DNA of 64,000 nucleotides from Rhipicephalus microplus (taxonomy: Eukaryota; Arthropoda; Arachnida; Ixodida; Ixodidae): NCBI RefSeq assembly GCF_043290135.1, contig NW_027464601.1:5626001-5690000 (forward strand). Reading direction: 5' to 3'. The notes beneath the pieces are model-generated. The model did not search any database, was not told the origin of the DNA, and was given only the letters and a program-made list of their open reading frames with translations. Shown here in pieces: positions 1 through 64,000 of the stretch (its first letter is position 1; every line of letters starts with the position of its first letter). The translations under genes were made by a program, and so were the position numbers.

Positions 1-35
1 TGGTAATTTACATTTGGACGCTTGCATAGCTTCCA

Positions 36-830
36 CTATGGTATTTTCCAGGCTGAGGCGAGGCCTTCTTGGCAAGCGTTCTCAACACGTGATGCAAACA
101 TCGACCAGTCAGTGCCAATTGCAACACAGGAAGAGAAATTTTTTATGATACCATCGATCGACACGTAGGTGGGTATGTGATCACTCCCATGAGTCTCAAT
201 ATCGCAAAACCACTTAACTTTGTGAGAGAAGCACCATGACACAAATGTCAAGTCAAGGCAACTGCCATACGTGAGACCCCGCAGATATGTGGGGGTACCA
301 TGGTTCATGATGGAAAGGTCGTGATCGGAAGCGAATGTAACGATGTTCCGGCCCCTGGCATTCATCCTAGTGCTCCCCCAAAGCATGTGACGGGCGTTGA
401 AGTCACCGGTGATGATCCAAGCCCCACCGGTTCTCATTAGGATGTCTTTTATTCTGTCGCAGTCAAATCGCGCTGACGGAGATATATATCCACCAATCAG
501 CGTGAACGAAACTGCATTCTTCTTCACACGAAGACACACGTACTGATTGTCGTCATTTGAACTTATTGGGTGCGAAAGATAAGTCAAGTCTGTGCGAATG
601 TAAACAATTACTTTGCTTCGTTCTTCGCAAGCGGCTGAACAAAAAGCTTCATAACCAGACAATCTATAAGGCGTTGATACGTTTGGTTCACATATGACAA
701 GTATAGGGAATTGATTGGCCCGAACAAATTGGCGAAAGTCCGAGATACGGGACTTCATGCCTCTGGCATTCCACTGAAAAATCGACGCACTTTTAACTTC
801 AGTGCGGAAGTGGAGATTTTGTTGAGCCAT
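36..830 (-). pseudogene. LINE-A ORF2, endonuclease domain (truncated)
   Basis: N-terminal 264 residues of a LINE ORF2 polyprotein. The domain is an APE-type endonuclease that nicks target DNA to prime reverse transcription. Family motifs are seen in order: QWNARG near residue 20, the catalytic glutamate in CEPN near 47, GDFNARH near 141, the CLDLTF strand near 190, and SDHIP near 217. All expected catalytic positions look intact. The start is ATG at 828-830, five bases after the ORF1 stop (836-838). That spacing suits termination-reinitiation, a common LINE arrangement (inference). An in-frame TAG at 36-38 ends the frame after the endonuclease, and the frame continues open beyond it to the window edge, so this copy cannot make full ORF2 without readthrough. 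Confidence 0.8.
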
Positions 831-835
831 TGTGC

Positions 836-2225
836 TTATACGAAGTTAGCAAGAACTGGATTCAGTGCATCCAGTATTTGCAGTGCACTCTTAGCTGACA
901 GAGATTGTATGCTGCTCAGTAGCGTGCGAATCGTGGCAATTAATGATTGCACGATTGCAGCCACTTGCCTGTCTTGGTTGGAAAGATCTCGAACCGGGAC
1001 GATTGCAGTCACTTGCCTGTCTTGGTTGGAAAGATCTCGAACCGGGAGCGTGGACTGGCCGTCATGAAGCTCCTTCGGTTCGCTTGATGCTGCTTCCCTT
1101 TGAAGTGCAGGCCACTCTGTCGCAGTTAGGGTATGCTCACTGGCTTTGTCCTTTACAGCCTTTCCCACGGCATGTGGTCTGGGAGGCAAAGGAGGTGGTA
1201 CTGATGAGGAATCATGCAAACGTGTCGAGGAGGTAGCGGGCGTCCTCGACGACCGACGTCGACGTGAACGACGCCTTCTGACTTTAGCTGTGGCTTCTCG
1301 ATGAGATGAGTGATCGCGCACCATCTCCTTCAAGATGGCAATTTCCTTCTGAATCCGCGGGCAGTCCTTCGATGTGGCTTCATGGGATCCATTGCAATTA
1401 GAGCCTTTCTTGACAGCTGCGACGCACTTGTCCGCTTCATGGTGCTCGGCGCAGCGTTGACATACCACCGAATTCTCGCAGACGCTGCTCACATGTCCAA
1501 GTTTCATGCATTTACGGCACTGGAGAGGCTTTGGAATGAAAGGCCGCACAGCATGTCTGAAATACCCCACCTTCACATGAGAGGGGAGTGATGTGCTCTT
1601 AAACGCAATCTTCACACAGCGAGACTTGCCTACCCGGGTGACATCAACAATTGGAGTATCAGTTGTTGACAAGAAGTTGTAAGTCCTTATTGGAAATAGC
1701 GACATCAATGTCGTAGATCACGCCGGTTACTACATCACATCCCAAGGGAACATGTGAGCGCACCTGGTTGCCGTCCAAGTCAGTTACACTGCGCAGAACG
1801 CCCAACGCACTTGCGTGCAAAACGTCCACAGCCAGTATATTCTTTCTGGCGTTCACTCTTATGTCCGTGATCTCATTTGGCACGAGCGTTTCCAGAGACC
1901 TCGACACAGACTGTCTGTTAAGGCGTTTTATGCTGACGGTAGGAAGTGCAGGCAGAAACAGGATGGTATGAGTGTTCGATTTTGGCGCTTCACTTACAGT
2001 TTGAATAGTTGAGGATGAGGATGTCCTCATATTCCTTCTCTTCGCCTTGCGGCTCAGCACAGGTTGGAAACCGTCATCTGAGAAGTCCTCACTGCTGAGA
2101 TAGTAAGCATGAGTATCTTCACTGTCGCGGTCGCTCGCTTGTTCCATCCGCTTCCTGGAGGCGGTCGCCGCTGACGCCGCTGGTGCCGGCAGGCGCCCGG
2201 AGTGGTCTACTTCCATCCCCTCCAA
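836..2225 (-). pseudogene. LINE-A ORF1, gag-like zinc-knuckle protein, frameshifted
   Basis: ORF1 nucleic-acid-binding protein of LINE-A, in two overlapping frames. The first (2225-1659, 188 aa) is an acidic N-terminal region followed by an RRM-like stretch. The second (1708-836) continues it with ESS-poor linker sequence, then CCHC knuckles (CRKCMKLGHVSSVC, then CQRC..H..C, then a third ending SHEATSKDC), then an arginine-rich tract. The frame change falls near 1675-1690. Because the text on both sides reads as one protein of the family, I treat it as a single indel rather than programmed frameshifting. A 48-bp in-frame duplication lies near the C-terminus. Product acts as an RNA chaperone and packaging protein in the family. 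Confidence is high for the family role, lower for the exact clade. Confidence 0.75.
951..1046 (-). repeat. 48-bp tandem duplication in LINE-A ORF1
   Basis: Two near-identical 48-bp units (951-998 and 999-1046) differ at one or two bases. They encode a duplicated 16-residue block containing VRDLSNQDRQV in the ORF1 C-terminal tail. The length is a multiple of three, so the frame is kept. Confidence 0.9.
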
Positions 2226-2306
2226 GGGAGCAGCGGAAACTGATCAACAGACTTAAATTACAACTGAAATACGCCGGAGTTAGCAGAAGCAGCTCCTATT
2301 CAAAAC

Positions 2307-2450
2307 ACTCGTGAAGCCAAGTTTCTGTTATGATTGCTACATGCGGGTCGTATTTCAGAAGCAGATCTTCCAGTTTATCAATTTTATTTACAACACTGCG
2401 GAAATTTGCATTTAGGACACGCAGCTGCCTCGAGTCACACTGATGTATCT
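2307..2450 (-). pseudogene. LINE-B ORF2, endonuclease start only
   Basis: Directly after the ORF1 stop (near 2452), the minus strand reads an N-terminal CR1-type endonuclease: LRVLNANFRSVVNKIDKL near the start, then ITETWL with the expected glutamate. These match the opening of CR1/L2 ORF2 proteins. About 20 bases further on, the frame hits TAG (2296-2298) and family resemblance is lost, where LINE-A begins. No other part of this ORF2 is in the window, so it is a remnant. Confidence 0.6.
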
Positions 2451-2451
2451 G

Positions 2452-3338
2452 TCAATTGGTTTTCCGTGACCTAGAAGCATTAATGATAACACGGCAGTTC
2501 TTGGAATCATCCCACGCATAAAGGGTCCCATCAAGTTTCAGCTTATCATGAATAAGATACGCTTCCTTGCCGTTAGCTTTATCATCCTTCGCTGTTTTCC
2601 ACAAAAGCTTACGCTTGCGCAGCGTAGCTCTGCTAAAATCGTTTTGCACAAATATGTATGTGCCTTTCAAGTTCTTCGCATGGCGCAAAATTGTCTCTTT
2701 CTCAAGAAAATCTTGAAAGTAAACAATAACTGGCCTTTTAGTGGCACCAGGCCTTCCAATGCGATGGATTCTAGCGACAGAGCTGCACTTCTGTTTAAGC
2801 TTCCGTTCGAAAATGCCGTCTATAACCTTTCTTCTTAAGCTTTCATCGTTTTCTTCGCTGTCCTCTTCAACGCCAAAGACGACAAGGTTGGAACGGCGGC
2901 TTCGGTCTTCCAAATCGACAAGTTTCTGAGACTGTTGCTCAATGACCCGTTCGAGATTTGATACCTTTGTCTGTAGTTTGTCAATTTGTAAAGTTTTCTC
3001 CCGAATTTCAAGGAGCAGTTTGTCGAGTTCATTCCATTGAGTGTCGAAATTTGCAACAGTATTTTCAGTCACTGTTAGTCGTTCTCGAACATCAGTAAGT
3101 TCATTAAGATGGTTTCCTGGCCACTCTGAATTTTCGCGAACATTTCCTCAACGGTAGAACCTGGGTTCTCTTCCACGTCCCCACAAAGAAGAAGCACACA
3201 TATACGCAAGCAGTTTTGAACATACAAGACATAGGACCGTGGGCACGGCAAAATAATCAGCATTGGATCATCGCAGCGAAGTGTCGACACGGTTTCACTA
3301 ACCTGTGTGGTGAACAAAAATTTCTGGATGAGCGACAT
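2452..3338 (-). pseudogene. LINE-B ORF1 with 2A-like motif, coiled coil and RRM, frameshifted
   Basis: ORF1 protein of a CR1-like LINE. Upstream frame 3338-3075 starts MSLIQKFLF, has a hydrophobic stretch (ICVLLLCG) and then the 2A-like GDVEENPG followed by serine. It runs into the downstream frame through a one-base shift near 3100-3110; the second frame is open from about 3111 to the stop at 2452. That part has a heptad-like coiled coil rich in L, E, K and Q (about 3100-2880), then an RRM-type fold (SNLVVFGVEE), then a C-terminal RNA-binding domain with RIGRPG, matching LINE ORF1 trimers in general. In the family, ORF1p binds element RNA. Nothing suggests this copy is active. The 2A-containing N-terminus is the unusual part. 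Confidence 0.6.
3156..3182 (-). other. 2A-like ribosome-skipping motif (last proline lost)
   Basis: The minus strand encodes GDVEENPGS. The canonical 2A motif is D(V/I)ExNPG|P, where the nascent chain is released before the final proline. Here the proline codon position reads TCT (serine), one C-to-T change from CCT. The motif follows a leucine-rich stretch, as in functional 2A peptides. 2A-like sequences are known from APE-type non-LTR elements of several animals. With serine in the last position, skipping would be expected to be lost or weak. Confidence 0.7.
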
Positions 3339-3682
3339 GGTTCCCGCTGCCTCGCCGCGCCCACTGGTGAACTACAGCCACGGTTGATCCTTTATAGGTT
3401 GGACCGATGACGTCACAGTCGCTGGAAGACCCGAGTGCAGAAGACTGAGGCTGCGCAGCTGTGGTTGTTGGGGCAGCAGCAATGGTTGATAGCCGATGTC
3501 TTCGGTGTGGTAATCTTCTCGACACGTTGAACCCGTGCGCGCGCCTACCTGAGTTGCGCAGGCGTATTCATCCGCTCCAAATACCGGTTTGGCACCGATA
3601 CTTGCGACGAAAAGGCAGACCTGTGTGATGAACAAAAATTTCTGCATGAGCGACATGGTTCCCGCTGCCTCGCCGCGCCCAC
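3301..3682 (-). repeat. Duplicated leader segment, 64 bp twice at 318-bp spacing
   Basis: The 64-bp segment 3301-3364 recurs at 3619-3682 with two mismatches. Both contain, on the minus strand, an ATG opening MSL(I/M)QKFLF. Similarity stops abruptly at the same base on both sides; on the downstream side it stops right after CACACAGGT, a CAG|GT context like a splice donor. This could be a duplicated first exon or a promoter monomer of LINE-B. Confidence 0.65.
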
Positions 3683-3782
3683 TTTTCGCGCCTCCGCTGG
3701 CAGTATACAGCGGGCGTGCCAGTGTACAGACATATGCAGTTATATATATACCAACAATAAAAAAACACCCATAGAAATACGA

Positions 3783-5000
3783 GTGCAATCCGCTGAAAAC
3801 GTATGCCAAGGAGTCAGTTCACGAAGGCGTACTAAATTACCAACAGAAAATTGCGTGTTGTTACATACTACCGGCTAAGTGCAGCTGGCAGCTTTTGGTC
3901 ACAGCCTGCGTAGGTGAAAGCGCGACGTTCGATCGTCAGCGCTCCTTGTGCGAACATCCACACAAGAGAGTATAGTTGCTTTCGGTTCATGGATGTCTTA
4001 ACTATACTTTACAGTTATTCTCACACTTTAGAGTTGTGAGTACACGAAGCAAGAAGCGCCGGTAACATATAACGCGGCTGGCACGACAGGTTTAATGTTC
4101 GCTGGGCCGGGCACTGGATAAGAACGCTCTCGACGCGTTGAGTTGGTATGGTTGAAGATTCTGCATTTGAGCGGAACATTTCTAACTCTTACCTGAAGTA
4201 AGAAGTAGAAGGATAAGCATGACCAGGCATACGTTTATGCGGTGTGGCGGAAACGAATGACAGCTTCATTTTCTCGCCTCCGCTGGGAAACCTTGCGAAG
4301 CGATCGTGAAAGCTCATTTACGTTTCCGCAACTTTGCGGCAAAAATAATTTCCTGCTTTGTTAGGAGTGGTGTGCAGCTCCAGGCTTACAAACACTGCAA
4401 CTTGGAATCGTTACAGCAATACACTGATGATGCGAATATGGCCGGTTTACACGGGGGCATATGCGAAAAAGGTGCATTATAGCTGTTGCGATGCGTACGT
4501 GCGCCGCAAAAATTACGTATGCTCGGTATCTGTTGGAGTAGGATCTCTTCCTGCCGTAGAATCAAGCGTTTTATATTCAATGACAACGAAACGAACCACG
4601 GCACATGCTACAATAACACGCTCGCTGCAGCTGCGCTGGTAGAAACAGTGCGTGCTCCATTGTTCACCAGCGCTTGCCATTGAAAATTACAGCGCTTCCA
4701 GCGCTTCGCAGTACGCACCAGCATCACAGTGGTTGAGCCAGCGCCCCTACCAATGCGTCACAGCCTTTCCCAGTGCGCCCAGGAAAGCGCCTGTGATTAC
4801 AAGCGTGTACCAGTGTCTCCAGCGTGTACCAGTGCCAAAGAACGTACTGCCATTACGCTGTTTTTGCAATAAAGAAAGCAGAGACCGTTGCGTCATCTGG
4901 TACGCACGGTGGCAGCATGTACACTCTCACGAACACACTTTATAGGCCGACGACTTCCACTGGAACATTTTCCTTCTGATGGTCAAAACCTTTATTCACC
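3783..5000. other. Gene-free stretch
   Basis: I see no gene or recognisable element. The 4650-4860 part is enriched in CCAGCG/CCAGTG-like words in the plus strand, giving a loosely repetitive texture, but I cannot define a period. Confidence 0.4.
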
Positions 5001-5456
5001 ATGAGCTTGGTCGCTTGTTCCACTGTCCTCGTTGCTGCCAGGAAATTAAAATCGTCGAGTTGTTGCAGGAACAGCACCCCTTCACTGCCGGTCGTCACTT
5101 CGAGACACTCGATGATCTCGTTGACAGAGACCGCACTTTCAGGAACAGTAAACGCGAAACATTGTTATTTTTGCGGGGTGCATACTGGCCTCGACGCCAT
5201 CCTCCCAAAGGCCCCAGGGGTCGGCGACTTCTCTGCTGAAGCCCCAGAGATCGTAAATGGGAGTGAGACGCCGAAGGGCGTCGCCGATAGACTGGATGCA
5301 CATTCAACACAAACAGTGGAAGAATTTACACATTCAAACACAAACAGTGGAAGAAAGGAGCGTTCCTTTTGCATGCCCAACGAGTCCAGCATGTCAACCT
5401 TTTCTGGTCAGATTGTGCTCAAAGTGCGTCCTTGTGTTACTAGCTTTCTTCAGTAA
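5001..5456 (+). CDS. Unrecognised ORF, 151 aa
   Basis: Open frame with no family I recognise. It has a cysteine pair (HCYFCG) near residue 55, a serine/threonine-rich C-terminal half, and no clear membrane segment or signal peptide. A partly overlapping frame (4979-5239) is also open, and an imperfect roughly 30-bp duplication (about 5302-5354, ACACAAACAGTGGAAGAA twice) lies inside it. This may be chance or an eroded element. I give it only because it is the longest frame in a 5-kb unassigned stretch. Confidence 0.15.
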   Translation: MSLVACSTVLVAARKLKSSSCCRNSTPSLPVVTSRHSMISLTETALSGTVNAKHCYFCGVHTGLDAILPKAPGVGDFSAEAPEIVNGSETPKGVADRLDAHSTQTVEEFTHSNTNSGRKERSFCMPNESSMSTFSGQIVLKVRPCVTSFLQ

Positions 5457-8400
5457 GCCTCCAATAAAAGGCAAATTTGATGGGAGAGTAGCTGAACATT
5501 ACGAGTCTATGTGGATTATTTTTTTCGGAAACAACTACTTTTTTTTTCTTTATAGTTACCGTACCCTTAAATCTAACAATTTCAATTCACTAGATGTCTA
5601 AATGGGCACCAACAGAAAGTAACATGTTTTTGAGCACTTTGGAGGGCAAAAGCTGGCTTCCTGACTGCTGGCAAAGCATTGCAGGAGCTTCTCTTTCCCC
5701 AATTTTTCCCCTCCTTGGCTAAAAACAGGTGCTTTTATTTGCTTTAGATTCACGTACTTAAGCTTCAACAGCAGAGTATCTGCGTAGATTCGGTACCGTT
5801 TTCAAAAAATATATACTAAAATATTCAAAGCTGTGTTCTCTGTGTGGCGCTTCTTGAATCTTGGAAGACTTATTTATTGTGTTTGTGAGTTGTTGCTTAT
5901 CTTTCATAACTGGGGCTTCTTAACCATGCTGTGGCGTTGGTACATGTTATTGGGCGTTACGTTACGCCTTTGCACTTTGCGTTGCTGCACAGACAAAAAT
6001 GCTATTGAACTCGCGTGACTCAGTCCCGAAAGAAGGTGTTTCTTCTTTCATTGTCCGTTTTTGACACGCCCGACAGATCTATTGGTGATCGGCGACACGC
6101 TTCAGCGATCTACGACAGACTTAAGCAAGTTACCTGCGGAAACATAGCGCGATTTCGCCGCGTATCTATGATTGCTAACCAGTCAAGATTGTGGACCTAT
6201 TCGCGACGTGGAGTGCCTAATATTTGTCTCTGATGTGGTGGCATCTCCACCGATCCGCTAGCATGGAACTGTGCTTGAAGGAAAAGTGTGAGTGATGACA
6301 TGAAGTAGTGGCGCTTTTCACTGGTATACCAGGATTTTGTGCCTTGTGGCCACGATTCCAAACTTATCTGGTAGATTCAGAGGGTATTCAAGCTTTTCAC
6401 TGGTAGATTCAGAGCAAGTCGCTCCGAGGTGGGTTCCTCTCATTGCTCCACTGCCAAGTAATGTATACGGGCGAAAATAAGGCGCGCAAGATACTTCACT
6501 GCCGTCATTGTGCGTGGGCTGACAGCTGCAAAATGACTGCCTTCGCAGCTGTGTAGGACCTACTACTGCAAATATTAGCACAGGTAGCTCACTTATCTTT
6601 TTAATACTAGCTTATGTGCATTTGAAGACTGTAGGGTCCGAAGGTGTACCGGGAAAACCTCGTTGAGTGGGTTTGATGGGTGGTGCCACTACTGTTGCAG
6701 TGATCGTAATGCGTAGTGGCACGGCGCGCAACCGGAGAGATTTGCATGGGCTCACCCATATTTCACGGAGTACCACAAAAAAACGGCACCCCTACTTTCC
6801 GCGACAAGGTAGTCGCAATGGGCATTCTGCAGAGGCAACAAAGTAGCAATGGAAATATAGGAGGCGAAAAAAAATCATTTCTGGAACTGGCTTAGTGACG
6901 TATACGTAAACAACATCCGGAATGATCTCCCGCGGGGCATTCTCGTGTTTCACTGGCAGATCTGGCTTGGTTTTAATGCGAGTGCTCGCTACAGGATTTT
7001 GGTGGTCGCTTCGAATCTTCCAGTAAAAAAAACACTTGTGAAACAGCAAAAATACAGGACAGAAAAGAAGAAAGATACGATATTGAATAAAAGAACGGGT
7101 AAATCAAAAAGGAAAAAAAAAATCTTGCGTGATGGAAGGAGAAGCACCCGATTCAACTTGGTGATTGGCCTATAATAGTGGCTCAGGCAGGCTGGTGCTC
7201 TTAAGATAATCGAGTTGGGCTGCTCTGCTGATGACAAAGGACTTCCGACGACTAGCTGCTGCCAGCTGCCAGTGACACCGTTTTCTGTACAAGCACCTCT
7301 TTCGAAAACTTACTACCATAAGACGTCCTTTTTTCACGCATTGCCTCCACACAGAAGCCTAACGTATTTAGACAAAATTTTCACCAAAGCACCCAGGTAA
7401 ACGGCCATATATTTTCGTACATAGAATAGCATTTCCATTGGCCATAGCGTCAAATTTTCAGCACAGCCTAAGAAACACTAGCATTTTTAAAATAACGCAC
7501 CATGTATTTTGTTGGAAATGAACGCACCGACTAATACTTACAGCGGCGCAACCAGCACCTCCGCCAGGTATAACGTTTGGGTTTAGACAGCGTTTATTCC
7601 ACTCAACGACTCCGCAACAAACAGGAAACCTGAAGCAAAACACGCGCACGCATGATGATGGTGCTGATTGCACCCCATGAAAATGAGAAAAAAGAGCCTG
7701 ACGAATGGACATAATGATTATGAGAATTCACACACGAGAAGAAGCGCGCAATAGATGCCCACAGCATTCACGTCGCACCTCAAAATATGTGCGAAATACT
7801 CGCTTTTTTGATCGACAATTACCACAACTTTGAGCAGAGCCACCAGTTCAAAATGGCTGGACGTTGAGCATGTTCTCAAAGCTTTGCCGGCTGGCGTAAT
7901 TATGTGACAGACAAATCTCACTTCATGCAGCTATGCACTTTGCCTCGAATTATCGGAAAATGTCATTTCTTACTTAGCACTTGCCCTTCTCCTAGTTACT
8001 CAGGTTCGGTTGCACGGGCGAAGCACTGCAGTGTCGAGGCTTCTCCGTCCACGCCATTCTCCATCACGGGGAGTTGCGAATGTATGTGACAAACGAAAAA
8101 AGTTGCAATGAACAAACAACAATCATAATCGCGACACGGTTATACAAAACACTTACTTGAAGAAACACTTTATGCTAGTCGGCCACTTCAACGTAGTCAT
8201 TATGGACCTTGAAACGAAGCTTCATCATTCACCTAATGTCATTTTATGCAATCAATTCACACTATATAGGGTAACGCTTACACAAATTATGTACGACACA
8301 AACGATGTTTGAACTATACACTGATATTATATTTGTGACGAAAGATTATAAAACACCTACAAACAGAAACTCTCAGTTCTTGTCGGTGACATGACTTTAA

Positions 8401-9194
8401 ATGAAACGTTATGCTGCATTTAAAACATGCCGTTTAACGTCACTTTTCGGCTAAAGGCACAATTAGTCAACATCGGAAGTCCATACATACACTCGTGCGC
8501 TCACAATATTCTCCCTTCTTTCGGTCGCAAGTGAGACTTCTCTGCTACAGCGGAAACGATACGATGTGTCACCCCTATATGAATAATTTCTGCTAGCTCA
8601 GCGATTATTGTAACATGGATTCCCGTTCATGTATAATCACCTTTTTTGAGGTCTGGAATTTGAACTACCCTGCACTTTCTTTTCCAGGATTTTGCTTTAA
8701 TGGAAGATGCAATCTACCGCGTCGTTGATTTCCCTACAGTCAACAGAACCGTTTGTGAAAAAATAAATTAATCACATTGCTCTCACAAGCACAGAACTGC
8801 GTCTGTTTGTTTCAGTTGAGTGCTTTCTGTGATATGTCTACTCATAGATATCTGCGTTTGTATCTTCATATGTCAGTGGTCAATACCAATGGCACCTCAT
8901 GAGAATCGATTGTTTTTTTAAATTTTTACCTCATATGAATTCTATCTCACATTTCTCCTGAAGTGCATTTCAGTCTATTTGTTTGACCCTAAATGACTTT
9001 TTAAACTTATATAGGCTCTCCAGTAGTCCTTCATATATATAATTAGTGGACACAGCTTGAAAATGCGTGCTTTTTTGAAATAGCAAGAGCATTGTATCAT
9101 TCACCTCCGCGTTTCGATTCTTCCACACTTACCAATTGATTCATCCGGCAAAATTATAATATCAGCTCTCCGTCCAGGGAGCGCGTGCGAGGGC
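5457..9194. other. AT-rich stretch with no recognised gene
   Basis: Only short chance frames. One small local duplication is visible (TGGTAGATTCAGAG at about 6369 and 6402). The 8100-9180 part is strongly AT-rich. I see no element ends or coding similarity. Confidence 0.4.
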
Positions 9195-9218
9195 GGTGAG
9201 GTGAGGAAACTTAGCAGG

Positions 9219-10914
9219 ATGAGCTTGATCTATAAAGGAAAGGGGGAAAAAGCTGACATAAACAACTGCCGTCCTATAACAGTGACATCAGTGGTCTACA
9301 GACTGGCGATGCAGATTATAAAGGAAAGACTGCAGGCATAGATAGAGGATGAGGGGGTGCTTGGGGAAGTGCAGAATTGGTTTCGTAAACACAGGAGGTT
9401 GGAAGACAATCTGTTCTCACTGACGCAGTGCATCGAAATATCAGAAAAGGAACAAAAGCCCCTGTGGCTAGCATTTTTAGATATCAAGGGAGCGTACGAT
9501 AGCGTGGTTCAAGAGGAAATGTGGGGAATGTTGACACACTAGACGTGGAACATGTAGTCACTAATATTTTAAAGGATATCTCTACAGGTAACAAGGTAGC
9601 TATAAAGTGGAAAAAACAGGTATCCAAGCCTGAAGAGGTCAAACGGGGGCTTAGGCAGAGGTGTCCCCTGTCACCCTTATTATTCATGATGTACCTGCAA
9701 GGATTAGAGGCCAAATTAGAGGGACGTGGACGGCGCTTTAAGCTTTCTTTCTTCAAACAAGTAAAACTCGTTGAAGAGGCACTACCAGCATTGATGTACG
9801 CAGATGATATAGTGCTAATGACCGACAACAAGGAAGAATTGTTGAGATTGATGGAGATCTGCGGTAATGAGGGAGATGGGTTAGATTTCAGATTCAGTAA
9901 AGAAAAATCAGCAGTCATGATTTTTATTGACAATGAAGGTAGTGAGCTTAGAATATATTAGGTCACACTAAAGATAGCAGATAAATACAAATATCTGGGC
10001 GTATGGATTAGTATGGGGCCGAGTACCTAAGAGAACACGAAATATACGTGACGACTAAAGGTAACAGGAATGCAGCGGTAATGAAAAACAGGGTACTGTG
10101 GAATTACAATAGGTATGATGTTGTCAGAGGAATATGGAAAGGTGTCATGGTCTCTGGTCTGACGTTCGGCAATGCGGTCTTGTGCATGAGATCAGAAGTT
10201 CGAGCAAGATTAGAAATTAAGCAACGTGGAATAGGTAGGCTTGCTTTAGGAGCTTACGGGAATACACCAGATCCGGGAGTACAAGGTGATATGGGATGGA
10301 CATCATTTGAGGGCAGGAAAGCTAGCAGCAAGATAAAATTTGAGAAGCGATTAAGAGAAATGGGGGAGGAGCGTTGGGCTAGAAAGGTATTCAGCTACTT
10401 GTAGATGAAGAATGTCGATACAAAATGGAGGAAGCGAACCAGAAAATACTGGTTACTACTTGGAAAGCAGCAGCGGGCCAAACCAACAAAAAATTATTGG
10501 TTAGGGAGAAGGTGAAGGAAGCTGAGACCAATATGTGATTATTTGGCATGATTAAGAAGTCCGCACTAGAGGTCTATCGAACTTTTAAACAGAAAATTGC
10601 CAAGGAAAGAATCTATGATAATTCTCGAGGTAGTTCTCTACTGTTTGAGGCCAGGACGGGAGTATTGCGAACCAAGACATATCGGGCCAAATACTAAGGG
10701 GTAGACACGGTATGCAGTGCGTGTGGAGAAGAAGAAAAAACTTCCGAACACTTGATAATGTTCTGTAAAGGGCTTCGCCCTATAGTTCAGGTTGATTGCG
10801 CAGAGTTTTTCAAAGCAGTTGGGTATAGGGACAGGGAGGGCAAAATAGACTTTAAGTGGGTAGAATTAACTAGAAGGAGGTTATATTATTGGTGGGTAAA
10901 TTCAAGGCACGAGT
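9219..10914 (+). pseudogene. LINE-C reverse transcriptase and C-terminal region
   Basis: Reverse transcriptase remnant. In order: LIYKGKGEKADINNCRPIT (RT motif 1/2), a TAG at 9339-9341, FRKHRRLEDNLFSLTQC, LAFLDIKGAYDSV (motif A with catalytic D), a shift from frame 9219 to frame 9521 near 9530, LRQRCPLSPLLF (motif B, usual G now R), MYADDIVLM (motif C YADD, about 9793), KYKYLGVW, then thumb-like sequence at 10048-10404 in a third frame. A C-terminal zinc-like CSACGEEEKTSEHLIMFC follows near 10714-10770 and the frame ends RLYYWWVNSRHE. At least three frame breaks and several stops make it non-functional. RT catalytic aspartates are still present. Confidence 0.8.
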
Positions 10915-11052
10915 GAAAATTAAACGCTTCACAGCAAAGTACGAATCCTCAACCTCACTTTTTAAAAGGAAAAAAAATAAATCTAGTTTTTTGTTCATTT
11001 AGTATTACGGCTTGGTGGCGCTAGCCACCGCCCGATTTAAAGGGTACAGCCG

Positions 11053-11071
11053 TATTCATCCATCCATCCAT
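11053..11071 (+). repeat. LINE-C tail, short CATC repeat
   Basis: TATTCATCCATCCATCCATG ends the LINE-C similarity. A tandem 4-mer tail of this type marks the 3' end of many non-LTR elements. Confidence 0.6.
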
Positions 11072-11380
11072 GCAGGTTTAACCTGACCGTCCCGAGTGGG
11101 CCTAGACAGGTAATGCTGAGTAACTCACGTCTATTGTGGACTCAATAAAGTTATTTCGCGCGTTCTTATTTAATTTAAAATCAATAAATATAGCGCACTT
11201 TGTAATTGCTTAAGTGTGAATTCAGTCGCTCACAAAAATGTGTGACTGCCCGCATCTTTCCACAGGTGGAAGTCGAGTGGTTGCGTCGCAGAGTGGTGTG
11301 GGTATCGCGTGAGTGTTGCGAAATTGGGTATGGTTCAGCATTGCTTATTAGTTATTTTGTCTTCATTATTTCCATTTTGT

Positions 11381-11565
11381 GAGACTGCACGTATATTGGC
11401 AGCCTTGTGCTTCATGTTGAGCTATTCCAGACGACGTTTCATAGTGTTGTTCTAAGGTGCACGAGAACGCCGCCTGCATTCATGCCGTAGCTCCTGTTTA
11501 TCAAAGTATTTTTCGCCATATCATCGTCGTGTCTACGTCGTCAAGTCCTCACATTTAGCGTAATT
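11381..11565 (+). repeat. Direct repeat, left copy
   Basis: Begins TGAGACTGCACGTA and ends near TCACATTTA. It aligns with 15049-15245 with indels: shared blocks include CATGTTGAGCTA, TAGCTCCTGTTTA and TTTTTCGCCATATCATCG. The pair brackets about 3.5 kb that holds a decayed gag, so it may be part of an LTR or leader. Similarity does not extend outward on either side. Confidence 0.65.
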
Positions 11566-12032
11566 GACAGGATTCATGTGGCGAAAGCCAGATCCACTCT
11601 TTTATTTGTGTGAGTTCGTGGTTAATTCCACTGGTCCGAATCTCTGTCTTTACCTGCGTTAAGCCTTCTTTGAGCTTGCTTGCCGGTCCAACGACAGTAA
11701 TAACGTTATAAAGTAGAATTATGCCACTGTGAAAGACCTACACTGGTTCCCAGTAGACATTTAATACCATAAACTTTTGTGCCGTAAACCAAAGACAAAT
11801 CGTTCGAACGTGGACGTGATTGAATGCTTCCTTCATGACATCGCCCGGACCCGTCAATCGGCTGGTGTGCCTGAATCGACAGCTGAGCCGTCGGCTTTAG
11901 GTATACAAGGGCTGAGTGACGTACTCCAGCCGTTTTTTAAGTGTGAATACACTTTATAAGCGACCCCAAACCATCCACCGCCGTCGGCGGCGTCCGTATT
12001 CTTCTCTTTACCTTTAAAAGAAAGACGACTTG

Positions 12033-12071
12033 GCGGGCCGCAGCGCGACGCTCTACCGAATAAGCCACGGA
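12033..12071 (-). repeat. tRNA-like SINE head, partial
   Basis: Minus strand reads TCCGTGGCTTATTCGGTAGA followed by GCGTCGCGCTGCGG, the look of a tRNA-derived pol III A box seen in tick SINEs. I find no B box, so it is a fragment. It sits inside a GC-rich stretch (12030-12230). Confidence 0.35.
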
Positions 12072-12422
12072 CGCGACGCTGATATCGGTGTCAGTAACGC
12101 GCCCTATACCGCCTCCCCCTTCGCTCGCTCCTCCGCTCTCCTCGCTCGCTGCAGCTGCGCGCGCACCCCTCTCTGTCGCGCGCCCGCCTTCCCTCTCAGT
12201 CGCTGGTCGAGAGCGGTTCGTGAGGGGGAGTAAAGTTAAAATCCGTTGGCATTCGCCAGTGAGTTAACAAAAACTCCCCCGTGCGATCAAATTGCGATTC
12301 CCAGGAGCAATTACACTATAAAGGCACCATAGTGTGATTAATAAATACCCCTCATAGCACCACCCCGTGTATTCGCACTTAACCATGTTCACCCTCGGGG
12401 AAATGCTTGGGAGTTTTTTACG

Positions 12423-13250
12423 TTGCCACAAGGGCCAACGCTACCAGTAAATGTCACTATATTGCCCAACTCGTCGGCCTTGCTGCCAACCTTTAGTGGT
12501 GACGGTAGCATTTTAGCTCAACAGTGGCTTGATGAACTCGAGCGTACCCAAGGCTTGGTGCCATGGACACCATCTACTCGCCTCGTTGTAGCACTTGGCA
12601 AGCTCCGTGACTCTGCTGCAGATTGGAAAAGTGGGACAGAAAACCAGCTACACGTGAGTAAATTTCAAAGCTGCGTTCAAGAACCAGTTTGGGGACAAGC
12701 TTACGCTCCTGAAGTGGCAGTACATAGTCACCAGACGCATTCAGCCACCCAGCGAGAGCCTCGTTGACGACTCGTCGCCGAAACTGTGCATAATTTCAAA
12801 ATGTCTCGTCCGACTGACAGTTCCTCAGCGCAATATTAGTGCATACATAATGTGCGCGACGCACACCTAGAAACAATTATCACTCACAACGGCCACCAAA
12901 TGCGAGTGCAATTCTCGCCATCGTCACCCAACTTGACCTAACTTTGAACATGCCTATTTTGTTCAAAGTCAGCTGGTCATTGCAGTCCGAACATCAACAT
13001 AAAGAGTGCAATTCATACGTGTGCAGCAGAATGGTAATACGAACGACCGATATTTGTCACCAATCGATGCGGCTCAGCCCCCAGTCTTGTGAAGCTTTTC
13101 CTCGTTACCATTTGAAGAGCGAATCAGTCGCTCCTCTGCAATAAACTCTAGAAGTGGCAAACCTGTTTATCGCCCGGGGGATGACATTAACAAGGCCCCA
13201 TGCTATCATTATCGGCGTACTGGTCATCTTGCATCTGACTGCCCTCGTTG
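12423..13250 (+). pseudogene. LTR-retrotransposon gag, decayed
   Basis: Retrotransposon capsid-like protein. The first 80 residues are open (LPTFSGDGSILAQQWLDELE, then WTPSTRLVVALGKLRDSAAD), which matches Ty3/Gypsy-type gag capsids where this segment folds as helices of the capsid N-domain. The same theme continues across frame changes (FGDKLTLLKWQ near 12690, then a run to 12780). Near 13210-13247 the plus strand encodes a zinc knuckle, CYHYRRTGHLASDC, in which the second cysteine is Y, so it cannot bind zinc normally. Beyond it, 13400-13650 has protease-like scraps (GGGAVMP) that I do not count as a domain. Fragmented by several indels and stops. Confidence 0.6.
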
Positions 13251-15048
13251 CAGTTGCTATGCATAGAGCCAGCAAACGAGCCTCTTTTGCATGGCCTACT
13301 TTTATGCTTCAGAGCCACTCAAAAAACAATTTGTGCAGTGTGCTGTTTTAAAGCCTACTTTTTATTTGTACGCTCTGTTGATTTTTTTCCAGACAGTGAT
13401 TCCAAACGCACAATGCTCTAGCGGAGTGTTGTTGGATCTACGAACCTGTTACCATGGTCCGACCTCCCATATGTGTTGTAGGTGGTGGTGCAGTCATGCC
13501 AGTTGGTACATTATGTATTGCATCACTGTGGGGCCACTTGATGCAGTGTCTGAGGTTATAGTTCTGACTAGAAACGCTTTCCCTATGATCCTGTGAGAGG
13601 ACTGGCTTAAAGTCGCTCACGCTGAGCTTATTGTCCGGCCAACAAATCCAACAGAGATTCACCAATCCAGCACCGTCATTGTCATGTAATGCCTCGAGAA
13701 GCGGCTGCCAAGAATGTCTAATTCTGTTGTGCTGTCCGATAGTCCTAGGCTTTTTTAAGCAACGTGTGCTACAGCTTGTTCGCCGTTTTCGCGATTGCCG
13801 CACAAGCCACAGACATTGTTATTCTTCCAACCAAATGCAGTGTTACCTATTGTATCGAACATGAACCAAACGCGGTGATACTTTACTCGAATAAAACCAC
13901 GTTGGAATTGCCATGGAGGCAGCTACGTGATGCCCACGTAAGTTTTTATTTACAATAAGAAGACACGGTACTTTAGCACGTATTGCACAGCATGTAGACG
14001 TCTTTGCCACTGATGAAAATGACGTGAGGCTTTACAAAAGTACTGACCACTCAACTGATATTTTGCCAGGTGTACCATCATATACCTATCGTGTACCTAT
14101 TTCCAGCAAAGAGGACGACAAAGTTTCATTTAAAGCCACGGTCAAAAGCTTCATGCTAAAGACTCAAGCTTCAAGAAGGGATGGCGGGTCCCGGGGGACA
14201 TTGCCGGAGAGTTAGCCAGCCACTGCAAGCCAATTAAATAAAAACTGAGAGGCAAAAAGAAACTGATGCAAGCACGCACTTGGCCGTACTAGAACGTGCC
14301 GATTTTGTGGATCAGCCTTGACAGCAACTCAGCTGTAATATTGAGGCTGTTCGGAATAAAAATCCAGCCGGTGGTGTGCGCAAGGCCAAGAAACAAGCCG
14401 TGAAGCCAGCTTCCAAGCGACGCAAAAACAAGTGACACAAGCCGAGTCAAGGCAGCCTTGCCATTGCAAGACACGAAAGCGGCAAAGGCACACCAGGCTG
14501 TAGTTGCCTTACATCGCTAACACCACGTCGTCAACAGTAAGCTTGAGCTGACTGACTCGACAGCCGATACAGATGTATGGCCCAAGGTTGAAAAGCAGGA
14601 GGAGGAGGTTGTCGAGCCGCTCGAGTTCAAGGTAGAAAAAAGAAGCACCCTAAAATGTGAAATGTGCCATGCGTAAAAGGCGGAGCAAAAGCGGAAAGGT
14701 CACGAGGCTCTTGACAAGAAAGTAGAAATCAAGGTCAGAGTTCACCATATTTTGAGGGCGTCATCACTGAAACGGTGCCAGAAGAGACGCAGGAAGTAGG
14801 ATTCACGCGCTCAGCAAGTCAAACAACGTCAGATGAAGCGCCAACAGAAACTTCGGGACAACATGAAGACACGCAGAAAGGTTAAACCTAACACAATTAT
14901 GAAGAGTTTTAAAACGAAGGACCACATCTTTCCGGATTCTGAGATGATATTGCTGTTTGGTTGCGGCTAAGCTAATACACTTGAAAAAAAAGTGGTCGCG
15001 TGTGATCTCACAAGCCCATCGACCATTGAACAAAAAAGGGGGTTGTAT
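13251..15048 (+). other. Unresolved tail of the decayed LTR element
   Basis: No frame holds for more than about 120 codons. A few tracts look like eroded pol (protease-type GGGAVMPVG near 13480), and a lysine-rich tract lies at 14380-14700. I cannot assign any domain with confidence. It ends at the right copy of the direct repeat. Confidence 0.3.
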
Positions 15049-15245
15049 TTGAGACTGCACGTAATCTGGAAACCTTCTGCTCCATGTTGAGCTAGTCGAG
15101 ACGCGGTTTCGTAGTGTTATTCCTATAGTCAAATACAGTGGTGCGAGCCCGCCCAACTACTCATGCCTTATTGATGCCTTAGCTCCTGTTTACTAAAGTC
15201 TTTTTCGCCATATCATCGCCATGTCTACATCGCCGAGCACTCACA
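15049..15245 (+). repeat. Direct repeat, right copy
   Basis: Partner of 11381-11565; see that entry. This copy has an insertion after TAGTGTTATTCCTATAG and includes an ATG (15222) that opens a short frame MSTSPSTHNL. A leader with a gag-type start codon is one reading. Confidence 0.65.
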
Positions 15246-15574
15246 ATTTATCCATTGAAGGAGATACGTTGCCCTACATGAATGGTGGGGCGCTAATCTT
15301 GGGCTATGTCCACCTATTGAATGTTTTAAATAAACTTTTCAATGCACATCGCAGCTGCCTACGCTGCGTGGTGTGCGCTAGTGCATATGCAGCCTATGGC
15401 CCTCAATTATAGGTCCCTCTGTGTTGTGGAAAAGCAGTTAGCTAAATTTCATCCCCCTTGTATATCCAGTTTCAATTGTTCCAGTAAACTTCAACTAGCT
15501 CAAAGGCCTGGCTGCCAAAAAAACCGTGTCCACTCAGCGTGAGCGCTCTCCAGCTGCTCGCCTTTCTTTCAAGG

Positions 15575-15640
15575 CGAAAGCTCTATTCTCGGGGACAACT
15601 TTTTTTGGCAATGAAGGGAAGGCTACGGGAGTGGAGCTAC
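15575..15640 (+). repeat. Interspersed repeat core, copy 1
   Basis: Contains CTCGGGGACAACTT then GGCAATGAAGGGAAGGCT. The same core recurs on the minus strand at about 20645-20715 and 33462-33525 (CTCGGCGACAAATT, GGCAATGAAGGC). Three copies in 18 kb mark an unnamed interspersed family of tick DNA; I cannot see its ends. Confidence 0.5.
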
Positions 15641-15845
15641 ATTTCATGCAGCTCTCCGCGAAGAAGTCCGACTTGACTAGCTTTTTTTGGAGTGCGCTGC
15701 GAGTGCGCAACCATATAGGTCGTGCAGCACACTGGCTCCGACGATTTTCGATCGGAACTTCGGGCTACCTCTTCGAACCTGCGAGAAAATTTCACCACCG
15801 TCACAGAAATGTGATCCAGTTCTTCTGAATACCTTGGTTCGAGAG

Positions 15846-17300
15846 ATGTGCCCTACACCGTCTCTCACGGGCGACTTACATCTCGACGACGCCGGCGGTG
15901 TCCCTCGGCCTAACGGCCATTCCGCTTCCCGGTAGAAAGGGCGGCCGACCCCACGCCGCAGCCACGACCGTGGCGGACCCCCAAACTGGATATGATCCTG
16001 ACGGCATGATGCGGACCACCATTTCGTCTTCGGACAGCCGACCGGAGGTGTCCAAACTCTTCAAAAGCACCGCGCTTGCTGCCGTGGTCGCTCGCCGAGA
16101 GCAGGCGAGCAGCACACACACTTGGTGGCCTCCGCCAACGCGGCGTCCCTGGCCGCACCTGCCGACGCTGATGCTGGCGCCTGCTCCTCAACATTTTCAC
16201 CGCCTGCGACGCGCTCCGCGGGCCTGCAGCGGGGACACAAGAGGCCTGTGTGGCAGCCTCAACCCCTGCCGAAGCCGAAAGCAACGGACTTCGTCGTTGT
16301 GTTCTAGGCCAGGACCCAGCTGTCCTTTGCAGCCCTTTTCTTCAAAAACGGGGCCGATAGCGCACTCATCGCCCACCTCAGAGCGACCTCGAAGCCGCTA
16401 GTCACCTTTGTGATGGTGCGAAACCAAAATCTCATCTTGGTGTACACCTCGAACTCGCATTTAGAGGACAAACTTATCGGTAACTTTGCGGTTTCTTCAC
16501 CTGCCGGACCAGTGCCCTTGTTGGGGTACCTGGGTGCGGACCCTCAAGACGCATGTTATAGAGTGGTGAGTGTGCGCAGCTACGACACCAAAGCTGCCCT
16601 TCGTGAAAACCTTTACTGGCCTGACGGCGAGATCCTCCACGTCCGGCGACTGGGCACCTCTAATAAGGTGCATCTCACCTGTTCCGGAAAGGTGAAGTCC
16701 CGGTACGTCTCCTATGACGCCCTGCTTATCCCGGTGTAGTCTTACAAAAAAACTGTGCCAGCCTGAAGTCGGTGCACCTCAGTTGGGCATCGACCCGACG
16801 CCTGTCCCGGCCCTAAACCAAACGTTTGCGGCGTCTGCGGAAAGGCGGTTCCACTCACGCATGGCGCCCGCGCTCCTCACCAATGCACGCACAGGTGTGC
16901 TCTGTGTGCTGGGCCCCACGTCACCGGAGACTGGTGCTGTAAGGAACGCTACAGGGCGCCGCCACCCAAACCACACACTGCTCCACCGCAAGGTCAAGCC
17001 GGCCCCAAGAAGAAAAAAAACGTCGGAACCCATGGAAGCCACGAGAGCCGGGCTCTCGGGAACCACCACAAAGGGCTCAGCCCCCTACTACCAACCCTGT
17101 TCCATCCCAGCAGCCTGGCATGGCTGCTCTCGGGCCTTCCCGGCGAGGCCCAACTCGGAACGGATCTAGAGCCAAGGGGCCTACTGTGGGGCAGGGCTCG
17201 CCCGACCCGCCCAAACCGAACCTGCCGTCACCAGGACACAAATATGCTGGCCAGGGGGATTCATCGTGGGCCACCCACGTTCGTCAGAGATCCCAGGTGA
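15846..17300 (+). pseudogene. LINE-D ORF1, zinc-knuckle protein
   Basis: ORF1 begins at ATG 15846 (MCPTPSLTGDL). It needs frame changes near 15935 and 16110, then has one long open segment (16410-16739, including LIGNFAVSSPAGPVPLLGYL) typical of tick I-clade ORF1. The end carries CCHC knuckles: near 16775 SRCTSVGHRPDAC (first cysteine lost), then CGVCGKAVPL with C.H..C, then CALCAGPHVTGDWCC. In the family, ORF1p binds and packages element RNA. Stops include TAG at 16304-16306 and 16738-16740 and TGA at 16765-16767. Loss of the first knuckle cysteine and these stops make it a pseudogene. Start chosen because the same motif begins related tick elements; I hold this loosely. Confidence 0.65.
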
Positions 17301-19823
17301 GCGACTCGGGCGGGGCAGCCTCCCCGTCCCCACTCTCCGTGATCTCCCGACCCAAACCGCGCACACCTACGCTTCCACCCAAGATGCAGACGAGTACGCG
17401 GCCCAGCTCGCTGACTCCAATTGGGTAGAGCACTGTAACAATGTTGCTAAGCATAAGTCAAACCGCAACACGTGGCATTTTTTCAGGGCCCTGTTCGACC
17501 CCACCAAAACCCGAACAGAAAAGCAAAAGCATCTTCAACGTGTGCTCCACACCTACGTGGGTGACATGAATAAATTGGCGAAGGCTCTTAGAGATAAGTA
17601 TCTCTTTGGCCGACAGGACCCCATCGGACCGGCGTACTCATATGCAGGCTCAGAGAACGTAGACTTGGATCGTTGTTTCAACTCCACGATCTGAAGATGG
17701 CCCTGTCTAAAATGAAGCGAGGAACAGCGCCGGGTCGAGATTGAGTGACGGCTAAGCTTTTAGCCAACCTCCCAGACCTGGTATACCTTCACCTCCTCGA
17801 CTACTTCAATCGAATTTGGGAAGGGTGCGAACCACTCCCGATTGATTGGAAAACGGCCCTGGTAACGTTTATACCCAAACTGGGCAAGTCAATAAATATA
17901 GAAAATCTCCGAACCAATTCCTTAACCTCCTGTGTTGGGAAGCTAATAGAAACAATCGTCAAGGATAGGCTTTCCGATTACCTCGAGGCCCGTCGAACCT
18001 TTGCCGTCACTTTGTACAGCTTTCGTCCGCATTGCTCTGCTCAGGAAATTCTCCTGCAACTCAACCATGACGTTATTGAGCCGGTAAAACATCCCAGTGA
18101 CGACAAAACAGTCCTCGCCTTGGATCTCGAGGGAGCTTTTGATAGCGTTACCCACGAAATAACTCTTACCCATCTCTCCCAAGCAGACTGTGTGCGTAAT
18201 GCTTTCAGGTACATCCGTCAGTTCTTGATGAAACGGCAGACATGTCTCCACATTCAAGACAAGAAGCACAGTCCGTATCCTTTAGGTGCTCAAAAAACAC
18301 CACAGGGAGCGGTCCTCTCTCCCCTTCTGCTCAATCTCGCCATGGCTCATCTCCCCCCGCTGCTGAAAGATATCCCCGGTGTACGGCACGCTCTGTATAC
18401 CGACGATATCACGCTGTGGGAATCACACGGTCCTCTTGGCAGCATTGAGGCCAGCCTGCAGCAAGCAGCATCAGTCGTGGATGAATACGCCCACCGCTGC
18501 GGCCTCGAATGTTCCCCCACGAAATCGGAGTACGTGGATTTTCACCCTAAACCATAAGACACGACTCAAATCATACTTTCCCTGTGCACCAGGCCTATCC
18601 CAGAATGCAAAGAAATCCGCGTCTTAGGGCTATTTATACACAAGAGCCGGAAGGTCGATACCACCCTGCGCAAATTACGTACGATCGGGGATCAAGCGGG
18701 CCGCATGGTCCACCGAGTCTCGAACAAGTGAGGGGGTATCAGACGCCGTGATGTTCTACGCCTCGCCAACGCTTTTGTGACCAGTGGCATTCTTTATTCG
18801 ACACCCTACCTATATTTGCGCAAATGCGATGAAAACCCACTGGACAGCATTCCCCAAAAAATATACAAGCGCGCCCTAGACCTCCCGATCACGACGTCTA
18901 ACCGATGTCTTGCAGAGCTGGGCATGATCAACACGTACGGGGAACTCAAAGAGGCCCATCTCAACAACCAGTACCTGCGGCTTACCAAGTCGCACGCTCG
19001 GAGATGTCTCTTACGCCACCTCCATATCCTTTACACCTACAATGCTGAGGAGCGGACCATGATCCCAGAGGACTGGCGTGGAGCATTGGTTATCCAGCCT
19101 TTGCCCCAAAACATGACTAGCGGAACTCACGAAGGCAGGCGAACTGCGTGGGTTACAGCTTTGAAGGAACGCTATGGGTCCCATTTTGGAGTCTTCTATA
19201 CGGAAGCGTCCGACCCTCACCATAGGGGGTGGTACACGGCGGCTGTAGTCCATCAAAACGTGCCTGTCCAAGGGCTCACAATTTGAGCCACAGACATAAC
19301 TCATGTGGAGGAAGTCGTCATAGCTCTCGCCGCTGCGGACCCCGCTTCTCGGCTTATTATTATCGACTCGCGGAGCGCATGTCAGAATCTTCCTAAAGGT
19401 CATATCACCGTTCGTGCTGCTCGAATCTATAAGCGCTGTGATTACATAGACCGCTCGAATACACGTTTCGTCATCTGGACTCCAGCTCACGCAGGACTAG
19501 GTGGTAACGAGGCTGCCGATGCCTCGGCCCGCGCGCTTGTTTTCCGGGACCCGCCTCGCCCTACATCACCTGATGATACAGAACCTAATCTGGTAAACTC
19601 CTTTTGAGAAATTACAGTGATTTAGAAATCGAACAGGCTCCGATTTCTGCCCCCGGTGCCGGGCCTGACTAAGTCGGGCGAGCACTGGCTCTTGTGCCTT
19701 TACACCAACACAGCATTGTGCCCGGCTATACTTAAGCACTTCAATCCGGCCTTCTCTGGGGAATGCCCACACTGTGCCCATCCGCTTGCAGACACTTTTC
19801 ACATGGTGTGGGCATGCGCTTCT

Positions 19824-19977
19824 ATGATGTTTCAGTTAACTGGAAGCGCGAGGGTAAACACCGACACAAAGCAAAGTGGAGGCACACAGCACGAGCGCCT
19901 GGGCGCTCGTGCTGTGTGCCTTCTTTTTTCTTTGTGTCTGTGTTTACCCTCGCGCTTCCAGTTAACTGAACCATCAT
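19824..19977. repeat. Inverted repeat, 76-bp arms
   Basis: Arms 19824-19899 and 19902-19977. The symmetric positions add to 39801 throughout, so there is no net indel between arms. Mismatches cluster in the A/T-rich inner third. Single-stranded RNA or DNA from this locus would form a long hairpin. Confidence 0.95.
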
Positions 19978-20010
19978 GAATTACCAACTAGCCCACCTTT
20001 CCGTCCTATT
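19825..20010 (+). mobile_element. PLE-type fold-back element with 13-bp target duplication
   Basis: A 186-bp insertion in LINE-D ORF2. It is flanked by a perfect 13-bp direct repeat, GCATGCGCTTCTA, at 19812-19824 and 20011-20023; LINE-D coding sequence resumes after the second. Bases 19824-19899 and 19902-19977 form a near-perfect inverted repeat (76-bp arms, six mismatches, 2-base loop). After the arms comes ACCAACTAGCCCA, the same terminal motif as the 3' end of the PLE at 59465. The body also shares a GCGCTC...CTTTTTTCTTTGTG layout with that PLE. It has no coding capacity, so I call it a non-autonomous PLE derivative; the shared mechanism is inference. Confidence 0.75.
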
Positions 20011-20278
20011 GCATGCGCTTCTAACCCGGCGGTCCCCCCAAATCAATTCCCCTACACCCCCTATACGAGAGAGCTGGGAGGCTGTCCTGCTCGACTGCTT
20101 CGCCTTGGCAGGCCAAAGAGCCCTCGTGGCCAGGCCACGTGCCGACGCAGAAGCTGCAGGGGTCACGGACTAGGGACTCCTTGTAGAGCTTGTAAAGGGT
20201 CGGTCATTGAGGTTGTACCTCTCTCTCAAATGTAAATAGTTTCTGTAAAAGTGTTTCACCACCGCCACCACCACCACT

Positions 20279-20789
20279 CGCTTTTAGAATGCCAGGCGTG
20301 TTCGAATAATACCTCTGCATTCAATTTGCTACGTCTGCTTACAAAGATGTTTCTGGGTAAATTCAACACGGGCTCCTTCGGCGCATTGTCGAAATAGCTG
20401 GAGGGCGACGAGCACTCAAATATAAAGATAAAGACGCCATGTGAACTGTAAAGTGCCTCTAAACCTGCATCGTCTTCAGACGTGCAAAATCGCGAAATGA
20501 CATTTTATGAAGCTAAACAAATAATACTATCGCCTTGATTTGCACAGCGTCTCCTAATGAGCAGCATCTTGTAAAAAATAAAATATTGTTGTTTTCAGTG
20601 TCATAACGTAAAAAACCTGACACAATTGGAGGGCTACATTCCTCGGCGATGGCAAGCAACCACTTTGGTTCCATAGCCTACCCTTCATTGCCGCAGAAAG
20701 TTGTTCCAGAGTATAGATGCCTCATGAAACTTGAAATTTTAGCATCGGTATGACATTAAACATTTGGTAAAGTTGGTACTGCATGATTT
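20279..20789. other. Gene-free stretch with one interspersed repeat core
   Basis: Mostly unassigned. It includes minus-strand copy 2 of the interspersed core (about 20645-20715, GGCAATGAAGGGTAGG). Confidence 0.4.
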
Positions 20790-21831
20790 TATTAGAAGGC
20801 GCTTAGAGAATGATAAATAAAATGTAGAGAGAGAGGCGTACACATGCAAGGCGAATCTTTCAAGAATGTTGATTCCAAGAAACTACGGGTGCCATCTATG
20901 AAGGCAGAGCGGTTAGATTTTATTGTTGCGAAGTTACCTTGAGATATCGCCATTCTTTTCGGGGTAATGATAAAGAGGCCACCTTCAAGCAACGGTCACA
21001 ATCTTCAATATTCTAAGTTGTCAATCTGTTTCACTTATTTCTACCGTTGTAAAGCACAAAACATGCGTGGAAATTCTGCTCAAGCACTTGCAATCTCTAC
21101 AAAGTAATGCCGGGTGACACTCTGTCATTCTTAACATCTTCGTATTGCATGAGCTTGCCCTTTAGCAACTGCTCAGTTTGGCCTATGGTACGTCTTTTCT
21201 CATGAAACGGGAACGCTATCGACCACACCCACCCGCATTCGGCATATTCACTTTAGTATTTTAGGGTACAGGCTGATGCTTTCCTGAAGCAAGATTATCC
21301 AATTTTATAAAGTTTGGAGGTTTCTAAGGTGCAGGAAAGATCACCTTTACATCTAATCGCTTATCTTAATCAAGTTATGAGACACGTTTTTAACATGCCA
21401 TATCGCATCTACGTCTTCATTACCATGAAGTGGCATTGGTGTTTTGCGGGATTGCAATTTTGCAGTTACTTCTTCTATGGGAACCAGTACAACTTGCGGA
21501 AAGCCTGCCTCTTTGAGGTGCTTTATCTGCTTGCCGAAACTCGGGGTTACATGACGGTGACAGCATTTACAAAAAGCGTTACCGAAGCAGAAGCTGGCAA
21601 TACTACGCTTATAAAGCCTTGAATGACAGGAGATAATGCACCACAGTGGTAAAGTCATGCGACACAGCTACTGCCAGCCCACGTGGTCTCTCTGAGAAGA
21701 AGCATATAAAGACGTTATGCCAAAATTCACTGAAAGTTCGTGAGTCACTTCAATCGCATGTAATATCTGTCTAATTGTTGTAAAGGTATTGCAATCGACT
21801 AGGTCGGTGGTACTGGAGCTGTTGTCAATAT
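20790..21831 (-). pseudogene. Penelope-like element (PLE-1): RT thumb and GIY-YIG remnants, downstream part
   Basis: Decayed PLE, the 3' half of an element split by the Gypsy insertion. Going down the minus strand from 21831: a stretch after the RT catalytic motif (HAIEVTHELSVNFG), then SCHSRLYKRSIASFCF (PLEs usually have a SAHSK-type word here), SFGKQIKHLKEAGFP (RT thumb), then a GIY-YIG-like remnant near 21180-21120 with IGQTEQLLKGKL (normally YIGQTGRCxNxRL). Further down (20990-20800) DSPCMCTPLSLHF resembles the SCVSTPS-type C-terminus. The GIY-YIG tyrosine is lost. PLE proteins combine a reverse transcriptase with a GIY-YIG endonuclease. Several stops are present. Confidence 0.55.
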
Positions 21832-21991
21832 TGTTACGGTGCATCATCGACAGGAGCAAGCGTGGCACTTAGCGAAGATGAAGAAGACGCCTGTGCGTTA
21901 GGCGCATGCGTGAGAGGCAACTCAGACATCTTGTTCGGCTGCCAATTCTCGGTGGACGCTGTCCTGTAAGCCAAGACCTCGCCCGGTCACA
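21832..21991 (+). repeat. 5' LTR of the Gypsy element
   Basis: 160 bp, TG...CA. It differs from the 3' LTR at six positions by my hand alignment. A candidate primer-binding site starts just after it (TGGTGGAAGTGCTGGG, near 21993); I cannot name the tRNA. Confidence 0.95.
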
Positions 21992-22067
21992 TATGGTGGA
22001 AGTGCTGGGTAACCGCCTCGCAACGGAACTTCGCAGCGGCCGACGTTTGAAAGGTCATTCTACAACG

Positions 22068-23576
22068 ATGACGGAGAGTACGGCGTCTGCATCTTCTCCT
22101 GGTGTTCCTGCGGCCGGAGATGATGCGGTATTTACATCTCCTTCTGCGACCACAACCTTCGTGCTCGAACCCCCGCGGGATCCTGGCACGTTCAGCGGTT
22201 CCGGCGATCCAGATGAAGTTGACGTTGAAGATTGGCTGGCAGAGTACGAACGTGTGAGTACTCGATACCGATGGGGCCCGACTCTTATGCTGGCAAACCT
22301 GTTATTCTATCTTAGGGGAACCGCCCCGCCGCGGTGGTCTAGTGGCTAAAGTACTCGGCTGCTGACCCGCAGGGCGCAGATTCGAATCCCGGCTGCGGCG
22401 GCTGCATTTCCGATGGAGGCGGAAATGTTGTAGGCCCGTGTGCTCAGATTTGGGTGCACGTTAAAGAACCCCAGGTGGTCTAAATTTCCGAAGCCCTCCA
22501 CTACGGCGTCTCTCATAATCATATAGTGGTTTTGGGACGTTAAACCCCACATATCAATCAATCATATCTTAGGGGAACCACCAAATCGCGGTATGAGAAC
22601 CATGAAACAGAACTTGGGAGTTAGGCAGTGTGCAGGGAGAAAATGCTGGACCTGTTCGGAAAGCCGATTGGAAGAAAAATGGCCGCGAACAAAATGCTCG
22701 CGTCTCGGGCGCAGACCTCGACCGAGTCTTACGTCTCCTATATTGAAGATGTGTTGCCGTTGTGTCGCAAAGCCAATGCCGAGATGCCGGAGGCTGACAA
22801 GGTCGGTCATATTCTTAAGGGGATTGCGGATGACGCATTCAACCTCCTCATCTGCAAAAATTTTTTCTACAGTGGACGCCATTATAAAAGAATGTCGGCG
22901 CTTTGAGCAAGCGAAGAGCCGGTGGATTAACAGCGTGTTTACCCGCCTTCCGAATACGGCTGCAACATCATCTTGCGAAGACCGTGCAAGAACACAGCCA
23001 CCACCTCTAGATTCAACGGATCAGGTGACCCGAATTGTACGGGGCGAACTTGAAGCCATTGCCTCTGCTCAGGCTCACACCGCTGCAAGTGACACCACCC
23101 CACTCACTGCTAACATGGTTCAAGCCATCGTCCGCCAAGAACTCGCCAGCATAGGTATTCCCTCGGTGTGCGCTTTGCCCAGCCCGCAGCGAGCTTCATG
23201 GCGTCCACCCTCGTCCTATCACGAGCAGCAGTTTACAGCCCGATCTCGTGACCCTGCTGCGTGGAGAACCGTCGAAAATCGACCAATTTGTTTTCATTGC
23301 CACCATATGGGTCATGTCGTCCATTACTGAAATTACCGCTGGTCCTCGCCACCTCGGACTTCATCTCAACCTCACTACCGACAGGACAGCACCCGCTTCG
23401 CGTCTGCCACGCAGCCTTCTCCGCAAAACAACTACAAAAGGTTCAACAGCCGATCTCCGTCACCGCATGGTCATCAGTCGCGTTCACCTCCAGGACGTCG
23501 CCAGTCGTCTCGCTCACCGCAGACTCGCAGGCCGTCGTCCCCATTCAACCCCGCTCCTGCCTACCCGGAAAACTAA
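22068..23576 (+). pseudogene. Gypsy gag, broken by SINE and indels
   Basis: Capsid/nucleocapsid precursor. ATG 22068 (MTESTAS) was chosen because upstream frame sequence is LTR and leader. The capsid region (DPGTFSGSGDPDEVDVEDWL) runs to 22307, where a Ruka SINE is inserted with a 15-bp duplication. Gag resumes at 22565-22579 in another frame (DLFGKPIGRKMAANKML, then SYIEDVLPLCRKANAE). A slip in the A/T run near 22860 moves back to the first frame (VDAIIKECRRFEQAKS). A zinc knuckle follows, CFHCHHMGHVVHY, where the last cysteine is gone and a TGA (23328-23330) follows; a 3-base loss could explain both. The gag frame ends at TAA 23574-23576, overlapping pol. Confidence 0.85.
22323..22564 (+). 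mobile_element. tRNA-derived SINE, Ruka type, in Gypsy gag
   Basis: 242-bp SINE flanked by the 15-bp direct repeat TATCTTAGGGGAACC (22308-22322 and 22565-22579). A tRNA-like head carries a pol III A box (GTGGTCTAGTGGCTAAAG) and B box (GATTCGAATCCC), then a tRNA-unrelated body (GGAGGCGGAAATG, then CCCGTGTGCTCAGATT) and an ATCA tail. The layout and body match the tick SINE known as Ruka, from memory. It postdates the Gypsy copy. Confidence 0.9.
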
Positions 23577-26500
23577 ACGGTGCAGCGCCCGGAGGTGACG
23601 CTGCATTTTCGACTCCCTCCACAAATCCTCTCTTGACACTTCCGATGAGACGAAATTTGTTAGACGTTGCCGTTGACGGTGTGCCTATTTATGCCCTTAT
23701 AGATACTGGAGCGCACATTTCTGTAACGAGCGCGAACCTTCGCCGACGCCTACAAAAAGTGCTCACGCCTGCCGCTTCCCACAAACTTCGTGTCGCTGAT
23801 GGAAGGACCCCTGATGTTCAAGGGATGTGCACAGCCCGTGTGTCCATTGCCGGTCATCCTACATTAGTTCAGTTTGCCGTCATTGAAATGTGTCGTCATG
23901 ACCTAATACTTGGTTTGGACTTCCTGTCATGGCATTCTGCGCTCATTGATTGTGCCACTGGTGCTCTTCAGCTTGAACTGCCGCAGTTTGCTGATTTTCC
24001 AGCAGACTATTCTCCCCGTTTATGCTCTCGTCACCACGTTCGCTTGCCTCCGCAAGCTGCTACATATGTCGCTTTGTCGTGCTCACGTCATGTGCCTGAC
24101 GGTTACTACCTCGTCACACATATAGTCGACGTACTGATGGCCCGAGACGTCGCCCTTGCTCACACTGTTGTCGCCGTAGCTAATAATACAGTGGTTCTAC
24201 CACTACTCAACGTGAGTCTCTTGACTCACGTTATTCCGCAAGACATGTCTTTGGCCACCCTATTTCCACTTGACAGCTGCAACGTTACTGGTTTGGACAC
24301 CGATACTACATTCCCCTGTCTTGGCCGCAAAAACACTCTGCCTGCAGATGACATTAACAAGATGATTGCTCCCGACCTCACTGCAGTGCAAGCTGCTAGT
24401 CTGCTAAAATCATATAGTCTGCTAAAATCATATAGTCTGCTAAAATCATATAGAGACGTTTTCGACTTTGACCACCGCCCTCTCAGCCAAACAACTGCAG
24501 TGACTCACCGGATCAACACTGGTGATGCCAGTCCTATACGGCGGCGTCCATATCGCGTATCTCACAAGGAACGCCAAGTAATTCAAAATGAAGTGGATAA
24601 AATGATTACTAAAGATGTAATAGAACCCTCATCCAGCCCCTGGGCCTCCCCAGTCGTGCTCGTTGAGAAGAAAGATGGCAGCTGGCGCTTTTGCGTGGAC
24701 TATCGCCATTTAAACAAAGTGACCCACAAAGATGTCTACCCTTTGCCTCGGATTGATGACGCCCTCGATTGCCTCCATGGTGCCCAATACTTTTCGTCTA
24801 TCGACCTTCGGTCCGGCTATTGGCAAATTTCCGTCGACCCCATGGATCGTGAAAAAACCGCTTTTGTTACGCCCGACGGCCTCTACCAGTTCAAAGTCAT
24901 GCCGTTTGGACTGTGTAATGCGCCGGCAACTTTCGAGCGCTTGATGGACTCCCTTCTCCGAGGATATAAGTGGTCCATCTGCTTATGTTACTTAGACGAT
25001 GTCATCGTCTTTTCACCTACCTTTGACAGCCATATAACACGTCTGTCAGCCGTTCTGGATGTTTTTCGAAGAGCTTCTCTCCAGTTCAATTCTGCAAAAT
25101 GCCATTTTGGACGTCGCCAAATAACCATACTCGGCCACCTTGTCAGTACTGATGGTGTTCAACCAGTTCCCGAAAAGGTACGAGCAGTACAACAATTTAC
25201 TGAACCACGCTCAACCAAGGACGTCCGAAGTTTTGTAGGGCTATATTCCTATTTTCGTCGATTTGTCCGCAACTTCGCCGACATCGCTCGACTGCTTACT
25301 GATCTCCTAAAGAAGGACGTTCCCTTCGCATGGGGTATTGAGCAAGCGGACGCCTTTTCGGCTCTTATCCATCTGCTGACTACGCCACCAATACTGGCCC
25401 ATTTCGACCCAGCATCACCTACAGAGCTTCGGACCGATGCCAGTGGCCATGGAATTGGAGCGGTCCTTGGCCAACGACAGCACGGGAAGGACCGCGTGAT
25501 TGCTTACGCCAGTCGTCTTCTTTCACCTGCCGAACGGAAGTTCTCCATCACTGAGCGCGAATGCCTAGCTTTAGCGTGGGCCGTGGCGAAATTCAGGCCT
25601 TACCTGTATGGCCGAACTTTTTCCGTTGTTACGGACCACCACGCTCTTTGCTGGCTGTCATCGGTAAAGGACCCATCTGGACGTCTTGGTCGCTGGGCGC
25701 TCCGTCTGCAAGAATACTCATTCGTGGTCAACTACAAGTCGGGACGCCTCCACACAGACGCAGACTGTTTGTCACGTTATCCGGTTGAAACACCCGACTT
25801 GACAGACCTTGATTCAGACCCCGGCGTTCTCTCCATCCATGCTTCGCGTGATATCTCCACCGAACAACGACGTGACCCGTCGTTACTCTCCATCATCGAG
25901 CGTCTGACCTCTGCTCCAACAGACCCTTCTGTTTGCCTGTTCGAACTGCACAACATTCTGTACCGTCGCAGCTTCAACGCTGATGGCCCGGAATTACTAC
26001 TCGTGCTTCTCCATCACCTGCGTACCAGCGTTCTCGAACAACTACATGACGTACCTACAGCCGGTCACCTAGGCGTCTCTCGTACCTACGATCGTGTGCG
26101 ACGTCGCTTTTTCTGACCCGGACTGTATCGTTCTGTGGTTCGCTACGTCACTGCTTGCAACCGCTGCCAACGCCGCAAGCGCCCCTCTGTGCTACTGTCG
26201 GGCCTCCTACAGCCCTATGACATACCGACGGAACCATTTTTCCGTGTTGGCCTTGACCTGTTGAGCCCGTTTCCTACGTCCACCTCTGGAAATAAATGGG
26301 TTGCAGTCGCCACAGACTACACCACACGCTTTGCCATCACTGAAGCACTGCCGACAAGCTGTTCCACTGACGTCGCTGACTTTCTCTTGTATGAAGTCAT
26401 TCTTCATCATGGCGCTCCGCGGCAGCTGCTTACTGATCGAGGAAGGTACTTTCTTTCACGTGTTGTGGATGACATTTTCCGCGCCTGCTCCACTGAGCAC

Positions 26501-27106
26501 AAGCTTACCACCGCTTATCATCCACAGACAAATGGATTGACCGAGCGTCTGAACCGAACGCTGACGCAGATGCTGTCAATGTACGTTTCGCCAGATCACC
26601 GTGACTGGGACAAAGTACTCCCCTTTGTCACGTTCGCGTACAATTCTTCACGGCACGACACAGCTAGTTATTTGCCGTTTTATTTGCTATTTGACCGACA
26701 TCCAGCATTACCATTTGACACGCTCCTTCCTTCGGCTGCCCCCTTGTCTACTGAGTACGCCAGCGATGTCGTTTCTCGAGCCCATGCAGCCAGTCAGCTT
26801 GCCCGTGATCGGCCGCACTTGTCGCAAGCACAGCAAAAAGATCGCTATGACAGTCGTCACCAAATCGTATACTTCTCGCCGGGGTCTCTGGTACTTCTCT
26901 GGACACCAAACTGCCAAGTCGGCTTATCAGAGAAGCTACTATCACACTACTATGGCCCCTACAAAGTTTTACGACAACTTAGTGACGTGAGCTACGAGAT
27001 CACACCCTTAAACAATGCCTTTTCGACCACCTCACTCCAGACAGACGTTGTACACGTTTCCAGACTGAAACCGTATCACCCTCCTCGTTCGTCGCCGCCG
27101 TACTAA
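23577..27106 (+). pseudogene. Gypsy pol: protease, RT, RNase H, integrase
   Basis: Pol lies in the frame -1 to gag, open through 23261-26116; I start it after gag, but expression by frameshift near GGAAAACTAAACGG (23567-23580) is likely. Aspartic protease: ALIDTGAHISVTS (DTGA), LILGLDFL. RT: VEKKDGSWRFCVDYR, PFGLCNAPATFERLM, and CYLDDVIVF (YLDD at 24989-25000). RNase H: TDASGHGIGAVL, ITERECLALAWA, VTDHHALCWL, catalytic residues kept. Integrase: HDVPTAGHLG and CNRCQRRK zinc finger, ATDYTTRF, LLTDRGRYF and TERLNRTL, so the DDE set is kept. A TGA at 26114-26116, where family members have TGG (W), splits the zinc-finger region from the rest. It ends HVSRLKPYHPP; I see no chromodomain. Confidence 0.92.
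24397..24450 (+). repeat. Three perfect 18-bp repeats in pol
   Basis: Unit TAGTCTGCTAAAATCATA three times in tandem (24397-24414, 24415-24432, 24433-24450), in frame, encoding SLLKSY repeats in the protease-RT linker. Relatives have one copy, so this is a recent expansion in a linker. Confidence 0.95.
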
Positions 27107-27125
27107 GCGCCGTGACGGTGCTTCC

Positions 27126-27140
27126 GTAGCAGGGGAGTGA
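27126..27140 (+). other. Purine tract before the 3' LTR
   Basis: AGCAGGGGAGTGA abuts the 3' LTR at 27141, the expected place of the polypurine primer for plus-strand synthesis. It is short and imperfect. Confidence 0.6.
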
Positions 27141-27300
27141 TGTTACGGTGCATCATCGACAGGAGCAAGCGTGGCACCTAGCGAAGATGAAGAAGACGCC
27201 TGTGCGTTAGGCGCTTGCGTGAGAGGCAACTCAGACATCTTGTTCGGCCGCCGATTCTCGGTGGACGCTGTCCTGTAAGCCAATACCTCGCCCCGTCACA
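27141..27300 (+). repeat. 3' LTR of the Gypsy element
   Basis: 160 bp, followed by the ATAT target duplication (27301-27304). See the 5' LTR entry. Confidence 0.95.
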
Positions 27301-27700
27301 ATATGATCAAAAAAGTCATCGTCGAACCTGGAAACTGTCCTAACGCTACTACCCTCAACAAGAGTGCAAATAAATTTACCCTAGAAGAATCGACAGAAGT
27401 CATAGATAGACAATAAACTGTAGAAATTCCGCTCACCTAAAGAAACAGACGCCGGTTCCATTGAACGTGGGTAAACTTGAGAGAATATTCTGAGAGTGCC
27501 ATGAATTACGCGTTCAGAATTGATACCTCGTCATAAAATGACACGGCATGTTGTCTGTCTATAAATTCTTAGAGGCTCTAAAGTTATCCACGTTTGGAAT
27601 CTTTCGGTACAGCTCCTTTAAGTCTAACTTATATTCAAGATGACAAGCGTTTCTCAAAATTATTCCTGGTGAATTCTCTGCCTCAGCTATAACATTTTTT
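27301..27700 (-). pseudogene. PLE-1 reverse transcriptase, upstream part with catalytic motif
   Basis: Minus-strand text just right of the Gypsy insertion reads TVSRFDDDFFDHI (27305-27330), matching the PLE RT motif C consensus (RYVDDFL-like, two catalytic aspartates). Reading across the Gypsy with one ATAT copy kept leaves the frame open into 21831 and below, so both parts were one gene. Further upstream (to about 27560) RT sequence is poorly kept. I place the start only roughly; 27560-28020 holds a frame (27733-28017, 94 aa) with ELYRKIPNVDNFRASKN nearby that I cannot assign. Confidence 0.5.
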
Positions 27701-28099
27701 ACTTTATGGTAAAGATGTCTTAGTACTTTGAATTAGTGGAAGATGCATCCAATTACGTTTTTGTCACTACCACATTGAACTTGGCCAGCAAAAATAACTT
27801 CCCTTGCTTTCGCGAGCACACATGCGCACGATGCAATTTTCGGAAAATTTTTATTATTATCTATATGGCCAGATTTGATCATATCTACATTGTAATTAGA
27901 ATGAGGTCTGCAACTCAATCTATTATCAGCCGATGCCATAATTTCGCAGACTTTTATTGGCATTCTGAGGCCACAATTAAAAAATTTAGACATCCTTCGT
28001 GCATAAAGGTTCTGCATGCTACTTGAAAACTTTATCGGTAACGAACACAGTGTGACACTTCTCTCTGTATTTACAGAAAATGCCCCAAGGACACAGTAA

Positions 28100-28660
28100 A
28101 CCGTGTTTTACATGAGGGATGGGAGAAATCCACAAGTTATTATAACAATTACAAAGTATGACTTAACGAATTTCTGGGAATTAATGGGGGTGACGTGAAC
28201 GACGATGCCTCAGGGAGATCGTTCCAGATGATGAGATTCTTAATAAAAAATGATTGTAGATGTGTAGCGGCTTGGTTAAGACAAAGTGCACAGCTTTATC
28301 ATGGCTGATGCACTGTGTGATGCGATGAGCTGTATTGATGGGAGAACATTTACCGAAACAGAAAAAACTTGACAGAATGAAATTCTTGCAACTTTGCGCC
28401 TGAACTGAAGACCAGGTAGATCTGCTGTTTGCTTTAGTGTAATCGCGCTTTCGGTGTGTGAATACTGATATATAAATCTAATGGTGCAGTTTTGAATCCA
28501 ATAGATCAATTAGGACACGTTCATAAGGATCCCATACTGAATAAGCATATTTTAATGTGGATAGAATCACTGTTTTGTAAGCTGTACTCACAGACAACCT
28601 CTGTGGCAATGTGACCAAGGCTAAAGAACTGAATTACACCGTTTATTCAGTATCGCTGCA
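28100..28660 (-). pseudogene. CR1-like LINE, ORF2 C-terminal fragment
   Basis: Minus-strand text matches the ORF2 tail of CR1/L2 elements: LKYAYSVWDPYERVLIDLL (usual LEYASxVWDP), then one frame change, RFIYQYSHTESAITLKQTAD, LPGLQFRRKVARISF (usual LPxLxxRRxxARL), then a FxRxxxxWNxLP-like remnant near 28220. Frames break at about 28500 and 28280. Position and order fit the C-terminal domain after RT. No catalytic motif is in the window, so it is a 3' scrap lying next to PLE-1. Confidence 0.6.
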
Positions 28661-30119
28661 CAGCTTAAATAGTAAAAATTTGTATTTGGTGACTAACCTA
28701 CTCGTCAAATTATATCGAAATATGTTATTAACTGCGAAGTGATAGTGCTAGAAATCTATTAGTGATATGATTTGAAACAGCGTTCTTTCGAGTTTTCATG
28801 GCTTTGTTTAGTGGCCGCGTTCTCCAGAGCGGTGGAATCAGCTGTTTACCTTCACTGTCTTCCTTCAGAAAAAAATGGCCTCCACGTCGCCAGTTCCTCT
28901 TTTCTCAGGTTTCTCACTAATTCTCTCGGCGTACATGATATTTAAGAAGCTTGAGTACAAAAAGCTGACAAAAAAACAGAGCAATTCGTTGGCAACGTGT
29001 ACGTCAAAGTGAGAGTGACGCAGCCAGAACTCTCTGTCACTTCCTCGATTTGTTCATTTAGCCAGCTTACCGGCGCACTGCTCAACGCAGATGCTTTAAA
29101 GGATAGCTTGAAGTCCCCAAAGCGTTAAATGCTTCGTTTGTGGCTAATTCACTAGCAACGGTTACTGCAAAGACAATAAGGCAGCAGTACAATAGTTTTA
29201 CCCTGTCTTCTGTTCGCCACAAAGTAGATCAGCACTACATTCACAGCGAGTCACCAACGGAACCACAACGAGGTAATTGGTGACACTGACATGGGGCTGC
29301 CGAAGTAACCAAGTGTCAGAATGATGCAAAAGCTTCTGAATGACATCAAATTTGCATTTCAAAAGAGAAAACCTAATTGTGCACTGCTTGAAAGGGACGA
29401 CAACATCGTATGGTGGCGGAAATGTCCGCGGACCTTTCACGAAATGCGAAAGGAGAAACGGTATGTAGTTAGTGCTTCGATTTGTTGACAAAAGCTATAA
29501 ATGTCAATGATGCAAACTGCAAGAACGTGGCACGCGTAAAAATTCACAGAGTTAAAACAGCAGGAAGAGAGAACAACGATAGAAGTCCTCGAACTCCTAA
29601 AAATTTATTTTAATTCACCCGTTCTCATACATGTTGCTGTTCATCCTGATTTGTATTTTTTATGGCTTGCGAGTGACAATCAAGTACGGAAAAAAAACTC
29701 ACAAAATATTAGCACTACAATTTTCAGTGTTTGTTCTGCTTCAGTAAAAAGAGAACTTGCTAAATATTACAACAGAAGTAAAATATTTACTGTCTTTCGT
29801 GGCTTGCTTCCGCATCTCTGGCTCTTTTTTGTATTTGGCTGTCAATATGGTTGTGCATTCAAAGGCACACATGCCTATTGGCATGTTCTAATGAAGTATG
29901 AAATGTTCTGAATAAAAATATTCTTTGATTCATACGAATAGGAACCTTCAGCAAAGTTTTTTTTCATTTTTGTGTTTTCCAGTACAACCCTAGAACTGCA
30001 AACATCTGCCTGCCTGGTATAATCACGTTAGATGCGCACCATAAATTTATTCTGTCTCAACTGACCTCACTGGTTCAAAGCAGATACCTGACACATACCT
30101 CTCTTGATCTTGTAGGACT
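28661..30119. other. No recognised gene
   Basis: AT-rich sequence with short chance frames. A minus frame of 97 aa (29198-29491) and a plus frame of 86 aa (29651-29911) show no family features I recognise. Confidence 0.4.
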
Positions 30120-30120
30120 A

Positions 30121-30560
30121 TGTACTACCTCGACGAGACTTGAGTGAATGTTGGACACACCAAAGAAAAGTTGTAGGAGAACAGCACTGTGTCATCACAC
30201 GAAGATGCTTTCGCAAGGTTCTCACAACTTCACTTCACGCACCGAGTGGCGAAGAAGGTCTGTAGATTGCTTTTCATTCTGAAAGAAAAAATGACTTTGT
30301 GGATGAGGCATTTGTCATTTTCCTCGAGAAAAAGTGTGTTATCGGTGACTACCACAATGAAATGTATGGCCCGCAGTTTGGGAGGGGCTTCAAAGAACAA
30401 CTTTTACCAAAATTTCAGCCACGGAATGTATTTATCATGAACAATGCTTCGTACCATAGTGTTCAGCTCAGAAGGTTGCCCTCGACGTCGTCGTGAAGAC
30501 CAAGATTCAGTCCTGGTTGACAAAAAAACATCCTATGGTTGATGACCTGAACTAATACAG
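30121..30560 (+). pseudogene. Tc1/IS630-like DDE transposase remnant
   Basis: Core of a DDE transposase in the IS630/Tc1 superfamily, the arthropod type with YLDET motif. Seen in order: YYLDET (catalytic D) at about 30124, VNVGHTKEK after a TGA where TGG is usual, a frame change near 30290, FVDEAFVIF then GDYHNEMY (30344), and FIMNNASYHSVQL at 30433 where relatives have VMDNAPYHS, so the second catalytic D is N. A last frame reads QSWLTKKHPMVDDLN. The third acidic residue is not seen. The sequence TTGATCTTGTAG|GAC directly before the core looks like an intron acceptor, which some relatives have. No terminal repeats found. Confidence 0.6.
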
Positions 30561-30769
30561 TAGGTTAACTAGCACAAGCACCGTTTTAGAGGCGAATTTC
30601 TTTAAGCCGCGCACTGTGCGTCCCTGATGTATGTAGTAGCAGTAGTAGGTAGCCACCACTCGTTTAGTCCTTGAAATGTCCGCTCGGTGGTGGTACTTCT
30701 ATTTGATGAATATATGATGAAAATATGGGGAATGACGGTACTTGAAGTGTTCACTAGATGCACAGACGA

Positions 30770-30875
30770 CGCACGGACGAACGGACAGATAAACGGACGG
30801 ATGGAAGAACTCACTGACGGACGATGCACAGACAGACAGACAGAGAGACAGACAGACAGACAGACTGACACACAC

Positions 30876-30922
<47 letters not shown>

Positions 30923-31060
30923 AAAACACGCACGGACTATCGGATAAACAGACGCACTGACCGATGCATCAATGGATGGAAGCACGGGTGGTTGCACGGA
31001 TGGTCGCACAGGTGGACGCAGAGACGGCCGGAAAGAAGCATGAACGAACAAACAGACAGA
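30770..31060 (+). repeat. GACA-type microsatellite array
   Basis: Degenerate GACG/GGAC words from about 30770, then a purer (GACA)n/(CAGA)n tract at about 30828-30925 with a CACACA interruption, then degraded ACGGATGG-like units to about 31020. Frames over it give long T/D/R/Q or C/L/S/V repeats and are not genes. Confidence 0.9.
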
Positions 31061-31522
31061 TTAATGCTTCGCTCCAATCATCATCATTCACTCCGTGGAT
31101 ATGCTGTGATCTTGTTCTGGGTACGGCATTGATAACCTGGCCAATGTTGCTGGTGAAGACATTCATAGGCTTCCTCTTTACCACTATGACATCAATTCTA
31201 TTGTAAGATATGAATCCACGTCAAGGGGCATATGCTGCAGCCAACAACTGGTGGTTCATGCTTTATAGAACTTCTGGACAAAGTCATATGCATTGGGACT
31301 CTAGAAAAGTGGCCGCGTGACTGCGCTCATGTGGTGCGTCTTGAAGAACAGGCCTGAGAGCATAATTGTGCAATAAAAAGGCACGCTCCAAAGAAGCATC
31401 CTAATTACTCTGGGATCTCACTCTAGCAGCTGCTGTGACAGTTGTGTCAGTGCATTGACCGGTGTAGAGCGACTTTGGCGTACGTGTTGTGCACCCGCTC
31501 ATATGATGCTGATTGTTTGTGA

Positions 31523-31527
<5 letters not shown>

Positions 31528-31564
<37 letters not shown>
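31528..31564. repeat. (TA)n microsatellite, about 37 bp
   Basis: Pure AT dinucleotide run. Confidence 0.95.
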
Positions 31565-31569
<5 letters not shown>

Positions 31570-34500
31570 TTCAATGCCCATAGCTTAAAAGTATGCTCTG
31601 CCATTTTAAAAAAGAGGGCATGCAAACAAAGACACCAGATTTGTGTGAAGTTACCAAAAACGCTCCCTAACAAGTGATGATGTGCACTATCCACTTGCGT
31701 GATACTGTGTTATGCAGCACCGACCAATTATTTATTATGTTAGTTGTCAGCCTATCAATTATTCATTTGATTGTCACTTCTGGCTGGCACATGTGCTTTA
31801 CATATGAAACTGCAGCTGAGGACAGCAAGTAGTGCTGAGTGGTGCACCGTATATCTTGCTTCACTCGCAAGAAATATCAGCAAACTTTTGATTACAACCC
31901 AAGAGGCTGTGAACAACCTTTCTTAGTAGCACTTATAGATAGATGAACTGACAATGCCGGAAGAATATTTGTTAAAGAGCTGTGAGACTAAAGTGACTTC
32001 CAGAAATGGCTTCTCACTGTCATGTTTCAGCCAAGCAAAATGTCACGCGCATCGGGGCTGGCCACAGGAGCCGAGAAGGGGACTGCACCGCTTCCAATGT
32101 GGGTGAGATACCTACAACCTTTATTCGGTCCAACCTGAATACACATAGAACATACACTCATGTGACCAATAAGGTCACGAAAAAGCAAAACTTTACAATT
32201 CTGGACGGCAGCGCTACATACCGCGAAGACCTGATGCGCATAAGTGCTATCACAACAGTCTCAGCATTTGTAACTCTTTCACCCATCTCTCAAAAACGGG
32301 ACGCAGTATTAAAGAATAATTCGTGTGACTGGTGTGCAAGTGTGGGCAATACTTTTTCAGTGAATTTTAAATTTTAGCCAGCTGGTTATACGGGCAATAT
32401 ATAACAAAGCGACCTCTCTTGGGTGCTGCAATTTATCACGTGGCAAAACTGATTCCTCTTGACTTGTCATGTCCAGATTCAAAACTGTTTGCAAACAGGC
32501 CGCAGTAGTCCTGTGTGTACCAGGAGTTTTCTTGCTGGTTCGGGAATAGTGTGTGTAAATATTAGCCACAGCCACAAAAATCTGTATTATGGTGTCAAGG
32601 GAAGAAGAATGGTGTAATCACCAGGATAAATATGGCTCAGAATGTTATCATTGGGCAAAGTTACCTAAGAAAATGTTGCTTATGACACCAAGAACCAATT
32701 ACTGCTGGCGAAGCGATAAGGGACAATTTATTTTAGAACTTTAGAACCAGCGCTAATTGTGTACATTTTTCAAAAGTTATAACATTTTATAGAATTGCTG
32801 GGGCTTACACGCCTTCCTGTTCCAAGCAAGTAACTTGACAAGTGCAACATACGATTGTATCCTCAGGTATACATAGTTGCGCCATGCATTATCGTGAGAA
32901 ATGACCTCTTGACCATACGGCTTCACCAAAGAAGACCGGAACAAGCAGTGGTTAGGATTGAGCAGAGGATTTGAAGGTTCTGCAGCGAGGCGAGTTCGCC
33001 GCTATATATGTCTTTTCAGCCGTAGAGCACGTGCATGGTGTACCACTAATGTCTTTTGATGCTGGCGTAAGTCAAGGCTATCCAAACTGAATTTCACTTA
33101 GCGCAGAAAGATGTGCAACCTGCTCTTTTGTATACCAGGCCCAGGCTATGAAGCATGATACGTGCGTCAGTTTTCAGCTCTAGATGAGTTTAGGTATCCA
33201 TGCATTCCCTAAACACTGCTGCGCTGAAAACATTCACGTCCTTTCTGGAAGACACAGAATGACACAGACAAATTATGCTTAGGAAACAAAATGCCAGTAT
33301 GCCTACACGCCGGTAATTGTGGTTGAACGCAATCAACGAAGGAGCTAATGCAAAAAAAGTTAACAGCAAGAAATGTGTACTCTCGCCCCAAAACCAAAAC
33401 TGAAACAAGTTTATCGGGGATTACCTTGTCGAAGAAACACACAGCAGTTTGCTCCGCACCAATAGCAATGCCTTCATTGCCACAGAAATTTGTCGCCGAG
33501 TATAGCGATTTGACTGGAGGAAATATATACATGCGTTACTTTTCGCTTAGGGTAGCTTAAAGCACGGTTAGCGACTTTGCAACATTGGTTAAGTAAGGTG
33601 CCCAAGCCAGGTTATCACATAGGGTAATACCTAGGTACTTAGTATTCGGTTCTGGAGAGATGTCACGGCTTTTAACATGAGTATTTAAATGCGGGGTAGT
33701 CGAGCCTACTTTATATGAACCAAGGATATTTCGCTAGTTATCATAATCATTGCCCAAAGACTTCATCGTCACCATCATCTGCCTGACTACACCTACTGCA
33801 GTGCACTGCGACTACGCACATGGCCTAGTTACCTGGCAACATGTCGGTGCTCTAAGCGCGGCCCGAGGACGGCGTCCAGGACTCTACGGTGGCTCTACAT
33901 CGCTTTATTGACGCCACAGAACAGTTCACGACACAATATCACGTGCGTTCCACTTACGTGGGAACGTCGTTATCGCTTCAAATGTTCAGGATCCTATTTC
34001 CACAATTCTGACGAAAGCCGACTTTCCAAAAAAGACTGTCCACGCATCCTCGATCATGCATTCTGCCCACACGAAGACCACAGCCAGTATTATTCGTGAA
34101 TGCCATCCTCCAAACGTCTGTCTCTCCAAACGAATTATCCAGCTTTAACATTAATGGTTACCTTGTGTTGAATTCCCTAGTTTTCCAACCGTTTTGGTGA
34201 TGGTGATATCAAGTTGGCGCCACGGCTATCTGCTCTGTATTTTTAAACTGTTGGATTTACTTATTGAAGAGGTTTATTTAATCATCAATAGTATAGACTG
34301 CTAATATTACCTCTCGGATTCTACTTGACCACCGATTTGGCGAGAATAATAAATGGCACGATTGCATTTTCTACTTTTGATTTCAGTTCTGACGCCAATT
34401 CATATCCCCAAATAGCAACCCTGGGATAATCTGACAGCGTCGAACAGCTGCAGCACACTATCGCAAAAATCTGCTTCCCTACTAACGCCTTGCCGGTGTC

Positions 34501-35479
34501 AACCTACAAGCTACAAGCTTCCGCCTTGCCGGTAATGCCCACACTCAGTTCCATGTTGGCTGTGACCGCTTCGCAAAGTATTGAGGCCAGTCCACGCTAA
34601 AACTATCGTAACTTCATCTGTTGCCTCGCAGGCCTCTAAGAAGAACGAGGCTGCTTGGTGTCGACATGCTAAGGAATTTCAGCAGCTGCATCACCATCGA
34701 TGGCTGCCTGCGAACTACGACCATTCTGTGGCTTAGGTGGAAACCGATTAAGTGACCAATAGGTGGTGACCATCAACACTCTTGTTGCTCGAAAGGAATG
34801 ACCGGAAAAGCTGAAGTTATCTCTATTCTTAGACCACTCTCAAAAGCTACTGTGGCGCGGAATAGACACTCGGGGTGCGGTAGCAATTTTGAATAGTGTG
34901 GGGATTCAAGGTCAGTACTTCTTGTGGCTGCACTCTTTTCCACATCTCTGCTACGACCAAGAACAACCTGACTGGTACCGAGCTTGGAGCTCAAGAAGAG
35001 TTCCACTTCGAGGCTGCATCTTTGTGCTGTAGTTTACCTGTTAATCTTCCAAACTGTTCGTAGGTACAAGACTCTGACTCATCACGTCCAAAGACCAATT
35101 CTGAATATGAACCTCGTGAACGGCATTGCTACAACGACGCAGCCGAAGGGAATCACCTCGACTGTGGAGCTGTTCCCTGCAATACCTCTGACGACCTTTT
35201 GGTAAAACAACTCGCGGGCCACACCTAACAGGCGGCATGGTACACTTTGGAGTACCCTCCGCTCTTCCTGTGTTTCACAATTCTTTCCATCTTCCACTAC
35301 TGATTTCCCACGTGGTGTTCTTCTGAGATAGAGACAGTTACGATGCCACACTTTTCTGTTCAGTTCCTCTTTCTTCAAGGGCACTTCGAGGAGGCGAGTG
35401 CGTGGGTCATCAAAACTAGATTGACCTAGAACAGTATGTCACTGTAATCGAAACTCTACACCGTGGAAGTGTGGCAGCT
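31570..35479. other. No recognised gene
   Basis: Includes an unrecognised 123-aa frame (32006-32377, plus) and interspersed repeat core copy 3 (about 33462-33525, minus). 34630-35380 has mixed-strand frames up to 100 aa without family features. CGCCTTGCCGG occurs twice near 34490-34540, a small local duplication. Confidence 0.35.
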
Positions 35480-35667
35480 TGGGCTAGTTGGTATGGCATG
35501 ACGATAGTTATAGCGCGAAAACAAAACGATGACACAGAGACAAGAAGGACACGTAAGACACGAGCACGACACAGAGACAAGAAGGACACGTAAGACACGA
35601 GCACTCGTGTCTTTCGTGTCCTTCTTGTCTCTGTGTCGTCGTTTTCTTTTCGCACTATAACTATCGT
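35480..35667 (-). mobile_element. PLE-type fold-back element, copy 2
   Basis: Minus-strand 3' end ACCAACTAGCCCA (35480-35492 reverse), same terminal word as at 19825-20010 and 59465. Arms 35501-35564 and 35604-35667 (64 bp, four mismatches) fold back. The 39-bp spacer is a second copy of the inner arm (unit GACACAGAGACAAGAAGGAC..., period 37, starting 35531 and 35568). Flanking target duplication not found. No coding capacity. Confidence 0.7.
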
Positions 35668-35985
35668 TAGCGCTATTGTCAACACCTTGGTCGCGGCGCG
35701 CCATGTAGGAGAACTGTCAGAACCGCAAGAGAGAAATCTTGAGTGCGACCGCAGAAGTGTACACACTGGCGACCCTGGCTTACACGCTGCCACCGCCGAA
35801 AGACAAGACGTGAGCAAAAAGAGCAAGCTCCTGAAATATTTTACATGTGAAATTGAACGGACGACCTCTCCCTACGCAGCGTGCGGTATTAGCCACTTAG
35901 TGCATAAAAAGCGCTTCATGGTTCGTGGTAGCGTCAAGCTAATAAATGCAAAGTATTTTGTTGCGAATTACAAGCGTTCTGAGGG

Positions 35986-35993
35986 TCTATCTG

Positions 35994-36050
<57 letters not shown>

Positions 36051-36150
36051 CAATCTATCTATTTACCTACCTACCTACCTACCTACCTACCTACCTACCT
36101 ACCTACCTACCTACCTACCTACCTACCTACCTACCTACCTACCTACCTAC

Positions 36151-36190
<40 letters not shown>

Positions 36191-36195
36191 ATATC
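35986..36195 (+). repeat. Compound CTAT/CTAC microsatellite
   Basis: (CTAT)n from about 35986 to 36060, (CTAC)n to about 36152, then (CTAT)n to about 36190. Switching between two related 4-mers gives a compound array of about 200 bp. Tyr/Leu/Thr repeat frames over it are not genes. Confidence 0.95.
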
Positions 36196-38514
<2,319 letters not shown>

Positions 38515-38600
38515 TCTTTGGTGCTCAGTTGTTAACGTCTCACACTCACAATTGAGAGGACCCAAGTTCAATTCCGCACACCGGAATCTTTATTTCTGTT
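38515..38600 (+). repeat. tRNA-derived SINE-like sequence
   Basis: Reads TTGGTGCTCAGTTGTTAACG (A box-like) and, about 40 bases on, AAGTTCAATTCCGC (B box-like), then CCGGAATCTTTATTTCTG and a T-rich run. This spacing fits a pol III promoter of a tRNA-derived retroposon. It does not fold as a clean tRNA, so it is not a tRNA gene. Confidence 0.45.
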
Positions 38601-38639
38601 GTTTTTTTTTCTTGCATTCCTATACATATAGACAAGTAT

Positions 38640-40744
38640 AGACATACCTATAGACATACAATGGGTCGACCCAACACTGGTGGCGAATTCCAGCCGAGAG
38701 TCTCATATAATTGCTATCGCAATAAAACTGAGTGTGGGTGCGCAGCGAAAATCTGGTTGCTAACCGAGCAATATGTTGAACTTACGTGCTACTCTGATCC
38801 CGTAGGCACCACACACTTTTTCTAGCTCTGCCTTACAACTGGCGCCCTCCTGGCGAAATGAAGCGAGAACTATCAACTCCGTTTCCACGCTCTCGCCAAT
38901 TGCATGCGCCGTGGCGTTGCAGGCCACAATGTATGTTTTTGATTAAGTGGCCATGACAGTTGCTTAAAATTGCCTAACGAGGTCAACAGCAACACAGATA
39001 CTAGCAATGCCAAAAGCGTTAAGCTTATACAAAGCGCTGGTACTCGCCAATATGCTAGCGCTGGAGGCAGCTTGTCACACACTTTTGGTGAGGCCCGGCC
39101 GATCCAACATCGACGTGCGGCAGAATCGCAGGTTTCCGCTTTACGTTTCGGCCTGCGACGCCTGAAAGTCTACGAAGTGGTGCATTTCAAATTTATTTGC
39201 AGGTTGGTCAACCCGTGAGGGTTTGCACGTCTGGTGATGTATGGGTCCGCCCGACTCACTCAAAGAGCTGACACGGACATTGGATTAAACGCAGGACTTT
39301 ATTTGTTCAAAGTAGGGCAATGACAAGGAGAACAAAAATAATAGAGAGGAAAACACTAAAGTTCGTAAGATGGTAAGAACAGCTACGTAACAAATTATGC
39401 TATAAAAGAACAGTACAAGACGTGCAGACAAAAGACTAATACGCGGAATATTATCAAAATAACAACATGATGAAACTACAGGAGAGACAAAGAAAATTTA
39501 CAAGGAAAACATCCTGCGCGCGCTTCGGAATATTTCGCTGTGACACAGCGCACTCAACCACAATTATTGACAAGCTGGTTATACTAAAATAACAGCTGAA
39601 AAAAAAACACAACAAATTGTTCCATACGGACCAGGCCAGTTCTTGGCACGGAGTCAACGGGTGCCACTGAAGATCTCGCCAGCTTAACAGACGACAACGG
39701 TGCCGAGTGGCGTATTTGGAATTGCTGGTCCCACAACGCATGAACGTGAGAAAAGAAAGAGTGTGAGGAGGACGCCAGCACCAGCGTCAGGATTGCTAGC
39801 GCTGTTGGTTTCTCTTTGTAGGTGACGTGCACGCCTGTAGGTGACATCAGGTGACGCACGCACGCGCTCACAATAGAATGTGCGGAATTTTCACGGCTGT
39901 CACACCGTACACCGCACTTGACATGTTCACGGTATTTGACATGTTCAACAGTGCGTACAATAACCGTCAACTGTCTATAGGCTCAATCAGTCCTTTATTG
40001 GTTAACATAATTGCCTTTACTTTCCCTCCCGTTTTTTCCCGCACCAAGGGCAAGCTTGCATGATACCCAAAATGCCAACATTATGGCACAAGTTTTGTTA
40101 TAAATGAATGACACAATAGAACTCACATGCAGGGTGAATTTTCTTTATTCAAAGATGGCATTAAAATGAATGCGTACTGAAAATGGAGCAACTGCAACTG
40201 CGAGCATATGCGAACTGTTACACTCGTATATATTGTACTCGATATCTTTTACTTACGTATTTCATTAGACCCAATCAAAGAACATATACACTGAAGTAAG
40301 TGCAAACATGAAAACACCATGCCTATGCAAAACACCCCGCATATCTAAATCAAAAAATAGAGGAATGGCCTGTCTAGACATTGTTGCATAGGGCAACTAG
40401 TACAAGAACAGTCACAGGGTACTTACCATGCCATGAACCATTATAATTTTTTGAAATTCAGCTGCCGCGCAGAAATGCTCTGTGTAAACCCGTCTGATAC
40501 CATGATTTTATTTTTCAACATTATGCACAAAAGCTGTTATGGACACAAGTAAAGAAGCAATGAAGAACTTCACCAATAAAACCAGCTGTTTTGATCTTGT
40601 AAGTATTTTCACAATGCTCAAGAATGAAAACATCCCTTCCCATCGTGGTTGGCTGAGAGACGAGAATGGGGGTGGGATTCATTATCCAGAAAATTTACTT
40701 AATACAGCTAGTAGTACGCAGGAATACTACAGAATAATAAAATG
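38640..40744. other. No recognised gene
   Basis: A minus-strand AATAAA followed by GTCCTGCGTTTAATCC (about 39280-39305) looks like a polyadenylation signal and could belong to an eroded LTR, but I could not find partners. Confidence 0.3.
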
Positions 40745-41062
40745 GTGGCAGGCAGCATTATAAACTCAAGAAGACATACAATACGAAGGGGGTACAGGCC
40801 TACGCATCTACATACCGCCAACTTCAAACTCGTTTCTGTGCTTGCTGCGTCTACACGCAAACTTCTAATTCTCATCTGCCTACCTAACTTCTTTCTCCCT
40901 CTAACCTTCTTGCCTTCTCTGGGAACCAGGTGTGTTACCCTTAATGGCCAGTGGTTATCTTGCCTATGCACTACATCCCCGGCCCATGTACATTTCCTCT
41001 TATTCATTTCAAGTATGATATCCTTAAACCCGGTTTGTTCCCTCATTCACTCTGCTCTCTTC
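40745..41062 (-). pseudogene. RTE-type LINE, ORF2 C-terminal fragment
   Basis: Minus-strand text EQTGFKDIILEMNKRKCTWA (41040-40980) continues GDVVHRQDNHWPLRVTHLVP and GRKKLGRQMR. In RTE ORF2 the C-terminus reads TGxxDIIxEINxRKxRWAGHxxRxxDNRWTxRVxxWxPR. The reading frame holds for 112 codons. This part lies after RT and has no catalytic motif. It is a small 3' remnant. Confidence 0.65.
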
Positions 41063-41354
41063 TTGTCTAGAGATAGAGTGGACATGAAGGAGCCCTAACA
41101 GCAAAAGTAACAAAAAAATAAGAAATAGACTTTGTACTGAGTGCTTGACAAGGTACAATGCAGTGTCCATAGAATTGTAAGGTCTCAAATTCACCTAGAT
41201 TTGAAGAGAACGGCAGAAAGTGATACGCAATAAGCCAATGAGTCTGCTCGCCCTCAGAGGGATAGTACAGGAATTCATAGTCTCGCTGCAGAACAGATAT
41301 TCGGCTCCTATCGAGGAAACCAGCCTTAGCGTTCACATATTGAATTCAGTGTGC

Positions 41355-42065
41355 AGTGGAATTCGTAGGTATAGTAATTAGACAGGACACTAGCAAGCTC
41401 TCCCTGGAGTCGAACAGCCGCATTAAAAAAATAAAAGCAGGAAAGCCTCAAATACAACAGACGAAATCGAACAGGCACGTGCTTTCGAACTTGATTCGTA
41501 AACGTAAGGTATCAGGCATGAGGAGGTATATCATGGAGAGAATTTCACATTCTTTATAGAACAGACAAAGCGCCACAGCATCAAATAGGACACTTGGGAT
41601 ACACAAAAACTGAATGTATGCACCGAGGGACAAGGTAGGCAAAGTAACTACCAATATCGAGAGGGTAGTGAAAGCAGCAGAGGAATTTTACAGCGACGTG
41701 CACACCAGCCGCGAAAAAAACGACGACATTGTAAAAACTAACAGTAACTGACAGAAAGTAGATGTTTCACCATAAATGACAGAAGCAAACAAATTAGCCT
41801 TGATTCCGAGGATATGCAGAGAGGCAAGGCTGCTGGTAAAGACCAGGTAACATCGGAATGGTTGAAAGACACATGACAGATTGTTTGAAAACCTGGCCAC
41901 TTTGTTTATGAAGTGCCCTTTGACGGTGAGATGCCAGAATCTTGGAAGAATGATAACATCATCCTAATTCATAAGAAAGGCGGCGTCAAATTTTGAAGAA
42001 ATACAGACTGATCACCTTGCTTTCACTCATATTGGAAAGACAGGCTAAAATTTGCGCAGTGCCGT
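41355..42065 (+). pseudogene. RTE-type LINE, ORF2 linker and RT start
   Basis: Plus-strand remnant. The linker is seen at 41380-41560 (basic, SNLIRKRKVSGMRR). Then TNIERVVKAAEEFYSDVHTS (41645), RGKAAGKDQVTSEWLKD (41815; usual GKAPGEDGITxELLK), MPESWKNDNIILIHKKGG (41930; RT motif 1) and a broken NYRP-like region. These are in order for RTE RT. Sequence stops resembling RTE at about 42065 and resumes at 43262, so the element is split. Confidence 0.65.
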
Positions 42066-43261
42066 TCAGCTAACTAAACAAGGCCAAATAAACACAGGTT
42101 TGACCAAATATACAGTTTCATCTTGTAATTTGTCAGCTTCCTTCATCTGCGTCAAGACTTCGTGACATTATCCTTACATGCGCATAAGCCACAGGCGACA
42201 TACAGCTGCCACTATAAAAACGAGTTAAAAAGGAGCCAAGGCGGCAATGAAATTTTTGGTAGTGTCACGGAATGACACGCAGTTAGCAGGGGCAAATCTG
42301 TGTAATTAAAAGCATGCACGATCCTAGTGGATATTCTAAACATAATGAAAAAAAACCAAGTGAGCTGCCAAAACAACCAAAGCAACATTCGGATCACTGA
42401 ACACGCTGCGTGATCAGTGGCATGCACAGTTCGAAATGACACATGCGCTGCAAGAAGCACGTATGGTAAAAGTGGGCATAAATATACTTAAATACTATGC
42501 TTTCAAGGAAGCAGTAAAAAATCCAATGTGGTATTGAACTTACGATAGATACGTTCTTCACAACCGATGAAGACTTCAGTAAAAATAATACTTATGAAAC
42601 TGAACACTGCGCATTAAATTGGTGCCAGGGACTCAACAGGGCAGACGTAGGCTTAGTCTCTTCACACTGATCTAAAAAATTCAAAGCAGCACTACAAACT
42701 TGGCTACTAAGCAATCAAAACGCGAACGCTAGATACAGACTCACCTGAAAACGCAATGATGCTTTGCTGACTGCTCTGAGAAGACACAACTGCAAAAAAA
42801 AGACATAATTCTCGCAGGAAATGCTAGTTTTACTGGTATCATACATTGAGAATTCGTACCGTCACCTCCAATTTATTGTCATAGAAAGGCGGCTGTTCAC
42901 CATTCACATGCACATAGCACTCGCTGAAAGACATCTTGTTTGACTTCCCTATCCCGCAAAGGTTAATGAATCGCTCTCGATTCTGGAGAGGTTCACAGCG
43001 TATAAACGTTTTTACACTCTTTTTAAACTTTCTCAGCTAGTCACAGACGACGCTGCCCGAGCAGAGCGACAATACAACTGTGCGCGCACAGCGCGTGTAC
43101 GTGCTGATCGAGAGCACAAGCAAAAGGCAAGAGCAGGGTACCGAGTGACCGACTTTTGCTAAAAAGGCCGCGAAACACGTGCGTGGCAGCGCTCTCTGAC
43201 CGAGGTTGTGAGGCCTATACAAGCTATTTACAAAGATAATAGCTTATAGAGTAAGGACAAC
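42066..43261. other. 1.2-kb insertion inside the RTE element
   Basis: Only about 20 codons normally separate the RTE motifs on its two sides, yet about 1.2 kb lies here. I see no coding family and no clear target duplication. 43030-43200 is GC-richer (CGCGCACAGCGCGTG) than the rest. It may be a non-autonomous element or host sequence from a rearrangement. Confidence 0.45.
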
Positions 43262-44040
43262 ATCAGAATTCAATCAACGAAAGAATCAAGCAAGATCTCC
43301 AACAGGCTACTGAACAATTGACCACATCCCTACTATCAATCAATATATAGAGAAATGCTCATAATTCATCCAAACACTTTAAATATTGTTTGTGAATTGC
43401 GAGAATCATTTGATTCAGTAGAAACATCAGCAGTGATGGAGACATCGCGGAATCGGGTCCTTGAGAAAACACGTATCAAGATCCTACAAAAAGCTACAGC
43501 GGATCAACTGCCACCATAGCCCTCCATAAAATAAGCTGACAGGATACCAATAAAGAAGGGTAAAAACAATGGATATGATCACCTTATTGCTATTTACCGT
43601 TTGGTTGCACGAGGTTTTCAAAGCCTAGAATGGTAAGAGTTAGGAATACGAGTGAACAAAGAGTACCTAAGTAACCTGCGCTTCGCTGATGACATTGCAT
43701 TGCTCAGTAACTCAGAGGCGAAATTGCAATAATGACAACTGAATTTGACGAACAGAGCAGGAAGGTGGGGCCTAAAACAACAAAAGTAGTGTATAACAAC
43801 TTTGAAGAGAACAGCGTTTTAGAATAGGTAGCAAATCACTCCAAGTTCTACAGAAGTATGCCTACTTAGAATGGGAAGTGACCGCGAAACCGAACCGCAA
43901 GAGTGAAATAAGTTGAAGAACAAGAGTGAGGTAGAACACATTTGGCAAGCATGATTGAGTAGTGTTAAATAAAAAGACAATAGTATCTATTTGCAAAAAG
44001 ACACATCTGAACATGAAGTTCAATTATAATCCAAAAAAGA
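43262..44040 (+). pseudogene. RTE-type LINE, RT core after the insertion
   Basis: Continues the same element: TIDHIPTINQYIEK (43325; after the usual QAGFRxGxS), ESFDSVETSAVME (motif A, 43410), IPIKKG then broken, YLSNLRFADDIALLSNSEAK (motif C, FADD near 43690), then RRTRV..NTFGKHD and SICKKTHLNMKFNYN (thumb and connection). RT aspartates are present but frames change often and stops are frequent. Ends near 44040, where another repeat starts. Confidence 0.65.
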
Positions 44041-44064
44041 GTATGTGATTCGAAACATAGCTGC

Positions 44065-44268
44065 TGATGAGATCCAGTGGTACATGCTATACTATAAAAA
44101 ACAGTATGATATCGCTGATGCAATAACGCAGACGATAGCGTCAGTACGAATGCAGAACAACAAGACACAGACAAAAAATAGGCCACACACCGAGAGCAAC
44201 ACCCAGCATTCACTGCTTGTGTCTTTTTTCTTGCACAGTTATACTTGAGTTATGATTCACGAACTTGG
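44065..44268 (+). repeat. Possible degraded PLE fold-back, copy 3
   Basis: Contains CAAGACACAGACAAAAAA and, inverted, TGTGTCTTTTTTCTTG, then TTATGATTCACGAACTTGGC near 44249, a 9-of-12 match to the PLE terminal word ACCAACTAGCCC. Order of parts matches copies 1 and 2. Similarity is weak. Confidence 0.35.
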
Positions 44269-44342
44269 CCTATATGCTCCTCTCATAAAGACAGCTTATC
44301 CCTATCTTAGTAAATGTTATCCAGTCTCTACCATTCTTCAAG

Positions 44343-44360
44343 CACTACAAAAAAAGGTTC
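44343..44360 (-). other. Candidate CACTA-type terminal repeat
   Basis: CACTACAAAAAAAGGTTC lies about 260 bases past the last recognised transposase codon, in the orientation expected of the 3' end of a minus-strand CACTA element. I did not find the partner end (TAGTG) or a 3-bp duplication, so it may be chance. Confidence 0.25.
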
Positions 44361-44619
44361 TAAAGTAAAATTCACAAATAAGAGAAGGTAGGTAGGCACC
44401 CCAAAAAGCACTGGCAAAAAAACAGAAAGGAGCAGGCTTCCAAATAAAAACACCTTCTCTAAACTGTAACCTCCACGTTGCAGAGGTGCCCACTCCCACT
44501 TTTATGAAATTTCGTCTGCCCATTCCTTCTTTGTCTTAGTTCCCTCATACTTGTAAGGGGTGAACTTGAAACTGAACCACTTTAATAACACAAGCAGCCT
44601 GAATTTCCTTCTTACTCTC

Positions 44620-45401
44620 CCTTTAATCTCTTTTGATCTTGTTTGGGAGATCGCAAATAAACATCTTGTCTTCTTGGGCAAGATTTATACGCAAACAACT
44701 GTCAACAATTTTATGAGGCAAGAAAACATTGCGTGTTCCATCATGCGAAAGGAAACACTTCTTTATGTATGGAGGGATGAACCGAATGTACGCTACTATG
44801 ACAGGCCGGCAGATCACAACACGACAGCCAGTTTGCTCGACCACGAGTATGTTCTTAAATTCTGGCACAGCTCCACAAACCGGTTCTTACAAAAGTAGTG
44901 TCAGATTTTGATGGCTTTTTAAACCTAGTACTGTGAAACATTTGTGTGTTTTTCACGAGGCGCTCTTGTTCTACAGCAGTGATGTGTCTACTGCGCATCG
45001 ACAGTTCACTGCCTCCCGCTCTTCGACACTAAGCACCGGGCTCTTGCCCAATCGCAAAAGCGACACCCCATCAACATTGAAAAACTTTTGCACAAGAGAA
45101 TACGCCAAAAAAGTGCGTGCACATGCCGTTTTTTATGGTAGAGCTGGGCGTTTAGGAATACGTTGTAGCTGCTGAAACATCCCAACCCTTTTCATGATTT
45201 GGTCAGGGAGACCTTTTGCTGCAAAATTCTGGCGCACAATGGTGCCGTTTCCTGCTTCAAACACGAAGGGAGCGTGTACCCAAAAAGGCCCAAGTGAACG
45301 AGCAGTGCTTGCAAGGTGGAGCAAAGCATGGACGTTGTACGTCATAAAAGTCACACAATACAAAGCTTCACAGCGTGACACGAACTTATTCAGAAGAAAC
45401 T
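44620..45401 (-). pseudogene. tnp2 transposase block E (C-terminal, DUF4218-like)
   Basis: Starts after the acceptor TTTTTCCAG|AG at 45401, in phase with block D, with FLLNKFVSRCEALY. Then MTYNVHALLHLASTARSLGP, FWVHAPFVFEAGNGTIV and LPDQIMKR, matching DUF4218 (YNVHLLLHLxxxVxxxGPLW...FExxNGxL). A stop follows PKRPALP. Later frames keep CGAVPEFKNILVVEQT and FICDLPNKIKRD, matching the C-terminal tail of the family. No other open frame explains this region. Confidence 0.65.
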
Positions 45402-48400
45402 CTGGAAAAAGCACCTTAACAATAAGTCAGAATTCAACTTGTTAGTATGAAATAATTTAAAATACATATTTCAATGCACAGCACTACATGAGAATGAGGA
45501 AGACAAAACAACAAAAAGAACACAATCTCTCTGCGACAGTTCATTCCTGGTGTAGTGATCCTGAGATTAATATTTTTTTTATTTCTTTAAATTAAAAAAG
45601 GTTTACTACTATAAATTTCATAACGCCTGTTTGAACATAGCATATTGAAATTATAACTTTTGCATCTAATGAGCACCGGCTAATTTTTATCTCTGCCTGT
45701 CATACTTTAGATATGCAACAGTGGTGTTGCCATCTAATGTATTTGTTTTTCTGGTCAGGCTTCAAGCTGTTGCTTTTCTTATTTCATACTGCAGTAGTCG
45801 CACGGCTGTTTTCCTCACTTTTGTCTTGGTGTTGGTTTTGAAAATCGCGACGAGCTTCTGAACTCGAAGAAAAAAAGTTACCTTTAGGAAGTGCTGCGAC
45901 TTTAAAACTTTACATTCAGCAACTGCTGAATAATAATTGAATTAAGCTCTCAATCACAATTAATGTTCCACAAAAACGTTAACCAGGGCATGGTGGAGTA
46001 GCAATGGCAAATACCACTCAAAAGGGCTAGGAGGGCTTCTCATGGCATTGGAACTTGAAAGTGTGCAAGAAAGCGAAGAACATAAGACAGGAGACCTATT
46101 GGATGAGGTTGCGGAAAGATTCCTTACAAATGCTTCAGTAATGTTTGAAGACTGCGTGCAGAGCAACAGCAAAGTATTGGCGTTGGTTAAACTTCCAACT
46201 TATTAGATCATCAACACCATTTCTTGTGGTAATGGCAACAGCAACGAGGTCTTTTAGAGTGAAGACAATGGTGAAATAGCGCACATGTTTAAGTGTGAAT
46301 GCCTTGCAGTAGTTCGGGAGCACCCATCTGGCAAACACTACGAACTTCTTCAAGCGAATAAGCACTCATCCAAAATACACTGCCCTTTTTTGCGCTTGTT
46401 CAAAAATAACGCGTTGATGGACGAAAAGGTCCTTTAAGTATTTAGGTACGCCAGCTTATGGGTACACAAGCTGATGTTGAGCGCTGCTCAAAAGCGCCGA
46501 TGACTGTTGCTAATTACATGCGCATCATATTGCTGCGTTCACGTTGTTGTGACAAAACTGATGTGAACAAAAACGCTACAACAGCGAGTGATTTTTTCAA
46601 TTGACAACGCTGGTCGTCTGGTGAGTGCACAATATGCGTCCAGCTACACCATTTGTACATTGACATCAATGCATCTTGCAACGCATGCCTCAAAGCTAAA
46701 AATTTTATACAGGCTGCTACTTGCTGTCTACGAGATTGACTTCAATAATGCATGGGCCTGCCCTACCTTGTAGCAAAAGTTTCATATGTTTACGCGAAAG
46801 TAAATTTCGTTCATCTTCATCACACTAGACTTCTCCGTTCGCTGCAACATCAGTTACAACATTTTCCACGTGATATCTCAGTGCACATGTCAGTGCTGTG
46901 CTGCCAGTGACGTCACACTCTACGACTTACGCAAGCACAGGCCAATAGCGCCACAGTCAGTGATGTCAGTCATTCCACAACAGCCGTGCCACAGAGTTCA
47001 CATGAAGCAGTTTCAACTTACAACCGTTACATGGGTAGACCACAGACCTTATGAACTCCAGAAAAAGCATTCAACTTTCGAAAAACAGCACTGACAGCTG
47101 AACTACCAAAAATTTCTTGTTTGCCGAACCAATGCTGTAGGCGTAGTGCAAGGATAGACCTGGTTGGCTACGCGCAAGCAGCAACTGCGTACCAAGGATC
47201 AAGCAGCCTTCCAAGCCGTGCTATATCACGAAGCCTAACACAAGCGCCCAAAGTGTAATATGTGGGTGCTATAGATTGCTTGGGAATAAAAAATATACAG
47301 TCCATGCTTTGTTCAGCTGTCATCTACTCATACTTAGTTGTTGGCACAATGGCCTATGAGGCGATACGAGGATTTTACAACTAGGCCAGCAAGAAAGCCA
47401 CATCATGCAGCAAGGTTTTTTATCATGAGATGCTAGCGATGTTGTGACTGGAATCATTATGTCATGTACTGGGTGAGTGTGAGGTCTGAAAGGGTATGCC
47501 AATTTTTACTGCTTGTATTATGCATTTTCGCAGCGGAATACAAAGAATGCGCCGTTACGCGAAACTCGGCTAGCAAAATTTTGGTGCAGAGTTACTCGAA
47601 GATCAAACAAAGCACGAGGGTATGGAGCATCTTATATGTTTTTATAAAGCAAAAAATATGCTATCAAATGCATGTTGAAAATACCGTGTCCTTTTTGTCT
47701 GCCATGCTCCTCCCCAGATCTCTCCTATGTGCACCAACTTGCAACCACACTAATGCTTATGCTCAGTGTAGTGCAAATTATGACCAGATAGTTAAATAAA
47801 ATGTCTACGTCCTTCATGGCTTTTCTGTTTTTTACTGCAATCGACAGCATACTGCCCGAAGTGTTGAAACCTGCAGTGGTTTCTCTGAAAAGTGAGTACA
47901 AATTTTCAAAGCCTAATTTTTCAATCTGCGTTCGGCATTTTTTAAGTGCCATGAAAACGCCTTAAAATACAAATTGGTGGCCGTAGTAACGAGTGTAGTG
48001 CCGGCAAAAACTAAAACTGAAAGCACATGTGACTTCATTGGTATTATTTTATATTCGCTGAACACTAAGGGAATGAGTGTAATAGGTCGCAGCGAGAAAA
48101 TGCTTGGAACACACTCGGTAGTAGCAGGACAAACTGTACCCGAGGGCATCTGACCACACACGTTTCTGTGCTTGTCTAACATGGCGTACCAAAATACCTG
48201 TACTGATGTAGCGATGATAAATGCACGCCTTCAACTGCGCAGCACACGTGAGAAATCGTAATGCCCAATCAAGCTAGAGGAAAGCCCGGCGCAACGGCGC
48301 ATTAACTGTACGGTCTATGCTACACGAAAAGCTTCACCACCAAGCCTCCCGAAAACATTGTTTCACTGCCAAGAGCAGCTGCCGTCTACCTCGAAACTTT

Positions 48401-49447
48401 TAGGCAGCCGCTGCGTGTTTTGCAACCTGTAATTTCCGAAACGATGCTTCTATCTGCTTTAGAATTATGCCCTTAGGATTTAGCAGCATAACATTCGAAT
48501 CAAGTCGACAACGTTTTTGAGAGCCAAAATAAAACAGTGGACAAGTGAGACGTGATAGGAATCTCGAAGGGCCTAGACTACGTGTTCCCTGGTTTCTTTC
48601 AATCCTCCATAGTTGGCGCTATTGTATGGGTGCGAGCTCTGAGACACGATGATTCGTTTTACGCCACGAGTTTTTGAATACCGCCCTGACTAAATAGCTC
48701 TGTTGACTTCTGGAACCATTCCTGTCAATGACTCAGACGACAACTTCAAGTGTGGAAACCTTGGAGCAAGAAACGAGCTGGAAGCGGCCACAACACTCTC
48801 CCGCAGGTGGCGTACATTGCGAACATGGGTTTCAGACCTATCGTACAAGCGGTGAGAAACAGCTGATGTGTGCGAACAAAACTGCTTAAGCACAGCGGCC
48901 TGATTACGTCAAACCTCAAACAGCGAGCTGCCGTACCGCTAGCATGAGTGGGGCATAACAACACAACTGAAAAGTGTGTCATGGTACCAGCGGGAAGCAC
49001 TTCGCTGGCAGGGTTGCCAGGTGCCTTTTAAGCATGTGTGAAAAATGAACTTTTTCATGCAACTGAAAGCTGTTTCAGGAGCGAAAAACACACTCTCAAA
49101 GTCTACATGTTTGCTTTAAATCAAAATGTGTCTTCCCGCGAGTATTTTTCGTCGCCCACATATCATGACCACCTTGCTGGTAATCTATCCTTACCTAACC
49201 TAACCTAACCTTCATTCATTCACAATTTTCAGCATTATATTAAAGTACAATTTCTTTTTTACGAGACAAAAGTGCTCTGGCGGTTGCCTGTGGGTTGAAA
49301 GATATCAATTTAACCACAATCAAAAAAACTTTTTCCAAGCAGTAGACAGTCCCTTTAGTGCACTGCATATGGTACATACATATTGTAGGCATTATTACTA
49401 TAGTGACATACCCTGACATTAGGTTTCAAGTTCTTTTAGAAACTTAC
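45402..49447 (-). other. Intron between transposase blocks D and E
   Basis: About 4.0 kb, GT donor at 49447-49446 and AG acceptor at 45403-45402. It contains a short TTAGG-type telomeric tract (49193-49211) and no recognised coding sequence. Frames of up to 111 aa on both strands look like chance. Confidence 0.5.
49193..49211 (-). repeat. Interstitial telomeric tract, TTAGG type
   Basis: ACCTAACCTAACCTAACCT on plus, nearly four units of (TTAGG)n on minus, the arthropod telomere repeat. Confidence 0.75.
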
Positions 49448-49690
49448 CAGCTCTGTCAATTTCTGGAGCAGTCAGTTCATCCTAAAGCAGAATATGCGCC
49501 TTCGGAAAGTTTGGAAAGGTGCTTCCAGTATTCCTCAATAAGAATGCTACTAAGGCATGGCAGGGAACAGAAAAGAAGCTAGTGCCTTCATTCCCATGCT
49601 TTCCAGTAGCTTCTTTTCTGAAAGGACTGCTGCAGTCTTGTGATAGAGTGGGGTCGCTTGATAGACAAAAGTCGTGCATATATTTGAGAA
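49448..49690 (-). pseudogene. tnp2 transposase block D
   Basis: One frame reads RPHSITRLQQSF, RSYWKAWE, stop, RH, stop, LLFCSLPCLSSIL, EYWKHLSKL, like family text PxxITRxPRSLxERxxWKAxEWRxWLLFYxLPxLxxxLPxxYxxHF. Both stops (TGA and TAG) sit where tryptophan is conserved and are one G-to-A change away. A frame shift near 49470 leads to DELTAPEIDRA, and the donor G|GTAAGT gives exon end 49448. Confidence 0.65.
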
Positions 49691-52134
49691 AGTGCTGATA
49701 GGAAACCTGGAAAAAGCAATGCCGCATAATTTCAATGTTTGTGCCACATTTATATTGCCGTCAAGGAGTGAATATTCCGCACCGAAAAAAAAACATTACA
49801 TCAAAAATGCCTTACTTGAAGATGCCCTGCAATACATCAAGTAATCATGAAATGGCTTTGTACAGAAAGATTAACTCACGAATCGACAATTACAAAAACT
49901 GTTTAGAATTCGCAAGAGGAACAATAGGCAGATTTGCAGAGATTCGCTGCACACTTTAAGTGCTTTCTCTTACCTTTCCTACTAAATGTAGTTCATTCAT
50001 CACTAAAATGTCTTTTTTTTTCTTTTTTTACAAGCGTGCGGCTGCTGCTACATCAAGTGATAACTGTGATAACTAGACACCTAAAATAATCAAATAAGCA
50101 AATTGTAATAGACTTTAGGTTTATAAAGCGGTCATTTGAGTCTCTAGCATCCTTTGTCAAGAAAAAAAAAGGGAGCTTGTTCTACCTTATTAGGAGTTCA
50201 TTGCATATTCCGGGCCACAAACTATGTTATAGTGTGTGCCTCACATGTTCTCAAGATCTGCTACAGTTAAGTAAACATTTTGATCTCGCTGAAATGTGTT
50301 GCAAGACTCCGTCAAATTGGAGGACTATTTTATTCTAAGGACATACATAAAATTAGGAATTTGTTCTGAATACCTACTAATTCACAGCAGCAGGAAATTG
50401 TGGGTATGTAATCAAGATAAAAAATTGCCAGGACATTCTTTTTGGGTGCTCAAATATTTTAAACAATTCCTACCACATACATCGTACTGATTATACATCG
50501 CTGCAGCTAGAGCGACACACAGATGTCAAGCAAGATCTAAGAGTGACACTAACTACACTGACAACACTTTTTGCAAGACAAAAGTGCAAATGCAGAAAGA
50601 GCAGGAAGCTTTCAAGGTGAATGATAAGCCTGCATTCATATCCAAGATGGGTTAACTACTTGGTACAATCTTGTGAATAAATTATGAGCATGAGAGTGTT
50701 TTATGCTGTGGCCATCATTCTTCGAGTGGTGTATTCCTGACTCGGAATCTTGAAGACAAAAAATATTTGAATCAGAGTTTAAGCTATCACTCCTCAGTTA
50801 ACAAAAACAGATGCCGGGCACTCTACCTACTGTTCCAAATTCTAAAGTTCAGAAGACTTCGCAAAACACATCTTATTATATCTCACACTCTTCTCTAATG
50901 CCACTCTTGGTCGGTAAGGTGGTGTCTATCTAGGAGTGCTACAGTGAAGTAATAATGCATATTGACTGTGGCTTCCACGATTAGCTTCTGACACCCATTA
51001 AGCTTACTAACTGGTTACGCAAGCAGAAATTGATCTCTTATTTGCTAGGTCAGTGCATCTAACAACCTACTTAAAGGCTGTTGTTTTGAAAAAGTTACCA
51101 CGGGTTTTTTATGGAATATAGTTTGACGATTTGGTTGCAATGACTTGTGTGTCATGAATATTTTGAATGAAGACACAAAAAAGAACAATCATCATGCATG
51201 CTTTATTCTCTTCAACTGTGATCATGTCTGGAGGCCTAAGTTTTTTAACAATGCACACACCTTGTGAAAGAAAAGTCAGTAATATAACCAAATATAACCC
51301 ATCAAGGCACTCATAATGATTGTTCTGTTACTTGTTTTTCAACATAAAGAATTCACGCAAAAAAATGGAAATGGCTAAAAATATAGGACATAAGAGACTG
51401 GTCTATATGGCATGTGAAAGAAATTTTTAATATTGAAACAGCTTCAGTGTATGTCTAACCAATTGCTTTAAGACTCACAAATACACCACTTGTATTGACA
51501 GCCTTTCACAAAGGCAATGATAACTGCGGAAACTCTCCAAATAGCAAACTAACTCTTGTTGCCAGTACTAGAAGGCTATTCGGTAGCATTATCCCTCATT
51601 GAAAAGTGAAGATTAGTCTTTGAACTCTATAATTGTCCTTGTTACGACTATCTAAAACTGTATAATTTGAAGCCTGTGTAATAAAAGCCTTTTATCGGCT
51701 TTTCTGTTGTACATCACTTATTGTATCTACTCCCCTCTTCAATGCCTCTGACTTCGAGGGTTTTCCTAAATATTTTTTTACTGAGAAATATTTGAGTGGA
51801 CAACGTCATTAGAGCTGTTTGGCCTAGTTGGAATTGGATCTTTTTTATGATGTCACAAGAACACGGGTACAGTGTGTGTACTTTGCTTCGTATCTGAGTT
51901 TCTTTCACTCTGAGAGGTGGCGGGACTATTTGTGAACAAAGTGGAGAAGCACTTTGTCATAAAGTTTCAATGGTTGATTTTTTAAGCATATGAATATGTC
52001 TTAGCAGAGAAAAAACGGTGTTGATAATAAACATATGTTGGTAAGATAGTATAAATTATTTAGGAACAGCAACTATTGGATTACCAAAATAAAAGCGCTG
52101 ATCAGAATTTCAAGTTGCTAAAGTCATTTCTGTT

Positions 52135-52378
52135 GCATCGCCGTGGTGGTCTAATGGCTAAGGCACTCGACTGCTGACCCACAGGTTGCGGGATTGAATC
52201 TTGGCTGCGGCGGCCGCATTTCCGATAGAGGCGGAAATGTTCTAGGCCCGTGTGCTTAGATTCGAGTGCACGTTAAAAAACCCCTGGTGGACGAAGTTTT
52301 TAGAGCCCTCCACTACGGCGCCTATCATATTCATATGGTGGTTTTGGGTCGTTAAACTCCACATATAAATCAAATTCG
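52135..52378 (+). mobile_element. tRNA-derived SINE, Ruka type, copy 2
   Basis: Same family as 22323-22564: A box GTGGTCTAATGGCTAAGG, B box-like GGATTGAATCTT (decayed), body GAGGCGGAAATG and CCCGTGTGCTTAGATT. Flanked by TTTCTGTT (52127-52134 and 52379-52386). It lies in antisense to the surrounding transposase pseudogene, exactly at the end of block C. Head decay suggests it is older than the Gypsy-resident copy. Confidence 0.88.
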
Positions 52379-52386
52379 TTTCTGTT

Positions 52387-52455
52387 ATCTGCTTTGTGAA
52401 ACCTAGCAAAACACAGTGCATATACTCAACTCTGCAGCTCTTAAGTGGGTCCAGA
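52387..52455 (-). pseudogene. tnp2 transposase block C
   Basis: LDPLKSCRVEYMHCVLLGF then TKQITE, the family landmark DYMHCVLLGV. The acceptor CTTCTTACAAG|T ends at 52456. Immediately after ITE comes the target duplication of a Ruka SINE, so the end of this block cannot be placed. Confidence 0.65.
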
Positions 52456-54291
52456 CTTGTAAGAAGGAATAAATCACATGTCAGCACATTCATCTTTGAC
52501 TTTTTATTATCATTTTGTGTGACGTATAAAATAAAAGTTGATCTTGAAACAATCTAAGGTTATACAGTTGCAGGTATGTCCAACATATCTTTTGATATTT
52601 TGCATGCATCTTTGATGAGCACAAAAGCAATAATTCTTGAAGGGCAAGTAAAGGACCCGCTGGTCGTAAATTGTTGTGAAGAAAAATATGCGCACCTTTG
52701 CTAAGTAATCATGCTGCCGCAAAAATTTAATAAATATGTGCTAAAGGAAGATAGTTACAGTGGTAAGAACATTCGTTTCAGCTTGTTTGAAATTTTCACA
52801 CATCATATCCACCCTTTTTTCGCATTAGGGAGAGTGAAAGCATAGACCATTGTTGTCACTTCGACCACTTCGCCAACGCGATACATCTCATATACATAAT
52901 CGGCACGCAGCCATCCACCAAGCCGAGCTTCTCGCGCATGAGCAGGTGTCCTGAAGGTGTGGGTAGGAAGAGCGATTCGGTGAGGACCTGTCCCGTAGCA
53001 GCGAAATTGCAAGACAACTCTTCATCTGGGAAGCTTTCGTTTTGGCGATACCACTTCTCCCGGTATTCTCAGGCTCTACAAAATGGCAGAGAGCAGCGCA
53101 CGAAAATGAAAATGCTGAGTGCGCAACTAAAACCAGGGCCAAGGTGCCCTACACATGGTAAAGAACCAATCGATGAGCTCAGCGGCACGTCATGTTGCCT
53201 ATGGTCAAGCTTGTATTCACTGCATTTACGAGAGCAATTCGTTAGAAGAAAAGAGACCGGGTATTTTTTTTAATGGGAAGTCTGGACGGCATGCAGCACT
53301 CTAAGATTCGGAAAATATGATCACGTTGGCTACTCTACGAATTGCACAGCTTGTTTGAGAGAAGGGATGGGGTGAAAAAAAAATGGAGCCTGTTGACTGG
53401 CCTTTAAGATTGAAAGTTAGAAACTGTCTAACATGACGTATTGTAAACATATCAACGACTTTTTTATTCAAACTTTGTGCCAAGATGTGTTACTTCAGAA
53501 TTAAATAATTAAATTTGGATTAGTATCCACATAAAGAGAAAACAAGTAGCCAGGCTTACTACATGCAATAGTCTGAAAATTGCATTTGTTTGTGTTGTCA
53601 CTGAGTGTGTGTTGTATCTCCCACTCCTCGAAAGCATAGTTTATAAGTTTGCCTAGATAACAGCCCAGGTTACCGAATTTCGGCTTGCATCTGGATTCAG
53701 TGTTTTTTTCTAACGAATGCTACATGTGCGACATTAATGGTGTAACTTTCATGGTCACGTCCCTCAATATTCTAACTGAATTCTGCCAACTAACTAAAGT
53801 TCTCATTCAATTGATGTTATAAAAGGTTTGCTATATATCTGACACGTACGTCACATATCTTGTTATAAATTTTTCACTCTAATTTCCGATTGTAACTACA
53901 ACAAAATCTACAAGCTACAACAGCTTGTTGAATCCACGTCCTTTTGTAATACAGATCAAACCAGCTTTTTATAAATTTGTACACTGTTTATCAAAAAAGG
54001 CTTCATATAGAATTAACACAGCTTCATGTTATCTGAAAACATACCATTTCAACTAATGCACCAGTATTTTGCCCACTTCATATCAGTGTTGCTTAGTGGA
54101 TGCAAATAGTACCCTCATGGAGCAAAGATTTCACTGAAGTAAGAATGTAATAGAAAAGGCTTTCTCTCAATGTAGTTAAAAATTTATTCACAATTTGCGA
54201 ATGAACTTCTTTACGAGATACATACTTTACTACACATTGTTCAAATACTCTAAACGAAAATAGGGAAATAATTGGGAAACACGCTTCTTAC

Positions 54292-54430
54292 TAACCTTTC
54301 AAGTTTGTCAATGCCAATGAACCCTTCAAGCCGTTGATGATGTCCTTAAACTGGCTCACCAGGCGCATCGCCTTCTTGACCCAATCTGAAGTTCTCATCT
54401 CAATTGCCGACACCATCGCGTAGCGCAGAC
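54292..54430 (-). pseudogene. tnp2 transposase block B
   Basis: About 46 open codons: EMRTSDWVKKAMRLVSQ then INGLKGSLALTNLKG. In the family the text is RTHxxxxxDMxxA...xGVKGPSxLxxL. The donor is GGTTA|GTAAGA (exon end 54292), and its two leftover bases TA join the T that opens block C as one codon in frame. The left boundary is uncertain. Confidence 0.55.
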
Positions 54431-54737
54431 TTCCTTAATGCACATACAGGAATGCAACAAGTATGTCAACAATTCTGTGAAGACAAGTGAGCTGTTCTTC
54501 GACAAAAAAAGCAACTGAAAGCTGCGCGACTGTACCACAAAACTTATACAAATCTAACCAAGAGTCGTCTGTAAAGTAACAAACAGTCACAAAATGTAAA
54601 GACTCCCAAACCCGAGTAATATGTAAACAAGGTTGCAGAATATCTCCTAAGTACATTGAGTCGTAAGCCACACTATAGCAGCAAATCTGATTTTACAAGA
54701 ATAAGTTCGAAAGCAAATTTTTCTCACAATCTATATA

Positions 54738-54905
54738 GCATTAGGTGAGTCGGAGTGAGCAGTGCTTCGTTATGTGGGATGCATGTGGTCATAAAACGAA
54801 GTCGCCATAAGGAATATGACAGCATTAAGCGAGTCGGAGTGAGCAGTGCTTTGTTATATGTGGTGCATGTGGTCATAAAATGAAGTCATCATAAAGGATA
54901 TGACA
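54738..54905. repeat. 84-bp tandem duplication
   Basis: Two copies (54738-54821 and 54822-54905), each GCATTA(G/A)G(T/C)GAGTCGG... with about 90% identity. It lies in the intron right of block B. Confidence 0.85.
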
Positions 54906-56159
54906 GCCTCTTACTAAAGGTAGCATGCCTCAAATGCAGTTGGTACCCCAGGGAAGTTTTTGTTTCTGGGGCAGCAACACGCAATAAAATGATTGTACGG
55001 AAACTAGAAAAAATCTACATCAGTATTGTTCTAACAAGAGCTCGAGTTCCCTAAAGCGTACAATTTATGTGGAAATAAAAAAGAGCAGGTGGTCACTTCT
55101 TGGGAAACGTATTTTAACTTCTGCCAAAGCATTATTCTGCCTTCGTGGAGGGTCATAGGGAGCAATCTTCGGTAGAAAAAAAATGTATTCGATAAAGCAT
55201 TCATTTTATTTCGCATCATCTACAATTTGTATTGAACACCACATTCTTTTGGCCTAAATATCAATGTGCAAAATAGGAACACAATGATTTGCATATTCTG
55301 CTTGTCATCTAGAAACCTCATTGCACAAAATGCAAGATAAGGTTACTCTGTGTTTTTTTACTGTACTAGACGGTTGGCAAGAAAAACAGAATAATGAAGC
55401 ATGTCATACGATACATTCGGTATATAAATTACCATTTTAAAGCATTACTTACCCACAAAAACCTCACAGCTGAAAAACTGCCAAAACTAATTCGAAAGAA
55501 ATGGAAAGAGGGAAGATGGAAGTTTGCAATGGCAAATTCCTAAACACAAGTAGGGTGCTGAAGAAAGAAAATACACAATGTCCGACCTTAGTCACAAGTT
55601 TAATACACACTAGCCAGCAGGTATAAACATTTCAAAAGGGGCTTTTGAGTCCATTCAATATGGCACGCACCCAACGGAAACCAATAAGTGTTAAGTCTTT
55701 GTTTTCGGAATTCCTAGCTCACCAGTGTTAAGTGGTGCTTTCTTTCGACAACCATTATTCAGCGACAGGTATGCTGCCCCTGCCCCCTATCTACCAGCTT
55801 CATTTTGTTATTTTTTTTACTTTTTCATGGTATACTTCTTCCATTTTGATTCATCCAACTCACCACGGCAGCCTCTCATAGTACCACGCTATTTTAGTTG
55901 CCCTCTGCTCCTCTGTTGAGATTAGAGCAGACTGTATAATGTATACACACACAAGTCCTGAGGTAATCAATTGCTGCCTTCAAAAAGACAACTCCACTTG
56001 TTGAAACTTCGCACCCAGCACCCACACACTGTCTAGGAACTAGAACATTCACTTAGTTATTTAGTGTATATGAACTGACATTTTTATTCGTTATTGTGTC
56101 CAATACACATGAATTACTGCCAATGGGCAGATACAGCTTTTAGTTTAGACATTGTCTGG

Positions 56160-56213
56160 GATGTCTTTGTGTTTTCTGATGTCTTTGTGTCTTCTGATGT
56201 CTTTGTGTCTTCT
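56160..56213 (+). repeat. 18-bp repeat, three copies
   Basis: Unit GATGTCTTTGTGTCTTCT, three times in tandem with one mismatch. Confidence 0.9.
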
Positions 56214-56859
56214 TCTTAAGCGAATCCCTGTTATTTTTTTCTATGGTTCTCCACTGCCTCAATGTATGATTAAGGTGCATACACAGCTGCGATTAGCACC
56301 AATCACATGACCAAGTTAGTCACAAAAGCAATTCTTCTGCTCAGTCTTTCGTTCAATTCTTCAGTTGCACAAATGCAGTTGCAAACCTTCGAATCAATTG
56401 GATACACAGGAAGAGCACATCAACATATATTAGGTGGCAATGGAAGTGCGAGCACACGTGAAATATGTTTCTCCTGAGGAGTAAGTGGCATGAAGCTGTT
56501 AACCTCAGTCACTCAAGTGTCGCTTTTTGATTACCAGTCACAAATGGTCGCGTGAACAGTGCAAGTTGCTGGAGTGAATAATTCTTAAAGGAGAAACTGA
56601 TAATCTGTCACTTATACAGTGCCTGAATTTGTTGTGGTGTACCATCATTTGCAATTATTTATGCCAAACATTGCAGTAGTAAGACAAATTACGTGCATAT
56701 ATATAGTAATGCTTAGGTTATAAAACATGAAAATACATGCTCATGTGAAACGTCCAGTTTTAGCGTGAGAGCTATAAAAAATATAGTCACCTTCACGGTA
56801 CTCTTCTGCATTCAGACACCATGTGCAGCCAAGGTATTCATTCAATGACACCGTATTTG

Positions 56860-57452
56860 CACTTATGCCCTTGTAGGAGCATCAACTGAGATGCAAAAAA
56901 CGTGTGGCCTTGATTTATGAGTGTTTCCGTGGTGGTTCCACATTCCTTTGACGCCGCTGTTCAGTTCTTTCCCGAATTCGTTGTGAAAGAGCTTCATTTT
57001 CGGGTGCGTTTGCCCAAACCGTAGGCCTGCAAGGACAGAGTGCTGAAACCGCGAATGCCGTGTCAGCTCATTATTAATCGAATGCAGAGGCCACACTGAA
57101 AACTTTGAAGATTTCCACACTGGGTACAGTCAGTGTTCAGTGTCAATGTAATGTCATCAGGACCAAGGTTTTCTTCTTCCTTCAGCTTTGCGTAACAGCT
57201 ACGCCTTGTAATGTCATTGATTGTTGACGATGGCCTCTGGAGTTTTTGAAGGCTTTCATTCAGGTCAGCTTTTGTCTTCCCGATGGTAACACCAAGCTGT
57301 GTTGCCATGTAGAGGCTTATGAAGAAGCAGCCTTCATATTTCAGTGCTTGTATTACTCTGACAATGTGGAACCTGTCGCATTCCACAGTGCTGTAATGCT
57401 TTAGCATAACACTAGAGCTTTCGAAAGGTGTACTTGCTCTGGGGCAAAACAC
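56860..57452 (-). pseudogene. tnp2 transposase block A (N-terminal)
   Basis: Reads DITRRSCYAKLKEEENLGPD then DITLTLNTD (family: DxTLTxNTDG), a one-base frame change near 57100-57120, SSKFSVWPLHSINNEL (family: SSxFSxWPLQxxxNEL), VLAGLRFGQTHPKM and RPHVFCISVDAPTRA. These are the early landmarks of tnp2-type transposases; NTD includes the first catalytic aspartate expected of DDE enzymes. The first 60 residues of the frame are not recognised. The block ends after TRA, where ATAAGTG resembles a mutated GTAAGTG donor. Confidence 0.6.
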
Positions 57453-58102
57453 TCTTGCCTCACAGGAGCACTTTAGAGATTTTCAGCGAGGCAGACACAC
57501 ATACATATATGCCATTGCTTCATATTTGGATGGGTTGGTACTGTGCATGAGCTCATGGATTTGGGAACTTTCACAATAAGGACTCGTACATGTGCTAGTT
57601 CGTCATCGCGTTATGTCACCATGAATCTGTTATTTTCTTACTTTAGCGCACTGTAACAACAAGAGGAGGACAGTGCGTTAAAATAGGTGAAGAATGAAAA
57701 TGAATTCTGAACCCGTTTAGGTCAACGCTCGGTGAAGTTATAAATAAGAGATGTTTTATTTTATGGATTTTCACTAAAACATAGGTCACAGACCCCCGTC
57801 AGGCAGTGTGTAAGGAGGAAGTACAAAAGTAAACTTGTGTTGCAATTTCGTACATATGCATTCATATACGAAGTCGCATATGTAGCACTGAAGTTAAAAA
57901 ACAGTTCATTAATAAATGCAGCAATGACAAAAAACAAAACAACACAGGGTATCATCTGTAAAGTCATGCATTAGAGCAACATTGAAAGGTTAAACGCTTT
58001 GACGGTTTGCTTTGCACACGGGAAAAACACGAGCAACGAACACGGGCCAATACTAGACAAAGTTGTAGACAAAGCCGCATGGCGCATGTGGCGTGACTGT
58101 GT

Positions 58103-58310
58103 GTGTTTGTTGGCCTAGATTTCGTCGAATCGTTAGCGCACGTGCGGTATCGTGATAATTACCGTGCAGTGATACCCATGCAGCAAATTAAGTCTTTCAA
58201 TCTTAGAAATGAAAGCGACTTTCAAAAAACTAGAGAGGTCCAGGCACACTGGTGCAGTGAAGACGGGACGATGGAGGGTTACTACCCAGCTTTTGTTCTT
58301 GCCCTAGGAC
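58103..58310 (+). pseudogene. Possible 5' exon of an unassigned gene
   Basis: Open plus frame DFVESLAHVRYRDN, VIPMQQIKSFN, AHWCSEDGTMEGYYPAFVL, ALGR. The pattern HWxxxDGTxExYYPAxVLxLG recalls the N-terminal region before BEN domains in tick proteins, from memory. It then reads CTAGGAC|GTAAGA, a donor-like junction at about 58309, and meets unrelated sequence after that. No in-frame ATG precedes it and TGA lies 9 bases before 58103, so the start is either in another exon or lost. It is head-to-head with the tnp2 pseudogene about 650 bp away. Confidence 0.35.
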
Positions 58311-59464
58311 GTAAGAATTGTCCGGTGCTTATATTTTTTACTGCATCGTTTTTTAGGCCTTTACATTTTAAATGCCATGTATACCCTAGAGTCGCAAGCT
58401 TGGTGAGCGCACCGTTCTGTCTTGGCAGTCAAGTATGTATAGTAATGCATGCTGCTGATATTTTGGAGCTCTTTATGTGCCGTATTATGTGCGCGAGCTT
58501 TACAAAGGAGTTTGACGAAGCAGGTTGGTCTCTTGCCGAGTGAATTAACTGCAATGAAAGTATGTTATCCTGCCTGATGTAAAGTTAACAGGACATAATT
58601 AAGCATCGTATCGCCCACCTAATTTGGTTTACTTGGCGCGCCATGTGTTTGAGTCTATGTGAAGAAAATGTGCATTTTTGCTTATGTCCTTCATAACTAT
58701 GTAACTTTAACTGGTGCAGTGCCTATTTATCGAGCATACCAAGTTTCCCTTGAAATCACTTCACATGGGCGTACGGACAGAAGCATTCTTGTCTGGCGCA
58801 GCAGAGCGTGTGGCTGTCGATGCTGGTGTTGACCGCAACTGCTACCTCACGTTAGCTATATACTGCCATTCATGCTTGAGTTAAAGCACAAGGGCCTGCG
58901 ATGCGGTACGACCATACATGCAGTTATGATTTCAAAATTGCTGCGCCCTCATAATATATTCTTGTTGCTATGAGCCTCTTTGTAACAGAGCAAAATCGAG
59001 GCTGTGCAGGTGGGAAACTGGGCATGTGCCAGGATTCTGTGCTGCACAACTAGTACCAAGAGGGATGCAGTACGAAGCAGGCATAGAGCAGAACATTAGG
59101 CATGGCAGTACCTTCAACCCGTCCCCCCTTTTGATGCCCCTGCTGTCAAAGGTGCTAGGGAAAATCACATTTATTCAGGCAATGTTCATTTCACATTTAT
59201 GTTACCCTAGCATGGTGTTGCACGCTGTGTTGAAACCATATAAGTTAAACCACTTCGGTATATTTCAACCAAAATACAATATTCATTTCCAAAAGCATAC
59301 ATGTTTTGCATTTATATATTGCCTTAAAGTGACGTGCATTTGTCTCATGAAAAAAGTTACAAATATAAACACTACTGCAATTTCTCTACGAAATATTCTA
59401 AAAAATGATTGTTGTTCTTGTTGCGACTAGTCCATGCACCTTAAAGCTTAACAGTACGTTATGT

Positions 59465-60185
59465 TGGGCTAGTTGGTACATATTAGGCTTAAATACGTGG
59501 TGCAAGGTTGACAAAGAGAAAAAAGATGAGACAGAAAGAGCGCCAACTCGCAACTAAGTTCATTCTCATGAAGCATTCACAATATATATGCTCTTAGAGG
59601 ACATGCGCAGACCATTTTATTCATCACACGTGCAGGCATGAACATTTTTATGATGTAGTAACCGATAATTGCAATCATGATATCTGGAAACCAGCAACAA
59701 ACAGATATGTTTAATGTAAAGACGTCGAAAAAACCAAACACACCCAAGCCTGCGCAAAAAATATGCGAGGAAAAACCAGCAAAAAAGGACTGACAGACAC
59801 TTCGGAGCACCCGACTAAAGTACATCTAGAACCAACAGTTGAAATTCACTGTTATGGAACACAACTGAAGGCACGCTGACGCACGAGTCACCTTTTTTCA
59901 TTATGTGAAAGGCTTCGAGTAACTCCCGTGCCGGCGCATCCCGGCTACTTCCAAAGTACTCGCGTGCGATCGAACTGCGGTGTGCAGCCACACGAAGCAC
60001 AGTGAAAAGGCAAATGAGACCCTGTTTCATTACTAATTAATTGGGAATGCTCCCTTAGACGGTCATTTGTACAGCGCCCTGTCTGGCCTATATAGACATT
60101 GCCACAGCTCATGAGAATTTCATAAACAGTGCCCACAGCACAACGTAGGAACAGCTTTACGTGCTCCTTATCGCACACCACCTTG
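59465..60185 (-). pseudogene. Penelope-like element (PLE-2), GIY-YIG end
   Basis: 3' end of a PLE on the minus strand. GTVYEILMSCGNVYIGQTGR (60145-60080; GIY-YIG core motif VYxI...VYIGQTGR), CTNDRLREH, then HCASCGCTPQFDRTRV, a one-base shift near 59960, and RDAPARELLEAFHIMKKGD then SCVSVPS. The GIY-YIG domain is the endonuclease that PLEs use for target nicking. It is 5'-truncated near 60185 (no RT visible). The 3' UTR ends in ACCAACTAGCCCAAC (to 59465), the terminal word shared with the two fold-back elements. Confidence 0.75.
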
Positions 60186-62235
60186 GCACCTCTTGAAGAA
60201 GTGCGGGCACAGAGCCTTGAATCTTATTTGGAGCCTAAAAAACCACTGGCACATGGTGCCGATTTGCAACCTTTTTCAGGTTGTGGGAGATTTTGTGCAT
60301 GTATGGTACAACATGCGGTCTTTTCCTCTGTCCTTGCAACGGCTCTTTATAGATTATCTCTGCTATGTCCATGAACAAGCATAGTAAAATTGCTGAATAT
60401 GTGGCTTACTAGTTAAATGTATTTCCATAAATACCATACTGCTGAAGTTGTTTTATAAACCCGAAAAGCTTTAAATGCGAAGCTGAAAACTTGAGGTAGC
60501 CACTTCCTCGCATGATAAATATTCCTACTGAGGAGCCACCATCTCGCAGGCGAAAGGTAAGTCTCTCAAATCGCTGCTTATTTTCAGATGTAGTGATGAC
60601 TTGTTCGCTATATTTTTAAATCACAAGCTGCATGCATGCAATTTTTTTCTCAGTTTTCTATTGAAATTCCATCGAAGTAAAAATTATGTTCCCAGCAACT
60701 AAAAAGAATCAAACAGCCCTCATTCGCTGTGGGACTTAATGTTGCACAACATGCTTTGCAGTTTGCTGCCTGTTGGTGTGTCACTGATTTATTCTAAATT
60801 ACTGTATAAGCCCCCTCCCCCACACACACACCATTTCATAAAACATTGCATTACTCCAGATATGGGCACTTGTCTGATCCAAACAGCAAAAAGCAAGATG
60901 GTAGCCAATGAAAAACTGTAGAAAGGGCACTGAACAAATTAAAAAATAACCTATAAAAAGTTTTAATTTTGCTCGAACGACTTCAAGGGTCTGATAAATA
61001 GAGTTTATTTCTTACATTTTCAAACAGTTGGCTGTATTTTTGGTATATTGTCAGCCTATGGCTGTGTGATGCCTGTCTTCGAGCACAAGGCATGACGCCA
61101 CATTCTTCCTGGTGCTTACAGAGTGCATGTGCTCTTGTTTTCTCTTTCTTTTATTGGTGCCTCTTTTCATTCCACTCTCTCTCTCTCTTCCACAAAAGCG
61201 CCGATGCTTTACTCCTAGCGGTAGCGTTGTTTGCTGCCATAGTGCTTCGAGGAAATGTGGTTCAAGCTGGGCAGGTTGAGAAACGCGGGCGACGGCTGGC
61301 ATTGGTGGACTCCCTGTTTCCGGAAAGTTTCATGTCACGCTGACTCGTTAAGGTGTGGCCGGCTAAACACGGCGGTTTGTGACAAACTAATGAAATCAAT
61401 TATTGTTCTCTAATTTCGGTGAGAAATGAAAGTTTTGTTTATCTATAGCAAACCCCAAGGGTTCAATTCAGCTAGAAATTCTGGCGACCAAACTTTTGTT
61501 CAATATTTCTTAAGGCAAAGATACAGTGGTTGCATAATAAAAAAAAGCATGTTTGTTTTGAAACAGCAAAAAATTATGTTTCTGAACCCAGTGAAGAAAC
61601 TCTTCAGAGTTGCTGCAATATAGGCCGTTAATTTCATTCCTGATACTCACGAGATGATCTTCTGTAGTGCGTGCAAGTCGGTTTTCATGCCTGTTGTCAC
61701 TGCTGTCTTAAGGGACACTCATTTCATGCCCCATATTGATTTCTTTTGCTGTCTATCCTGAAATGCCGAAAAGTGCTGCTCACATTTTTCCTGATCGAAG
61801 CTCAATGACTTTGATCTTTATTGGGGCAACGTAGGAGTGCACTGTACCCCTAGTGAATTGCACTAGAAGTTTAAGAACAGCAGCTTTGGGCTTGTGGCGT
61901 GTTTTCTGCTCATTCTAGTTCCAGCCCACTGATCTGAACTCAGCTTAATTTGAACCATTTTATAGTCCCCTTCTAGCTTGAAATAATCAGCTTTTACTGT
62001 ATTTTATTTCATTGATTGTCGCAGTGTGCCTTTTTTATTAATATCCTAAACATTTTCTACCTACTGCAAGGAAGTTAGATGGTAAGTATTGCTTTCAGTA
62101 TTGATCCTTCTAGCTCTTATTCAAAAAGTAATAAAGCGTAAAGAGTTTCACAATTGCCGTCATGGCTGCTTGTGGGGCTGGCTAACACTCGCAGGTTTAG
62201 GTGCACATATATACCCTATATGGTGGACAAGAGGA

Positions 62236-62385
62236 TGGCTGCTGCTCTAGCTTAGTGGTAGGAGCATTAGAAGATCACAGGTTCAGTCTCTGCGAGCGGC
62301 AAGCTATCGTTTCACCCACTTTACTTTCTTCAGATTTCACACTATATATACTACAAATAATGTCACCAATTCTTTTTTTGGAGTT
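62236..62385 (+). mobile_element. tRNA-derived SINE, second type
   Basis: A box GCTCTAGCTTAGTGGTAGGA and B box-like AGGTTCAGTCTCTG about 30 bases on, followed by GCGAGCGGCAAGCTATCG, TTTCACCCACTTTACTTTCT and an AT-rich end (ACTATATATACTACAAATAA). The body resembles a widespread tick SINE (CAGCGGCAAGTTATC...CCACTTTACTTTCTTCA), from memory. Target duplication not clear. Confidence 0.6.
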
Positions 62386-63221
62386 TTGATTTCTTAGAAT
62401 TAGTGTTATCGAAAAGCTAGTATTTTATTTGTGTTTTGTCCTGTCGGTGCAGATGAAGCAAGCAAAAAAAGACATGAGAAAGCAAAGTATGGCCGCAACC
62501 GAAGCGCTTCATAAGGGCATTTTGAACTAGAGCAAGATATGTATAGCAATACAAGAATGTATTTAAGCCTGGGTAGACTTCCGAATGTGAACTATTCATT
62601 ACATATTGGCGTGTGACGTGTAACTTTTTTACAATTTCCAGCCCCTAGAGCCACAAAGAAGAACATTAAAACATGGTCCGGAAACTAAAAAAGCAGAAGA
62701 AGAACCTAAAGGCAGCTAGGCAGTAAAACAAGTGGTTGACAGATGTGCTGCTAGATAACACTGGTGAGTCGATGACGCGTTTCTCATTGGCGTAACAGCC
62801 TGCACCACGAAACCTTGTTAATACGAAGCTCCTGGGAATGGGATGAATTCGCACACCAATGAGTAATGTTGTCCAAACCACTTGTAACGTTCTATTGGTT
62901 ATAACGGTCATGCTTTGGTACACTTACCAATTTATTTGCTACCCCTTGAAACTTAGTTCACATATAGCCAAGATTTTTCAAAGCCTTCTACTTTTCCAAC
63001 CAACTCTTCCTAATATGGTGTTCTTCTGAATATGGTGTTTTTACCGTATGAATTATGGTAAAAATATTGTGCACACAAAGCAAGAACAAGTTTAAAAAGA
63101 CATTGTTCACCATATAGGTGCACGATAGTCTGTGCTCCGCTTCATGCATTTACATGCGATGAAGATATTGTAGAACGCGGCGAGCACCACACGCATATTT
63201 CTGACGTTGTCGCAAGGTTGC

Positions 63222-63641
63222 TCACTTTGTAGACGTTTCTGCACCGGCAGAACTGAAGTAAGAAAAAAACACGAAAAGTAATAGAAAACAGCATACATAT
63301 TTGTCATCAGCTTTCGCATGGCAACTTTTTCTGATGCCGCTCTCGGCATCAACGATCGCGGAGAATTGATGAACAATGTCTGCATTCGAGTGCAAGAAGC
63401 CAGAAATGCGAAAAGCGATAACTTTTGCCGTATGTAGGCTCAATGCAATGCTCAACTCTTCGACACAACAGTGTACCGCAAAAGTTTTCCACCTTGGGGT
63501 AACGGCAGAAACAAGCTTATTAGTGATAACGACTTCCGCGTGGTTGTGGCAGTGCCTTAACGGATAAATCTGATTGGAGCGATGGTGAGGTGGCCGGTAG
63601 GGATGAACGTGCCGTTGCTTCGTCAACGGCAATGCGCGCAT
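63222..63641 (-). CDS. Unrecognised ORF, 139 aa
   Basis: Minus frame with internal stretch SGFLHSNADIVHQFSAIVD then ESGIRKSCHAKADDK, which has a coding texture, and a hydrophobic, Phe-rich C-terminus. The DDKY|GTATGC context near 63300 could be an exon end. I recognise no family. The N-terminus is His/Pro/Arg-rich and may be untranslated. Confidence 0.2.
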   Translation of the reverse strand: MRALPLTKQRHVHPYRPPHHRSNQIYPLRHCHNHAEVVITNKLVSAVTPRWKTFAVHCCVEELSIALSLHTAKVIAFRISGFLHSNADIVHQFSAIVDAESGIRKSCHAKADDKYVCCFLLLFVFFSYFSSAGAETSTK

Positions 63642-64000
63642 ACATTGAATTCCAAACGAACTGGCATGTGACGGCGTGAACCTAGTAAGTGACGTGCAGC
63701 ACTCACCTAACGAGGGATGATTGGTTTGACCTGGTAGTTCTACGCTTCAGTGGAATCACAGTAGAACCACGTGAGCTTATTGCGAACAAGGTTGAATTCA
63801 CTCGTGCGCATACAGGCGTCCTTTAACACGCGAAAAGGCCGTAATTGTGAGTAGAGGGGTTGTTTGCACTTTTTGAATAAATATACGCCGAAAAAAAAAG
63901 GTTTGGCCACTAAGAGAAGTTTTTATGTGTTGGTCTATATACAACGAACTATTGCTGTAACGACATCGCGGCACTTTCGAGTTCATTATAAGCGCGTTCC

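Follow-up and report, generated by a model that had tools for sequence, protein, structure and literature searches.

A 186-bp fold-back insertion in Rhipicephalus microplus, best read as an inverted pair of Penelope-like element ends with no coding part

What kind of integration event leaves a long hairpin, flanked by a perfect target duplication and with nothing between its arms, inside another mobile element? This question is raised by a short insert (E1) in Rhipicephalus microplus, located in contig NW_027464601.1; the whole 64,000-nt stretch that was analysed is referred to here as the window. An earlier note on this DNA described a 186-bp insertion with 76-bp inverted arms, a 2-base loop, and a 13-bp duplication, and this description was confirmed by the coordinates, the complementarity, and the predicted fold (Table 1). 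The insert spans positions 19825-20010 within a degenerate LINE, and the two target site duplication (TSD) copies at its borders are identical at 13 of 13 positions. The inverted arms (19824-19899 and 19902-19977) extend over 76 nt with 92% complementarity and are separated by 2 nt; this length takes in one TSD base as the outermost pair, and the strict insert has 75-nt arms, of which 69 positions match. As RNA, E1 folds with an energy of -127.1 kcal/mol, compared with a mean of -47.9 kcal/mol (standard deviation, 4.8) for shuffled sequences (z = -16.4); none of 200 shuffles was as stable, and 34 nt at the right end remain outside the fold.

The duplication is beyond chance expectation. Between the 40 nt on either side of E1, exact matches extend to 13 nt, whereas the longest match in 2,000 Markov flank pairs was at most 10 nt and none reached 13. 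Among 3,000 pairs drawn from the window at the spacing of E1, two reached 13 nt, with the site of E1 itself still in the sampled pool. The duplicated target contains 7 G/C among 13 bases, i.e., it is not AT-rich.

Table 1. Positions and strands of the insert, its target, and the related elements in the window
Feature	Position	Strand	Remark
E1, left TSD copy, 13 bp, GCATGCGCTTCTA	19812..19824	+	Direct repeat; flanks joined across it
E1, left arm, inverted copy of presumed PLE pseudo-LTR end, without tail	19825..19899	-	
E1, centre, 2 nt (TG)	19900..19901	.	
E1, right arm, presumed PLE pseudo-LTR end, direct orientation	19902..19976	+	
E1, unpaired tail, 34 nt	19977..20010	+	Read as PLE ORF start
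E1, right TSD copy, 13 bp	20011..20023	+	
Degenerate LINE from the RT domain on (RT, weak RNase H, C-terminal Cys/His stretch)	17745..20173	+	5' part lies outside the delimited range
E2, fold-back with the layout of E1, tail begins ATGCCATACCAACTAGCCCA	35467..35667	-	Motif copy at 35492; 3' limit set from the tail length of E1
E3, broken, 5'-truncated PLE-like remnant, 3' end runs into ATGTACCAACTAGCCCA	59450..60330	-	5' limit set by eye

The interrupted LINE is recognized by its reverse transcriptase (RT) domain (RVT_1 at 17745-18554, E = 6.9e-26). When the two flanks were joined in a script with a single TSD copy, the frame continued through the site (ADTFHMVWACASNPAVPPNQFPYTPYT), and this continuity identifies the LINE as the target. 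The earlier note had placed the insert inside an I-clade LINE. The LINE itself stands, and the clade is consistent with an RNase_H match that is weak and no proof (E = 0.0026; 18.4 bits against a Pfam cut-off of 25.8). Other retroelements share the window. A Gypsy-type LTR retrotransposon lies at 23252-27106 (+), with protease, RT, RNase H, and integrase in two long frames. Another LINE (36-3147, -) carries an Exo_endo_phos_2 endonuclease (E = 1.1e-19) and has two upstream frames with no Pfam match at E 0.01, one of them with Cys-rich, knuckle-like stretches.

The origin of the insert is suggested by its right end. The window has exactly three copies of the motif ACCAACTAGCCCA, at 19983 (+) in the tail of E1, at 59477 (-) at the end of E3, and at 35492 (-) at the end of E2, and the 14-mer TACCAACTAGCCCA was found in none of 100 Markov windows. 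In all three exact copies, an in-frame ATG stands zero or one codon ahead of TACCAACTAGCC: it directly precedes TAC CAA CTA GCC in E3 and lies one codon earlier in E1 and E2. Taken together with A19976, the E1 tail starts ATG AAT TAC CAA CTA GCC (MNYQLA), and the frame is open across the tail in the three copies (MNYQLAHLSVL in E1, MPYQLAQAATL in E2, and MYQLAQHNVLL in E3), which share the pattern M-x-Y-Q-L-A with x missing from E3. In both hairpins, the boundary of the left arm falls at this ATG (CA|TG in E1, CGT|CATG in E2), and the outer end of the left arm of E1 falls at the presumed start codon of a Penelope-like element (PLE). After the shared 12-mer, 9 of 15 positions agree between E1 and E3, up to the base that starts the duplication of E1, and none of the next 5 do. 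On the strength of the ATG and the frame, the motif probably represents the first codons of a PLE reading frame, and such a position would fit the “tail” of published PLEs. The statement that the insert ends with the terminal motif of a PLE thus holds insofar as the motif is shared with the PLE-like E3, and we would amend it to the probable first codons of the ORF; likewise, the term inverted terminal repeats needs qualification, as the tail is confined to the right end and the left arm goes no further than the presumed start codon.

A sequence resembling the start of the tail, ATCATGCAGTACCAACT, is located less than 1 kb from E1 (E5; 20769-20787, -). It reads ATG CAG TAC CAA CT (MQYQL), is 34 to 42% identical to the other copies, and could represent either an extremely short PLE end or a chance match. 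Another possible PLE end (E4; 44131-44196, -, within 44121-44196) was suggested by nhmmer (E = 3.4) and by a BLAST match to E2 (E = 0.16), with about 70% identity to the left part of E2 over 57 nt. Both were aligned and kept out of the argument.

E3 is called PLE-like on the basis of a sub-threshold Pfam match and of the look of its motif. Its GIY-YIG-like stretch (60223-59948), which reads GNVYIGQTGRCTNDRLREH and which we take to be a PLE endonuclease, matches PF01541 with an E value of 0.01 and 16.6 bits, below the Pfam cut-off of 22.6; the two neighbouring stop-free pieces matched no Pfam family. A nucleotide profile built from the right arms and tails of E1 and E2 found the 3' end of E3 with an E value of 0.002, at a low alignment accuracy of 0.60. 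No relative of this stretch emerged: two protein searches with it returned 1 and 17 word-sharing candidates, none of which scored, and 8 pattern matches in viral contigs yielded none that was confirmed. No exact repeat of 9 nt or longer was found in the upstream stretch searched for a duplication at E3, and no intact PLE is present in the 64-kb window.

E2 repeats the layout of E1. Its arms are 91% identical over 67 aligned positions, its fold reaches -110.9 kcal/mol (z = -16.0), and the dinucleotide TG lies at the centre of both hairpins. The right arm of E2 contains a tandem duplication of 37 nt, identical at 33 of 33 positions compared, which is possibly younger than the arms, and it begins one 37-nt unit farther upstream than the left arm. 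The best candidate for a target duplication of E2 was equalled by 96 of 1,500 random pairs and is therefore unconvincing. Beyond the left end of E2, 11 bases (CAATAGCGCTA) resemble the stretch of E4 past the equivalent boundary (CAATAACGCAG), so that the left arm of E2 might extend past the limit given here; the likeness falls within the BLAST match of E 0.16 and is explained by no model considered in this study. In a fold-back scan of the window for near-adjacent arms with exact 10-mer seeds, a design that more distant or more diverged arms escape, three centres were obtained, namely, E1, E2, and a TA run at 37.3 kb. The TA run is long (37237-37408) and folds back as a simple repeat. A 194-nt inverted repeat pair (36665-36858 and 52166-52359), 70% complementary and 15 kb apart, was noted among the longest 25 of 189 pairs.

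Several element classes were considered for the insert and rejected. The earlier note had argued that it is not a typical MITE, and we agree: the right end is a 34-nt unpaired tail, and the single copy with a TSD shows 13 bp, features that do not fit a MITE or TIR DNA transposon. Across copies, the TSD is 13 bp in E1, with none convincing in E2 and none found in E3. An autonomous PLE is excluded by size, as 186 bp is too short for an RT or endonuclease (EN) coding sequence. A metazoan retrozyme was rejected on the absence of a type I hammerhead ribozyme; with a limit of E 10, neither E1, E2, nor the 3' end of E3 matched a hammerhead family. A hammerhead ribozyme in the pLTR (pseudo-LTR) has been reported in some PLEs and does not define all of them. 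Short-word searches returned matches that we take as chance: TACCAACTAGCCCA was found in at least 120 stretches of viral_contigs, and CATGNNNTACCAACTAGCCCA in none of viral_contigs and in two genome_contigs entries, both bacterial MAG records. A 23-mer of E2 had no match in viral_contigs.

Arm comparisons bear on whether the two hairpins have a common history. Within a hairpin, the arms are 92% (E1, 75 positions) or 91% (E2, 67 positions) identical, whereas identity between E1 and E2 arms is 49 to 54%, which suggests that each hairpin formed independently. E1 arms are 46 to 51% identical to E3, with the right arm alone at 51% over 67 positions. Homology of the arms between copies would accordingly be argued from the shared tail, the position, and a weak profile score. 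Inheritance of a hairpin as a unit would predict left arms closest to left arms, unless arms were homogenized. Judging from these identities, each hairpin probably arose separately, from a different PLE subfamily. The left arms of E1 and E2 nevertheless align at their inner (centre) ends within about 4 nt, in a comparison that depends on two hairpins and on the alignment of divergent sequences, and their outer ends lie within about 2 to 4 nt of the same codon. Such recurrence at the same places, with n = 2 hairpins, suggests that PLE integration regularly includes this step. The proposal of a Penelope-driven nonautonomous palindrome retains its PLE origin, while a propagating family is unsupported and the arm identities suggest independent formation.

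From the features described above, E1 is very probably a PLE-derived inverted pair. In the explanation that we prefer, E1 was inserted by the PLE machinery as two truncated pLTR copies placed head to head with no coding part, the left arm beginning at a tail-less start and the right arm at a tail start; we put the probability of this full reading at roughly 0.5. The optional PLE tail, present at the right end only, would cover about 11 codons at the start of the ORF, which in a tandem transcript lies after the pLTR. The PLE protein would cut the two strands of the LINE target at points 13 nt apart, a stagger visible here only as the 13-bp duplication. At one strand end, reverse transcription would begin at the tail start site and copy back through the pLTR, producing the right arm with its tail; at the other, the start would lie some 34 nt farther inward, at the tail-less site where the ORF begins, producing the left arm. 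Both copies would stop near one place, where a template jump would join the strands. The suggestion in the earlier note of inverted PLE terminal repeats that lack the coding middle remains the best-fitting reading, with an end common to the PLE-like E3 and to E2.

This reading draws its support from the exact tail motif in E3 and E2, from left arms that end at the ATG, and from the 34-nt one-ended tail, which is unpaired in the fold and has an in-frame ATG in three of three copies. A tail-less left arm together with a tailed right arm is what two starts on two strands would be expected to give. Several points count against it: the window holds no intact PLE, the GIY-YIG match of E3 falls below the cut-off, arm identity between copies is low, only two hairpins are present, and E2 has no convincing duplication. 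In addition, the target of E1 is unlike the AT-rich targets reported for PLEs, and the near-equal arms of E1 are unexpected from independent cDNAs unless the 5' end of the template is fixed; two-strand priming needs such a fixed end or a preferred joining point. In E2, symmetry holds only if the 37-nt tandem duplication came later. The PLE-derived identity is firmer than the two-strand priming step.

The closest known counterparts come from rotifers. PMC3846280 describes Penelopes of Adineta vaga in which an inverted pLTR lies head to head with a direct one and palindromes occur at the junctions; there, the pLTR reaches into the ORF, and an optional 31-bp tail extends further on one inverted pLTR. 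In that account, TSDs of rotifer Penelopes are 8, 9, or 10 bp in some cases and absent in others. Pen2a_Av and other A. vaga elements resemble E1 in their head-to-head pLTRs, palindromic junctions, one-sided tail, and short TSD. However, the cases described there keep ORF sequence or captured sequence, whereas nothing lies between the arms of E1; their arms measure 181 to 218 bp against 75 nt in E1, with its TSD of 13 bp; and the arm boundary falls at codon 12 in A. vaga and at presumed codon 1 in E1.

The enzymology of the proposed route has a counterpart in PAc, a Poseidon PLE of Anolis, in which RT starts internally at two adjacent sites whose interval is the 30- to 40-bp tail, and whose protein cuts and extends both target strands in vitro (PMC11167929). 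PAc and E1 would be alike in a tail defined by two RT starts within the start of the ORF, and two-strand extension could yield the layout of E1. They differ in that RT starts 111 to 118 nt into the ORF in PAc and about 35 nt into the presumed ORF in E1, and in that PAc has a hammerhead ribozyme and prefers AT-rich targets, whereas E1 has no ribozyme match and a target that is not AT-rich. Internal starts, two-strand extension, and the tail are thus published for other PLEs, and we infer that they apply to E1. Metazoan retrozymes (PMC7229834) are likewise short nonautonomous animal retroelements whose TSDs, when present, exceed 4 bp; they are multicopy repeats with type I hammerheads, in contrast to the inverted pair of E1, which has no hammerhead match. 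E1 can also be set against L1. In twin priming of L1, the second target strand primes on the element RNA and an inverted segment results. L1 inverts a different 5' segment, whereas in E1 the same segment would have been copied twice from near-fixed starts.

The strongest rival keeps the PLE insertion and changes the way in which the arms were made: first-strand cDNA would fold back at its end and copy itself, and the hairpin would be joined across the break. Self-priming accounts for the arm symmetry, with the equal arms and 2-nt spacer of E1 and the TG centre in both hairpins, and PMC3846280 infers it from palindromes at inverted junctions, there with an antisense template. It leaves the tail-less left arm unexplained, as copying should continue through the tail to the target junction and both left arms go no further than the presumed start codon; in addition, one arm of E2 is longer than the other by a 37-nt repeat unit, although the duplication may have arisen afterwards. 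We regard self-priming as possible yet rather unlikely, and favour two-strand priming over it.

Could the hairpin instead belong to a self-standing family, MITE-like or a nonautonomous retroposon, that multiplies as a hairpin and merely borrows a PLE end? Two hairpins with a common layout and tail within 64 kb would suit such a family. The greater likeness of arms within than between hairpins does not, since left-left likeness would be expected unless arms were converted, and the extreme right end, an unpaired tail, has no inverted repeat; we consider this improbable. Still less credit can be given to a remnant of a longer insertion (inverted pLTR, direct pLTR, ORF, pLTR) whose coding part was later deleted: PMC3846280 records the full arrangement in rotifer Penelopes, but the perfect TSD of E1 directly follows a tail of published length, so that a deletion would need to end exactly there, and E2 has the same layout. 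A microRNA or siRNA hairpin gene is hardly credible, for although the hairpin is long and stable and several Rfam microRNA models score its shape, the listed scores are all below the family gathering scores, no match in the window reaches gathering, and the TSD and tail account for the locus as an insertion.

E1 is best regarded as a minimal version, free of coding sequence, of the inverted-pLTR arrangement already known from PLEs, and it represents no new class of mobile element. Since pairs of inverted pLTRs that meet at palindromic junctions have been published before, a coding-free hairpin can count as a novel variant at most. None was described among the literature matches listed, which consist of titles and the starts of abstracts and lie mostly outside the subscription literature; matches to a search for Penelope in ticks dealt only with Aedes and mites.

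Two published accounts bear on the completion of PLE integration and on the frequent inversion of PLE terminal repeats: self-priming is inferred in PMC3846280, and internal start sites with extension of both strands are shown in vitro in PMC11167929. In E1, the two presumed start points and the place of joining lie within less than 200 bp, with a clean TSD and a one-sided tail; a tally of such arm ends, centres, and duplications over a genome rich in PLEs would tell self-priming and two-strand priming apart. More tentatively, coding-free hairpins may be a regular by-product of PLEs, in which both cut strands prime on the same short RNA from fixed starts 34 nt apart; this is a doubtful extension at present. 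If it is true, the products would meet at a fixed template end, and PLE-rich genomes would fill with hairpins of independent origin that record each step of the reaction. These hairpins could also feed small-RNA silencing of the parent element, although their role as sources of double-stranded RNA against it is speculation.
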